A DNA stretch of 40,626 nucleotides from a virus. A program made the translations under genes and the position numbers. Location of the stretch: the IMG/VR virus record IMGVR_UViG_3300017437_000024, positions 1 through 40,626 of that record; one strand, written 5' to 3'. Below, piece after piece: positions 1-40,626 of this stretch. The notes below the pieces were generated by a model. It was not told where the DNA came from. It worked only from the letters and a program-made list of their open reading frames with translations, and ran no database searches. Numbering within the stretch: position 1 is the first letter of the stretch; every line of letters begins with the position of its first letter.

Positions 1-99
1 ATTGTTTGAGTTGGAAAAAGAAAACAATACTGTTAGAGACACCCTTGAAGAAGCGATTAGAAATTCTGCCAATCTTGACTCTGCCGACCTTCGCTCTGC
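1..99 (+). repeat. Terminal direct repeat, left copy
   Basis: Identical to 40528-40626. Consistent with a circular contig whose assembly overlap was kept. Confidence 0.95.
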
Positions 100-541
100 C
101 AATCTTCGCTCTGCCAATCTTCGCTTTGCCAATCTTGACTCTGCCGACCTTCGCTCTGCTAAAAATGTTTCGGAGAGCTACATAAACCAGTGTTCCAGGG
201 ATATGTTATTTATCTTTGAAAGATTAAAAAGTGAATTGCTCTATTTAAGAGAAAAGCTAATCAAAGGCGAAGTGGACGGAACTCAATACGAAGGTGACTG
301 TTCGTGTTTAATCGTTTCTTTGGGAAAAGGAGATAAAAAAGAAATTGAAAAAGCCTGTAAGACAATTTTATTTTATGATAAAGGGCTGCATAATTTCGGT
401 GAACAATGGTTTTGGCAGATTAAAAAAGGCGATACGCCAGAAAACAGCCGCTGGGCGGAACACGTCTTGATGTTAATTGATTATATTTTGGAGAATAAAC
501 CTCTTTACGAAATTGACTGGTCAAAGAATGACAAGAAATAA
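1..541 (+). CDS. Pentapeptide-repeat protein (3' part; gene crosses the circular join)
   Basis: The reading frame is open from base 2 and continues from the ATG at 40487 across the join, giving a protein of about 193 residues. After an N-terminal stretch come about seven A(N/D)L-type pentapeptides (roughly residues 36-68), such as SANLD, SADLR and SANLR. These form a right-handed quadrilateral beta-helix in known members. The DNA there is a nearly exact 15-base tandem repeat, so copy number could vary. The remaining 125 residues are a charged helical domain rich in W, C and E that I do not recognise. Seven repeats is far shorter than gyrase-protecting Qnr/MfpA proteins, so DNA mimicry is not supported. 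The role is unknown. It heads a run of small accessory genes. Confidence 0.8.
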   Translation, partial: LFELEKENNTVRDTLEEAIRNSANLDSADLRSANLRSANLRFANLDSADLRSAKNVSESYINQCSRDMLFIFERLKSELLYLREKLIKGEVDGTQYEGDCSCLIVSLGKGDKKEIEKACKTILFYDKGLHNFGEQWFWQIKKGDTPENSRWAEHVLMLIDYILENKPLYEIDWSKNDKK

Positions 542-544
542 TTT

Positions 545-721
545 ATGAAACTAGATAAAGAAACATTAAAGTTCATTCTTGAGAATTTGCCGAAAGTAAT
601 AACACCGACAGTTGAGCCGCCACCCAATAAATTAAGTCAGAACCAAGTTTTTGCTGGAGGTCAAGTGAATATGGCAATAAGAACTAAAGAGTTAATAGAA
701 AAAGAGCTTAAGGAATTATGA
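545..721 (+). CDS. Small hypothetical protein, 58 aa
   Basis: ATG at 545 lies 3 bases after the previous stop, and the stop TGA overlaps the next ATG (ATGA), so it sits in a tight operon. The product starts MKLDKETLKF, has a proline patch (EPPPN) in the middle and ends in a charged helix with KEL repeats. No family recognised. Translational coupling and absence of other genes in this stretch support it as real. Confidence 0.5.
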   Translation: MKLDKETLKFILENLPKVITPTVEPPPNKLSQNQVFAGGQVNMAIRTKELIEKELKEL

Positions 722-864
722 GTAAAAATTGTCCGTTTTGCCCAAAAGAAAACGAAAGTGAAAGTTGGGGATTCTCACCCGAAGGTTGGGAGAGTGCTAG
801 ACAAATACATATTCAAAAACATGCAAAAGTTTGTCCAACGTGCGGCCAAGAAATAAAAACCTAA
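718..864 (+). CDS. Small zinc-ribbon protein, 48 aa
   Basis: Start ATG overlaps the upstream stop by 4 bases. The product has CPFC near the N-terminus and CPTC near the C-terminus, with two histidines (IHIQKH) between, the pattern of a treble-clef or zinc-ribbon knuckle. Many phage early proteins of this size bind DNA, RNA or host proteins through such folds. The specific role is unknown. Confidence 0.6.
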   Translation: MSKNCPFCPKENESESWGFSPEGWESARQIHIQKHAKVCPTCGQEIKT

Positions 865-865
865 C

Positions 866-1123
866 ATGACTCAAGATTGGGAAAAATTAAGAAAAATTTT
901 AGTGGAAATTTATAAATGTGCTTCGGCATGGGACAATGATGATGGAAAAATGGCAGAAGCTAATGAAAAAACCCCCGAAGATATTTTGTTTGCCGAGCTA
1001 GAAAAATCCAGACAAGAAGAAAGAGAAAGGATTATTAAGGAATTGGAGAAAATTAGAGGAATTGATGATAATGGGTCGATTCAATTTGTAAAAAATATAA
1101 TAATTAAACAATTAAAGAAATGA
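866..1123 (+). CDS. Hypothetical protein, 85 aa
   Basis: Starts one base after the upstream gene ends and overlaps the next gene by 4 bases. The second half is strongly helical and charged (FAELEKSRQEERERIIKEL), a probable coiled coil. This tail resembles the 'EERERI..EL' helices seen in many uncharacterised phage proteins. Function unknown. Confidence 0.55.
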   Translation: MTQDWEKLRKILVEIYKCASAWDNDDGKMAEANEKTPEDILFAELEKSRQEERERIIKELEKIRGIDDNGSIQFVKNIIIKQLKK

Positions 1124-1329
1124 AACACATACATCTGTTTCAACATATTGGCGGTGGTTGTGGGGTGGGGAATAATGAAAAACAAGGCTGTGATAACCAT
1201 TATAAGTGTGAATGCGGAGCAGAGTTTAAGGCATATTCCAAAAGCGAAGTTCATTTTACGATGCCTCAATTTATAGCGGGAAGAGATGAGCCGACAGTTG
1301 TTAATGAGGAAGATAAAAAATTAAAATAA
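1120..1329 (+). CDS. Small Cys/His-rich protein, 69 aa
   Basis: Start overlaps the upstream stop (ATGA). The sequence has clustered C and H (GGGCGVG, GCDNHYKCECGAEF), consistent with one zinc site, and an acidic tail ending in KKLK. No family recognised. Part of the early run of small metal-binding proteins. Confidence 0.55.
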   Translation: MKHIHLFQHIGGGCGVGNNEKQGCDNHYKCECGAEFKAYSKSEVHFTMPQFIAGRDEPTVVNEEDKKLK

Positions 1330-1365
1330 AGTTCTCTCCGAAGCCATAGAGATCATTAAAAAGAT

Positions 1366-1560
1366 ATGATTAAACAATTAAGAAAAATACTAGCCAGCCC
1401 ATTTGTTTTGTTGATGTTTTTGTCCCTAAAAATAAGTCTATTTATTATGGGTGCAGAAAATTTTATGGAATTTAATATGGAAATGATTAAAGAGAAAAAG
1501 CAATGTGCCTGCGATCATTGTAAAAAGAAGTTTGAACAACTTGAAGAAATACTAAAATGA
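1366..1560 (+). CDS. Small membrane protein with C-terminal cysteine cluster, 64 aa
   Basis: Residues about 10-30 (SPFVLLMFLSLKISLFIMGA) form one hydrophobic segment, probably membrane spanning, followed by a hydrophilic tail with C-A-C-D-H-C, a possible metal knuckle. The stop overlaps the next start. Function unknown. Confidence 0.5.
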   Translation: MIKQLRKILASPFVLLMFLSLKISLFIMGAENFMEFNMEMIKEKKQCACDHCKKKFEQLEEILK

Positions 1561-1739
1561 AGATTGATCAAGAAGCAAAAAAACTATTTTCCAGTCTCGG
1601 CCGGCTGTCTTGGAAGAAAAGACAGAAGATGTATAGTTCTGAACGTCTTAGACAAATGATGGCAGAGATGGCCCGGAGCAAAAAGGGCATGAAATACCGG
1701 AAAAAGTTATCCACAACGCCTACTATTGCAAAAGGTTAG
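1557..1739 (+). CDS. Small basic protein, 60 aa
   Basis: Very lysine/arginine rich (WKKRQK, RSKKGMKYRKK), with a short amphipathic helix; could bind nucleic acid. The 3' end of the gene contains a perfect DnaA-box-like 9-mer TTATCCACA (1707-1715) and the -35 box of the following promoter, so the coding sequence doubles as regulatory DNA. The final codons may therefore be constrained by that site. Confidence 0.5.
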   Translation: MKIDQEAKKLFSSLGRLSWKKRQKMYSSERLRQMMAEMARSKKGMKYRKKLSTTPTIAKG

Positions 1740-1754
1740 CAATTATATTATAAT
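1707..1754 (+). promoter_or_regulatory. DnaA-box-linked promoter
   Basis: TTATCCACA (1707-1715) matches the DnaA-box consensus. It is followed by -35 TTGCAA (1726-1731), a 17-base spacer and -10 TATAAT (1749-1754). The box begins 42 bases upstream of the -10. The promoter would serve the gene at 1807 and those after it, with a leader of about 45 bases. The same arrangement recurs at 39122 and 39954. Confidence 0.7.
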
Positions 1755-1806
1755 AAAGATATAAGAAAAAGGTCGCAAGAATAAACTAAAAAGAATAAAC
1801 AAAACA

Positions 1807-2040
1807 ATGAAAAATCACGAAGGATGCTCAATAAATAGACAAAACTGCTTAGATGATGATTTTGCTGGTGAAAATTGTCCTTTTGTATGCAATCAATGCC
1901 GGAATACCGGTCTTATTTGTATAGCCAATGGGCCGGAGGATGTGCAGTGGGAAGGATGTCCAACTTGTCATAAAGAGCCGGTAAATTACGGCTTGTTAGA
2001 GGATGAAGCCAAGAAAAAATATCTGTTAAATTTGGCATAG
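1807..2040 (+). CDS. Cysteine-rich zinc-ribbon protein, 77 aa
   Basis: Contains nine cysteines, including CPFVCNQC and CPTC, a plausible zinc ribbon. The N-terminus also has two spaced cysteines. First gene after the promoter at 1726-1754. The leader contains AAAGGTCG about 32 bases before the start, a motif repeated in other gaps. There is no clear Shine-Dalgarno. Function unknown. Confidence 0.6.
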   Translation: MKNHEGCSINRQNCLDDDFAGENCPFVCNQCRNTGLICIANGPEDVQWEGCPTCHKEPVNYGLLEDEAKKKYLLNLA

Positions 2041-2091
2041 TAAATAAAGCATAGTAAATAAAGGTCTAAGAATAAAATAATAAGAAAAAAA

Positions 2092-2241
2092 ATGAAGTTA
2101 AATTGGATTAAGAGAATAATAAAGTTTCCTTTTTGTTTGGTATTCTGGCCGGTTTGGATGGTGGCAGGATTTCTTTTAACAGATTGGGAAGACAAGGAGG
2201 ACGTAGATTTTTTTAAGAGGAGTATAAATATATTCAAATGA
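2092..2241 (+). CDS. Small membrane protein, 49 aa
   Basis: A basic N-terminus (MKLNWIKRIIK) precedes an aromatic-rich hydrophobic segment of about 20 residues (FPFCLVFWPVWMVAGFLL) and an acidic tail (DWEDKEDVDFF). One transmembrane helix with N-in topology is likely. Its stop overlaps the start of the exonuclease gene. Function unknown. Confidence 0.5.
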   Translation: MKLNWIKRIIKFPFCLVFWPVWMVAGFLLTDWEDKEDVDFFKRSINIFK

Positions 2242-3035
2242 ATAAACTAAAATTAAGAAAACTAGAAAACTTTGTCTTTGATAAGGAGAATCATACCTAT
2301 CAATTAGCGGATCGTTTGTTGGTGGGAGTTACTACTGTGCTGGGAGTCCGAGCTAAAGACTTCTTGAAATGGTGGACGGTGAAAGAGATGTATAATTTCC
2401 TGTTACCGAAGCTCAAAGACATTCAAGGGATCAGCGAAAAAGAATGGGACAAGATATTATTGTCGGGCCGGAAGGCTTGGTTGGACAAAAGTAAAAAAGC
2501 CCTGGTCAGTGGCGGAATAGCCCACGAATGGATTGAGAAATACATAAAAAATAGGATTGTCGGCCGGATTGCAAAAGAATTTCTACCTGATGATCCGAAA
2601 GCCACGGCTTCTATTAAAGCATTTATAGATTGGGAAGATAAACATAATGTGGAATGGTTGGCCTCGGAACTTTGTCTGGCATCGGTAAATGAATTGTTTG
2701 CTGGAACGATAGACTTCGTGGCTAGAATAAATGGAGTTTTAACTTTGGGGGATTTCAAGACGTCTAATCAAACCAGCGAGGATGTAGCGTTACAAACTGC
2801 GGCCTACCACATTTTACTTGATGAAAACTTGTCGGAGGGCGAAAGCCGGCCGGAACAAAGGGTAACGATCAGAATCCCGAAAGACGGTAGTCATTTTGAT
2901 TATCAGAGAATAGATACTGACTTGGAATTTGATAAGTCTACATTCTTAAGGCTCAGGGAAATATATCGTTGGAATATTTATATAGATAATAATTTTAAAG
3001 TCGGAGATGAAAATAAAATAAAATTACAAAAATGA
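2238..3035 (+). CDS. PD-(D/E)XK (RecB/Cas4-like) exonuclease
   Basis: A 265-residue protein with the motif order of the PD-(D/E)XK exonuclease fold: H96 in GGIAHEW, E144 before the core, D159 in GTIDF, D172 and K174 in GDFKTSN, and Q186/Y190 in LQTAAYH. D159, D172 and K174 are the likely metal and catalytic residues. Known relatives act on DNA ends in recombination, replication and packaging. It starts within the stop of the upstream membrane peptide and overlaps the next gene, a possible ssDNA-binding protein. That pairing resembles phage recombination modules (exonuclease plus annealing or SSB protein). I see no helicase motifs. Whether it is an exonuclease or an endonuclease cannot be settled from sequence. 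Confidence 0.85.
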   Translation: MNKLKLRKLENFVFDKENHTYQLADRLLVGVTTVLGVRAKDFLKWWTVKEMYNFLLPKLKDIQGISEKEWDKILLSGRKAWLDKSKKALVSGGIAHEWIEKYIKNRIVGRIAKEFLPDDPKATASIKAFIDWEDKHNVEWLASELCLASVNELFAGTIDFVARINGVLTLGDFKTSNQTSEDVALQTAAYHILLDENLSEGESRPEQRVTIRIPKDGSHFDYQRIDTDLEFDKSTFLRLREIYRWNIYIDNNFKVGDENKIKLQK

Positions 3036-3769
3036 AAACAAAACAAGAATTAAGTGAACTTATGGGGGAATCTAACATAAGAAAAGTGGTGGCAATTAAG
3101 CTACCGATTGTTAGATTTAATGGTTTGGAGGGCAAGTTTAAGAAGCTGGAATTGACATCGGAAGGTTACGCCGATCCGAAGGATGTCGGTCAGATAATTG
3201 AGGGTGTGATTGTTGGTATCCGTATGCAGTTGGCGGAATACAATAAGAATTATCGTCGGGAAACTAATGAATATGACGCTCCGAGTGAATCGGTCCGACT
3301 TTGGGAGCGGAACGATAAGTCTAGTTTTACACTAGAAGATGGCTTACCAGTCAAGCTCCGGGAAAAATATCAAATGCTTCGTTCAAGGCGGTGGCTTTAT
3401 ATGGTAATCAATGGCGAGTTAGTGAAATTTATGACTAAGGGTTCTAGTTTGGGATATTTGTTTGACTACTTGAACGAGTTTAATAGCTCTGAGCATTTGT
3501 TTGAGTTCAAGACTGTCATGCAACCGGTGCAGGAAGAAGGTAAGCTGGGCAAGTATTGGGCGGTTAATTTCTCCCGAGGTCCGGCGGTCAGCGAGAAAGA
3601 ATTTGAAGTTGTAGCCAAGGAGATGCAGAGATTTCACGAAAACAGACTAGAGTTAAAGAAAAGATACGTCAAGGCAGAATCTTCGGCCGCCCAATCGTTT
3701 AATCAACCGGTAAAAGATGAATTGTCGGAAGCGGAACTTGATGTTAACCCGGAGGATTTACCCTACTAA
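3032..3769 (+). CDS. Possible ssDNA-binding protein, 245 aa
   Basis: Starts inside the stop of the exonuclease gene. The body is a mixed alpha/beta domain rich in K, E and aromatic residues. The C-terminus becomes disordered and acidic (DELSEAELDVNPEDLPY), ending in P-x-D-L-P-Y, much like the acidic, aromatic-ended tails of bacterial SSB (DDDIPF) and T7 gp2.5 through which partners are recruited. With the neighbouring exonuclease this suggests a ssDNA-binding or annealing role. No OB-fold signature can be proven by eye, so this is inference from tail and context. Confidence 0.45.
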   Translation: MKTKQELSELMGESNIRKVVAIKLPIVRFNGLEGKFKKLELTSEGYADPKDVGQIIEGVIVGIRMQLAEYNKNYRRETNEYDAPSESVRLWERNDKSSFTLEDGLPVKLREKYQMLRSRRWLYMVINGELVKFMTKGSSLGYLFDYLNEFNSSEHLFEFKTVMQPVQEEGKLGKYWAVNFSRGPAVSEKEFEVVAKEMQRFHENRLELKKRYVKAESSAAQSFNQPVKDELSEAELDVNPEDLPY

Positions 3770-3771
3770 AT

Positions 3772-4062
3772 ATGGAAAATCTAAATCTTAATCAATATAT
3801 GGATTTTATCGGAACGAAGATGGACATAGAAGACAAAATAAAGGAATTGGACCCGATAATTGTAGAGTTCTTTAAGAACAGGGGTGTGCCTCCTGGACAA
3901 GCGGTGTTTATGTTATTTGCTTATCTAGCTTCTTTTATAGTTAGAATAAAATCTAGAGAAACGGAACCGATTCTTCAGGAAGTTTATGAGATTTTTTTCA
4001 CTGGTTTTGAAGAAATATCAAAGAAAATAGAGGAAATTACTGTCAAGCTAAAAAAACTATGA
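3772..4062 (+). CDS. Hypothetical protein, 96 aa
   Basis: Starts 2 bases after the upstream stop and overlaps the next gene by 4 bases. The middle has a hydrophobic stretch (AVFMLFAYLASFIV) that may be a membrane or buried helix, and the C-terminal third is an amphipathic helix (EEISKKIEEITVKLKKL), probably a coiled coil. No family recognised. Confidence 0.55.
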   Translation: MENLNLNQYMDFIGTKMDIEDKIKELDPIIVEFFKNRGVPPGQAVFMLFAYLASFIVRIKSRETEPILQEVYEIFFTGFEEISKKIEEITVKLKKL

Positions 4063-4301
4063 ACTATCAACCCAAGCCCGATGAGTCTACTAGGACAACA
4101 ACTAATCATTTATGCGTTCATTGCGGAGAGGATATGGGAATACGTCCGAGAATGTTCTGCAACTTATGCGGCAACAAGGCGGGGCGTGATAAAATGCATG
4201 AGGAGAATGAAAAGCTGGGTATAAAATGTCAAGCCTGTAATAATCCCGATTCTCCGTTCAATAAGTTGCGGAAAAAAGTCGCTACCCAGAAAAATGACTG
4301 A
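4059..4301 (+). CDS. Zinc-finger protein with three CxxC pairs, 80 aa
   Basis: CVHC, CNLC and CQAC pairs are spaced as in tandem zinc ribbons (roughly residues 19-22, 34-37 and 58-61). The tail is short and basic. It overlaps its neighbours by 4 and 1 bases, between the recombination genes and the HNH nuclease. Nucleic-acid binding is plausible. The function is unknown. Confidence 0.6.
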   Translation: MNYQPKPDESTRTTTNHLCVHCGEDMGIRPRMFCNLCGNKAGRDKMHEENEKLGIKCQACNNPDSPFNKLRKKVATQKND

Positions 4302-4732
4302 TGAGAAAAAGTCCTTTGAGAGCCAAGGGCAATTCAGAACTTTCCAAATGCAAGGATAGAATACAGAAACTGTTGACTATGATTGTTAGGAAAAGGGATG
4401 GGGAGTGCGTATTTGCTCCTTATCCCGAAACTGGGGCTTGCTCCGGCCCGACTGCGGCGGATCACATAATTTCAAGGGCAAGGGCGGCGACCTACGGAGA
4501 TTTACGAAATGTTATTTGCGTCTGCCAAAGACACCATATTTACTGGAAACCGCAGAATCCGGTTATGTATGTGGATATAGTTAAAGGAATAGTTGATTGG
4601 GAATGGATAGAAAAAGCGGAAAAAGACAGAGGAGGACATAACTTTACTCTCTGGGATTGGCAGAAAATTGAAATGAATTTAATCCAAGAATTAAAAAAAT
4701 ATGAAAATATTGATAGGAATACCAACTTATGA
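4301..4732 (+). CDS. HNH/NinG-like endonuclease, 143 aa
   Basis: The core is C...C followed by AADHIIS, then N-x-I-C-V-C-Q-R-H-H, the beta-beta-alpha metal order of HNH/NinG recombination nucleases. The basic N-terminus and the central DHIISRARAATYGDLRN stretch resemble lambda NinG, which acts in recombination near replication genes. Its position after the exonuclease and SSB candidate suits such a role better than homing. It overlaps the next gene by 32 bases. Confidence 0.7.
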   Translation: MRKSPLRAKGNSELSKCKDRIQKLLTMIVRKRDGECVFAPYPETGACSGPTAADHIISRARAATYGDLRNVICVCQRHHIYWKPQNPVMYVDIVKGIVDWEWIEKAEKDRGGHNFTLWDWQKIEMNLIQELKKYENIDRNTNL

Positions 4733-5303
4733 TCGGCGGCTGGATATTGAACTAGTGCGTTGTTTGATTGATTTGGAGCGGAACAAAAAATTTGAATTAG
4801 ACTATGTTTTTCCTGTATCTAGTCATCTATCTCGTAATCGGAATTATTGTTGTAAGCAGTTTTTAGCTGGAGATTATAATGCTTTGTTATTTTTGGACTC
4901 AGATATTGGCATAACTGATCCGGAATTTTTAAGTAAGATGATAGATACCGCCTATCGTTTGGACGCTCAAGTAGTTGGCGGAGCTTATCTTATGAAGAAA
5001 TTAAACGAAACTATTTACATAGCCGGTAACAAGGTGAGTGAGAAATATGATAATATAAGAAAAAGACCGGAAAAGCCGGAGATCGTGAATGCGGTTGGGA
5101 CCGGCATAATGTTAATTTTTAGACAAGTCTTAGAAAAGATGCCGGAGCCGTGGTTCACAATCGTGGACGGGAAGGATTTGTTTGTCATGCCGGAAGATTT
5201 TGAGTTTTGCAGAAAGGCCGAAGAATTGGGATATAAAATAGCCATTGAGCCTAGATTTGATACAAATCATTATGGACTTTATAGCTGGCATCACGCTGTA
5301 TAA
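4701..5303 (+). CDS. Small GT2-like glycosyltransferase, 200 aa
   Basis: The N-terminus MKILIGIPTYDRR is the usual nucleotide-sugar-binding start of GT-A enzymes, and FLDSDIG (about residues 64-70) holds the DxD-like metal motif. Later GTGIMLI and PEDFEFCRKAEELG match the acceptor-side part of this phage-common family. It is shorter than typical GT2 enzymes (about 250 residues). It is a diverged paralogue of the gene at 5373. Sited between a recombination nuclease and a DNA methyltransferase, it might act on DNA bases, but protein or polysaccharide substrates are equally possible. Confidence 0.75.
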   Translation: MKILIGIPTYDRRLDIELVRCLIDLERNKKFELDYVFPVSSHLSRNRNYCCKQFLAGDYNALLFLDSDIGITDPEFLSKMIDTAYRLDAQVVGGAYLMKKLNETIYIAGNKVSEKYDNIRKRPEKPEIVNAVGTGIMLIFRQVLEKMPEPWFTIVDGKDLFVMPEDFEFCRKAEELGYKIAIEPRFDTNHYGLYSWHHAV

Positions 5304-5372
5304 ATTACTAAAATGGTATTTTATACTTATGATGACGGTTTTTACTTGGCATATGATTAAGTTTTTATTTTC

Positions 5373-5981
5373 ATGAAAATTTATGTAGGAATGCCGGCAT
5401 ATTTTGGGGTTCATCCTGAGGTGGTGCGGAATTTGGTTAGTTTCAATATAGATTTACAAAAAGAACAAAGTGAAATGGTGTTACACTTTCCGCAGACTTC
5501 TACTCTTTCTTTGAGCCGAAATTTAATTGTCAAAGGGGCTTTAAGAGAAAATGCGGATTGGATTCTAATGTGGGACTCTGATATTCAAGTAAAAGACAAT
5601 AGATTCTTGGAATTTCTTATAGAAACAGCGTATAAAAATGATGCGGCGGTAGTTGGCCTGCCGTGTCGTCTTAAATCCCCCACGGAGATAAAGTTTAATT
5701 TTGCTATGAAAACCCACGATAAGGGGTATGTTAATTTTTCGGAATTACCGCCAGAGCCTAGGGAAGTTGATGTTATTGGCACTGGTGTGATGTTGATAAA
5801 TATGGGTTGGTTAAGAAAGAACTGGCCAATTGGCCCGTGGTTCACTGTGATAGACACGGAGAGCGGATCGTTTCCGGAAGATTGGACATTCTGTGAATGG
5901 GTTAAAAGTCGGGGCGGAAAGGTGATGGTTGATCCAAGAGTTAAGACTGTCCACTGGGGTTTGACCGGATTCTCTTTTTAA
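5373..5981 (+). CDS. Small GT2-like glycosyltransferase, 202 aa (paralogue)
   Basis: Same architecture as the gene at 4701: start MKIYVGMPAYFG, SLSRN before the nucleotide site, the DxD-like MWDSDIQ (about residues 65-71), then VIGTGVMLINMGWL and FPEDWTFCEWVKSRGG. The two copies are clearly homologous but much diverged, suggesting an old duplication with different acceptors. A 69-base A/T-rich gap separates them, with a weak TATACT-like box. The next gene starts just 1 base after its stop. Confidence 0.75.
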   Translation: MKIYVGMPAYFGVHPEVVRNLVSFNIDLQKEQSEMVLHFPQTSTLSLSRNLIVKGALRENADWILMWDSDIQVKDNRFLEFLIETAYKNDAAVVGLPCRLKSPTEIKFNFAMKTHDKGYVNFSELPPEPREVDVIGTGVMLINMGWLRKNWPIGPWFTVIDTESGSFPEDWTFCEWVKSRGGKVMVDPRVKTVHWGLTGFSF

Positions 5982-5982
5982 T

Positions 5983-7260
5983 ATGGAAAAAATTACTTGG
6001 AAAACTGAACGCAGGAGGGTTAAAGATCTGATTCCTTATGAATCTAATCCCCGCTTAATGAATGAAAAAGAGGATAAAGATTTAAAAGAATCAATTAAGA
6101 AATTTGATTTAGTAGAGATTCCAGCGGTCAATTTGGATAATATGATTATTGCCGGTCACCAAAGAATAAGGGTTTTAATGGAAGCCGGCCGTGCCGAGGA
6201 AGAAATAGATGTCCGTGTCCCTAGTCAGATGTTAACTGACGGAGAGTTCAAGGAATATCTTTTGAGAAGTAATAAAAATCTAGGCCGATGGGATTGGGAT
6301 TTATTGGCTAATAATTTTGATGAGGCCATGTTGCTTGAAGTTGGTTTTACTGATGCGGAGATGGGTTTAATTAATACTGAAGAAATTGAAAGATTTGACA
6401 TTGTGCCCCAAATTAATGAACAGGCAAATATTATATTGGGGGATATTTATCAGTTGGGAGAACATCGTTTAATGTGTGGTGATAGTACAAAGAAAGAAGA
6501 TGTTATGAAATTGATGAATGGAAAAACAGCTGAGCTATTATTTACTAGTCCTCCTTATGCGGACATGAGAGAATATGAAGGCGGAAAGGATTTAAGTATT
6601 AATAATTTAGTAAATTTTATCTTTTTATTTAGCAACCATGCTAAATATCAAGTAATTAATTTAGGTATTAAAAGACAAAATAATGAGATAATTGAATACT
6701 GGCAAGATTTTATACTAAAAGCTAAGGATTGTGGTTATAAATTTTTAAGTTGGAATATTTGGAATAGAGAGTCGGCTAAAACAATCGGTCAACAAATGGC
6801 CTTTTTCCCCATAGCTCATGAATGGATATTTGTCTTTGGTAAAGAACATAAAAATATTAATAAAACCATAAACAAATCGGAATACACACTTAGGGATAAA
6901 AGAAGAATTAAGAGCAAGCGTCAGAAAAATGGTTTAATGGAATTTACAAGTGTGGGAGATATTTCTAATGATTATACAGAAATGACTACTGTTCTCACTA
7001 TGCAACCAAATTTAGGTGACGAATCTCGTCATAAGCATCCGGCGACATTTCCAGTTTCTCTACCAGAAGAATATATAAAAGCTATGACAAATTTTGGAGA
7101 TATTGTAATTGATCCTTTTCTTGGGAGCGGCACAACTTTAATTGCTTGCGAAAAGACCAAAAGAATATGTTTTGGAATGGAATTAGAACCAAAATATATG
7201 GATGTTATAATTAAAAGGTGGGAATATTTTACTAATGAAAAAGCTGTAAAAATCAATTAA
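5983..7260 (+). CDS. ParB-like domain fused to DNA methyltransferase
   Basis: Residues about 10-110 form a ParB/Srx-like domain (IPYESNPR, IAGHQRI, RSNKNLGRWDWD). The rest is a DNA methyltransferase with TSPPY (about 186-190, catalytic motif IV) before DPFLGSGTT (about 377-385, SAM motif I), the beta-class order used for N6-adenine or N4-cytosine. The target-recognition part lies between them. The fusion is common in phages, where it probably protects DNA from host restriction. No matching restriction enzyme is seen. The methyltransferase half is visibly more A/T-rich than the ParB half, so the modules may have different histories. Confidence 0.9.
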   Translation: MEKITWKTERRRVKDLIPYESNPRLMNEKEDKDLKESIKKFDLVEIPAVNLDNMIIAGHQRIRVLMEAGRAEEEIDVRVPSQMLTDGEFKEYLLRSNKNLGRWDWDLLANNFDEAMLLEVGFTDAEMGLINTEEIERFDIVPQINEQANIILGDIYQLGEHRLMCGDSTKKEDVMKLMNGKTAELLFTSPPYADMREYEGGKDLSINNLVNFIFLFSNHAKYQVINLGIKRQNNEIIEYWQDFILKAKDCGYKFLSWNIWNRESAKTIGQQMAFFPIAHEWIFVFGKEHKNINKTINKSEYTLRDKRRIKSKRQKNGLMEFTSVGDISNDYTEMTTVLTMQPNLGDESRHKHPATFPVSLPEEYIKAMTNFGDIVIDPFLGSGTTLIACEKTKRICFGMELEPKYMDVIIKRWEYFTNEKAVKIN

Positions 7261-7274
7261 AATGCGTTAAATTT

Positions 7275-7760
7275 ATGGGATTATCTAAAACAGCTGAATA
7301 TTTAGAATTTGTCAAATTTACTGCTACCCCGATGGCTTTACGAGATTTAAAAACTCAGGGAGATTTTAGTGCAAGGTGGAATGTCAGTGAACCCACTTTA
7401 TCTAACTGGAAGAATGAACCGGAGTTTTGGGACCTGGTTAAAGCCCAACTCAAAAAATGGGGAAAGGATAAAACCCCTAATGTGATAATGGGTCTTTACC
7501 GAAAGGCCGTGAAAGATGGTAATGCCCAAGAGGCTAAGCTTTGGCTTCAATACTTTGAAGATTGGTCAGAAAAGAATGAAGAAAAGCACTCGGGGGAGAT
7601 AAAAGTTACAGTAGAAAATGGCACTATTTACGTTCGCTCCTCATCCGAAGCAGATGGAGGTAATGAAGGAACGCCGAAGGTTCAAGACGATAGTCTGCGG
7701 CCGGAGGTGGGGCAAGACAACGCTAGCGGCCAACCAGTTGATACTGGAAGCTCTAACTAA
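7275..7760 (+). CDS. terS: Terminase small subunit
   Basis: A 161-residue protein with a helix-turn-helix-like N-terminus (FSARWNVSEPTLSNWKNEPEFW, about residues 33-54) suited to binding the packaging site, then a helical region and a disordered Ser/Gly/Asp-rich tail. Its position directly before the large terminase subunit supports the call. The last 48 codons lie wholly inside the start of the large-subunit gene in another frame, and their biased composition suggests that this tail is shaped by the other frame. Confidence 0.8.
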   Translation: MGLSKTAEYLEFVKFTATPMALRDLKTQGDFSARWNVSEPTLSNWKNEPEFWDLVKAQLKKWGKDKTPNVIMGLYRKAVKDGNAQEAKLWLQYFEDWSEKNEEKHSGEIKVTVENGTIYVRSSSEADGGNEGTPKVQDDSLRPEVGQDNASGQPVDTGSSN

Positions 7761-8892
7761 TAAGAAAGGCGGTGAGTATTGGTATGTAGCTCCTACCTAT
7801 AGGCAGGCTAAAAACATTGCTTGGCGGATGTTTAAAGGTGCTTGGCTTAATTTGCCGGAAAAAATGAGAGGGGAAAAGAACGAGTCGGAGCTTTCAATAG
7901 AAGTCTTAAGGTCCCGCATTTCATTAAAGGGTGCGGATAACGAGGATAGCCTGCGTGGTTCGGGATTGCACGGTGTGGTGTTTGATGAGGTAGCTAGTTA
8001 TAAGATGTGGGACTATCTTTGGGAGGATGTCATGCGGCCTGCTCTATCAGATCATCAAGGATTTGCTTGGTTTATAGGAACACCGCAGGGATTTAATCAT
8101 TTCTATGAGTTATTTAAGCGGGAAGAAAAAAGCAAAGAATACAAGTCTTTTCATTTTACGAGTTACGATAATCCATTTTTATTAAAAGACGAGATAGAGC
8201 AGGCCCGAAGGGATATGACGGAAGATGCTTTTGCTCAGGAATACATGGCAGACTTTCGGAAATTTACTGGCCTTATCTACAAGGAGTTTGACCGGAAAGT
8301 CCACATTATTGAGCCGATTGACATACCTAGTCATTGGCAGATATACCGAGCGATGGACTTCGGGGCGAAGAATCCGACAGTTTGTCTTTGGATAGCGGTA
8401 GATACGGTGGATAATGTGTATGTTTTTGACGAGTATTATCGGTCAGGTGAGCGTAGTAGTTTTCACGCTAATGTGATTAAGGCTAAAACCGATAGAGATG
8501 TATTGATAACCTATGGTGATCCTTCAGCAGAGCAGGAGCAGTTGGACTATGCCGAACATGAAGTCTATATTACTCCGGCCGATAAGTTCACGCCTAATAA
8601 TAAAAGTTGGGTAAATTACGGAATAGGCAGGGTGGCGGAACTGTTGAAGGTTGACGCTCAGACCGGAAAGCCTAAGTTATTTGTCTTTAAGCACTGCGAA
8701 AATATAATCAGAGAATTTGAGAGCTACCGATGGATGGAGAAACGAGATGAGCTTAATTCAAGGGAAACTCCGGAGAAAGTTGACGATCACGCAATGGACG
8801 CCCTCCGCTATTTTGTAGTTTCTTATTCTGGTAATATCAAGGAAGAAAGCCAGAGCATTAGGATAGTTGGTAATAAATTCACAGGCTATTAA
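7618..8892 (+). CDS. terL: Terminase large subunit (packaging ATPase/nuclease)
   Basis: A 424-residue motor protein. The Q-like motif FAPHPKQ (residues 6-12) precedes Walker A CGRRWGKT (27-34); Walker B VVFDEV has D123/E124. The RNase H-like nuclease half has D247 in MDFGA, YGDPS in the middle and DDHAMDALRY (389-398). It pumps DNA into the procapsid at the portal and cuts concatemers. The start at 7618 lies 143 bases inside terS. The adenine-binding region upstream of Walker A is needed, so most of this overlap must be coding in both frames. Confidence 0.95.
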   Translation: MALFTFAPHPKQMEVMKERRRFKTIVCGRRWGKTTLAANQLILEALTNKKGGEYWYVAPTYRQAKNIAWRMFKGAWLNLPEKMRGEKNESELSIEVLRSRISLKGADNEDSLRGSGLHGVVFDEVASYKMWDYLWEDVMRPALSDHQGFAWFIGTPQGFNHFYELFKREEKSKEYKSFHFTSYDNPFLLKDEIEQARRDMTEDAFAQEYMADFRKFTGLIYKEFDRKVHIIEPIDIPSHWQIYRAMDFGAKNPTVCLWIAVDTVDNVYVFDEYYRSGERSSFHANVIKAKTDRDVLITYGDPSAEQEQLDYAEHEVYITPADKFTPNNKSWVNYGIGRVAELLKVDAQTGKPKLFVFKHCENIIREFESYRWMEKRDELNSRETPEKVDDHAMDALRYFVVSYSGNIKEESQSIRIVGNKFTGY

Positions 8893-8895
8893 AAA

Positions 8896-8904
8896 TGCTA
8901 TAAT
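8896..8904 (+). promoter_or_regulatory. Extended -10 promoter before the portal gene
   Basis: TG-C-TATAAT (8896-8904) is a perfect extended -10 box. It ends 8 bases before the ATG at 8913, so transcription would begin about at the start codon. No good -35 is seen, as is usual for extended -10 promoters. Confidence 0.5.
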
Positions 8905-8912
8905 ATAAATAT

Positions 8913-10760
8913 ATGCCGGAACAAATTAAAACAGTTAACCCAGATAGTCAAGAAGTTCTAAGCGAGGAGAAGGCATTGGAAAATGTTAAAACTAGGTACG
9001 ACTCTAGTTGGAAAACTAGCACACTGGACTTTGAGCGATTTGCGAGATATTACAATTTATTCCGAGGGAAACAAACAAAGAAGAATTATCATGGCTTGGC
9101 AGACCTGTTTATTCCCGAACCCTATCGGGTGGTTAGAAAGATAACGGCCAAGCTGTCTAATGCTATCCGGCGGGTGGTGGTGGGCGGTGAAGGACCGGCG
9201 GATAAAGAGGCTTCGCAGATCGGGACGATTCTTATGAGTTTTCTGAGGCGGAAGCTGGGAATAAAAATACTAGAGAGGACAGCAATACAAGAGGCGGCGA
9301 TTGTTGGTTTATCTTGGATCAAAGCGACTTGGAATTTAGATAAAGAGGAAGAAGACAAGCCGTGGCGTGGTTTTGACTTTTCTTTTCTGACAGCAGATCA
9401 AGTCTTAATTGATCCAGGCTCCACGATGCTTGATGTGTTCATGGGTAATCATCGCTGGGCAATCTTGGAATATGAGGCGTCTTTATCAGAGTTAGAGGCT
9501 AATAAAAATTATAAGAATCTTGATATATTAAAGGCTCAAGCGGGATCAAATGCGGCTAGAAGTGCTTTGTCGCAGGCTAGGCTTTCAGGACAGCAAACCG
9601 CTAGTTCAACAAATAAGAAAAGTGATAAGTTTGCAATCATAGAATATTGGGGAAAATATCGGACAGACGAAACTTCTAAGGAAGAAAATTATTTAATTGT
9701 CATTGCTAATAAAAAAATAGTGCTTCGTTTTGAAAAGAATCCTTATCAGGAGGTTTTAGACAATCCGATCCCATTAGTGCCCTTTGTGGGCAATGTGGTG
9801 GGTAGAGAGTTTTATCCCATTGGTGAAATTGAGATCAATGAGAGTTTATTTAATGAGTTGAATGATACCCGCAATCAAAGAATGGATACCGTTACCTTTA
9901 ATATTGACCCGATGAAAGAAGTTTTGAGAGCGGCTAAAGTTGACGAAAAGGAATTAATAGTGCGACGTGGCGGATATTTCAAATCCAGCGTGGCCAACGG
10001 TGTTCGTTTCATTCCACCGGATATGCAAGGTGTGCGGGCGGCTATTGACGAGGAAAAGTTTATCCGAGGTGATATTCAGCAAAGTACCGGAGTTTTGGAC
10101 TTTTCACCAGGCTCTGAGGTGCAAGCTGGAATCAGTATAGATACGGCTAGGGGCACAATTGTTGCGAAGGGAGAATCAGATGAATTAAACGAGGATCGTT
10201 TGGAGTTGCTAAAGTTTTCTTTGCGGATGCTTTACAGAATTGTCTTAGCTTATTCACAGGCTTTCTTGGATAGAGAATTTACTATAAGTGTTACCGAAAA
10301 AGGAGTAGAGAAATTTTACCAAGTCAGCAAAGCGTCAATTCAAGGAAATTTAGACTTGGATATTGAGATGAAAACCCTGCAAGACAAGACTACGGAACAG
10401 CAATTAAAGCTTTTAATGTTTGAAAGAGCTAAGACCGTGCCGGGAGCGAAGATGGGAAAGTTTTTTACTGACTTACTTGAAGCCTTTTATGATAACGTGA
10501 ACATTGAAGAATACTATCAGGAGCCGGCTCCGGTTGAGCAAAAGCCAGGTGTGAGTATTAGTTTAAGAGGCGAATTAAGTCCGGCGGAAGTAGATGAAAT
10601 TTACAAGTTGACTGGTGCTGATCCAAAAGCGGCCGATCCGTTATTCCGACAAGAGTTTAGGGAAGCTCTGCGTGGTAATTTGCCGGAACATCAGGCGATT
10701 GCTGGAGGATTGCCCCCAGGCGTAACTACCGCTTCGGCCGGAGTCCAACAAAATGCCTAG
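8913..10760 (+). CDS. Portal protein
   Basis: A 615-residue protein right after terL. It has the portal layout of podoviruses: an N-terminal clip/wing region with FIPEPYRVVRKI, LTADQVLIDP, then the stem/crown region with NPIPLVPFVG, GEIEINESLFNELNDTRNQRMD, and a Gln/Pro-rich tail. These match P22/T7-type portal families, which form the dodecameric DNA gate. The 3' end overlaps the next gene by 8 bases. An extended -10 box lies just upstream. Confidence 0.88.
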   Translation: MPEQIKTVNPDSQEVLSEEKALENVKTRYDSSWKTSTLDFERFARYYNLFRGKQTKKNYHGLADLFIPEPYRVVRKITAKLSNAIRRVVVGGEGPADKEASQIGTILMSFLRRKLGIKILERTAIQEAAIVGLSWIKATWNLDKEEEDKPWRGFDFSFLTADQVLIDPGSTMLDVFMGNHRWAILEYEASLSELEANKNYKNLDILKAQAGSNAARSALSQARLSGQQTASSTNKKSDKFAIIEYWGKYRTDETSKEENYLIVIANKKIVLRFEKNPYQEVLDNPIPLVPFVGNVVGREFYPIGEIEINESLFNELNDTRNQRMDTVTFNIDPMKEVLRAAKVDEKELIVRRGGYFKSSVANGVRFIPPDMQGVRAAIDEEKFIRGDIQQSTGVLDFSPGSEVQAGISIDTARGTIVAKGESDELNEDRLELLKFSLRMLYRIVLAYSQAFLDREFTISVTEKGVEKFYQVSKASIQGNLDLDIEMKTLQDKTTEQQLKLLMFERAKTVPGAKMGKFFTDLLEAFYDNVNIEEYYQEPAPVEQKPGVSISLRGELSPAEVDEIYKLTGADPKAADPLFRQEFREALRGNLPEHQAIAGGLPPGVTTASAGVQQNA

Positions 10761-10989
10761 AGATTTAGAAAAAGAATTTATCATTAATGAAGATGAGAAA
10801 GAGATTTTAATTTCTATGTTCAAGAGTGAAGCATGGAGAATCTTTGAATGGTTAAATCAACAAGCAGTGGCTGATTTACGAAATATGGCAACACAACAAG
10901 ATGTTAAATTAGAAGATCGCCTCTGGTATTCAGCGATGGCACAAGGTCGGGAGGAGGCGTTACAACACATTAAGGAAAAAGCAAAATAA
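10753..10989 (+). CDS. Small head-module protein, 78 aa
   Basis: Overlaps the portal gene by 8 bases and the next gene by 1 base. Mostly helical and acidic (EDEKEILISMFKSEAWRIFEWLNQQA). Small proteins of this kind are common between portal and scaffold genes in podoviruses. Function unknown. Confidence 0.6.
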   Translation: MPRDLEKEFIINEDEKEILISMFKSEAWRIFEWLNQQAVADLRNMATQQDVKLEDRLWYSAMAQGREEALQHIKEKAK

Positions 10990-11144
10990 TGCCATTACTG
11001 GGAGGTAAAAAGAATGTTGGTAAAAATATCAGAGAGTTAATGGCGGCCGGACATCCGAAAAAGCAGTCCATAGCTATTGCTTTAGACGTTGCCAGACAAA
11101 GCGGTGCGAAGATTCCAAAAAAGAAAAGAAAAAAGAAAAAATGA
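10989..11144 (+). CDS. DUF6496-like small basic protein, 51 aa
   Basis: The sequence MPLLGGKKNVGKNIREL followed by GHPKKQSIAIALDVARQ matches a small phage family I know as DUF6496, usually found near head genes. A lysine-rich tail (PKKKRKKKK) suggests nucleic-acid contact. The start overlaps the previous stop, and the stop overlaps the next start (ATGA). Confidence 0.65.
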   Translation: MPLLGGKKNVGKNIRELMAAGHPKKQSIAIALDVARQSGAKIPKKKRKKKK

Positions 11145-11194
11145 GCAAACATGTTAAAATAAAGAAGAAAGGTCGCAAGAAGAAGAAATACTAA
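11141..11194 (+). CDS. Very short basic peptide, 17 aa
   Basis: ATGA overlap with the upstream gene and one base before the next gene make this a credible coupled reading frame. The peptide is almost all lysine and arginine (KKKGRKKKKY). It may be a real minor peptide or just a ribosome bridge to the next gene. Confidence 0.35.
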   Translation: MSKHVKIKKKGRKKKKY

Positions 11195-11195
11195 A

Positions 11196-11504
11196 ATGTC
11201 ACAACACCAAAAGGGTCCGGTGCCGGAATCTATAAAGGCTCACAATTATCCGCTTGATCAGCGTGAGGGTCAATATCAAACGGAGACAGGCGTGTCTAAA
11301 GGATTCAATATTGAGGGTGCTAAGATGCCCACCATAACGCTTGAGACCAAACATTCCGGCAAGATTGGTTCGGCTTCACCAATTACAGTTAAGCCGTTAC
11401 GGGAGATATACGATGTGAAGCCAAGTAATCCCGAGGAGAATATGTCCAGTCAATTCAAGAATCTGAACGCTATTGAACATTCTCCCGGAGCGTTTAATAA
11501 TTAA
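11196..11504 (+). CDS. Hypothetical head-module protein, 102 aa
   Basis: A hydrophilic protein with few hydrophobic segments (starts MSQHQKGPVP) and likely partly disordered. It lies between the portal accessory genes and the scaffold candidate. No family recognised. A strong hairpin follows it. Confidence 0.55.
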   Translation: MSQHQKGPVPESIKAHNYPLDQREGQYQTETGVSKGFNIEGAKMPTITLETKHSGKIGSASPITVKPLREIYDVKPSNPEENMSSQFKNLNAIEHSPGAFNN

Positions 11505-11537
11505 ATAAAAGGTCATTAACAAAATAAAATAAATAAT

Positions 11538-11586
11538 TGTGGACAGAAGCAGGGGGCTAGTCTGCGGCCTTCTACTTCTGTCCACA
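11538..11586 (+). promoter_or_regulatory. 12-bp perfect stem-loop before the scaffold gene
   Basis: TGTGGACAGAAG (11538-11549) pairs perfectly with CTTCTGTCCACA (11575-11586) around a 25-base loop. No U-tract follows, so it is not a usual terminator. It ends 11 bases before the scaffold start and may protect the 5' end, act as an RNase processing site, or set translation of scaffold and capsid. Confidence 0.6.
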
Positions 11587-11597
11587 GAGATAAACCT

Positions 11598-12350
11598 ATG
11601 GATAACAAGCCAAATTCTGCCCCAGTTATCCCATCGGGAACGGAGCCGACCGTGTTCGGAACAGCTTCGTATCCGGCGGGAGTTGGACAAGCAGGAAACT
11701 TGCCCAGTGCGGTTAAGTCAGAGTCTGAGGTTCCAAAGGAACTCCAGCCAAGCCAAACAGAAGCCCCGAAAGGGACAACTTATGATGAGCTTGCGGCGAA
11801 GAAAGGTTTTAAGTCACAGGACGACCTAGCGTTGGCCTATGCGAACCTTGAACGCCAATTTACACAAGATCGTCAAGAAGGTCTGGCGGAGTTGTTAAAA
11901 TCTCGTGGCGAAGATCAGCAACCAGTCGTTCCCCCTCAGGAGGTAACACCTCAGGAAGTCGTGACGGAGAGCGATGCGTTAAGGGTTGTTGAGCAAGTAG
12001 TCAGGAAATTTACCCGCCCACTTGAAAACCAATTAGCCCTACAGCAATTGATGTATAAAAACCCAGATGTTGAGCAGTTTGCTGGACAAATGGCGTCTAT
12101 CGTCAAGAGCAATCCAGGTATTAGTTGGGAAGTGGCTTACAAAGCGGCCAAGTTTGACGCTCTAGGTGCGACATCTAGAGAAGAAGGGAAAAAAGAAGCC
12201 TATCAGACGATACAGCAGAAACAAGCTGTAACGACCAGTCCGGCCAAGCCGGTGGCAAGGGACACTCGTCCCATTGATGAACTGATAAAGGATAAAAGTA
12301 TTCCTTTCAGTGAAGTGCAGAAGATTATGAAAGAGCGATTCTCTCAATAA
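11598..12350 (+). CDS. Scaffold protein (probable)
   Basis: A 250-residue, acidic, Gln/Glu/Pro-rich protein immediately upstream of the major capsid gene, the usual place for the scaffold. The N-terminal third is disordered, the middle helical (DDLALAYANLERQF, ALRVVEQVVRKF) and the C-terminal end charged and helical (SEVQKIMKERF), as in scaffolds that bind coat protein by a basic C-terminal helix. It lacks protease motifs. Assignment rests on position and composition. Confidence 0.65.
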   Translation: MDNKPNSAPVIPSGTEPTVFGTASYPAGVGQAGNLPSAVKSESEVPKELQPSQTEAPKGTTYDELAAKKGFKSQDDLALAYANLERQFTQDRQEGLAELLKSRGEDQQPVVPPQEVTPQEVVTESDALRVVEQVVRKFTRPLENQLALQQLMYKNPDVEQFAGQMASIVKSNPGISWEVAYKAAKFDALGATSREEGKKEAYQTIQQKQAVTTSPAKPVARDTRPIDELIKDKSIPFSEVQKIMKERFSQ

Positions 12351-12379
12351 TCTTTTGAAGTTAGTTCTCCAAAAATAAA

Positions 12380-12540
12380 ATGCCTGATCTAGGATTAGGT
12401 GCAATAACAGCGGTTAGTGATTTAACTAACACTGTAAAGACCTACTACGACAGGATGCTTTTGGAAACACTGGACCCTGAAACCAAGTTTTACCAGTTTG
12501 CGGTTAAAAAGCCTTTGCCGAAGGGCGAAGGAAACGCGGT
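12380..12540 (+). CDS. Major capsid protein, exon 1 (N4-gp56 family)
   Basis: The first 53 codons plus two bases of the capsid gene: MPDLGLGAIT, VKTYYDRMLLE and LPKGEGNAV match the N-terminus of N4-gp56-type coat proteins (typically VKTYYDKRLLE...PLPKGEG). The reading frame then breaks from homology at 12540/12541, exactly where a 7-bp P1 helix of a group I intron predicts the 5' splice site (ACGCGGT with GCCGCGT, U-G pair at the junction). Joining 12540 to 13184 makes one 357-codon frame plus stop. Confidence 0.88.
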
Positions 12541-12599
12541 AGTAAAAGATGATTCCTCTTGTGCCGCGTATAAATCTTTTCTAAATACCTTGGAAAATC

Positions 12600-12628
12600 T
12601 TGTTTATTACAATTTGAAGTGGTATAAT
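12600..12628 (+). promoter_or_regulatory. Intron-internal promoter for the LAGLIDADG gene
   Basis: TTGTTT (12600-12605), a 17-base spacer and TATAAT (12623-12628) with an upstream TG. The -10 ends 7 bases before the ATG at 12636, so a leaderless endonuclease transcript is predicted, separate from the capsid mRNA. Confidence 0.5.
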
Positions 12629-12635
12629 GGAATGT

Positions 12636-13127
12636 ATGGACAAGATAACCAGAGGCAAGCTTTCAGATTTTGAGATTGGATATATAGCGGGTTTAGTTGA
12701 CGGTGAGGGTTGTATTGGAATACATAAGCATACAGATAATAGGGGAAAATCAAGATTACATTATTTGTATGTAGTAGTATCAAATAACAATCCAAAATGC
12801 CTAGAATTTCTTAAAAAGAATTTTAATGGTTGGATAATCAAAAGAAGGCAAAAAGAAAATTGGAACATTAATTATAAGTGGGGTTTGAGAAGTGCTAGAG
12901 CCCGACAACTACTTGAAATTATTTATCCACATTTAATTCTTAAAAAAGAACAGGCTTTATTAGGAATAGAGTTTGATAATAATAAGATTAGATATAAATT
13001 ATCTGACGAAGAATGGAACAAAAGAGAATCTTATTATTTAAGGATGCGTCAATTAAATTCTTTATATACTAAAATAAAACCTCATCATTTGAAATTGCAG
13101 CCGCAGAGACTAAACGAAAAGACATAA
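12636..13127 (+). CDS. LAGLIDADG homing endonuclease (intron-encoded)
   Basis: A 163-residue protein with one LAGLIDADG helix (IGYIAGLVDGEGCIGI), followed by an alpha/beta core and ILKKEQALLGIEF, the layout of single-motif enzymes that work as homodimers (I-CreI type). It would cut intronless capsid genes to spread the intron. An in-frame ATG at 12627 would add MEC, but it overlaps the -10 box, so 12636 is preferred. The last codons overlap the catalytic core: the R element is coding, and the stop TAA lies in P8. Confidence 0.9.
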   Translation: MDKITRGKLSDFEIGYIAGLVDGEGCIGIHKHTDNRGKSRLHYLYVVVSNNNPKCLEFLKKNFNGWIIKRRQKENWNINYKWGLRSARARQLLEIIYPHLILKKEQALLGIEFDNNKIRYKLSDEEWNKRESYYLRMRQLNSLYTKIKPHHLKLQPQRLNEKT

Positions 13128-13183
13128 TGAAAATTATGAAGCGATAGTCCGATCTTGCAAGTGATTGCAAGTTAACAAAAATG

Positions 13184-14096
13184 TCAATGGAATCGTCCAC
13201 GACGTCTGGGCTTGGGTCAGAAGGTTACCGCCGGCATTAAGCCATCAGCGAGCGAGCTATCTACGACAAGAGTGTCAGCGAACATTGAAGTCTATGGTGG
13301 TTATGTTTTGCTTGAAGACTTGGTGCAGTTGACTTCGGTTAACGATGTCCTTGATATCGCTACTACCGAGTTGGCTAAGCAAGCGGCCGAAACCTTGGAC
13401 CGAGCCATCATGCACTCCGTCATTTTCTTTGATGATCCGAATACTGCGACCTCAGCTGTTCACATAGTTAAGTCGTCTGCAAGTTTGTTCATTTCAACAA
13501 ACGCATTTGTGGCGAATACCTATAGCAACACCCTGATCGCTGTTTCCGATGTCCGAAGATGTGCGGCGGAATTGAGAAGGCGTAATGCTTTAACCGTTGA
13601 TGGCCAAAACTATATTGGTATCATTCATCCAGTTGTTAGCGAAGATTTGCGTGCAGATGCCACGTGGCAGAACTGGCACCAATACACCACCCCCGAATTT
13701 CTATACAGGGGTGAGGTAGGTAGAGTAGAAGGCGTGCGTTTCGTAGAATCAGTCCTTACTCCGGTATCGGCTGGCTCCGGAAACGGCAATGCTATCTCTG
13801 CTTCTCCCGGTGCTTCTGCGATGGCTTACGGCACGGTAATCTTTGGTCGTGGTTTCTATGGTGCGACAGAGTTGGACGGTGGAGTTAAGACCTTCCTCGT
13901 GGACGGTCCCTCCAAGTCTGACCCATTGAATCAATCCACCACTTATGCTTGGAAGGCAAATTTTGCATCAAAAGTGCTTAATGTGTCTGCCGGCTTGGTG
14001 CTGTGGACTGGTTCCGGTGATACCTTTAGTGGTTCTTCTGTTTCTACTCGTGAAACTGCCGGCTTAACTTTGAGTGCGGTTGCTACCGCTACTTAG
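13184..14096 (+). CDS. Major capsid protein, exon 2 (N4-gp56 family)
   Basis: Starts at the third base of a valine codon after splicing, giving VVQWNRPRRLGLGQKVTAG, then YGGYVLLEDLVQLTSVNDVLD and LAKQAAETLDRAI, diagnostic of the N4-gp56 capsid family (HK97 fold). The full spliced protein is 357 residues, normal for the family. It forms the icosahedral shell with the portal and the scaffold. An in-frame TTG at 13212 could allow unspliced initiation, but the N-terminal arm would be lost. Confidence 0.9.
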
Positions 14097-14137
14097 AGTT
14101 TCTGCTAACGAAAGCATTCTTATGGAAGCTTTGGCTC

Positions 14138-14165
14138 TTGCTTTCTTACTCAATAGAGCTATAAT
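14138..14165 (+). promoter_or_regulatory. Promoter for the free-standing HNH gene
   Basis: TTGCTT (14138-14143), 16-base spacer, TATAAT (14160-14165). Transcription would begin near 14172, inside the 5' arm of the following hairpin. Confidence 0.55.
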
Positions 14166-14211
14166 AGTAAGAGTAGGTGGGAAGCTATCTCACCTACTCG
14201 GAACTATTATG
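14161..14211 (+). promoter_or_regulatory. Hairpin enclosing the HNH start codon
   Basis: ATAATAGT (14161-14168) pairs with ACTATTAT (14203-14210), and GAGTAGGTG (14171-14179) with CACCTACTC (14191-14199), around an 11-base loop. The ATG (14209-14211) lies in the base of the outer stem. A transcript started at about 14172 would lack the outer 5' arm and leave the ATG free, whereas read-through from the capsid gene would hide it. Confidence 0.65.
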
Positions 14212-14616
14212 TTTAAGAAGCATACTAAGGAGTCAAGATTAAAGATAAGTTTGGCGATGAGGGGAAGAAAATTAAGTTTGGAACACCGTCTTAAAATAAG
14301 TAAAAGTCAAAAGGGTAAAAGTTATCATAAAAGATTAAGAAGCGGCGGAAAATCAATTAGTTCATGTGGATATTCTTTGATTTGGAAACCCAACCATCCA
14401 CTTGCACAGAAAAAGGGCTATATCTTAGAACATAGATTAGTTATGTCAGAATATATTGGAAGAAACTTGAAAAGTGATGAGATTGTCCATCATATAAATG
14501 GAAATAAATTAGATAATAGAATTGATAATTTGCAATTATTATCTAAGAGTTGGAAGGGCGGAATTAAATTGAATGCCGAATGTCCGAATTGTCATTATAA
14601 ATTTCATCTTCAATGA
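14209..14616 (+). CDS. HNH homing endonuclease with NUMOD domain
   Basis: A 135-residue protein. The N-terminus has two NUMOD3-like repeats (HTKESRLKISLAMRGRK, LEHRLKISKSQKGKS), DNA-binding modules of homing enzymes. The HNH core follows (EHRLVMSEYIGR, IVHHINGNKLDNRIDNLQLLS) and the tail has CPNC. It is free-standing, just after the capsid stop; I found no second intron around it. Start 14209 was chosen because the upstream frame overlaps the capsid gene and lacks domain content. Confidence 0.85.
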   Translation: MFKKHTKESRLKISLAMRGRKLSLEHRLKISKSQKGKSYHKRLRSGGKSISSCGYSLIWKPNHPLAQKKGYILEHRLVMSEYIGRNLKSDEIVHHINGNKLDNRIDNLQLLSKSWKGGIKLNAECPNCHYKFHLQ

Positions 14617-14693
14617 ATTGTTTGTTTAGATTCGGAAATGACATATAATTAAATAACGAAGCTAAAAGGTCGTTTCCAAATTAAGCCAATAAA

Positions 14694-14912
14694 ATGAATA
14701 AAGCTCAATTAAGTGCGGGTGAAGCATTTGACGATCAAACCGGATTACCTCTCGGAGAGGGTTTTTTGACCTTTCAGAGTTCGGCGGGAAATAGAATTGT
14801 TTTTAATACTCCGGCGGAGTATAACATCTATCGTATAGGTAATCCTGGGCAGTTTAATACGACTCCCGATACTGCCGGAACGGTTAATGACGAAATTCAA
14901 GGCGATAACTAA
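14694..14912 (+). CDS. Hypothetical protein, 72 aa
   Basis: A hydrophilic small protein after the HNH insertion, probably once adjacent to the capsid gene. It has the segment GEGFLTFQSSAGNRIVFNTPAEYNIY, with alternating beta-type residues. No family recognised. AAAAGGTCG lies 22 bases upstream of the start. Confidence 0.55.
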   Translation: MNKAQLSAGEAFDDQTGLPLGEGFLTFQSSAGNRIVFNTPAEYNIYRIGNPGQFNTTPDTAGTVNDEIQGDN

Positions 14913-14913
14913 C

Positions 14914-15093
14914 ATGGCCAAAAAGAAAGACGAACAAGTTGACGATGTAGTCAATAGTGAAACTGTTTATATTGATCCGCAGGAATGCTGGCATTGTAAA
15001 AGACGTGGCACGGAGTTTCGTTGTGCGAAGGGTGACCGGAACCAGTATCGCTTTTGTTCAATAGAGTGTCACAATAAAGATAAGACAGTTTAG
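14914..15093 (+). CDS. Small zinc-finger protein, 59 aa
   Basis: A lysine/aspartate-rich N-terminus is followed by CWHC and FCSIEC, a TRASH/MYM-like metal knuckle. Start 14914 is used because it is one base after the previous stop; an in-frame upstream start would overlap that gene. Last gene of the head module before the sugar island. Confidence 0.6.
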   Translation: MAKKKDEQVDDVVNSETVYIDPQECWHCKRRGTEFRCAKGDRNQYRFCSIECHNKDKTV

Positions 15094-15095
15094 AG

Positions 15096-15131
15096 TTATC
15101 AACAGGTAGCTTTATTTTGTTTTGCTATACT
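15096..15131 (+). promoter_or_regulatory. Promoter of the sugar island
   Basis: TTATCAACA (15096-15104), one mismatch from the DnaA box, lies 30 bases upstream of an extended -10, TG-C-TATACT (15123-15131). The next gene starts at 15193. A palindrome TTAGCTGAGCTAA (15153-15165) sits in the leader and could be an operator. Confidence 0.5.
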
Positions 15132-15192
15132 TTAATTATTAAGGTAATTCTATTTAGCTGAGCTAAGTTAAGGGATTACTTAATCAAGTCAA

Positions 15193-16170
15193 ATGAAGAT
15201 TTGTATTACTGGAGCCGCAGGCTTCATTGGGTCAAATTTTGTGCATTACATGGCTGAGAAATATCCCAGCTATGATTTTGTTTTAGTTGATAAATTAACC
15301 TATGCCGCCAGTGAAAGAGGTTACTCTTGGGATAACGTTGATTGTTTCCGAAGCAGTCCTCGTTTTCGTTTCGTGGAGGCGGATATTTGCGATGAGGAAG
15401 CGATGTTTGACGCAATGTATATGTGTGATGCGGTAGTGAACTTTGCCGCAGAGTCTCATGTTGGTAGAGCGATTGTCAACCAGAAGCGGCACGTCCAGTC
15501 AAACATTGTCGGAGCGGCCAATATTGCGGCAGTGGCTACCAACTATCACATGCGGATGCTCCACATCTCTACCGATGAGGTTTATGGTGAGATAGAAAAG
15601 GGTAGATTTTCGGAGGAATCCCCTCTCCGGCCGCAGAATAGATACGCCGGCTCAAAGGCGGCGGCGGAAGTCTTTACATATTCATTCTTATTCCCACCTC
15701 ATAATTTAGATATTCTATATACACGTTCGGCTAATAATTTCGGCAAGTTTCAATCACAAGAAAAGTTTGTCCACGTTATTGCGGAGTGTATTGCTAAAAA
15801 CAGGCCGATTCCTATTCATGGACAGGGTGAGGAGGTCAGAGATTGGTTGTTTGTCATGGATAATTGCTCCGCAGTGGACTTAGTTCTTCATCAAGGCAAG
15901 CGGGGCGAGTTCTATAATATCTCAGCCCATAATGAGATGAGTAATGCCGCTTTGGCGATCTTGGCTATTAAACATTTTGGGGGAACGATTAAAAACACAC
16001 CGAATCGTCCGGGTAATGATGCTCGTTATGCTTTGGAAACGCATAAATTGGAAAAGCTAGGCTGGCTTCCGTTGGCACAAGGCAAGGATTTTGAAAAGTA
16101 TATGGTCAATACTTTGGAATGGTATATCAAGAAATATAAAAAAGAACATGAAGTATCTGCAATCCGATAG
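15193..16170 (+). CDS. RmlB-like dTDP-glucose 4,6-dehydratase
   Basis: A 325-residue short-chain dehydratase. NAD-binding TGAAGFIG (6-13), active-site T127-D128-E129 in STDEVYG, and Y151/K155 in YAGSK match RmlB, which converts dTDP-glucose to the 4-keto-6-deoxy sugar. RNQP-like QNRYAGSK and the later RDWLFVMDN also fit. First gene of a 12-kb sugar cluster. A related epimerase function on UDP sugars cannot be excluded. No RmlA or RmlC is seen, so the host would have to supply the activated glucose. Confidence 0.85.
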   Translation: MKICITGAAGFIGSNFVHYMAEKYPSYDFVLVDKLTYAASERGYSWDNVDCFRSSPRFRFVEADICDEEAMFDAMYMCDAVVNFAAESHVGRAIVNQKRHVQSNIVGAANIAAVATNYHMRMLHISTDEVYGEIEKGRFSEESPLRPQNRYAGSKAAAEVFTYSFLFPPHNLDILYTRSANNFGKFQSQEKFVHVIAECIAKNRPIPIHGQGEEVRDWLFVMDNCSAVDLVLHQGKRGEFYNISAHNEMSNAALAILAIKHFGGTIKNTPNRPGNDARYALETHKLEKLGWLPLAQGKDFEKYMVNTLEWYIKKYKKEHEVSAIR

Positions 16171-16177
16171 AGATAAT

Positions 16178-17035
16178 ATGAAATATATTTTGTATGGTAA
16201 CGGCTGGATGGCTGGTTTGATAAAGGATTATTTAAGAGAAGATGCTTTCATTAGTAATGAGAAAACAAACGAAGTTTTTGCTTTAGATGTTGGCTTTGAC
16301 GTGGTCATTGATCTAGCGGCTCATACAAACATTGATTGGTGTGAAAACAACAAGAACCAAACATTACAAGACAATGTTTTGGGTGCGGTGAATTTGGCCC
16401 GTATCTGTAAGAATCTGAATAAAAAATATGTTTTCTTTTCCTCTGGTTGTATTTTTGAAAGTAAGAACGAGAATGACTGGAAGGACGAAAACTCCCAACC
16501 TAATCCCCAGTGTTTTTATGCGGAGATGAAGTGGTTGGCCGAGAGATTGATTCAAGAAGTTAACCCCGAGGCTTTAATTGTTCGTCCGAGGTTACCCATA
16601 TCGGAAAAGTCACATCCAAGAAATACGCTTAACAAGCTTTATGGATATAAGAAAATCAATGATACACAAGAGAGCGTTGATGTTGTTGAAGACATGATAC
16701 CGGTGTTAATTGATTTAATTAAGAAAAATGCCGTTGGTATTTATCACTTTGCCAATGGCGGGACGGTTTCACCGGCCGATTTGGCTGGATTGATAGGCAA
16801 CAATTTTTTTGAGATTCGAGTAAAAGAGGTGCAGGATGCAGAATTTTTACTAGAGGGCCGAGCCAAAAGAGTTACAACTTATCTACGATCTGTGAAGATC
16901 CCTTGTTTGCCCCATATTGGTTCACGTATTCTTCAAGTTTGTGAAAACTGGAAAAGGTCGCATAAGGATTGTATGAGGATATCAGAGGCATCAGGACATG
17001 GACCTGACAGCAGTTTAACAGAAGGCAATCCTTAA
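16178..17035 (+). CDS. RmlD-like NAD(P)-dependent sugar reductase
   Basis: 285 residues with a Rossmann start (YILYGNGWMAGLI), DLAAHTNIDWCENN and the SDR Y-x-x-x-K as YAEMK, the pattern of dTDP-4-dehydrorhamnose reductase. The glycine motif is altered (GNGWMAG instead of GxxGxxG), as in other RmlD relatives. The final 25 residues (SHKDCMRISEASGHG onward) look unlike the family and may be an added tail. An in-frame ATG at 16148 overlaps rmlB and is less likely. It could reduce the RmlB product. Confidence 0.7.
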   Translation: MKYILYGNGWMAGLIKDYLREDAFISNEKTNEVFALDVGFDVVIDLAAHTNIDWCENNKNQTLQDNVLGAVNLARICKNLNKKYVFFSSGCIFESKNENDWKDENSQPNPQCFYAEMKWLAERLIQEVNPEALIVRPRLPISEKSHPRNTLNKLYGYKKINDTQESVDVVEDMIPVLIDLIKKNAVGIYHFANGGTVSPADLAGLIGNNFFEIRVKEVQDAEFLLEGRAKRVTTYLRSVKIPCLPHIGSRILQVCENWKRSHKDCMRISEASGHGPDSSLTEGNP

Positions 17036-17047
17036 AGGAGCAAAGGA

Positions 17048-17467
17048 ATGAAGGTTGGAAAAGGTACTAAAGTATGGCATCCGGAGTTAAGCAACATTGG
17101 AGCCTGCGAAATCGGAGAGAATTGTAGGATTCACTCTCACGTCTGGATCGGAGATGGAGTTAAAATAGGTAACAACGTGAAAATTCAAGCATTTAGTTTT
17201 ATACCGGTAGGAGTAACTATTGAGGACAATGTTTTCATTGGACCGAGAGTTACCTTTACGAATGATAAAAAACCGCCTTCCGGTGGGACTCATTGGAAAG
17301 AAACGCTGGTCAGGCGTGGGGCTTCGCTGGGGGCTTCGGTAACAGTGTTGCCAGGCGTTACTATCGGAGAAAATGCAATGATCGGTGCGGGTGCCGTTGT
17401 TACAAAAGATATACCGGACAATGTTGTCGCTTGTGGCGTGCCGGCGGCTATTCATGCCGGTAAATAA
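17048..17467 (+). CDS. Left-handed beta-helix acetyltransferase
   Basis: 139 residues built of hexapeptide repeats ([36 protein letters not shown]), the LbH fold of trimeric sugar O- or N-acetyltransferases. [11 protein letters not shown] resembles the loop before the active-site region in WbpD/QdtC-type enzymes. It has a real Shine-Dalgarno (AAAGGAG), unlike most genes here. Likely acetylates an aminosugar made by the next genes. Its close relation to the gene at 19349 suggests two acetylation steps or two sugars. Confidence 0.8.
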
Positions 17468-17468
17468 A

Positions 17469-18503
17469 ATGTTCAAGATTCCATTTTGTAAAACAACTCT
17501 GGGAGAAGAAGAAAAGAAGGCTATTTGTGACGTGATAGATAGTGGTTGGGTTGTAATGGGGAAAAAGACCCAAGAATTTGAAGAAGCCTTTGCTCAATAT
17601 GTGGGCGGTCAGCACGCTGTCTTTGTTGACAGCGGCACAGCCGCCCTTGACCTTTCAGTCAAATGGTTGAAGAAAAAAAAGATATTTAAGAAAAAGGATA
17701 AGATTGGTGTTCCCTCTCTTACTTTTACATCTACAGTTGAGGTTGTGGTTAATAATGGATTGAAACCCCAATTTTTGGATGTTAATAAAAAAAACCTGTG
17801 CTTACAGCAGGATGTGCTGAGTGGTGGTATTCCTGTCCATCTTATTGGAAACAGGTGCTTATCTCATTCTTGGGTGTATGACTCAGCACATCGGATTCAA
17901 AAAGGCGACGTTAAGGGTTCTTTGGCCTTATGGTGTTATTCCTTTTATGCGACAAAAAACATGTCCACTGTCAATGGAGGTATGATTGTTACGAATGATA
18001 TTAAAGTGGCGGTCTGGCTCCGAAAAGCAAGAGATCACGGCATATCCAAAGGTACGACCGAAAGATACAAGGACGGACAATGGGCTTATTCTATAGACTT
18101 TGTCGGCTGGCGTGAAAAGGCGGATGACTTAAGGGCGGCAATTGGAATAGAGCAGTTAAAGAAATTACCAGGGTTTAATTTGGAAAGAGAACGAGTGGTA
18201 ATGCTTTATAATCAATTGTTGGGATTGAACAGGACCGGTTTGCATCTTTACCCGATTTTGGTAGAAGATCGCACACGTTTTATAGAATTTATGAAGGGAA
18301 GGGGAATACAATGCTCGGTGCATTTCCTGCCGCTTCATCGGATGCCGGCCTATAAGAAATATGCGGTTGGAGCAGATTTACCTAATACAGAATATCTGGG
18401 GGATAGATTGGTGAGCTTGCCTCTTTTTCATTCTCTTACTAATCAAGAGGTTGCCGAAGTCGTGGCGGCTGTTAAAGAATCGGGTTTGTTTATCCATGAA
18501 TAA
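17469..18503 (+). CDS. DegT/DnrJ/EryC1-type sugar aminotransferase
   Basis: 344 residues. FKIPFCKTTLGEEEKKA and SGWVVMGKKTQEFEEAFAQYVG are the typical N-terminus, and the PLP lysine is K163 in YATKNMSTVNGGM. GWREKADDLRAAIGIEQL is the conserved C-half motif. It would transfer an amino group to a keto-sugar, as WbpE does at C3 for UDP-GlcNAc(3NH2)A. Somewhat short for the family (360-390). Start 17469 avoids overlap with the acetyltransferase; ATG 17454 is possible. Confidence 0.85.
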   Translation: MFKIPFCKTTLGEEEKKAICDVIDSGWVVMGKKTQEFEEAFAQYVGGQHAVFVDSGTAALDLSVKWLKKKKIFKKKDKIGVPSLTFTSTVEVVVNNGLKPQFLDVNKKNLCLQQDVLSGGIPVHLIGNRCLSHSWVYDSAHRIQKGDVKGSLALWCYSFYATKNMSTVNGGMIVTNDIKVAVWLRKARDHGISKGTTERYKDGQWAYSIDFVGWREKADDLRAAIGIEQLKKLPGFNLERERVVMLYNQLLGLNRTGLHLYPILVEDRTRFIEFMKGRGIQCSVHFLPLHRMPAYKKYAVGADLPNTEYLGDRLVSLPLFHSLTNQEVAEVVAAVKESGLFIHE

Positions 18504-19347
18504 TACTTGGGCTATAATCGGTCTGGGCTTTATAAGCCAGCGTCACATAGATAGCATTAAAAACATTGGTGATAAATTGTTAATGGCTTGTGATGTAGAT
18601 GAGAGCAAGAAGGAGAAGGTGCCGGATGTGAGATTCTTTAATGATTATAATGTAATGCTTGCCGATCCCGAATTTTCTAAGGTTGATTGTGTAGCTATTT
18701 GCACACCGAATTATTTGCATTACCAAATGATCAAAAAATGCGTTGATGCCGGCAAGAGAGTGCTTTGTGAAAAGCCGTTAGTGATTGATAGCAAGCAATT
18801 AGAAAGTTTATCAGAGAATGTGGGAACGGTTTTACAGCTTCGTTATAACCCAGAAATTATTGAGGCGAAAAAAGAAATTGAAGAACAATTAAAAAAACTT
18901 GAAGATATAAACGAGGGCGTTGTTGCTGGAGAATTGACAATGAAATTAAATCGTGGTGACTTTTATTGGAGGGGCTGGAAGGGCGATGAGGCTCAATCCG
19001 GCGGCCTGCTTTTTAATATCGGTATTCACTATTTTGATTTGATTGTTTATTTACTAGGAACGCCAACTAATTCTTATGCCGATATTCTGACAAAGAGTTA
19101 CGCCAAGGGTCTGCTTATCTATCCCAAGGTTGTGATTTTTTGGGAGTTATCGTTGGAGGCTCCGATGGATAATCAGATTAGAAGATTAAAACTGTTTGGC
19201 AAGAACTTTGATTTAACGAGGAACTTTGATGGATTACATCAAAGAGTTTATGAGGATTTTGTGGCTGGGAAATTAGTCGCTCCTAGTCAAGCTAAGGATG
19301 TAATAAAATTAGTTGAAGAATTAAAAGTTTTAGGTATTAAAAAATAA
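18496..19347 (+). CDS. Gfo/Idh/MocA-type sugar dehydrogenase (WbpB/WlbA-like)
   Basis: 283 residues. N-terminal Rossmann motif (IIGLGFISQRHIDSI), CEKPL (the conserved EKP), and SGGLLFNIGIHYFDLIVYLLG, strongly like WlbA/WbpB which oxidise C3 of UDP-GlcNAcA. The start overlaps the end of the aminotransferase gene, so the two are coupled, just as the two enzymes act in sequence. Length is a little shorter than WlbA (about 315). Confidence 0.85.
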   Translation: MNNTWAIIGLGFISQRHIDSIKNIGDKLLMACDVDESKKEKVPDVRFFNDYNVMLADPEFSKVDCVAICTPNYLHYQMIKKCVDAGKRVLCEKPLVIDSKQLESLSENVGTVLQLRYNPEIIEAKKEIEEQLKKLEDINEGVVAGELTMKLNRGDFYWRGWKGDEAQSGGLLFNIGIHYFDLIVYLLGTPTNSYADILTKSYAKGLLIYPKVVIFWELSLEAPMDNQIRRLKLFGKNFDLTRNFDGLHQRVYEDFVAGKLVAPSQAKDVIKLVEELKVLGIKK

Positions 19348-19348
19348 A

Positions 19349-19834
19349 ATGTTTGATATAGCTAAACACTCAATAGTGGAAGACGATGTGTCAATTGGGG
19401 ACGGCACAAAAATTTGGTATTTCTCCCACGTTAGGACGAAAGCTAAGATAGGCCGGAACTGCAATATCGGAGATTATTGTTACATAGACAAGAAGGTAAT
19501 TATCGGAGATGACGTTCGGATTGGTAATAAGGTTTCTATTTATCAGGGAGCGATTATTAAAGACAGAGTTTTTATAGGTAACGGCACAAGTTTTACGAAT
19601 GTTAAAAAACCCTTTGCTTACAAGAAAGCTAAAAGATACCTTGATACGATTGTTGAGGAGGATGTGTCTATCGGTGCTAATTGCACAATCGTGGCCGGAG
19701 TGAAGATAGGCAGAGGTGCCATAGTCGGTGATGGAGCCGTGGTTATTAGAGATGTGCCGGAGAGAACTTTTGTCGGGGGAACTCCAGCTAAAAAATTAAA
19801 AGATGAAAAACAAATTTATGGAAAAAACAATTAG
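19349..19834 (+). CDS. WbpD/WlbB-like sugar N-acetyltransferase
   Basis: 161 residues, LbH hexapeptide fold (IGDGTKIWYFSHVRTKAKIGRNCNIG). KVSIYQGAIIKDRVFIGNGTSFTNVKKP closely follows the WbpD/WlbB pattern (NNVSIYEG..LEDDVF.GPS..FTNV..P). It would acetylate the 3-amino group made by the aminotransferase. The gene overlaps or abuts the following fusion gene. Confidence 0.85.
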   Translation: MFDIAKHSIVEDDVSIGDGTKIWYFSHVRTKAKIGRNCNIGDYCYIDKKVIIGDDVRIGNKVSIYQGAIIKDRVFIGNGTSFTNVKKPFAYKKAKRYLDTIVEEDVSIGANCTIVAGVKIGRGAIVGDGAVVIRDVPERTFVGGTPAKKLKDEKQIYGKNN

Positions 19835-21965
19835 TTTCGTGATGCCCGTTTATAATGACGGAGATACGGTGGAAAAAGCCGTGAAGTCAATCCGAGATCA
19901 GGATTTACCGGATATTGAGATTATTTTGATCAATGACGGCTCAACGGATAATAGCAAGATAGTTTTAGATGGCTTGAAAGAAAGGGGTCTGGTGGATCAG
20001 GTGCTTCATTTTGAACAGAACCATGGTGCGTGTGTAGCCAGAAACGAGGGGGCGAAGCTGGCTAGCGGCAAGTATCTTTCTTTTCTACCGGCCGATGCCA
20101 TTCTTTATCCTGGCGTAGCAAGGATTTGGTATAGCCACCTAGAAGACTTAAAGGATTATGATTTTCTTTATGGAGGGTATCGTTTCGTGGATGAAGACGG
20201 TGAAGCTCTACCCGGCAACGATCACATCATGGGTCAACCGTTTGATCCTTATTTATTAGAAAGTAATAACTACATTGATGGCTCTTTTCCGATCAGGAAA
20301 GAGTCTTATTGGAAATATGCCAAGATAATGAATCAACTTGATGGTTTATGGGATCCGAATGTTAAGTCATTACAAGATTGGGACTTTTGGCTCTCGGTCG
20401 TTAAGAATGGTGGCAAGGGGCTTTATGTTCAGGATATATTCTTTGGCACAACCATTCCTCACGCCGGAGGTTTGTCTTTTGATTCCTCAAGGAATTGGGT
20501 AGAGAGGACTAATTTTATTAAGGATAAACATAAGATTCCTCACCGAAAACTGTGCGTGGCTTCGTTAGGTGCGGGCTGGCACGCTAAGAGGTTGGCTTAT
20601 ATGCTTAATGCTGACTTTAAAGATATGCCTTCGTTTAAGGCTCATGAGTATGATTCTATTTATTCTATTGGCTTTTATCCCGAATTTGCTGTCCAACAAG
20701 ATCAGATGTTTTTGAATAACCTTTATAATCCGGCTGAGGGTCGGACGCCTGCTAAAAAACTTGTTCATTTTGTGGGAACAGATATCTGGCAGTTATACAA
20801 CGTTTCGCTCCGTTCATTGAAGATTTGGCAGAACTACATGAAAAATGCGGTGGATGAGGTCTTGTGTGAGGCTGACTTTACTCAATCAGAATTAAAAGAA
20901 TTGGGTATTGAAGCTAAAGTTGTACCGTTACCACCAGCTAAGTTATTTGAGGTCCGTCCTTTGCCGAAGGACTTTACTGTTGCTTGTTATATGCCGGCTG
21001 TGAATAGGGAGTTTTATCAACCTCAACAGATGTTGGAAGTAGCCAAGAAGTTATCAGATATTAAGTTTAAGTTTTTCGGTAATCCTACGCAGGTGGGAAC
21101 CGATCCGGCCCTGCCTAATAACATTGAATATTGTGGATATATTGATAATATGGATGCATTTTTAAGTGAATGTTCGGCTATTATGCGTTTTCCGATCCAC
21201 GATGGTTTGCCTATTAGTGTTTTAGAGTTCTTATTAGCAGGCCGGTATTCCTTGCAAAGCGTGCCGGTGCGACATACTCTTTGCTTGCCTAACTTTACAG
21301 TTGACGAGGCGATTAATGGAATTAAAGACCTAAGAGAAATGGCAAAGAATGGAGTGAACCAAGTAGCGTCAGATTATTGGAGGGCGGAATTAAATCATGA
21401 TAAGTTTCGTGAAAGGATTAAAGAGTTGGCAGAATATCATCCTAAACAATACTGGGAGAACCGAGCTAAGGGTTGGGTTGAGCAGGCCAAAGCTATGCCG
21501 ATTGAGGTTGAGGAGGTCAAGAAAGTATTTGAGAAAACTGGTGCTAAATCGGTGCTGGATGTAGGTTGTGGAGATGGTCGTTGGTACCCGCACTTGAAGG
21601 AATGGGGCACCGAAAATTATAAGGGTATTGATATTTCAGAAAATCTTATTAAAGCGGCCCAATTAAGATTTCCGCATGAAAAAGATAATTTTTGGTCAAT
21701 TGAGGTAGAAAAATTAGATAAATTGAGATGGAGTAATTTTGATCTTATATTCTCTTATACCTGCTTTGAACATATCACTGTTGAGGAATGGCCCAGGGCT
21801 GTTGAAGCGTTAAAGAAGGTTGGCAAGAAACTGCTTTTAATTGAACCCACGAATTTTACTTCAAGATATTATTGCCACACTCACGATTATGAAAAGGATT
21901 TTAAGGTCATAGAAAAAGTCCAATTAAAAGATAAGGTGATACTTTTGTGCGATTTACAGTCCTAA
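19818..21965 (+). CDS. Three-domain GT2-GT4-methyltransferase fusion
   Basis: 715 residues. Residues about 1-225: GT2 domain (SFVMPVYNDGDTVEKAVKSI, LINDGSTD near 37-44, PADA near 91-94). About 235-555: GT4-like GT-B domain (VHFVGTDIW near 316, then GLPISVLEFLLAGRY near 462). About 565-715: SAM methyltransferase with VLDVGCGDGRW (motif I, near 578) and YTCFEHI. Such proteins may build and cap a glycan. ATG 19803 would overlap the previous gene; 19818 puts the GT2 domain at the N-terminus. Confidence 0.85.
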   Translation: MEKTISFVMPVYNDGDTVEKAVKSIRDQDLPDIEIILINDGSTDNSKIVLDGLKERGLVDQVLHFEQNHGACVARNEGAKLASGKYLSFLPADAILYPGVARIWYSHLEDLKDYDFLYGGYRFVDEDGEALPGNDHIMGQPFDPYLLESNNYIDGSFPIRKESYWKYAKIMNQLDGLWDPNVKSLQDWDFWLSVVKNGGKGLYVQDIFFGTTIPHAGGLSFDSSRNWVERTNFIKDKHKIPHRKLCVASLGAGWHAKRLAYMLNADFKDMPSFKAHEYDSIYSIGFYPEFAVQQDQMFLNNLYNPAEGRTPAKKLVHFVGTDIWQLYNVSLRSLKIWQNYMKNAVDEVLCEADFTQSELKELGIEAKVVPLPPAKLFEVRPLPKDFTVACYMPAVNREFYQPQQMLEVAKKLSDIKFKFFGNPTQVGTDPALPNNIEYCGYIDNMDAFLSECSAIMRFPIHDGLPISVLEFLLAGRYSLQSVPVRHTLCLPNFTVDEAINGIKDLREMAKNGVNQVASDYWRAELNHDKFRERIKELAEYHPKQYWENRAKGWVEQAKAMPIEVEEVKKVFEKTGAKSVLDVGCGDGRWYPHLKEWGTENYKGIDISENLIKAAQLRFPHEKDNFWSIEVEKLDKLRWSNFDLIFSYTCFEHITVEEWPRAVEALKKVGKKLLLIEPTNFTSRYYCHTHDYEKDFKVIEKVQLKDKVILLCDLQS

Positions 21966-22681
21966 TTCCAACTTATAATAGGGATTATTTGTTGCGGCAG
22001 GCAATCCAGAGCATGCTTGATCAGACGTTTAAGGGTTACGAGATTCTAATAGTTGATGACGGTTCTACTGATATGACCAAAAAGATTGTTTCGGAAATGA
22101 TGGAAAAGGACGATCGGATAAGATATTTAAGATTTGATAAACATCAAGGACTGGTACCGGCCCTCAATTTTGGCAATCGGGAGGCCAAAGGAGAGATAAT
22201 TGTTAAACAAGATAGTGATGACATGAGCCTGCCGAATCGTTTAGAAGTAATTGACAGACTATTTAGTTTGTTTCCTGATGCGGAATTTCTTTATCATGGA
22301 ATGTATCAGACACATGAATCCGAGGAATTTCCAGGCCAACTGGTTAGAAGTTATTTACCGGCCTTGCCAATTGATGAGGGGCGGCTTTTGAAAGAGCAAT
22401 ATATACCAGGTTGCTTTGCATATACTAAGGATTTTATTGAACAAGTGCCCTATAGGGACTTACATTGCTCGGAGGATTGGATGTTAATTCTGGACGCCGT
22501 GTTAAGAAAAAGAAAGGTAATTTGGTGGAACGAAGGGCTTTATGAATACATCCTCCGGCCGGATTCTAATAGTATGATCCATGAGAACACCGGCAACTAT
22601 GAAGAAGATGAAGCTAAAATGAAGTCAATTTTAGAAAAAGAATATGGGGTTACAGACTTTAAGTATGCCATTAGAAAATAA
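21947..22681 (+). CDS. GT2 glycosyltransferase
   Basis: 244 residues, GTG start with AAGGTG 8 bases upstream. Starts RFTVLIPTYNRDYLL, has VDDGSTD and the metal motif QDSDD (near 88-92). It is the first of three similar GT2 genes (21947, 22683, 23896) that share YHGMY and YEY motifs. It overlaps the fusion gene end by 19 bases. Sugar donor and acceptor cannot be told. Confidence 0.85.
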   Translation: MRFTVLIPTYNRDYLLRQAIQSMLDQTFKGYEILIVDDGSTDMTKKIVSEMMEKDDRIRYLRFDKHQGLVPALNFGNREAKGEIIVKQDSDDMSLPNRLEVIDRLFSLFPDAEFLYHGMYQTHESEEFPGQLVRSYLPALPIDEGRLLKEQYIPGCFAYTKDFIEQVPYRDLHCSEDWMLILDAVLRKRKVIWWNEGLYEYILRPDSNSMIHENTGNYEEDEAKMKSILEKEYGVTDFKYAIRK

Positions 22682-22682
22682 G

Positions 22683-23441
22683 ATGTTGGCTAAGCCCAAG
22701 GTAAGCGTAGTCATGCCGGTTTTTAATCAGACTCATTTAATTTCTAATGCCATTCAATCAATCCTTAATCAAACCATGCAGAACTGGGAACTAATAATTG
22801 TGGACGATGGGAGTCAGCAGAATGTGCCAGTTTTTTACGCCCAGACCGGAGTAACTAAATATGTGAGCTTAGTGGACATAGTTAATAGCTTTAAAGACGA
22901 ACGTATATTTTTACATTGGCAACCTCATCAAGGATTGGTAGCCGCCCGAAATGCCGGCAATTCAATAGCGAAAGCCGATGTAATAGCGGTTCAGGACGCT
23001 GACGATCTTTCCATGCCGGATCGGCTAGAGAAGTGTTTGAATTGGATAAACAAGGGGTATGATGTGGTTTATCATGGGGCTTACATTAATATGTGGGAAA
23101 AAGAAAAGTTCTGCATTACTAGAAAATATATGCCAGCTTATAAATTTTCTAAGAAATTTTTATTAACTTCTCAATATATTACGGGTTGGCCAGTCTATAA
23201 AAAAAAGTGTTGGGTCAAAAAACCCTTTCGGGAAGAAACTCAATTTGCTTATGATTGGATGATGTTTTTGGATTGGGCATTTTCAGGTTTTAAGTTTAAA
23301 GATTTGGACGAGGGATTGTATGAATATGTCCGACATGAAAATAGTGCCTCCATTACCTTTGAGCGAGATGGTCGCCGCCAAGAGTCTATGAAAAAGATTA
23401 AGGAGATATTACATAAAGAATATGGACAATTTTGTTTGTAA
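22683..23441 (+). CDS. GT2 glycosyltransferase
   Basis: 252 residues. KVSVVMPVFNQTHLI, VDDGS, QDADD (metal), YHGAY. Homologous to the genes on both sides, pointing to local duplication. Insertion between GT-A strands (VTKYVSLVDIVNSFKDERIFL) makes the nucleotide-binding loop longer than in its neighbours. ATG 22665 (adds MPLENK) is possible; 22683 is 2 bases after the previous stop. Confidence 0.8.
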   Translation: MLAKPKVSVVMPVFNQTHLISNAIQSILNQTMQNWELIIVDDGSQQNVPVFYAQTGVTKYVSLVDIVNSFKDERIFLHWQPHQGLVAARNAGNSIAKADVIAVQDADDLSMPDRLEKCLNWINKGYDVVYHGAYINMWEKEKFCITRKYMPAYKFSKKFLLTSQYITGWPVYKKKCWVKKPFREETQFAYDWMMFLDWAFSGFKFKDLDEGLYEYVRHENSASITFERDGRRQESMKKIKEILHKEYGQFCL

Positions 23442-23464
23442 CCCACATATATTAGTGTTATAAT
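23436..23464 (+). promoter_or_regulatory. Promoter for the HNH gene, predicted leaderless
   Basis: TTGTAA (23436-23441), 17-base spacer, TATAAT (23459-23464) with TG at 23456-23457. The -10 ends 6 bases before ATG 23471. Confidence 0.55.
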
Positions 23465-23470
23465 TATAGA

Positions 23471-23923
23471 ATGAATGATAAATGGAATAAAAAAGTAAAA
23501 TGTAAATGTGGCTGTGGTTCTTTAATACTTAAATATAGAAAAAATAGGATGAGGCAATTTTATATTAAAGGACATCAACCTCACGCAAAAAGTCGTCCCG
23601 ACATGATTGGTAATAGTTGGGGAGGCAATCAAAATTATTTTAAGAAAAATAAATTTTCTGGAGAAAATCATAATAATTGGAAAGGAGGAAGGTGGCTTTA
23701 CTGGAGAAGAAAGGTTCTTGAAAGGGATAATTACACTTGTCAAAAGTGTGGTTATTCAGAAAAAGATATTATGGAGGTGGACCACAAAATTCCTATTTGC
23801 GGAAAAAATAGATTTAAAGAAATGCCAAACATAAATAATTTAATGACACTATGCCCCAATTGTCATAGAAGAAAAACATTAAAAGATAGAAAAATATGCA
23901 AAAGCCGGAGATCTCAATCGTAA
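23471..23923 (+). CDS. HNH endonuclease inserted between GT2 genes
   Basis: 150 residues. An N-terminal CKCGCG zinc knuckle, a basic NUMOD-like linker (GENHNNWKGG), and an HNH core with YTCQKCGYS, VDHKIP and MTLCPNCHRRK (metal cysteines plus the catalytic H of DHK). Own promoter just upstream. The last 28 bases overlap the next GT2 gene, so insertion did not disrupt it. Likely a free-standing homing endonuclease. Confidence 0.85.
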   Translation: MNDKWNKKVKCKCGCGSLILKYRKNRMRQFYIKGHQPHAKSRPDMIGNSWGGNQNYFKKNKFSGENHNNWKGGRWLYWRRKVLERDNYTCQKCGYSEKDIMEVDHKIPICGKNRFKEMPNINNLMTLCPNCHRRKTLKDRKICKSRRSQS

Positions 23924-24681
23924 TGCCAACCTATAACAGAGCCAGAGTAATACAACATGCTATTAGAAGTGTGGTTGACCAGACATTTAAAGATTGGGAG
24001 CTTCTAGTTATTGATGATGGCTCGGAGGATGGCACGCAGAGAGTTGTGGAAAGCTTTGCTAATCCTAGGATTATTTACAAAAAAATAGCTCATTGCGGTT
24101 ATGTTTCGCAGGTGCGGAATTACGGCAATAAACTGGCAAGGGGCGAAGTGATAGTCGTTCATGACAGCGATGATGTGGCTTTCCCGGACCGGCTGGAGGA
24201 GATTTGGCGTGTCTTTCAATGTTTCCCCGATGCTGATTTGGTTTATCACGGAATGTATTTGAGATTTTATGATCCATACCACGATGCTATTTCACGATCT
24301 ATTAGGCCGGCTTTAATCTATGAAAAAGAAAAACTGTTATCTTCACAATATATACCTGGTCAAGTTGCGTATAAAACTAAAAGAATCTTGGAAACTCCCT
24401 ACGATAATAGAATCCGATGCTGTGACGATTATCAAATGCTTTTAGAATTTGCTTTGAAGGATTATAATTTCATGCCGATATTTAAGAATCTTTACGAATA
24501 CTCGGACTCCCCCGACTCTATCAATGTTAGCGGAGAAATGGACGGTAGTCGGAAAAAAGACGTTGAGATTATATTGGAGATTTTAAAGAATAAATATAAT
24601 GTTGATGCAATAGCCGGATTAATTAAAAATACCGTTGATAGTAGTCAAATCCTATCAAGAGAAATAATTACAAAAAAATGA
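23896..24681 (+). CDS. GT2 glycosyltransferase
   Basis: 261 residues. EISIVMPTYNRARVIQHAI, IDDGSEDG, HDSDD metal motif, YHGMY. The C-terminal part (LYEYSDSPDSINV) corresponds to the YEYILRPDSNSM and YEYVRHENSAS of its siblings. The start lies inside the HNH gene. Third member of the GT2 tandem set. Confidence 0.85.
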   Translation: MQKPEISIVMPTYNRARVIQHAIRSVVDQTFKDWELLVIDDGSEDGTQRVVESFANPRIIYKKIAHCGYVSQVRNYGNKLARGEVIVVHDSDDVAFPDRLEEIWRVFQCFPDADLVYHGMYLRFYDPYHDAISRSIRPALIYEKEKLLSSQYIPGQVAYKTKRILETPYDNRIRCCDDYQMLLEFALKDYNFMPIFKNLYEYSDSPDSINVSGEMDGSRKKDVEIILEILKNKYNVDAIAGLIKNTVDSSQILSREIITKK

Positions 24682-25667
24682 AAATAATTACAGTAATGGG
24701 CTGTAGGCCGCATTTGATAAAGTTAGACAAAGAATTACCTCAAGAAATACTTTGGACGGGCCAGCACCATGACTACCGAATGTCAAGTTTGTTTTTTAAG
24801 GAATTGGATATCCCCAAGCCGACTTGGAATCTAAACTGTAAGGGTAATCAGGTAGGAATGATGGTTGATAAGTTGGTTAGTCTTTTTCATAAGTTTAAAC
24901 CGCCATTAGTTCAAGTGTTTGGTGATACCAACAGTTCTATGGCCGGAGCTTTAGCGGCGGCCTACTGTAATATCCCAGTGGCTCATGTGGAATCGGGCTT
25001 GCGAAGTTTTGATATGAGCATGCCGGAGGAGGTGAATAGGGTTATAATAGACCGAATATCTAAGGTTAAGTTTTGTCCTAATAGTTACTCAGCTACTAAT
25101 TTATTGAATGAGGGTATTAAAGATCATGTTTATATTGTGGGCGATCCGTCACTTGACACCTTGGGTAGTTTCTTGCCAATCCCAAAGGGCAGAAATTACC
25201 GAGAATATATATTATTAACAATACATCGTAACTTTACGGTAGATGAGGAGCAAACCCTGAAAAGAATTTTTGAGGTTTTGGGTGGTATTGGAGAAAAGAT
25301 TATATTCCCGATCCACCCGAGGACAAAGAAGAACATCAAGAAATTCGGTATTAAATTGCCGGATAACATTAAGCCGGTTCTCCCGCAGTCTTATAAACAA
25401 TCTTTAACTTTAATATCTAATGCCAAGAAAGTAATTACGGATTCCGGTGGAGTTCAAAGAGAGGCTTTTTGGATGAACGTGCCGGTAATTATCTTGAGAA
25501 AAGAAACGGAATGGATTGACATAATTGGAAAGAAAGGCGGTGTTTTAGTTGGTTATGATCCGGAGAAAATCCTAGAAGCTGTTAAGAACTTTAGGGGCTA
25601 TGTCAATTCTCCGCCGGAGTTCGGGGCGAAGAAAAAGATAAAAGAGACATTGTTCAAATTTATATGA
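24678..25667 (+). CDS. UDP-N-acetylglucosamine 2-epimerase (WecB/WbpI-like)
   Basis: 329 residues of the GT-B epimerase fold. FGDTNSSMAGALAA, HVESGLRSFDMSMPEEVNRV and TDSGGVQREAFWMNVPVI are near identical to the family signature. The usual HRxEN is here HRNFT, a change at a conserved place. Shorter than WecB (about 375). In a cluster with WbpB/E/D-like genes, a WbpI role (epimerising UDP-2,3-diacetamido-glucuronate to the manno form) is attractive. A WecB role (UDP-ManNAc) is the alternative. Confidence 0.88.
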   Translation: MKIITVMGCRPHLIKLDKELPQEILWTGQHHDYRMSSLFFKELDIPKPTWNLNCKGNQVGMMVDKLVSLFHKFKPPLVQVFGDTNSSMAGALAAAYCNIPVAHVESGLRSFDMSMPEEVNRVIIDRISKVKFCPNSYSATNLLNEGIKDHVYIVGDPSLDTLGSFLPIPKGRNYREYILLTIHRNFTVDEEQTLKRIFEVLGGIGEKIIFPIHPRTKKNIKKFGIKLPDNIKPVLPQSYKQSLTLISNAKKVITDSGGVQREAFWMNVPVIILRKETEWIDIIGKKGGVLVGYDPEKILEAVKNFRGYVNSPPEFGAKKKIKETLFKFI

Positions 25668-25915
25668 AGAAATTAAGTATAAAAAAAGTTGAGATTTGGT
25701 GGCACGATGCCTTTAGTTACGACAAAATTAACAAAGTAGAATGGTTAAAAGAACAATTAGAAATTGGTAACCTAAATAAAAATATTGGTTTTCTTATAGG
25801 AGAAAATAAAGATTGGGTAGCGATTGCGGTTAATATCTGTGATGAATTTGATGCGGCCTCAGGAACTTGGTTTATTCCTAAAAAATGGATAATTAAAAGG
25901 AAATTATTAAAATGA
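25664..25915 (+). CDS. Small phage protein, 83 aa (W-x-DA family)
   Basis: VEIWWHDAFSYDK...GFLIGENKDWVAIAVN...IPKKWIIKRKLL resembles a widespread small phage protein with a W-D-A start and a Gly-hydrophobic-E-x-(D/N) core, of unknown role. It is clearly more A/T-rich than its neighbours and overlaps both by 4 bases. Possibly a recent arrival in the cluster. Confidence 0.6.
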   Translation: MKKLSIKKVEIWWHDAFSYDKINKVEWLKEQLEIGNLNKNIGFLIGENKDWVAIAVNICDEFDAASGTWFIPKKWIIKRKLLK

Positions 25916-27105
25916 AAAATTTAGAAGAAAAGAAGAAATTTAATGAATTATTACCAATTAAAACTGGCGATCAATTAAATATTTATTTTCATGTTTCGGA
26001 AAACTCTGGTGTGGGATATTACAGACAATATCTGCCAGCCTTTAAGTTAAAGGAAAGCGGACTGGCTAATGTCTTAATCAGTGATTTCCGCTGGGGTTTG
26101 GGCGATCATGTTGAACCGAATATGAATGCCTTATTTGATCTAATGAATTGGGCTGACATTGCGGTTGTCGGACGCCTTGACGACGGTAACTTTTATGCCA
26201 GATGGGGCGGGATAAGAGAGTTTTTTAATATCCCGATAGTTTTAGACACTGACGATAATGTCAGATTTGTGCGTCCACATAATCCAGGTTATTTGGGATA
26301 TCACCCCAATTCTGAGGCCCTAACTTGGAATAAATACGGTGTGGCTAAAGTATTTGATGCTTTGACGGTTTCTACCCAGGACCTAAAGGACTTCCATAGC
26401 AAAGAAAATCCTAAAATATATTTACTACCTAACAATCTTGACATGAAGGAGTGGAACAGCCACCCCCAAAAAGTTTTTGACGATGGTTTTGTGAGAGTTG
26501 GGTTCATAGCTTCAGCCGCCCATACGGAAGGTATTCAGATAATAAAAAAAGCTTTGCTGGAATTGATGCAAAAATATCCACAGGTTAAGTTTTTAATCAC
26601 CCACGTTTATCAGCATTTATTTTTTGATTTTCCTGAAGAAATTAGAAAAAGGATTGAGCCTATTCCTTGGATGTCTCTAGAGCAATGGCCGAAGGGCTTA
26701 AAAAGCATTGGTCTGGACATTGGCCTCGCTCCGTTGGCGGATAATATGTTTAATCGTGCCAAGTCTAATCTGCGTTGGATGGAGTATTCTGCTTGCGGAA
26801 TACCTACCATTGCCTCGCCGGTCAAGCCCTATTTATGTATTCAAGATAATAAAGATGGTATAATGGCTAAAGAGAGTCACGATTGGTTTTTGGCAATGGA
26901 AAAACTGGTTGTTGATAAAGAATTGAGGCATAATATAGGCAGGGCCGCTTATGAAAGAGTGAATACAGAGTTTAATGTTGACAACAATCTTGCTTTGTGG
27001 GTCAATGCTTATAGAGAGGTGCATGAGAAGTTTCACAATTACTTCGGAAGCAAGAAAAGATTTGTGGCTCTTGGCAAGGGTAAATATAGATCAATTAAGT
27101 CATAG
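25912..27105 (+). CDS. GT4-type glycosyltransferase (GT-B fold)
   Basis: 397 residues. NSGVGYYRQYLPA is the acceptor-side start, LDTDDN... and LLPNNLDMKEW the middle, and NRAKSNLRWMEYSACGIPTIASPVKPY the donor-binding E-x7-E-like C-terminal motif. Last gene of the island, before a strong terminator. The tail KKRFVALGKGKYRSIKS is basic and may sit near a membrane or glycan. Confidence 0.8.
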   Translation: MKNLEEKKKFNELLPIKTGDQLNIYFHVSENSGVGYYRQYLPAFKLKESGLANVLISDFRWGLGDHVEPNMNALFDLMNWADIAVVGRLDDGNFYARWGGIREFFNIPIVLDTDDNVRFVRPHNPGYLGYHPNSEALTWNKYGVAKVFDALTVSTQDLKDFHSKENPKIYLLPNNLDMKEWNSHPQKVFDDGFVRVGFIASAAHTEGIQIIKKALLELMQKYPQVKFLITHVYQHLFFDFPEEIRKRIEPIPWMSLEQWPKGLKSIGLDIGLAPLADNMFNRAKSNLRWMEYSACGIPTIASPVKPYLCIQDNKDGIMAKESHDWFLAMEKLVVDKELRHNIGRAAYERVNTEFNVDNNLALWVNAYREVHEKFHNYFGSKKRFVALGKGKYRSIKS

Positions 27106-27135
27106 GATCATAGAATCCTAAGACGCTAGTCATAG

Positions 27136-27162
27136 ACCAGCACGAGGCTGGTTTTATTTATT
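27136..27162 (+). terminator. Rho-independent terminator closing the sugar island
   Basis: ACCAGC (27136-27141), loop ACGAG, GCTGGT (27147-27152), then TTTATTTATT. It separates the sugar island from the tail module. Confidence 0.85.
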
Positions 27163-27165
27163 AAA

Positions 27166-27864
27166 ATGTCAATAGTTTCAACGACAGGAACCATAAGGGA
27201 AGAAATTGCTTACAGGCTTAACGAAGCCGAATCTGACAACACGGATTTTTATAATAACGCTATTAACTTAGGCTTGCAGGATATTGAGAATACTTTTCCC
27301 AAAGCTCCTTTTTTGCAGTTGTCAGCCGATCGGACGCTTTCTTCTGGTACGAGAATTTACGCCAACATGCCCACCGATTTGAGCAAGTTGAATGGTGTCA
27401 TCTATCCGGCCGGAGATGTTAAATTAACTTATCTCAGCCCAGAGGAGTTTGACGCACTGCAACCTTCGGCTACGGAGGGTGGAACGCCTACAATTTACAC
27501 TCTAAGAGGTGCCGGCTCCAGTGCGGAGATAAATTTTTATCCGGTCCCGAATTCCAACTTGACTGTTCATTACGATTACCAAAAAGCCGTTGGTTCGGTT
27601 TCTCTTGCCTCAGCCATTCCAGGCATTCCCCTTAAATACTTTGAATTGCTTTGTCTGTTTGGAGAATATCGGGGTTTGGCTCGCAGGGGTTTGCGTGTTG
27701 AGGCTAGGGAGGTTAGAGAGGAATACGAATCTATGAAAGAAAAAATGATTGAGGACTTAATGAGCAGAACAACTGAGAACGGAAGGATAAGGAGCAGTCG
27801 GGAGTTTGGTAGAGTCGGCCAAACCTTGAATGATCCGATTAGAAACATTTTTGGTAACTTTTAA
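27166..27864 (+). CDS. Head-tail adaptor (P22 gp4/T7 gp11-like, probable)
   Basis: 232 residues. The N-terminus (TIREEIAYRLNEAESDNTDFYNNAINLGLQDI) and INFYPVPNSNLTVHYDYQK are typical of podovirus adaptor/tail-tubular A proteins that bind below the portal. LFGEYRGLARRG continues this helix-rich ring layout. First gene of the tail module. The link rests on motif likeness, not alignment. Confidence 0.65.
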   Translation: MSIVSTTGTIREEIAYRLNEAESDNTDFYNNAINLGLQDIENTFPKAPFLQLSADRTLSSGTRIYANMPTDLSKLNGVIYPAGDVKLTYLSPEEFDALQPSATEGGTPTIYTLRGAGSSAEINFYPVPNSNLTVHYDYQKAVGSVSLASAIPGIPLKYFELLCLFGEYRGLARRGLRVEAREVREEYESMKEKMIEDLMSRTTENGRIRSSREFGRVGQTLNDPIRNIFGNF

Positions 27865-27867
27865 TTT

Positions 27868-28365
27868 ATGAATGAAAGTCAATATCTAGAGAGAGAAAGA
27901 AGGGAGCATGGGGCAAGAAAGTTTTTGCGAGGTGACGATATCCCGATGGAAGAGATTGGCTACGAGCCAGAGGATATTACTAGTTATGAAAAAGAAAATG
28001 GCGTGCCCTACATAGTCAATAAGTTGCAGATAAAAAACGACTTTGTTGTTGATAGAAAAATAGCGATTAAGGTTCGTGCGGTTGATGAAATGCTAAATAA
28101 ATTAGTTAGGGATGAAAACTTGCGGGACAGCACGATTAGTCAAGATACGATTTTACAAAGATTATTTAGCAAGATGCCCGAGGTCCTTGAAAGGATGCTT
28201 AGATCAAACAGGAATTTAGAAGTTTTAAACTTTCTTTTTAGGGAGGCGGCTGTCAACAATCGTCTATCCAGTCAAAGCTATTTCAAGCTAATTGAAGATA
28301 AAATAAATAAACAAAAAGTCGCAATTCTTAAAGATCAATTAAAAATGGCTTTAAGTAAAGTATAA
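27868..28365 (+). CDS. Hypothetical tail-module protein, 165 aa
   Basis: A helical, charged protein following the adaptor, with GDDIPMEEIGYEPEDITSYEKENG near its N-terminus and FLFREAAVNNRLSS later. No family recognised. Possibly a chaperone or connector component. Confidence 0.55.
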   Translation: MNESQYLERERREHGARKFLRGDDIPMEEIGYEPEDITSYEKENGVPYIVNKLQIKNDFVVDRKIAIKVRAVDEMLNKLVRDENLRDSTISQDTILQRLFSKMPEVLERMLRSNRNLEVLNFLFREAAVNNRLSSQSYFKLIEDKINKQKVAILKDQLKMALSKV

Positions 28366-28368
28366 ATA

Positions 28369-28377
28369 TGATAAAAT
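28369..28377 (+). promoter_or_regulatory. Extended -10 promoter before the fibre genes
   Basis: TG-A-TAAAAT, ending 6 bases before the ATG at 28384. The -35 is weak. Confidence 0.35.
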
Positions 28378-28383
28378 AAAATT

Positions 28384-28719
28384 ATGCCATTACTATCGGT
28401 TCAAGAATTATTAAACTCACAACACGATACGGACGTTAGCATACCTCGCAAGGATGCGGCTAGTTATACAACAATTACCGTTTCTGCTCAGACGACAGTC
28501 AAAAGTGCCGCTGGTGTTCTTGTGGGTATTACTTTAAACGCCTCTCCGACCAGTGCAATTCGTTGTTATGACAACATAGTTTCTGGGGGTACGACCATAT
28601 TGACGATTCCTGCCGCCGCCGCCGCAGGCAATAACTATCGTTATGGATTAAAGTTTTCAACCGGATTAACAGTCAGTTCGGGTTCGGCTGATACAAATGT
28701 AACAATAATGTATCTATAA
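28384..28719 (+). CDS. Beta-barrel tail/decoration domain protein, 111 aa
   Basis: An all-beta, Ala/Gly/Ser/Thr-rich protein. VKSAAGVLVGITLNASPTS...YDNIVSGGTTILTIPAAA...FSTGLTVSSG aligns with the C-terminal domain of the next gene (IKSSGGRLYGYHLEHSAG...FSNGIVVAV). It is thus a stand-alone copy of that virion beta-barrel. It probably decorates the capsid or fibre. Confidence 0.6.
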   Translation: MPLLSVQELLNSQHDTDVSIPRKDAASYTTITVSAQTTVKSAAGVLVGITLNASPTSAIRCYDNIVSGGTTILTIPAAAAAGNNYRYGLKFSTGLTVSSGSADTNVTIMYL

Positions 28720-28722
28720 AAT

Positions 28723-30147
28723 ATGCCATTTCCTTATAACTCAAACGATCAACTATTAACCGAGCAAGCCATTCTAGCCGGTGTGGCTGGGGTTTCTGGC
28801 GGTCAGGGGGTCATCCGAGTTTCTTCTTTGACTGAGGTAACGGTGGCTCTTGAAGGGGATGCTGGAAGTAATAGAGTTTCTGCGATTCAAGGCGATGCTG
28901 GCAACTTAATGGTGTCAGCTAAATCTAACGATGCCGGAACTTTAAGAATGTCTGCCATTGGCGGAACGGCTGGAGATAATGTAATTGTGGGGGGTAATGA
29001 TCAAGCAGTATCAGCTACGGTCAAACAAATCTCGGCAGTTTTATCGGCTTCTGACAATGCACTTTTAGTCCATGCGGTTTCAGAGGGAGCGGGGAGAATG
29101 CAGATATCCGCTAAGTCTAATGATGGTGCGTTGCTAAGAACGTCTGCGGTGCAGGAGGGTGCAGGAGCTTTGATGGTTTCAGCCAAGTCTAATGATGCCG
29201 GAACTTTGAGAATGTCTGCAATCGGTGGAACGGCCGGAGATAATATTATTGTTGATGGAACAGATCAAACTGTTTCGGCTAGAATAAAGCAAATTTCTGC
29301 GGTTCTTTCTGCGTCAGATAACGCTTTTATTGTTCACACAGTTTCCGAGGGTGCGGGCAGGATGCAAGTTTCAGCCAAGTCCAACGATGGTGCCCTATTG
29401 AGAGCGTCAGCGGTTCAGGATGGTGCGGCCGCCTTGAACGTATCAGCGAAATCAAATGACGGTGCTTTGTTAAGAACGTCTGCCATTCAAGATGGGGCGG
29501 CGGCCTTAAATGTCAGTGCCAAGTCTAATGATGCGGGATTATTATTGGTTTCGGCTAAACAGGGAGATGCCGGATTGTTGCTGGTTTCTGCAAAGCAAGG
29601 TGATGCCGGTCTATTTAGGGTCTCGTCTTTTCAGGGCGATGCGGCCAATCTTAATGTTTCAGCAAAATCTAATGATGGAGCACTTTTAAGAACCTCGGCT
29701 GTTCAAGACGGAGCGGCGGCACTAAATGTCTCTGCAAAATCTGACAGTGCCAATCTTTTAAGGACCTCGTCCTTTGAAAGTGCTGTTACTACTAGCACTG
29801 GTGGTCTTAGTTTCTTTGCTACTTCAGCCGGTATAGCTCAGACTTCAGCCATTAAGTCTTCTGGCGGTAGATTATATGGTTATCACTTAGAACATAGTGC
29901 CGGAGTTGACCAATTCTTAGTGGTGTTCAATGCCTCGGCTACTACCTCGGTAACTTTAGGAACAACTGTGCCCGATCTTTATTTGGGCGTGCCTGCGGGA
30001 ACTGGTGCTAATGCTGGTGCCGGTGCTGTTACCAATCAGAGTCCCGGCATTGGTTTTTCCAATGGAATTGTTGTGGCAGTGGTTTCCGCTCCTGGTGGTA
30101 ATACCGCTGGTGCGTCGGCCATGCGTCTCAACTTGTTCTATGGATAA
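28723..30147 (+). CDS. Tail fibre-like protein with 12-residue repeats
   Basis: 474 residues. Residues about 45-345 consist of roughly twenty imperfect 12-residue repeats of the type x-S-A-x-x-x-D-x-x-x-L-x (VSAKSNDGALLR, TSAVQDGAAALN), fit for a beta-helix or a triple-stranded fibre. A larger unit of 88 residues is duplicated (28921-29184 and 29185-29448). The C-terminal 110 residues are a beta-barrel like the previous protein. There are no cysteines, consistent with a virion fibre. It may be the host-contacting fibre or spike. Confidence 0.65.
   Translation: MPFPYNSNDQLLTEQAILAGVAGVSGGQGVIRVSSLTEVTVALEGDAGSNRVSAIQGDAGNLMVSAKSNDAGTLRMSAIGGTAGDNVIVGGNDQAVSATVKQISAVLSASDNALLVHAVSEGAGRMQISAKSNDGALLRTSAVQEGAGALMVSAKSNDAGTLRMSAIGGTAGDNIIVDGTDQTVSARIKQISAVLSASDNAFIVHTVSEGAGRMQVSAKSNDGALLRASAVQDGAAALNVSAKSNDGALLRTSAIQDGAAALNVSAKSNDAGLLLVSAKQGDAGLLLVSAKQGDAGLFRVSSFQGDAANLNVSAKSNDGALLRTSAVQDGAAALNVSAKSDSANLLRTSSFESAVTTSTGGLSFFATSAGIAQTSAIKSSGGRLYGYHLEHSAGVDQFLVVFNASATTSVTLGTTVPDLYLGVPAGTGANAGAGAVTNQSPGIGFSNGIVVAVVSAPGGNTAGASAMRLNLFYG
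28921..29448 (+). repeat. 264-bp tandem duplication within the fibre gene
   Basis: The unit 28921-29184 is repeated at 29185-29448 with the same 88-residue plan (SNDAGTLRMSAIGGTAGDN ... SEGAGRMQ). The copies differ at many third positions, so the event is not recent or has been edited under selection on the protein. Confidence 0.8.
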
Positions 30148-30584
30148 TGATCTATCTTTCACATGAACATAGGATTCTTCGTTATTTAGCTAAGATAGAA
30201 AAATACGGCTTATTCATTGCACATAAAAAGTGCATGAAAGAAGGAAGTAATGATTTTACTAAATTAAAAGATATAGAAGAAAAATATCGCCAGAAAAAGG
30301 CTTTTGTTGATGGTATTGTTGTGGGCGATGGAGAGATTGATGTACAAAAAACCAAAGACTTATTTGTGGAAAGAGAGTATATGACTGCACAAGAATTTGA
30401 TATTGCTGTTGATCTTTTACGAAGTGTGGGATTTTTACATCCAATTAAATTTAAGGCTACAAATTCTGCTGTTGTTTTGCATAATCAAATGGAGGATGAG
30501 CGTAATTTATTTATTCAACAGGAGATAGCTAAAAAAAGGGCGGCGGGTGATCCAGACGTCCCCTCTAAGGGAAATACAATCTAA
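30147..30584 (+). CDS. Hypothetical protein, 145 aa
   Basis: Starts by overlapping the fibre stop (TAATGA). Helical, charged, more A/T-rich than the fibre gene. No family recognised; a fibre chaperone is possible from position only. Confidence 0.55.
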   Translation: MIYLSHEHRILRYLAKIEKYGLFIAHKKCMKEGSNDFTKLKDIEEKYRQKKAFVDGIVVGDGEIDVQKTKDLFVEREYMTAQEFDIAVDLLRSVGFLHPIKFKATNSAVVLHNQMEDERNLFIQQEIAKKRAAGDPDVPSKGNTI

Positions 30585-31213
30585 TGGCAGTAGGTGTAGA
30601 TAATTTTGATAGCTATTCAACTGGGGATTTGCATGGTGGAAGTGGCGGTTCTGGTTGGTCAGGAAATTGGGACGGCTCCGTTGACTTTGATGTAACTACA
30701 ACGAATCCACAACAAGGTGCGAATGCCGTTACTATTGCTTCAAGTATTAATGACAGGAGAATCAACCGAACTTTTACTGGAGTTTCAACCGGCATTCAAA
30801 GTTTTCGTATGAGAATTGCTGGAACTAATGGCTTTGGTGACTGTGGGCACAATGACGGAGCTAATACCAACGCCGCCCAGAGAACGGCAGTTAGGTTTAA
30901 CGCTTCGGGAAATATTATTCGTTTCAATGATGCCTATGCCAGCACCGACATTCAGGCTTATTCGGCCAACACTTACTATAAGGTAGAAATAGATTTTGAT
31001 ACCTCAACTGATGATTACAGAGTAAGGGTGGACGAGGGGACTTGGACGGCTAGGGGAAATTTTGTCAATACGACATCCACCACCTTAGATCGGGTAGACA
31101 TGCACAAGACCGACACTGCGGGATCGGACTGGTTTTTTGATAATATTGAGGACACGGGAACTGTGGCCACTAGAAATACCCGCCCCTTACTAACTTTAGG
31201 AGTGGGAACTTAA
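30584..31213 (+). CDS. Lectin/LamG-like virion protein, 209 aa (probable)
   Basis: Starts DNFDSYSTGDL...GGSGWSGNW, then NTYYKVEIDFDTSTDDYRVRVDEG, the beta-sandwich pattern of concanavalin A-like lectins. SDWFFDNIEDTG near the end also fits. It is in the tail module, so glycan binding at the host surface is likely. Not proven by catalytic residues; probably non-enzymatic. Confidence 0.6.
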   Translation: MAVGVDNFDSYSTGDLHGGSGGSGWSGNWDGSVDFDVTTTNPQQGANAVTIASSINDRRINRTFTGVSTGIQSFRMRIAGTNGFGDCGHNDGANTNAAQRTAVRFNASGNIIRFNDAYASTDIQAYSANTYYKVEIDFDTSTDDYRVRVDEGTWTARGNFVNTTSTTLDRVDMHKTDTAGSDWFFDNIEDTGTVATRNTRPLLTLGVGT

Positions 31214-31214
31214 T

Positions 31215-32651
31215 ATGCCAGAGATTACTATTAAAAACTTCAAGGGGATAAATATGCAAGAGGGAAACTGGCAGGAGGGTTATGCCCGATATTGTGTTGG
31301 TATGGATCTAGTGGGTCTACAACTAGGATCAGCCAAACGTTCTTTTCCTGGTGTATTGCAAGGATTTCTAGAGGTTTCAGCCGGAGCGGAGGCCGCCGGC
31401 GTGAGTGCTATAACGGCCATTCCAACTGCTTTTACTATTTATTCATCACAGGATTTTTGTATAACTCAAGCAACCACAAAGATTTACCGCAGAGATTCAG
31501 GAACTTGGACTTGGGTTTCTTCTTTAACTGTTTCTACGGTAGATTCCCCCGATTTAACCGTGTATGGCGGTAATCTTTATTACAGTCAAAGAGGGCAACT
31601 GGGTTTATACGACAACACAAACAGCCAAGCCAACTTTCAGACTTTTACCGATACAACAACGGCCTCTGAAAGACCGATGCGGATTCTTAATGGAAGTCTT
31701 TATATAGGCAATGCCAGATATATTGCAAAGTATGACGGCACGACATTTACGGCCTCAGCCTTAACTTTACCTTCTAACTTCGTGATCCGTTCAATGGAAG
31801 TAGTAGGAGATTATATCTACGCAATGGCAGATAATGGTTTTTACTCCAGTTTATTTATCTGGGACGGTGTGTCCAATCGTTACCGGACACCAATCAATTT
31901 GTTTAACGAGGTCAGCTCCCCCACCCTAAAGGCTGTGGGTAATAAATTGTTTGCTGTTTCTAATACTCTACAATCTTTTGAAGGTGCGAGAATATATTTA
32001 TTTAACGGAGCGGATTTTGAAAAGATAGCGATTCTTCCGATTAACCGAACTGGTGCTTTTATTCTTAACACATTAGGAGAATTTGCAGGTGGACTTTTGA
32101 TTGCCAGTCGTGAGGTGGCCACCGCTTCTTATGAGGATGGTTCGGGTGGTATTTGGATGCTTAACCGAGCTACCGACTCCGATCCATATCAGGCGACAAT
32201 TATTTTTCCATTAAGAAATCAGATGACTAACCATGATAACTGGGCCTTAGGTAGCGGTTCTAGTAGTAGGTTTTATATTGGCAATCAAGATGTTACTGCT
32301 TCCACGCAGGGAGTATTTGAGGTTTTGACGAGTGGCTCTAATAATCCGAGCATCTGGCAATCGCTTCCGATTGACGCCGGTTCAACTAGTAAAAAGATGT
32401 GGCATTCAGTAAGACTCAATGCTGAAGATTTAACTACCGGTCAAACTATTGTGGTAAAATATAGATTAGATGATACTACGGCTTTTACAACATTAAAGAC
32501 ATTGACAACGTCCAGTGATTTGGAGGCCTACATACCAATCGGAAGAACGTCTAGAACTATTGATATCAGGATTGAACTAACGCCGGCTACGACCGGAAAA
32601 GAAAGCACTCGGATCCACGGATTTACCATAGATTACACACCAGCAAAATGA
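31215..32651 (+). CDS. Beta-propeller-like tail protein (nozzle candidate)
   Basis: 478 residues, with repeated short strands and aromatic turns (YGGNLYYSQRGQLGLYDN, LNGSLYIGNARYIAKYDGTTF, GDYIYAMADNGFYSS, GNKLFAVSN) spaced as blades of a propeller. T7 gp12 and P22 gp10 nozzle proteins have that fold and similar length and position. The C-terminal 110 residues look like a beta-sandwich. Confidence 0.6.
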   Translation: MPEITIKNFKGINMQEGNWQEGYARYCVGMDLVGLQLGSAKRSFPGVLQGFLEVSAGAEAAGVSAITAIPTAFTIYSSQDFCITQATTKIYRRDSGTWTWVSSLTVSTVDSPDLTVYGGNLYYSQRGQLGLYDNTNSQANFQTFTDTTTASERPMRILNGSLYIGNARYIAKYDGTTFTASALTLPSNFVIRSMEVVGDYIYAMADNGFYSSLFIWDGVSNRYRTPINLFNEVSSPTLKAVGNKLFAVSNTLQSFEGARIYLFNGADFEKIAILPINRTGAFILNTLGEFAGGLLIASREVATASYEDGSGGIWMLNRATDSDPYQATIIFPLRNQMTNHDNWALGSGSSSRFYIGNQDVTASTQGVFEVLTSGSNNPSIWQSLPIDAGSTSKKMWHSVRLNAEDLTTGQTIVVKYRLDDTTAFTTLKTLTTSSDLEAYIPIGRTSRTIDIRIELTPATTGKESTRIHGFTIDYTPAK

Positions 32652-32980
32652 ACAACAATCATTATCACAATGGGATAGACGCTCCGAGAATAGATGCTGG
32701 AGATTTAGTCGGACCGGCAGTGGTTACCGCCAACTTTCAAGTTTCGGCTAGACAGATTGATCAGTCTGTGGTGCAAAGAGGAAGTTATACGATGGCTAGT
32801 GGGGTAGTGTTTGTAACCTTTCCACAGGCTTATGCTACGACTACGCAGTTAGTGGTAGTGGTGACCCCGACAACCAATCCTTCTGTTGATCATTATTTAC
32901 AAGGAGTCGTGGTGAGCGGTTTCACAATTTCTGGGTCGGGAACAGAAACTGGGAATTGGATGTCAATGGGATATCGTTAA
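32648..32980 (+). CDS. Small tail-fibre-like protein, 110 aa
   Basis: Begins NNHYHNGIDAPRIDAGDLVG, a motif common at joins of phage fibre proteins (H-x-H-x-G-x-D-S/A-P). The rest is beta-rich with Val/Thr runs (TTTQLVVVVTPTTN), typical of receptor-binding tips. It overlaps the nozzle gene by 4 bases. Confidence 0.6.
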   Translation: MNNNHYHNGIDAPRIDAGDLVGPAVVTANFQVSARQIDQSVVQRGSYTMASGVVFVTFPQAYATTTQLVVVVTPTTNPSVDHYLQGVVVSGFTISGSGTETGNWMSMGYR

Positions 32981-33005
32981 TGAAATTTAGCTAAAGCTAA
33001 AAAAT

Positions 33006-34532
33006 ATGCCAACATTTTTAACAAATTTACTAAAAAGATTTAGAGGACCGGTGGCTGGGATTTCTGGCTTACCTCAGCAAGGAGTGGCTTCACAGAATTT
33101 TCAAGTCGCTGGTCAAACTTTAAGACCAACGGCTCCGGCTCCGGCCGCAATACCGATCGGACAGCAGTTTGCACAACAAATTGCCTCTTTGCCGCAGGAG
33201 CAATTTTTAAGGGGTTTGGGTAGACAACCAACTATTCAAGGACAGATTAAAGCTGGGCCACCGGCTCCGACTGGGATTGTTTCACCAACTCAAGCAACAA
33301 CCCCCCCACCTCCCACAGCGGCTCTGGGTGGAACTCCACCAGTTGTGGGCGGAATATCCCCCGAAATGCAAGGACTAGCTTCAACTTTGGGAATAACAGG
33401 AACTCCACAAGAACAAGCGGCGGCCTTGCGTCAAGCTCTGGGTTTAGAAGAATCTCCTGAGCAGAAAACCCAGCGTGAGGCTCTGCAAACTTCTTTACAG
33501 CAACTTGTTACATTACAAAGCGAGTTGGCTAAGGCTCGTGCTCCACAGTCAACGATTACCGAATTAGACAAGGCTATTACTGAGCAACAACAGGCTTTAA
33601 AGAATTTAACTCCAGAGAAATTTTTACAAACACAGAGAGGTTTATTAGATGTAGGAATTAGTCAAACACAGTTACAAAGAGAGGTGGCGGCTAGACGAGA
33701 ACCAATTGCCGGTGCTTTATCGGATTTGATTATGTCTCGTTCAGTACTAGCTCAACAGCAACAGGCCCAAATTGAGGGCGTGCAATCTCAAATTGAAGCG
33801 GCCCGATCGCAGGCCGAGATTCAACAAGCTATTGCCGACTTGGTACCAAAGAAACAACTGCCGGCGGCTATTCAGACAGAGATATTTAAGAGAGCCTTGC
33901 CTAAAACCGAGGAAGAAAAGCTGGAAGCCCGATTAAAAGAGGCTCAAATTTCCAAGACAGAAGCTGATATACAAAAAATCCAAAACGATATTTCCTCCGG
34001 TGTTCTTAATGACGCTGAGATAGCAAGGATTGATCGCAGTCCTGAGGGTAAGAAATTACAAACTTTAAATGATCTCAAACGGTCAGCCCAAAAATATCTT
34101 AATTTGATAGAAGAATACGGATATCAAGCGGCTGGTATCGGTAGAACTTTAATTGAATCCGCTTATGCTGACTTTAAGATTAAACAGAAAGAAGCTGATA
34201 ATTTGGGTGCTTTGACTGGACCGGATGTGGCCATTCTTTCAGAAAGAGTTAAACCGCTAACAGGTCTTGCCGGTGCTGGTGCGGCCCTGATCGGGGGCGG
34301 CTCGGCCGGTGTCATTGAGGGAGTGCGTCAGATTATTAGAAATGTTGAAGAAGAAGGGCGTGATAAATTTGAATCTTTAAAGAGAAGAAATCCTAAATAT
34401 GGGGCTTCGGAATATGTCCAGGGTTTAGGTTCAGCCTTTGTAACTTTGAATGTCCGCCGATTGTCGGACGGCACGGAGGGAACTATTGAAGAAGATGAAT
34501 TTGATCCTGATCTTTATGAATTAGTAGAATAA
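33006..34532 (+). CDS. Internal virion (ejection) protein candidate, 508 aa
   Basis: A proline/glutamine-rich N-terminus, long coiled coils in the middle (QTSLQQLVTLQSELAKAR, AQIEGVQSQIEAARSQAEIQQ), and a Gly/Ala-rich hydrophobic segment (GLAGAGAALIGGGSAGVIEG). Podovirus ejection proteins have this mix. Together with the next gene it occupies the place of the P22/T7 internal proteins. No enzymatic motif. Confidence 0.55.
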   Translation: MPTFLTNLLKRFRGPVAGISGLPQQGVASQNFQVAGQTLRPTAPAPAAIPIGQQFAQQIASLPQEQFLRGLGRQPTIQGQIKAGPPAPTGIVSPTQATTPPPPTAALGGTPPVVGGISPEMQGLASTLGITGTPQEQAAALRQALGLEESPEQKTQREALQTSLQQLVTLQSELAKARAPQSTITELDKAITEQQQALKNLTPEKFLQTQRGLLDVGISQTQLQREVAARREPIAGALSDLIMSRSVLAQQQQAQIEGVQSQIEAARSQAEIQQAIADLVPKKQLPAAIQTEIFKRALPKTEEEKLEARLKEAQISKTEADIQKIQNDISSGVLNDAEIARIDRSPEGKKLQTLNDLKRSAQKYLNLIEEYGYQAAGIGRTLIESAYADFKIKQKEADNLGALTGPDVAILSERVKPLTGLAGAGAALIGGGSAGVIEGVRQIIRNVEEEGRDKFESLKRRNPKYGASEYVQGLGSAFVTLNVRRLSDGTEGTIEEDEFDPDLYELVE

Positions 34533-34533
34533 T

Positions 34534-36084
34534 ATGCCATTTATACCAAAAGCAGGACAGCTTAAAGGAGGCGTGCCGAAGCAAGCCGGAAGCTCTTTTT
34601 TTGAGAGATTACGGCTTGGCTTTGGCACGTCCCAGGAACAAGCTACAAGAGTTGAACCTAAGGGCTTTTTAGCAGGCGGCATATCGGAGATTCCTAAGGA
34701 TATAGCTGATATTATCGGACCCTCTTTAAGAACGGCGGGCTTGATTGGTGGTGGTATTGCCGGAGTGGCCGGAGGTTTGGCGGGATCGGTGGGTGGTGCG
34801 GCGGCTGGAGCCGGTGCCGGCGAATTTTTAAGACAAAGAATTGGTGAATTGATAGGTGTTCAAAAAGAGGGTGCTGGAGCGAAGTTTAGAAAAATTGGGG
34901 AGGAAGCCATTGCCGGTGGGTTAGCAGAGTTGGGGGGCATCGGCGTTTCTAAGGTTTTAGGACCAGCCTTAAAGTTTTTGGGTAGAAAATTAGCTCCAGT
35001 GGGTAGATTTAGCGGTGAAGCTGGTAAAAGTATATTGAGAGCGACAACCGGCGGTGTACCGGAAAAAGCCATTGAGCAGGCCGCTAAGTTTCCTAAAGCT
35101 GTTAGAGCCGGCTTTAAGCCAGGAGTCACAGCTAAGACAATTAGAGAAGAAACGCTTGGAGCTTTTAATCAATACAATAAGATCACAAAGACAGTTTTTA
35201 GGGAGGGTATAGATAAAATTGCGGAGAATGTCCCAAAAAAGTTGGTAGTGCCGGTTGTTGCAAAAAAGGAATTTGGAAAGTTGGTTGACGACTTTGTTAA
35301 AACCGCAAAGGAATTTCGGGTTACTTTTAAGGGTAATAAGATATCCGGCTTCCCCGTAAAAATGGACGTTGGAGCTAGGTCTAACATTAAAAAAGCGTTT
35401 GTTCTGTTAAAAAGACATAAAGATTTTAGTACTCGTGGTATTCAGAATTTAGCTGAGGATATTCAGTCTTTGATTAAATTTGAGAGGACGGTGCCGGTAG
35501 GTGGTGCCAAAGTGGCCGGACAGAGTCCTGTGCTTTTTCGGGCTTCGGCCAAGCTATCGGATTTCATTAGAAAACAATATCCGGTTTTAGGAGAGTTGAG
35601 AACAGAGTTTGCCAAGCGTTCAAGGATAATAAAAAATGCTAATCGTCTTTTGAATGCGGCAAAAAAAGACGATCCGATAGCCGTCAGAACTTCTGTTCAA
35701 AAATTAAGCAATATATTTAAGGAAGATAACGATATTTATTTGCAGGTTCTGAGAGAACTAGAAAAAGCTACTGGCAAAAAGATATTAAGCAAATTAGCTG
35801 GCACGGAATTTCAAAGGATTGCTCCAAGGTTTGTGCCCACAGCTTTAACTTTGGGTGCTATCGGTGGCGTTGGAATCTTTGCTCAAAACCCCCTTTTACT
35901 ACTTCTTTTACCATTGTTATCACCTAGAGCAGTAGGTGGCTTGGTTACTCGTGGAGCACAGGCCGTGGGTGTTGGAGCGGCCGGAACTAGAGTGGCGGCT
36001 CCCGCCGGAAAACAAGCCCTTATTCTTTTGGCTAATCAATTACTTAGAAATCGTGGGTCAGAAAACAATGCTCCAAACCCATAA
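34534..36084 (+). CDS. Internal virion (ejection) protein candidate with glycine zipper, 516 aa
   Basis: Residues about 65-100 are a long Gly/Ala zipper (GGGIAGVAGG, GGAAAGAGAG), followed by amphipathic helices, and near the C-terminus lies a second hydrophobic stretch (AQNPLLLLLLPLLSPRAVGG). Such membrane-penetrating segments suit proteins that form a channel in the host envelope for DNA entry. The function is inferred from composition and place. Confidence 0.55.
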   Translation: MPFIPKAGQLKGGVPKQAGSSFFERLRLGFGTSQEQATRVEPKGFLAGGISEIPKDIADIIGPSLRTAGLIGGGIAGVAGGLAGSVGGAAAGAGAGEFLRQRIGELIGVQKEGAGAKFRKIGEEAIAGGLAELGGIGVSKVLGPALKFLGRKLAPVGRFSGEAGKSILRATTGGVPEKAIEQAAKFPKAVRAGFKPGVTAKTIREETLGAFNQYNKITKTVFREGIDKIAENVPKKLVVPVVAKKEFGKLVDDFVKTAKEFRVTFKGNKISGFPVKMDVGARSNIKKAFVLLKRHKDFSTRGIQNLAEDIQSLIKFERTVPVGGAKVAGQSPVLFRASAKLSDFIRKQYPVLGELRTEFAKRSRIIKNANRLLNAAKKDDPIAVRTSVQKLSNIFKEDNDIYLQVLRELEKATGKKILSKLAGTEFQRIAPRFVPTALTLGAIGGVGIFAQNPLLLLLLPLLSPRAVGGLVTRGAQAVGVGAAGTRVAAPAGKQALILLANQLLRNRGSENNAPNP

Positions 36085-36208
36085 AACAAAGAAAATAACG
36101 GCAAAGACACGAGTATCACGAAGCTCGCTAGTTGCCGCTTTTAACCTCATTTCCAGGTCTATTTTGTTAGCTATATCCCTCATAACCGGTTATAATAATA
36201 TAAAATGA
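36068..36208 (+). CDS. Small basic membrane protein, 46 aa
   Basis: A basic N-terminus (HKTKKITAKTRVSRSS) followed by one hydrophobic segment (LVAAFNLISRSILLAISLITG). It overlaps the previous gene by 17 bases and the next by 4 bases. First gene of the lysis group; could be a holin-like or antiholin peptide. ATG 36068 was chosen because the longer frame lies inside the previous gene. Confidence 0.5.
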   Translation: MLQTHKTKKITAKTRVSRSSLVAAFNLISRSILLAISLITGYNNIK

Positions 36209-36435
36209 CAAAAAAAGCAAATATGCAAGAGCAAACCCAGTTACAAGTCCAAATTGCCGTCTTAAAAGAGCAGGTTGATAATATCTGCGAAAGATTAGAG
36301 TTAATTGAGAAAAATCATCTTCCGCACCTTCAACAGGACATGCAAAGCGTTAAATTGCACCTAGCTTATTATTCCGGCGGTTTGGCCGTCTTTTTTGTTG
36401 CCATAGAGTTGGCGTTTAAGTTCTTTTTGAAATGA
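36205..36435 (+). CDS. XhlA-like holin accessory protein, 76 aa
   Basis: Residues about 8-50 form a coiled coil (LQVQIAVLKEQVDNICERLELIEKNHL), and the C-terminal 20 residues a transmembrane helix (GGLAVFFVAIELAFKFFL). This topology matches XhlA-type proteins that act with a holin and endolysin. It overlaps both neighbours. TATAAT (36191-36196) lies 8 bases before the start and may drive a short transcript. Confidence 0.7.
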   Translation: MTKKANMQEQTQLQVQIAVLKEQVDNICERLELIEKNHLPHLQQDMQSVKLHLAYYSGGLAVFFVAIELAFKFFLK

Positions 36436-36992
36436 AACTGGAGCTTTACTTGCCGACTAAGCCCTATCAAGTTACCCAAAAATGGGGTGTTAAAAATCCT
36501 ATTTATAAAAAGAATGGTATAAACATGGATCGTCATAACGGAGAGGATTATCTATTAGGTAACGGCAAGCTTCTCTGTTGGCCGCAAAGATACAGAATAA
36601 TTGCCGTGGGTTATGATCCAAGGGGAGCCGGCTATTATGTCATGGGCCAATCCGTTGATCGTTGGGAAATTGAAGGAAGCGAATGCTACGACCAAGTTAT
36701 TTTTATGCACCTAGATCAACCAGTTACTTGGAAATTGGGCGACATCGCTGAAATAGGAGATATTGTGGGTATCCCAGATAACACCGGCTTTAGTACCGGA
36801 CCACATACCCACGAAGGACATTATCGGGTTACTGAAGTCGGGAGCCGATTAGACAGCAATAGTGCCAATGATAGTTACGATCATAGTAAATATCATGTAT
36901 CTTTTTTTGCTCAAGACCAGAAAACCGTCATATCTCTTTTATCAAAATTGGTGGAGTTTTACAAGCAGGTTCTGGGTCTTTTGAGGGGTTGA
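36432..36992 (+). CDS. M23 family endolysin (peptidoglycan endopeptidase)
   Basis: 186 residues. H35-x-x-x-D39 in HNGEDY and H125-x-H127 in GPHTHEGHY are the LytM/M23 zinc ligands, and MHLDQP is the central motif. It would cut peptide cross-links of peptidoglycan. No signal peptide is evident, so release through a holin is expected, in keeping with the neighbouring membrane genes. The last 20 residues form a helix (LLSKLVEFYKQVLGLL) that could bind membrane or partner. Confidence 0.88.
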   Translation: MKLELYLPTKPYQVTQKWGVKNPIYKKNGINMDRHNGEDYLLGNGKLLCWPQRYRIIAVGYDPRGAGYYVMGQSVDRWEIEGSECYDQVIFMHLDQPVTWKLGDIAEIGDIVGIPDNTGFSTGPHTHEGHYRVTEVGSRLDSNSANDSYDHSKYHVSFFAQDQKTVISLLSKLVEFYKQVLGLLRG

Positions 36993-36993
36993 T

Positions 36994-37022
36994 TTGTTAT
37001 ACAATTATATTTAGGGCATAAT
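36994..37022 (+). promoter_or_regulatory. Promoter for the HNH gene in the lysis module, predicted leaderless
   Basis: TTGTTA (36994-36999), 17-base spacer, CATAAT (37017-37022), ending 6 bases before ATG 37029. Confidence 0.5.
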
Positions 37023-37028
37023 AATTTT

Positions 37029-37442
37029 ATGCCATATAAAGACTTAGAAAAAAGGAGAGTCTCTGCAAGAAAAACATATTATAAACACAGAGAACAACGT
37101 TTAAAGGATATGAAATTATTTAGATTAAAAAATCCTAATTATGATAAAGAGTATAAAAAAGGTAATGAAAAATTTTTAGAATATAGAAGAAATTATTATT
37201 ACAGAAATATAGAAAAAAGCAGAGCTAGATATATATTAAATAACATGATTGATTCAAAAAAAATGATAAGAGGAAGTTGTAGTATTTGTCAATTACCTAA
37301 CGCAGAAGCTCATCATACTGATTATTCTAAGCCCTTAAAAGTTATTTGGTTTTGTAGAAATCATCACTTGGAACTACATAGGAATGGTATAATTAAAACA
37401 TGCCTCAGTCGGGGCGTAAAAAGAGTAGCAAAGCTAGCGTAG
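37029..37442 (+). CDS. HNH endonuclease in the lysis module
   Basis: 137 residues. The basic N-terminal half carries K/R/Y-rich helices (YKHREQRLKDMK, YRRNYYYRNIEKSRARY) for DNA contact. The C-terminal half has CSICQ, HHTDYSKPLKVIWFCRNHHLELH, the well-known small HNH fold. It lies between the endolysin and a holin-like gene, so it appears inserted. Its stop falls in the AGCT-type intergenic repeat. Confidence 0.8.
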   Translation: MPYKDLEKRRVSARKTYYKHREQRLKDMKLFRLKNPNYDKEYKKGNEKFLEYRRNYYYRNIEKSRARYILNNMIDSKKMIRGSCSICQLPNAEAHHTDYSKPLKVIWFCRNHHLELHRNGIIKTCLSRGVKRVAKLA

Positions 37443-37456
37443 CTGAGCAAAGCTAA
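37435..37456 (+). repeat. Intergenic repeat copy A (AGCT type)
   Basis: TAGCGTAGCTGAGCAAAG plus CTAA. The same 18-mer occurs at 38113-38130. Both copies overlap the stop codon of the upstream gene. A weaker relative is TTAGCTGAGCTAA at 15153-15165. Confidence 0.7.
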
Positions 37457-37477
37457 GCTAAAGCTATAAAATTAAAA

Positions 37478-37663
37478 ATGAATCATTTTAGTTGGAAGGC
37501 GTCGTTAATAAAGGGCGTAAAATATATTGTTCTTTTCGGTCTGCCGGTCTTGGTAGATCAGTTTGTTGTGGCCTATCCGGTCTGGGCACAGCTAACAGTA
37601 GGCGGTCTTTTGACAATGAGCGTCAACTGGTTAAAAGTTTTCGTTGGTCTTAGGCTTCCTTAG
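37478..37663 (+). CDS. Holin-like protein with two membrane segments, 61 aa
   Basis: Two hydrophobic segments (VKYIVLFGLPVLVDQFVV, WAQLTVGGLLTMSVNWLKVFV) with a short turn, like small phage holins. It sits between the endolysin and transglycosylase genes. Which of the three membrane proteins is the lethal holin is unknown. Confidence 0.6.
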   Translation: MNHFSWKASLIKGVKYIVLFGLPVLVDQFVVAYPVWAQLTVGGLLTMSVNWLKVFVGLRLP

Positions 37664-37683
37664 CTTTAGTTCGTTTCAAACTT

Positions 37684-38115
37684 ATGAGCCAGAGATACAA
37701 GATTCTATTCAGAATCGTGATTTTTACGCTTATTTGGTTCGTGGGCGTGCTTTTTATGAGGACAGGCCGCACCATACCCCTTATTCCTGATAAAAGCCCG
37801 CCAGTTGTTGAATTAGAGCCGGTTACGGCCAATCCAAAGCCGGAGATACCGCCCATTTTGACTAAAATAGCTCTTTGTGAGTCCGGCAACAGCCACTTTG
37901 ACGCTAATGGGGTTAAAAGGGGCAAGGTGAATCCTCTTGATATTGGACGATTTCAAATTAACCTCTTTTACCACGAGGCCCAGGCCAAGGAGATGGGACT
38001 TGACTTGTTTGATGAAAATGATAATGAAGAATATGCGTTATATCTTTATGAGAAACAGGGCACTCGGCCTTGGAATCCCAGCCGACACTGTTGGGAGCAA
38101 AGCCAGCAAGGTTAG
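37684..38115 (+). CDS. Membrane-anchored transglycosylase-like lysin, 143 aa
   Basis: An N-terminal transmembrane/signal anchor (ILFRIVIFTLIWFVGVLFM) and a Pro-rich linker lead to a lysozyme-like domain: ALCESGNSHFDANGVKRG with catalytic E66, DIGRFQIN, ALYLYEKQGTRPWNPSRHCW. The domain resembles small SLT-type enzymes found in many Patescibacteria genomes and phages. It would cleave glycan strands from the periplasmic side without a holin. A second, complementary wall enzyme to the M23 peptidase. Confidence 0.8.
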   Translation: MSQRYKILFRIVIFTLIWFVGVLFMRTGRTIPLIPDKSPPVVELEPVTANPKPEIPPILTKIALCESGNSHFDANGVKRGKVNPLDIGRFQINLFYHEAQAKEMGLDLFDENDNEEYALYLYEKQGTRPWNPSRHCWEQSQQG

Positions 38116-38134
38116 CGTAGCTGAGCAAAGTTAA
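38113..38134 (+). repeat. Intergenic repeat copy B (AGCT type)
   Basis: TAGCGTAGCTGAGCAAAG followed by TTAA, then AAAGGTCG before the acidic-protein gene. It matches copy A over 18 bases and again overlaps a TAG stop. Confidence 0.7.
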
Positions 38135-38158
38135 AGGTCGTCAATTAGATAATAAAAA

Positions 38159-38278
38159 ATGACCAAACAAGACATCGTTGAAGACGGAGATGAATTTATA
38201 GAAGAATCGGATGAAGATACTGACTTGGATAGCGATTTAGATGAGGAAAATGAAGAAGATTTGGAGGACGAGTATTGA
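38159..38278 (+). CDS. Very acidic small protein, 39 aa
   Basis: About half of the residues are D or E, almost none basic. Such proteins can mimic DNA or bind basic partners. AAAGGTCG lies 18-26 bases before the start and there is no Shine-Dalgarno. The stop overlaps the -35 of the following promoter. Confidence 0.45.
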   Translation: MTKQDIVEDGDEFIEESDEDTDLDSDLDEENEEDLEDEY

Positions 38279-38301
38279 CTTGGTTAGATAATCGTTATAT
38301 T
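38275..38301 (+). promoter_or_regulatory. Promoter of small RNA 1
   Basis: TTGACT (38275-38280), 15-base spacer, TATATT (38296-38301). A short spacer makes it suboptimal. Confidence 0.45.
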
Positions 38302-38305
38302 CTAG

Positions 38306-38390
38306 GGATGGAGTAAATCCTTAGAAAACAAACTGACCTTACGAGTTTGTCCCGCCGATATGCAATTAGCTAGGCGGGTTTTTGGTTTTT
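38306..38390 (+). ncRNA. Candidate structured small RNA 1
   Basis: About 85 bases between a promoter and a terminator with no reading frame. Hairpin GGAT/ATCC (38306-38320), hairpin ACAAACT/AGTTTGT (38328-38350), then terminator CCCGCC/GGCGGG (38351-38378) with TTTTTGGTTTTT. No known family recognised. Confidence 0.5.
38351..38390 (+). terminator. Rho-independent terminator of small RNA 1
   Basis: CCCGCC (38351-38356) pairs with GGCGGG (38373-38378) over a 16-base loop, followed by a U-rich run. Confidence 0.75.
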
Positions 38391-38439
38391 AGGTTATCAA
38401 GGATTCCATCCACCTCACGTAGATGATTCTTTAATTATG

Positions 38440-38448
38440 TGCTATATT
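38440..38448 (+). promoter_or_regulatory. Extended -10 promoter of small RNA 2
   Basis: TG-C-TATATT; no clear -35. A transcript would begin near 38455. Confidence 0.4.
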
Positions 38449-38454
38449 ATGTGA

Positions 38455-38551
38455 ACCGCAAGGGGCTTTTTGTTGAAAATGTCCGGTTGGCTCCGGCTGG
38501 CCAGAACACTATTAAATAGAAGGCTAAGTGCCGCCGATCAAGGCGGCATTT
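38455..38551 (+). ncRNA. Candidate small transcript 2 (RNA or leader peptide)
   Basis: Between an extended -10 and a GC-rich hairpin. ACCG/CGGT and TGGC/GCCA helices are possible. Two tiny frames exist: GTG 38451-38519 (22 residues, NRKGLFVENVRLAP core) and ATG 38479-38553 (24 residues, basic). Either a short RNA or a peptide gene. Confidence 0.35.
38526..38551 (+). terminator. Hairpin terminator-like structure
   Basis: AAGTGCCGCC (38526-38535) pairs with GGCGGCATTT (38542-38551) with one G-U pair and loop GATCAA. The U-tract is weak. The next promoter (38551-38559) starts at its foot. Confidence 0.5.
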
Positions 38552-38559
38552 GATATAAT
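38551..38559 (+). promoter_or_regulatory. Extended -10 promoter of the 38.6-39.0 kb operon
   Basis: TG-A-TATAAT, with a leader of about 18 bases and the Shine-Dalgarno GAGGAG before ATG 38584. Confidence 0.55.
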
Positions 38560-38583
38560 TAAGATAGCTCTTGAGGAGTAACC

Positions 38584-38694
38584 ATGTTCGGAATGAACAA
38601 TCTCATCAAAGATTTTATTCTTGGTTGTTTGAAAATAATAGCCATCTTTACCATCATTTCTATTTTGATTGTTCTGGTCATTAAGTATCTGTGA
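38584..38694 (+). CDS. Single-span membrane peptide, 36 aa
   Basis: Strong Shine-Dalgarno GAGGAG. N-terminus MFGMNNLIKDF, then one long hydrophobic helix (ILGCLKIIAIFTIISILIV). Resembles small phage membrane peptides that alter host membrane proteins or aid lysis. Function unknown. Confidence 0.55.
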   Translation: MFGMNNLIKDFILGCLKIIAIFTIISILIVLVIKYL

Positions 38695-38706
38695 GAGGAG
38701 GATGAA

Positions 38707-38874
38707 ATGAAAAAGAAAGACAAAGTAAAAGCCGCCGGTCCGGCCATTATCTACTGTTCTAAATGTAAAGACCCGATTCTTCCGAAAGATGAGCGAGATC
38801 AAATTGGAAAGAAGGTTGTCTGTGGTCAATGCTATCTTGACCGGGAAGAAAAACAGGAAGGAAATAAGCAATGA
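38707..38874 (+). CDS. Zinc-ribbon protein, 55 aa
   Basis: Shine-Dalgarno GAGGAGG upstream. A lysine-rich N-terminus, CSKC and CGQC pairs 19 residues apart, and a charged tail. Typical two-knuckle zinc ribbon. Stop overlaps the next start. Confidence 0.6.
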   Translation: MKKKDKVKAAGPAIIYCSKCKDPILPKDERDQIGKKVVCGQCYLDREEKQEGNKQ

Positions 38875-39005
38875 ACAAAGACAAAACCCCTGTTTTACGC
38901 AATGGTGCGAAATGCCGAAAGTGCGGCGAAAAAAAAGAGTGGTTTCATAAAATTGGATATGTAGTGTGCGGTAAGTGCGGAAAGATTAAGACTTCCAATA
39001 AATAG
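38871..39005 (+). CDS. Zinc-ribbon protein, 44 aa
   Basis: CRKC and CGKC pairs 14 residues apart, basic tail. ATGA overlap with the upstream gene; paralogue-like to it. Its TAG stop touches the following hairpin. Confidence 0.6.
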   Translation: MNKDKTPVLRNGAKCRKCGEKKEWFHKIGYVVCGKCGKIKTSNK

Positions 39006-39024
39006 CCCCGACTTTGATCGGGGC
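39005..39024 (+). terminator. Hairpin (terminator-like) before the tRNA-like element
   Basis: GCCCCGA (39005-39011), loop CTTTGA, TCGGGGC (39018-39024). No U-tract follows on the + strand; it may be a processing or bidirectional signal. Confidence 0.5.
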
Positions 39025-39031
39025 AAATCAT

Positions 39032-39115
39032 GGCGTGGTAAACCGGTAAAGATTCGGACCTGCCTGTAGAGCAGGTGGCCCTCGGCCTAGCTAGGAGCAT
39101 TACCTAGACACGCCA
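39032..39115 (+). tRNA. tRNA-Tyr(GTA)-like cloverleaf with unusual D and T arms
   Basis: 84 bases in class II tRNA geometry. Acceptor GGCGTG (39032-39037) pairs with CACGCC (39109-39114), with one mismatch at the seventh pair. T8-A9 are present. The anticodon stem CCTGC/GCAGG holds the 7-base loop CTGTAGA (U33, GTA). Variable arm GGCC-CTC-GGCC. T stem CTAGG/CCTAG with a 7-base loop AGCATTA that keeps C56 but lacks T54-T55 and A58. A73 follows; no CCA. The D stem (CCG/CGG) is shifted by two bases. Either a degenerate phage tRNA-Tyr or a tRNA-like RNA. The minus strand fits less well. Confidence 0.45.
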
Positions 39116-39121
39116 CAAAAG

Positions 39122-39167
39122 TTATCCACAACCCCCTATTTGCTATTCTTGAAGTTTATTTTATAAT
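39122..39167 (+). promoter_or_regulatory. DnaA-box-linked promoter of the structured RNA region
   Basis: TTATCCACA (39122-39130), TTGCTA (39140-39145), 16-base spacer, TATAAT (39162-39167). Box-to-minus-10 distance is 40 bases. Confidence 0.65.
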
Positions 39168-39173
39168 TAAATT

Positions 39174-39356
39174 AAAGTTTCGGTTGGTTAGGACAACGGG
39201 AACGGAAAGTCCGCCTGTCCTAACAAGGCGGGCTTTCTGTTTAGTGGTCAAGGGGTAAGCGATTAAGACCTTAAATTAAATCGCAGGTTGGACCGTCCCG
39301 AAAGCGGGGAAACTTCGGGGTAACTCAAAACTGAAAAAGGGGGGTAGGGGGGTTAG
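39174..39356 (+). ncRNA. Structured RNA with alternative helices
   Basis: Helix A: GTTAGGACA (39187-39195) with TGTCCTAAC (39216-39224). Helix B: GAAAGTCCGCC (39205-39215) with GGCGGGCTTTC (39227-39237), 11 pairs with one U-G. A and B interleave, so they exclude each other or form a pseudoknot. Downstream are GCGATT/AATCGC (39259-39284) and CCCG-AAAG-CGGG helices, then G-rich runs. There is no gene in 39006-39396. No known riboswitch or RNase P/tmRNA signature is complete. Confidence 0.5.
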
Positions 39357-39396
39357 TCAGGTAATCTAAAACTGTCTGTTAACGTTAAAAGTTAGT

Positions 39397-39639
39397 ATGA
39401 ATAATTTAGAGATTAAGTTAAACGAATTACAAGAAAAAACTAAACATTGGTCAAATTATTGGGATATTGATTTTCCTTTGGATAGAGAGTTTAGATTGTC
39501 CGCTAGTTTGAAATTTGACAAAAAGAAAAAAATTAATAATTTAATTTGTATTTGTGTTTATTGTGGATCTGAAGTTAAAAGAAGGCTTTTTAATAGAAAG
39601 GCCGTTTGTTTTAATTGTAAACATGGAAAATCTTTGTGA
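39397..39639 (+). CDS. Zinc-ribbon protein, 80 aa
   Basis: The N-terminal half is a charged helical region with W residues (KTKHWSNYWDIDF), and the C-terminal half has CVYC and CFNC, a zinc ribbon. It lies downstream of the structured RNA, which could form its long 5' leader. Confidence 0.6.
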   Translation: MNNLEIKLNELQEKTKHWSNYWDIDFPLDREFRLSASLKFDKKKKINNLICICVYCGSEVKRRLFNRKAVCFNCKHGKSL

Positions 39640-39784
39640 ACATGGAAGATATCTAAGTGGTAAGTGGTGTTGCTTGGTTTGTTTTGCCGATAAGAACCGA
39701 GATCAATTAAAAAAATCGGCAGAAAAAATTGAATTTGAATCTGAAATGGCGGATATGGATTTAAGAAGACTAACTCAAAGATAA
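39623..39784 (+). CDS. Small Cys-rich protein, 53 aa
   Basis: CEHG followed by CCLVC, then a charged helix (DQLKKSAEKIEFESEMADMDLRR). Starts 17 bases inside the upstream gene; the ATG at 39623 excludes frame shadowing by that gene. Confidence 0.5.
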   Translation: MENLCEHGRYLSGKWCCLVCFADKNRDQLKKSAEKIEFESEMADMDLRRLTQR

Positions 39785-39785
39785 T

Positions 39786-39968
39786 ATGCTTCAAGGTTTT
39801 CGGATGGATCGGGACTATTGTAATGGCAAGCCGGTCTATGATAAAAAGTCGGCGGTCACCGCCCGAAATAAACGATGGAAGGAGGACCATATTAAATTAA
39901 GAATATACCCCTGTTTTCAATGCAACGGTTGGCATCTTACCAGTCAAGAAAAGTTTTCCACAACTTAG
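39786..39968 (+). CDS. Zinc-finger protein with CxxC...WHLTS, 60 aa
   Basis: RIYPCFQCNGWHLTS is a motif common in small phage/bacterial zinc-binding proteins (Y-x-C-x-x-C-G-x-W-H-L-T). The basic N-terminal half could bind nucleic acid. The 3' end carries the DnaA-box-like TTTTCCACA. Confidence 0.65.
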   Translation: MLQGFRMDRDYCNGKPVYDKKSAVTARNKRWKEDHIKLRIYPCFQCNGWHLTSQEKFSTT

Positions 39969-40000
39969 GTATTTGCAAAGAGTTGGCAATATGTTATACT
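39954..40000 (+). promoter_or_regulatory. DnaA-box-linked promoter, predicted leaderless
   Basis: TTTTCCACA (39954-39962), TTGCAA (39973-39978), 16-base spacer, TATACT (39995-40000). The box-to-minus-10 distance is 41 bases. The GTG start at 40008 lies 7 bases after the -10. Confidence 0.6.
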
Positions 40001-40007
40001 TAAGAAA

Positions 40008-40301
40008 GTGATAAATATAAAAGAACCATTTTATACGGCTGGTAAAAAGTTTGGTTGGCAGGGAAAGTCTATAGGATTGGGAATAAATCTTAGATTATTA
40101 GATGGGGACGGAGATTTGGAATTGACGGTCGGAGACTCAAAAGACATTTGGACAATCAATAAAAATAAGGCCAGAGAATTAGTTAATAGATACCAATCCT
40201 ACTATCAGGCAAGAGGAACTAGATTGGGAGTTTTGCCTTGGTATGAGTTTGAGAAAGTTCAAGAAAAGGTCGTGGAGGTGGTTCAACCAGCAATGTTATG
40301 A
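40008..40301 (+). CDS. Hypothetical protein, 97 aa
   Basis: GTG start 7 bases after a -10 box. The protein is alpha/beta with FYTAGKKFGWQGKSIGLGIN and DSKDIWTINKNKARELVNRY. No family recognised. Overlaps the next start by 4 bases. Confidence 0.6.
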   Translation: MINIKEPFYTAGKKFGWQGKSIGLGINLRLLDGDGDLELTVGDSKDIWTINKNKARELVNRYQSYYQARGTRLGVLPWYEFEKVQEKVVEVVQPAML

Positions 40302-40480
40302 ATCATGAAAGATTTGGTCAGGACTGTCCGATGTGCGGCCGGCAGGAAGCTACGATCGTTCGGGAAGTCTGTATTAAGGGCGGCGATCCGATCTGGGCCG
40401 GAAAAGCGGCGGTGTGTCAAAATGTAAGGTGCTCCGGATATATTAACTTAAATAAAGTGCCTCAATGGATAAGAATATAA
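40298..40480 (+). CDS. Zinc-ribbon protein, 60 aa
   Basis: CPMCGRQEA at the N-terminus and CQNVRCSGY near the C-terminus, a zinc ribbon. Starts within the upstream stop (ATGA). Last complete gene before the join. Confidence 0.6.
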   Translation: MNHERFGQDCPMCGRQEATIVREVCIKGGDPIWAGKAAVCQNVRCSGYINLNKVPQWIRI

Positions 40481-40486
40481 AAATTT

Positions 40487-40626
40487 ATGAAAACTAAAAT
40501 ACAAATTCAATCTATATTCGGAGATGTATTGTTTGAGTTGGAAAAAGAAAACAATACTGTTAGAGACACCCTTGAAGAAGCGATTAGAAATTCTGCCAAT
40601 CTTGACTCTGCCGACCTTCGCTCTGC
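40487..40626 (+). CDS. Pentapeptide-repeat protein, 5' part (continues at base 1)
   Basis: ATG 40487 gives MKTKIQIQSIFGDVLFELEK and continues in frame into base 2 of the window. The last 99 bases repeat positions 1-99. With the 3' part it is one intact gene. Confidence 0.8.
   Translation, partial: MKTKIQIQSIFGDVLFELEKENNTVRDTLEEAIRNSANLDSADLRS
40528..40626 (+). repeat. Terminal direct repeat, right copy
   Basis: Identical to 1-99; lies inside the pentapeptide gene rather than between genes. Confidence 0.95.

Follow-up and report, generated by a model that had tools for sequence, protein, structure and literature searches.

In the virus record analysed here (40,626 bases, called the window in the following), the gene for a major capsid protein (MCP) of the N4-gp56 family is interrupted by 643 nucleotides that hold a reading frame of their own. 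This raises the question of what the insert is, and whether the capsid gene is broken or becomes whole again at the level of the transcript. Judging from the sequence, the insert is almost certainly a mobile group I intron that encodes a LAGLIDADG endonuclease and interrupts the major capsid gene of this tailed phage. A group I intron in this gene had been proposed in the initial annotation, and the proposal is supported by intron-free relatives, the core helices, covariation among related introns and the LAGLIDADG open reading frame.

Exons, splice junction and intron-free relatives

The exons, the intron and all its parts are on the plus strand. Exon 1 (12380..12540) comprises 53 codons and two nucleotides, as defined by the joined frame and by alignment with eight relatives, exon 2 (13184..14096) includes the stop codon, and the group I intron (12541..13183, 643 nucleotides) separates the second from the third base of codon 54 (GT|T, valine). 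Exon 1 ends with ...AACGCGGT (12540), the intron ends with ...AAAAATG, its terminal G being at 13183, and exon 2 starts with TCAATGG. The GC content of the intron is 30.5%, in comparison to 48.6% for the exons. Both exon frames are intact; unspliced, the frame of exon 1 reads into the insert and reaches a stop codon at 12673, after 97 amino acids. When the 643 nucleotides are removed and the exons are joined in silico, the result is an uninterrupted N4-gp56 major capsid protein of 357 residues with matches to TIGR04387 (residues 13-323, E = 5.9e-46, 157.2 bits with a cut-off of 60) and to phrog_1357 (E = 1.6e-45). As 3' splice site, 13183 is preferred because the in-frame G six bases downstream would delete a conserved Gln-Trp. 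The splice sites and the restored frame of 357 residues are exactly those of the initial annotation, borne out by the TIGR04387 match and the intron-free relatives; the peptide that it had predicted at the junction, VVQWNRP, is one residue off: the joined frame reads GEGNAVQWNRP.

A scan of IMG/VR identified eight relatives with 67-75% identity. All eight have the MCP as a single continuous gene, and their proteins align to the joined protein across the junction without a gap. A wider profile scan returned 14 loci, namely the same eight contigs and six loci with 26-43% identity, and in none of these 14 is the gene interrupted at the position of the window's intron (two of them, L021 and L022, reach contig ends downstream of the site).

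The neighbourhood of the capsid gene has further features. The upstream neighbour (11598-12350) is a candidate scaffold gene by position, and its only match is a weak one, to a family whose function is not known. A free-standing homing endonuclease gene of the NUMOD3 plus HNH_3 type (14209-14616, plus strand) immediately follows the stop codon of the capsid gene, and none of the eight close relatives has a match to it; together with the reading frame in the intron, two different homing endonucleases thus bracket the capsid gene. Also adjoining the head genes is a gene (15193-16170, plus strand) that we take, from its N-terminus, to encode an NAD-dependent sugar epimerase/dehydratase; it is about 74% identical in five of the eight relatives.

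Group I core and endonuclease frame

P1 is formed by the last nucleotides of exon 1 (ACGCGGU, 12534-12540) and an internal guide (GCCGCGU, 12563-12569), with seven base pairs and a U.G pair at the splice site. P3 pairs UCUUUUC (12575-12581) with GAAAAGA (13116-13122) in seven of seven perfect pairs. The catalytic core (5' strand of P7, 3' strand of P3, P8 and 3' strand of P7) occupies 13106..13154: P7 consists of GACUA (13108-13112) and UAGUC (13145-13149), pairing at all five positions, and P8 (13123-13138) is a clean hairpin of six base pairs. P9 (13154-13171) is a clean hairpin too (CUUGCAA/UUGCAAG). P4/P5 and the 5' strand of P6 are tentatively placed at 12589..12623, from an MFE fold in which the loop holding the ORF was shortened and by analogy with the cores of the family. 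P6 may be formed by UGGU (12620-12623) opposite GCCG (13100-13103), an equally tentative pairing that, given the family cores, replaced a previous candidate (12628-12630 with 13101-13103).

Of the helices that the initial annotation had considered drawable, P1, P7, P8 and P9 are present, while P10 is weak, with only three pairs that follow a U-U mismatch; P3 and the endonuclease frame were missing from its list. P1, P3, P7, P8 and P9 have no mismatch at all. By chance, a P1 of seven base pairs arose in 73 of 20,000 dinucleotide shuffles and the arrangement of P3, P7 and P8 in four of 2000 shuffles; P1 and this core jointly were found in none of 2000.

The insert encodes a LAGLIDADG homing endonuclease of 166 amino acids (12627..13127, with ATG at 12636 as an alternative start), which matches PF00961 (LAGLIDADG_1; E = 1.4e-7, 32.8 bits, cut-off 23.1) and phrog_5046 (E = 1e-20) and, with residues 18-67, PDB entry 4lq0 (E = 1.2e-4). 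Read from the sequence, the LAGLIDADG motif is intact, including its acidic residue. The frame is looped out of P6: it begins beside P6, traverses P7 and P3 and ends in P8. The P7 and P3 strands make up its final codons, so that ribozyme and coding sequence overlap. A pattern scan confirmed no close relative of this endonuclease among eight candidates from IMG/VR and 37 from GTDB. Homologues from named phages were found in 47 records, all with less than 60% identity; six of their neighbourhoods were inspected, five of which are annotated, and the annotated endonucleases look free-standing. In Stenotrophomonas phage StenR_269 (L011:3962-5423), an 'intron homing endonuclease' with 29% identity to the window's lies directly upstream of an N4-gp56 MCP; this was the one neighbourhood scanned with Rfam, and no Rfam intron was found in it.

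A covariance-model search had been proposed as a check on the intron. On 1 kb, the Rfam model Intron_gpI (RF00028) did match (31.8 bits, E = 4.5e-6), but below its gathering score of 50, which is a database threshold and not a biological feature. Parts of the endonuclease frame fill the P3-P6 region when Rfam aligns the sequence, and P3 to P6 are misaligned; the score is probably under the threshold because the endonuclease frame splits the core. The window intron thus has P3, P7, P8, P9 and the conserved P7 sequence in common with Intron_gpI, but scores sub-threshold with its reading frame. Searching the whole record with RF00028 gave no match, and neither did a whole-window scan for any Rfam family, group II included, at the gathering score or at E<=1.

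The core motif GAGACTAAACG..ATAGTCCGATC is present in 23 stretches of IMG/VR, 15 of them distinct by core sequence. Where related introns have no reading frame at this place, P3 lies about 60-90 nucleotides before P7, and the bases on either side of it are those also seen in the window; the position of P3 in the window matches, adjoining the same AAA / CUAA and GAGACUAAAC motifs. In the core structure of nine related introns, 14 of 26 pairs are changed on both sides, and compensatory changes in related phage introns affect P3 and P6. The covariation score of the nine is 0.520, in comparison to 0.204 for shuffled data (0/500). A covariance model built from these nine introns (R1) ranks the window intron top in the whole window, with 36.5 bits and 14.5 bits for the next hit, a score that is partly circular as the motif used to select the loci behind the model came from the window itself; the same model gives a chance-like 26.3 bits in coding sequence of L021. 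When the intron DNA was compared with phage records, seven had short matching stretches (4-8% of the query, E 0.2-0.7), which we take as chance.

Predicted splicing and homing, and other readings of the insert

From this anatomy and the empty sites of the relatives, both seen directly, we infer how splicing and endonuclease cutting would proceed. In the transcript, the guide GCCGCGU would pair with the end of exon 1 to form P1 with its U.G, a guanosine held in P7 would attack after U12540, and exon 1 would be ligated to U13184, directly behind the terminal G13183 of the intron, so that the capsid protein of 357 amino acids is restored. The LAGLIDADG protein of the P6 loop has a single motif and would probably act as a homodimer; where a co-infecting phage has a capsid allele without the intron, the protein would cut this allele at the site, and the intron would then be copied in.

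The presence of an endonuclease frame inside the insert, and of a second, free-standing HNH gene just after the capsid gene, could also mean that a free-standing endonuclease gene has broken the capsid gene, with no splicing and with either a dead gene or two protein fragments as a result. We consider this very improbable, since the ends of the insert coincide exactly with the splice sites predicted from the U.G of P1 and the terminal G, which restore the protein length of the relatives, the P3/P7/P8/P9 core is present and neither exon frame is damaged. About as improbable is a genuine group I intron that has lost its activity in this phage: the intact exon frames, the lack of mismatches in P1, P3, P7, P8 and P9 and the intact LAGLIDADG motif all speak against it, as does the fact that the MCP is essential, although the sub-threshold Rfam score, the weak P10 and a short P4 would fit. 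Conserved genes are also interrupted by inteins and group II introns, which likewise encode proteins for homing or mobility, but there is next to no chance that the insert is one of these. An intein is ruled out by the length of 643 nucleotides, which is not a multiple of three, and by the stop of the exon 1 frame inside the insert at 12673; no group II intron was matched in the whole-window Rfam scan, which is a weak argument, as the same scans missed the group I core too.

Introns in the capsid genes of other phages

The mobile group I intron of the window is in itself an ordinary one; of greater interest is the pattern across phages. The initial annotation had described introns in capsid genes as much rarer than those in phage polymerase, nrd or terminase genes. 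This has no support: MCP introns have been published, and an MCP family is the commonest flank of the introns sampled here. For the MCP intron of mycobacteriophage LittleE, splicing was shown by RT-PCR and N-terminal sequencing in a publication that also cites phage Tuc2009 (PMC3706429). Like the window's, the LittleE intron was found by comparison with intron-free relatives, follows an exon ending in U, ends in G and has a LAGLIDADG-like reading frame; it differs in being an 819-bp insertion in a different phage with the frame on the opposite strand (PMC3706429), whereas the window has its frame on the sense strand, looped out of P6 and overlapping the core, and the window intron is predicted to splice from sequence. 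In crAss-like phages of the Delta and Zeta groups, the MCP is among the core genes that harbour group I introns (PMC7886860): as in the window, the introns that split the MCP contain endonuclease domains, and one MCP is in five fragments, but these phages are Crassvirales and the introns were found via signature protein domains, mainly of endonucleases. A further study reports capsid genes in 31% of the neighbourhoods of T5orf172 endonucleases (PMC10448857). In the literature, which was covered in part, we found no survey of phage group I intron host genes that ranks capsid first.

Two samples of introns were available. In the 15 distinct introns with the core motif of the window, major head protein ORFs are among the scanned flanks of nine (L032, L036, L037, L039, L041, L042, L043, L047 and L052; L041 and L047 are weak, and L032 and L052 count as flanking only, with placement of the intron within the gene not established; the flanks of L035 and L040 were left out). 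Portal ORFs flank two of the 15 (L038 and L048). The second sample was selected by a different core motif and blind to genes: of at least 120 stretches, 80 were listed and 68 are distinct after dropping 12 with identical cores, and each locus contributed its first core with the neighbouring ORFs, one on either side if there was one, which gave 128 flanks. Among the matches listed, the top family is phrog_1357, the MCP family of the window (13 of 128 flanks), followed by the terminase family phrog_38 (seven flanks) and the MCP families phrog_267, phrog_1328, phrog_283 and phrog_334 (6, 5, 5 and 4); these counts overlap, as an ORF may have matches to more than one MCP family, and are raw numbers, uncorrected for how common N4-gp56 genes are in IMG/VR. 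No polymerase or ribonucleotide reductase family is among the best 25 of 146 flank families. An MCP flank does not prove that the intron is inside the MCP gene. Counted by record, phrog_1357 is present in 11 of 50 and in 10 of 32 records, and tblastn with the endonuclease over the loci retrieved by intron patterns gave 13 matches in 12 loci, including L043, L062 and L101, whose records also contain pieces of an N4-gp56 MCP. Phage MCP introns are thus already known, and they are not rare in the environmental phages sampled here.

In four loci (L060, L067, L111 and L114), an N4-gp56 gene is in two pieces that are separated by an intron core. In profile coordinates, the gene is split at about 68 in the window, at 65|66 in L067, between 55 and 62 in L060, at 252|254 in L111 and near 321 in L114. 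According to sequence reading and P1 pairing, the introns of L067, L101 and L065 are directly after the last glycine of GxG; the window intron (GNAV|QW) is eight nucleotides further on than the homologous splice position of L067 and L101, and for L060, where P1 has five base pairs, alignment by hand gives QFAV|KK as the site. L067, L101 and L043, all from IMG/VR, share with the window the N4-gp56 capsid family and a LAGLIDADG-type reading frame in the intron, and L043 in addition the core motif and an endonuclease with 27% identity, but all three differ in the exact site and have a diverged intron. L043 had been a candidate for an intron at the window's own site; this was dropped, as the exons place its intron about 45 residues further on. 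The L043 capsid gene (reverse strand, about 3300-4900) is in at least three pieces, with a phrog_5046 endonuclease and several group I cores, two of which score 70.7 and 60.7 bits with model R1. Introns are also present in capsid genes of another family, phrog_14242 (L036:3142-3315, minus strand, and L039:1306-1350); the site in L036 (GNLYH|QPV, P1 of seven base pairs) seems, from its sequence, to fall in the part of the fold where the window's site also lies.

Several N4-gp56 introns are within about 12 codons of one another, a lead from a cluster recognised post hoc in a small sample of possibly related loci. It is conceivable, though we lean slightly against it, that the MCP, that of N4-gp56 above all, is a leading and not a rare target of group I introns in environmental phages and that the gene segment for the residues immediately before and at the conserved GxGxxxxW is a hotspot that different introns have entered several times (in the window, L067, L101, L065 and L060).

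For the phage of the window, this corrects the annotation of a capsid gene that would otherwise come out of gene calling in two fragments, and it provides a clean example whose predicted splice sites are exact. Capsid genes split by introns may, as the wider sample suggests, be common among environmental phages, and capsid-based surveys may therefore miss or truncate some of them. For the RNA polymerase intron of phage PhiPA3, an advantage over co-infecting rivals has been shown (PMC11620839). Introns like that of the window offer a route to asking whether endonucleases that target capsid genes favour their own phage over co-infecting rivals.

Follow-up and report, generated by a model that had tools for sequence, protein, structure and literature searches.

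Whether an RNA hairpin covers the start codon of a homing endonuclease gene in transcripts that read through from the major capsid gene, and whether an internal promoter relieves that cover, is the question raised by a locus in the 40,626-nucleotide stretch of viral DNA analysed here (the window; IMG/VR record IMGVR_UViG_3300017437_000024). The window carries an exact 99-nt terminal direct repeat (1–99 = 40528–40626), which points to a complete or circular assembly. In addition, it contains a tandem 264-nt duplication with 72% identity (28879–29406) within the 474-aa ORF 28723–30147, and a fusion of ParB-like nuclease and DNA methyltransferase domains at 5983–7260, according to PHROG matches.

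The capsid gene and the HNH gene behind it

The genes of the locus are as follows:

12380–12540, + strand: major capsid gene, exon 1; the spliced translation (...GEGNAVQWNRPRRLG) matches intronless relatives
12541–13183, + strand: putative group I-like intron in the capsid gene, with a LAGLIDADG-type ORF at 12627–13127
13184–14096, + strand: major capsid gene, exon 2; 66–76% identity to relatives, with Pfam Phage_capsid_4 and Phage_capsid_3
14209–14616, + strand: HNH_3/NUMOD3 homing endonuclease gene, assigned by domain matches, ATG at 14209
14694–14912, + strand: small conserved gene, directly 3' of the RNA element described below in several relatives

In-frame excision of 12541–13183 restores a full-length capsid protein like that of the intronless relatives. 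The excised segment has P7-like signals (AGACTA at 13107 and TAGTC at 13145), and the exon end GCGGU can pair with an intron GCCGC; no Rfam intron model matched 12541–13183. The capsid gene appears, from these signals, to be split by a group I-like intron, splicing being putative. The best PHROG match of the intron ORF was 5046, named 'HNH endonuclease', and its assignment to the LAGLIDADG type was made by eye from the motif IAGLVDGEG.

The downstream ORF gave profile matches to HNH_3 (E 2.7e-12) and NUMOD3 (E 1.8e-6), and this pairing of an HNH catalytic domain with a DNA-binding module identifies it as a probable free-standing homing endonuclease gene. A consensus Shine-Dalgarno sequence is absent about 8 nt before ATG 14209, where only CGGA lies upstream, and most genes of this phage likewise have none. 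HNH homologues from other phages have varied N-termini and give no verdict on the start codon. In the same open frame, 26 nt past the capsid stop, there is another ATG at 14122 which is mostly unpaired (0.70), and the protein might begin there, the hairpin then being coding sequence. However, 14122–14208 is part of the RNA that is conserved in relatives without this gene, and the 29 additional residues match no family; we regard a start at 14122 as very improbable.

A conserved RNA element after the capsid gene

The capsid relatives were taken from IMG/VR, together with one contig from a genome bin assigned to Nanoarchaeota. This contig (L054; JAGLZG010000245.1) bears a phage capsid gene with the same RNA element and is possibly a virus or misbinned. 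In the relatives without the HNH gene, three stem-loops (SL-A, SL-B and SL-C) directly follow the capsid stop. Their counterparts in the window are:

14132–14161, + strand: SL-A, conserved post-capsid stem-loop, with the loop GCUUUCUUACUCAA, which holds the supposed −35 box
14160–14211, + strand: predicted masking hairpin, at the position of SL-B, with arms specific to this genome
14634–14678, + strand: SL-C, the third stem after the capsid gene, with the HNH gene between it and SL-B; it holds a further TATAAT at 14644

SL-A is common to five lineages, namely the window, the L003 group, L006, L009 and L054, and in the latter four it follows the capsid gene with no HNH gene behind it. The loops are 14–16 nt long (CUUUAUAACUCAA, CUUUCUUACUCAA, GUUUAUUACUCAA and CUUUAUAAAUCAGC), while the closing stems vary by lineage. 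When the arms of the different lineages were paired with one another, strong pairing was confined to the diagonal of the matrix, except between the similar L003 and L009, and the true assignment of arms was the sole one among 120 to reach its score. The chance that a random position bears such a stem was 0.002–0.01 per lineage. Since MAFFT alignments including the window placed gaps in the arms, the window was kept aside as a test sequence. In the alignment without it, 98% of the cells pair and slid or shuffled controls were far lower, although the alignment had been trimmed and given a hand-drawn structure based on the same sequences, an advantage over the slid controls. All five of the stem pairs tested covary, with changes on both sides; in the alignment without the window, 7 pairs show such two-sided changes. 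A covariance model built from the four other sequences found its best match in the window at 14134–14168 (E 0.004). In each relative genome it found a single strong copy, in every case behind the capsid gene, and weak matches elsewhere (E 0.5–0.8) only in the 1.3 Mb bin of L054. For SL-B and SL-C, the arms also fitted their own partners best overall.

No relevant Rfam family scored above its gathering score in the window or the relatives, and no tRNA was found. We regard the covarying SL-A, with its conserved CUUUMUUACUCAA-like loop, as a new candidate RNA of these phages, with a possible role in capsid expression. For the phage, the conserved RNA may protect the mRNA 3' end, cause partial termination or offer a protein-binding site in the SL-A loop. 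A candidate pseudoknot between this loop and a downstream UAAGCC, noticed by eye, is unproven.

The HNH gene occupies the junction between SL-B and SL-C, where the relatives have a gap of 0–3 nt. In no capsid relative that was read does an HNH gene come directly behind the capsid gene, so that presence and absence are seen at the same site, the relatives lacking the gene having kept the flanking RNA. Scans of viral contigs, less the records very close to the window, with hairpin and loop patterns for siblings bearing the HNH gene returned unrelated places only, apart from the already known L009/L050. The alignment also places about 18 extra nucleotides between the SL-A loop and SL-B in the window alone. 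This segment serves as the masking hairpin's 5' arm and is nearly the reverse complement of the HNH start and the sequence just before it. Given that it was found only here, the masking part belongs to this genome alone; on this comparison, it would either have come with the endonuclease gene or have been rebuilt after insertion, two histories that one genome cannot separate.

The hairpin over the start codon and the supposed promoter

The initial annotation proposed that the HNH start codon lies at the base of a hairpin, and the predicted fold bears this out. The segment 14160–14211 folds with a minimum free energy of −27.4 kcal/mol (z −6.6), a value that none of 200 shuffles equalled, and the larger region 14120–14240 also stands apart from its shuffles (z −5.0). 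The hairpin has 21 pairs, 9 in an outer helix (14160–14168 with 14203–14211) and 12 in an inner one (14171–14182 with 14188–14199), and the AUG at 14209–14211 is predicted to pair with the UAU at 14160–14162. Comparative support for the masking helix is nil, as a single genome with the HNH gene at this place was found. The same segment was also considered as an intrinsic terminator and rejected: it has no U-run, GGAACUAUUAUG comes next, and it is absent from the terminator listing.

The cost of opening the start was calculated as the energy needed to force positions −9 to +13 around the ATG to be unpaired. In read-through RNA it was 9–10.6 kcal/mol (10.4 in the ranking, second highest of 49 starts), and in an RNA starting at 14172 it was 3.4–5.4 kcal/mol, close to the genome median of about 4.6 kcal/mol. 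With opening costs of about 10 against 3–5 kcal/mol, masking of the HNH start in capsid read-through transcripts is plausible on thermodynamic grounds. It must be noted that a high opening cost is by itself no proof of repression: the start of the capsid gene costs 9.0 kcal/mol and that at 37029 costs 11.1 kcal/mol.

The second part of the proposal was that a promoter, TTGCTT-16-TATAAT, starts RNA inside the stem and so removes the masking arm. Its elements are:

14138–14143, + strand: supposed −35 box, TTGCTT, matching 3 of 6 positions, inside SL-A; not supported
14160–14165, + strand: supposed −10 box, exact TATAAT hexamer, at chance frequency and without TG extension

The letters, coordinates and 16-nt spacer are correct; the promoter itself is not supported. 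TATAAT occurs 27 times on the + strand, with about 30 copies expected from base composition, and 16 of the 27, the copy at 14160 included, have a −35 match of at least 3. A consensus promoter scan returned 4 promoter-like sites against 7.1 in shuffles and omitted the site at 14138–14165, the consensus being possibly not the phage's own promoter type. As TTGCTT lies within the conserved SL-A, its letters are explained without a promoter; the supposed −10 box overlaps the SL-A stem and is also the complement of the HNH start region. More convincing promoter-like sites of this phage read TGnTATAAT or TGnTAAAAT and lie 12–14 nt before the ATG of genes 8913, 23471 and 28384. TGnTATAAT-like boxes at 8899, 23459, 28372 (TGATAAAAT) and 37388 lie 12–15 nt before an ATG, a spacing that suggests near-leaderless transcripts. 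The form of the sites before genes suggests that the real promoters of the phage are unlike the 14160 site, which has no TG. An internal promoter that releases the block is not supported, and the sequence offers little reason to expect a start at 14172.

With these results, the reading towards which we incline, with somewhat better than even confidence, is that the HNH gene was inserted in a conserved post-capsid RNA whose remodelled second hairpin covers its start and keeps output from the capsid mRNA low. Phages of this group keep a structured RNA in the interval from the major capsid gene to the small gene that follows, and a free-standing HNH/NUMOD3 gene would have entered this intercistronic RNA past its second hairpin and before its third. 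The second hairpin would have been lengthened on both sides, by about 18 nt on the 5' side and their complement on the 3' side, until its base covered the HNH start. Read-through mRNA from the capsid gene would then be translated poorly into endonuclease, so that the element is carried on an abundantly made transcript while its own output stays low. What the sequences show is the place of the insertion, the conserved RNA and the predicted hairpin; the poor translation is inferred from them. We consider doubtful a stronger version, in which the endonuclease gene took over the post-capsid RNA: its insertion would have extended the second hairpin over its own start and tied endonuclease translation to the condition of the capsid mRNA, and the SL-A loop might serve as a switch or for binding.

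The hairpin might also be an ordinary post-capsid hairpin, an mRNA stabiliser or remnant terminator in which the pairing of the AUG is a by-product with no regulatory role. Almost all relatives, distant ones too, have a strong hairpin behind the capsid stop, and in several it comes with a U-run (L041, L057, L059, L066 and Bacillus phage Pascal, L073). In L005 and L040, long hairpins occur past the capsid gene with no HNH gene at all, so hairpin length need not depend on the endonuclease. This explanation is possible but rather unlikely, since none of the other four lineages with SL-A, SL-B and SL-C has an equivalent of the outer helix that reaches the AUG, and the 5' arm of this helix is additional sequence. 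That the RNA from about 14172, freed of the 5' arm, is the sole source of endonuclease while read-through transcripts stay masked, as in T4 I-TevI, is quite unlikely, although the geometry fits, opening becomes cheaper by about 5–7 kcal/mol and so no costlier than for the genome's average gene, and the precedent is known (PMC2988022, section 12). Besides the weakness of the promoter, the short RNA still holds the AUG in a weak local hairpin (UAUGUUU-AAG-AAGCAUA; unpaired probability about 0.04–0.10), and in this predicted fold the loss of the 5' arm lowers the energy cost only, the AUG itself remaining paired.

Relation to known endonuclease genes and hairpins

The insertion in a conserved post-capsid RNA that we favour has several partial parallels. 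Strong hairpins directly past the capsid stop, as in the five relatives with a U-run, resemble that of the window, which differs in having no U-run and an endonuclease gene next to it. A free-standing endonuclease gene beside the major capsid gene is also known in T4, where segD lies between gene 23 (major capsid) and gene 24; however, segD is of the GIY-YIG type and in opposite orientation (PMC2988022), whereas the gene studied here is of the HNH type and in the same orientation. In Aeromonas phage 25, a very stable hairpin lies directly 5' of the start of seg43(25), with the RBS outside the hairpin (PMC2988022), while here the AUG is within the hairpin base.

The closest logic is that of T4 I-TevI, I-TevII, I-TevIII and segB and of mobE of Aeromonas phage Aeh1, in which hairpins shut off the RBS of transcripts from upstream and are bypassed by promoters (PMC2988022, section 12; PMC3014915). 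As in those genes, the initiation region here would be closed, by prediction, by a stable hairpin in long upstream transcripts. In the T4 and Aeh1 systems, the Shine-Dalgarno sequence is masked and late promoters were mapped or predicted (PMC2988022; PMC3014915); here there is no clear Shine-Dalgarno sequence, the pairing takes in the AUG itself and the supposed promoter is not supported. The likeness to the T4 endonucleases is therefore apt as a working model for the closed initiation region and does not extend to the bypass. On the modelled folds, the case is similar in logic to the I-TevI/mobE type and is not classed as a member of it, and the promoter-switch logic of I-TevI/segB and Aeh1 mobE is here possible but unproven. 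If the masking is true, hairpin control of homing endonuclease genes reaches beyond T4-like phages, to an unrelated phage group in which Shine-Dalgarno sequences are rarely used.

Follow-up and report, generated by a model that had tools for sequence, protein, structure and literature searches.

What reads the DnaA-box-like 9-mers that stand a nearly fixed distance ahead of three promoters in this phage genome? The sequence under study is an IMG/VR virus record of 40,626 nt (the window, by which we mean this whole stretch of DNA). It carries a terminal repeat of 99 bp at its ends and was therefore read as a circular genome of 40,527 bases, on which the three boxed sites become neighbours, with gaps of 832 and ~2280 bases between them. 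They lie in one early, non-structural region, all on the + strand, of a genome that also encodes a terminase, a portal and a major head protein. The preliminary description had given box-to-(−10) distances of 42, 40 and 41 bases, and these are exact: TTATCCACA at 1707 precedes TATAAT at 1749, TTATCCACA at 39122 precedes TATAAT at 39162, and TTTTCCACA at 39954, which we take to be a DnaA box variant, precedes TATACT at 39995. The elements of the three sites are as follows.

1706..1715, + strand: site 1 box GTTATCCACA, the consensus DnaA box with a leading G
1726..1731, + strand: site 1 −35 element TTGCAA, 10 bases past the box
1749..1754, + strand: site 1 −10 element TATAAT
39121..39130, + strand: site 2 box GTTATCCACA
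39140..39145, + strand: site 2 −35 element TTGCTA, 9 bases past the box
39162..39167, + strand: site 2 −10 element TATAAT
39953..39962, + strand: site 3 box GTTTTCCACA
39973..39978, + strand: site 3 −35 element TTGCAA, 10 bases past the box
39995..40000, + strand: site 3 −10 element TATACT

At all three sites the box matches the consensus TTWTCCACA and lies upstream of the −35 element without covering it. The shared sequence extends beyond the 9-mer named earlier, as AAAAGTTWTCCACAAC matches exactly at each site, with starts at 1702, 39117 and 39949. The −35 and −10 elements are 17, 16 and 16 bases apart at sites 1, 2 and 3, which is spacing of the sigma-70 type (hexamers 16–18 apart); the match to the −35 element itself is partly circular because the list of −35 sequences included the sites' own TTGCAA and TTGCTA. 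Scored against TTGACA/TATAAT, sites 2 and 3 reach 10 and 9 of 12, and promoters of this general kind are not in excess over shuffles in the region of sites 2 and 3 (4 found, mean 4.0). Downstream of the site 1 −10 element come an ORF at 1807–2040 and then an ORF for a PD-(D/E)XK exonuclease at 2238–3035.

The simplest explanation would be chance, with a common 9-mer falling ahead of AT-rich, −10-like sequences. The bare 9-mer is only mildly enriched in the phage (4 copies against a mean of 1.23, with 3 of 100 shuffles reaching 4), and its counts are weak evidence. The combination is another matter: the phage has three TTWTCCACA boxes with a −10 element 38–43 bases on, against a shuffle mean of 0.036, and none of 1000 dinucleotide shuffles reached three such pairs, in a range that was chosen after the sites had been seen. 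The fourth TTWTCCACA, at 12923, has no leading G and no −10 element at such a distance; it is inside an ORF for a LAGLIDADG endonuclease (window 12627–13127, Pfam 1.4e-7), which lies just before the major head gene.

A fourth, looser case had also been proposed ahead of the sugar island. It is present, and we do not count it as a member, since boxes with at most one mismatch are common in the phage (22 against a mean of 11.7) and a spacing of 30 is not a peak in any of the sets covered here.

15096..15104, + strand: looser box TTATCAACA, with the −10-like sequence TATACT 30 bases on

The sugar island (window 15193–27105) sits between the head genes and a putative tail region and contains sugar-nucleotide and glycosyltransferase genes, namely an epimerase, a DegT aminotransferase, a GFO/IDH oxidoreductase and glycosyltransferases.

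The same layout recurs in bacterial genomes. Among 84,980 species genomes, a search for AAAGTTWTCCACAAC followed 22–44 bases on by TATAAT returned 73 stretches, 27 of them titled as Patescibacteria lineages and 9 as Streptococcus, and the patescibacterial stretches often carry the same TTGC −35 in the same place. GTTWTCCACAN{15,45}TATAAT matched in 12 of 12 genomes, which had been preselected for having a match, with no backward-control matches. In even samples of individual groups, GTTWTCCACA stands ahead of TATAAT in 98 of 118 genomes of the Paceibacteria order that includes G006, a Yonathbacteria record (247 matches against 7 backward-control ones), and in 68 of 110 from the order of the Moranbacteria record G002 (171 against 4). 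Both counts include the genome that had been picked for having a match, and they overstate the evidence, since related genomes share orthologous promoters that do not count as independent. A phylum-wide sample gave a weak result (61 of 239 genomes), and the class of G009, a Saccharibacteria record (Saccharimonadia), showed a small excess (11 of 90 genomes, 13 rows against 4 backward controls), which makes these bacteria weak candidates as carriers. Lactobacillales, the order of the Streptococcus record G010, showed no excess (34 of 98 genomes, at least 40 rows against 32 backward controls). From these group samples, the boxed promoter class belongs to certain orders and not to bacteria at large.

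The spacing is conserved in candidate host genomes and in independent viral contigs (see below), and the refutation test that the preliminary description had set for its own proposal therefore did not refute it. Among the 150 matches listed for the order of G006, the distance to the −10 element is 38–42 bases in 88, 43–47 in 5 and 48–52 in 37, so that the phage spacing of 40–42 falls in the main host peak and a second peak stands one helical turn further out. The corresponding numbers for the order of G002, again among 150 matches listed, are 68, 22 and 23; the main peak is the same, and the second is blurred and comes partly from one orthologous family. Spacings of 40 and 50 are expected to be favoured over 45 if a protein contacts the polymerase from a single helix face. 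Inverted boxes also occur in the order of G006 (81 rows in 118 genomes, with a peak at 37–39), so orientation is a preference and not a rule. With sharp peaks in hosts and in viruses (see below), none of the shuffles reaching three sites and no excess in Lactobacillales, chance is refuted for the set of three sites and as an account of the layout has become practically untenable; any one of the sites may still be without function.

The phasing recurs in viral contigs. Scans of IMG/VR for the exact three-part promoter (box, TTGC, −10) with box-to-TTGC gaps of 8–12, 13–17 and 18–22 returned 54, 12 and 38 stretches, which reduce to 48, 10 and 17 independent viral contexts. Within the first class, 46 of the 48 contexts have a gap of 8–10, and the gaps in the phage under study are 10, 9 and 10. 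In a wide-gap viral scan, spacings of 40 and 50 had the largest counts among the matches listed, a pattern that is less sharp without duplicates. A distant phage from a spring, MW202497, whose terminase is 39% identical to that of our phage in alignment, carries one box 49 bases upstream of TACACT and another 50 bases upstream of TACAAT. Its second box stands just before a PD-(D/E)XK gene, as site 1 stands before ORF 1807 and the exonuclease at 2238, and the two PD-(D/E)XK nucleases align at 25% identity.

Single-protein searches with the terminase and the exonuclease found no close viral relative, and a three-sequence terminase alignment led to 80 loci. Among these 80 terminase relatives, 16 contigs have GTTWTCCACA and few of them have the promoter; box and −10 element are 39–43 bases apart in four (one with CATAAT as −10) and 53 apart in two more. 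The closest relative seen, L355, has a major head protein 76%, a portal 56% and a terminase 50% identical to those of the phage, an unevenness that suggests mosaicism. The L355 locus begins only 2.7 kb ahead of its terminase gene, too close for the early region to be included.

Which protein could read the box in such hosts? A Bac_DnaA_C match was found in 47 of 51 genomes sampled from the order of G006. It is the only one in 46 (above the cut-off in 45, with the sole match of one genome below it), and G403 has two. Of 20 dnaA loci in this order, 19 were readable, and all 19 encode a DnaA with the PRQ and GGRDHTTV signature of domain IV, residues that presumably read the box. The order therefore has a DnaA with domain IV. 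Boxes lie near dnaA in 13 of the 19 loci (23 boxes in total), and in four loci a box stands 95–144 bases upstream. The alpha C-terminal domain was matched in 51 of 51 sampled genomes, and a contact with the polymerase from upstream is therefore possible.

The class could be real and yet be read by another host protein, either a nucleoid protein or an unknown DnaA-like regulator, or by the polymerase, with GTTATCCACA as the target and DnaA uninvolved. The leading G, which lies outside the 9-mer and belongs to the promoter motif, fits such a reader, as do the flanks, which are partly conserved in the phage. We nevertheless regard this as unlikely: the core is exactly the DnaA box consensus 9-mer given as TTATCCACA in the text of PMC8203912, and the retained domain IV signature, the boxes near dnaA and the single C-terminal domain match in 46 of the 51 sampled genomes all argue for DnaA. 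It is the only box-reading candidate that we found for these promoters, and it would have to bind and activate them.

We think it likely, if well short of certain, that the phage uses a Paceibacteria host promoter class, activated by host DnaA, for its early genes. The three sites would then be promoters for the early genes of a phage infecting Paceibacteria (Patescibacteria) and copies of a class made up of the consensus DnaA box GTTATCCACA, a TTGC-type −35 element 9–10 bases downstream of it and a standard −10 element. With a transcription start 7 bases past the −10 element, the box would lie at about −54 to −44. Host DnaA would bind there as an upstream activator on the same helix face as RNA polymerase, which would explain why the spacing is 38–42 or 48–52 and rarely between, and it would recruit or stabilise the polymerase, with the alpha C-terminal domain or sigma as the probable contact. 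The early genes could thus be read by host polymerase and host DnaA with no phage factor needed, and early output would follow the replication state of the host.

DnaA could also act in the opposite sense, repressing these promoters or being titrated by the boxes, in which case the promoters would report low DnaA or the phage would dampen host initiation. Repression by DnaA is on record for some promoters (PMC8203912, in the text available), and we still find this distinctly improbable, as the box lies upstream of an uncovered −35 element at all three sites and the phased 40/50 spacing is a requirement for activation from upstream but not for repression or titration.

A paceibacterium as the phage host is suggested mainly by the promoter itself. 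Of 383 genomes in the candidate host class, 9 have a terminase relative, the best at 36%, and Vibrio phages reach 33% terminase identity. The homologues in the host class are no better than those of other distant phages, and the terminase does not single out a host.

Stretches of three host genomes (~1.57 Mb including 72,000 N) contain 113 TTWTCCACA, 56 intergenic and 57 intragenic. The leading G is present in 38 of the 56 intergenic boxes against 7 of the 57 intragenic ones, and A at position 3 in 47 against 14. Most host boxes have no obvious −10 element, and the promoter test was passed by 19 of the intergenic and 7 of the intragenic boxes; one of the three genomes, G460, is a poor fit. Ten downstream proteins were picked for good promoters from 23 candidate rows. 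They comprise MraZ, RecA, a response regulator, a peptidase-S24 (LexA-like) protein, mechanosensitive-channel, peptidoglycan-binding, RhuM/Fic and BRO-N proteins, and two without a family. Host operon starts are approximate because the ORFs come from a simple caller.

The case of mraZ extends across the order of G006, in which 25 of 30 mraZ loci (L309–L338) have a box within 320 bases upstream. In all, the 10.2 kb of these regions contain 26 boxes, most of them inverted and 37–39 bases from a −10 element, where fewer than one would be expected at the density of 113 per ~1.49 Mb (without N). GTGGGA-like repeats adjoin the mraZ upstream boxes. Control of the division cluster by DnaA and MraZ is possible.

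The recurrence of one layout at many promoters of Patescibacteria and their phages suggests that DnaA switches genes on. More tentatively, and with our doubts slightly outweighing our belief, Paceibacteria DnaA may be a general transcription activator as well, with a phased box at anywhere from several to dozens of genes in each genome, among them recA, a response regulator, a LexA-like gene (peptidase S24) and, with an inverted box, most mraZ genes, and with phages reading the replication state through the same boxes. If this is true, transcription, division and replication would be set by one protein.

The preliminary description had left two options, activation by host DnaA or another factor reading the box, and a link between origin and early promoters. 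The conserved spacing supports the first. For the second, the boxes would form a phage replication origin opened by host DnaA and transcription, as proposed for lambda. All three sites do lie in one early region beside the terminal repeat, and no replicative helicase, primase or polymerase was the best match of any of the ~33 phage proteins scanned. The boxes are, however, single and isolated, 832 and ~2280 bases apart, and not the cluster that an origin requires. Host genes, recA and mraZ among them, have the same architecture. GC skew, which rises monotonically round the whole genome, is uninformative about an origin. An origin here seems improbable to us, and the link with early promoters that the preliminary description proposed gains no support from an origin-like cluster; such an origin and activation by DnaA are not mutually exclusive.

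DnaA is known as a transcription factor and is known to act on lambda, as the available texts of PMC8203912 and PMC3985674 describe. The former reports that nrdAB is activated by DnaA stabilising the complex of polymerase and DNA. As at the promoters here, consensus boxes lie in the promoter regions of DnaA-regulated genes such as E. coli nrdAB, Caulobacter ftsZ and gcrA, and B. subtilis sda. These chromosomal promoters are treated singly there, with no shared spacing given (the word 'spacing' does not occur in the available text of PMC8203912), whereas the promoters described here share one box at a constant, phased distance throughout a whole order and its phages. At lambda pR/ori-lambda, host DnaA acts on phage transcription, as we propose for the present phage; PMC3985674 cites an interaction of DnaA with polymerase and footprinted DnaA boxes at lambda. 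The same text, as available, places the lambda boxes downstream of the pO promoter, in contrast to the boxes upstream of the −35 element described here.

Class I and class II upstream activators depend on the face of the helix and can have their site just upstream of the −35 element. Compared with these, the activator here would be the replication initiator and its site a 9-base, non-palindromic box. In Patescibacteria, whose genomes are small, little is known of how transcription is coordinated with replication and division. A DnaA box at fixed spacing, shared by many promoters and present at most sampled mraZ genes, would amount to a simple global circuit. As a sequence signature, the boxed promoter would also help to link uncultured phages with such hosts. 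In the open-access literature, subscription papers being mostly outside it, we found no description of a fixed, helically phased DnaA-box promoter class in an order of Patescibacteria and its phages, and the main text of PMC13059738, as available, contains neither 'promoter' nor 'DnaA'.

Finally, the surroundings of sites 2 and 3 have features of their own. The GTG of ORF 40008–40301 begins 8 bases after the site 3 −10 element (window 39995–40008), so the transcript from site 3 may be leaderless. A tRNA-like cloverleaf with a long variable arm lies directly upstream of site 2 (window 39033–39118). Its anticodon loop reads CUGUAGA (GUA, Tyr by position) and its T loop is the non-canonical AGCAUUA; it folds at −30.8 kcal/mol with a z of −1.93, and ARAGORN finds no tRNA in it. 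On the + strand after the site 2 −10 element, no ORF of at least 60 aa comes before one that starts at 39397, and the first part transcribed from this promoter is therefore probably a structured RNA. Between 39174 and 39390, right after the promoter, there is no Rfam match, and 39174–39320 folds well (z −2.95). By eye, a pseudoknot may form there between GTTAGGACA/TGTCCTAAC and AAAGTCCGCC/GGCGGGCTTT. Two motifs after promoter 2 also occur elsewhere: GGTTAGGACA in tRNA-like sequences of the host stretches, and GGTTAGGACAAC after a boxed promoter in the viral contig L463.
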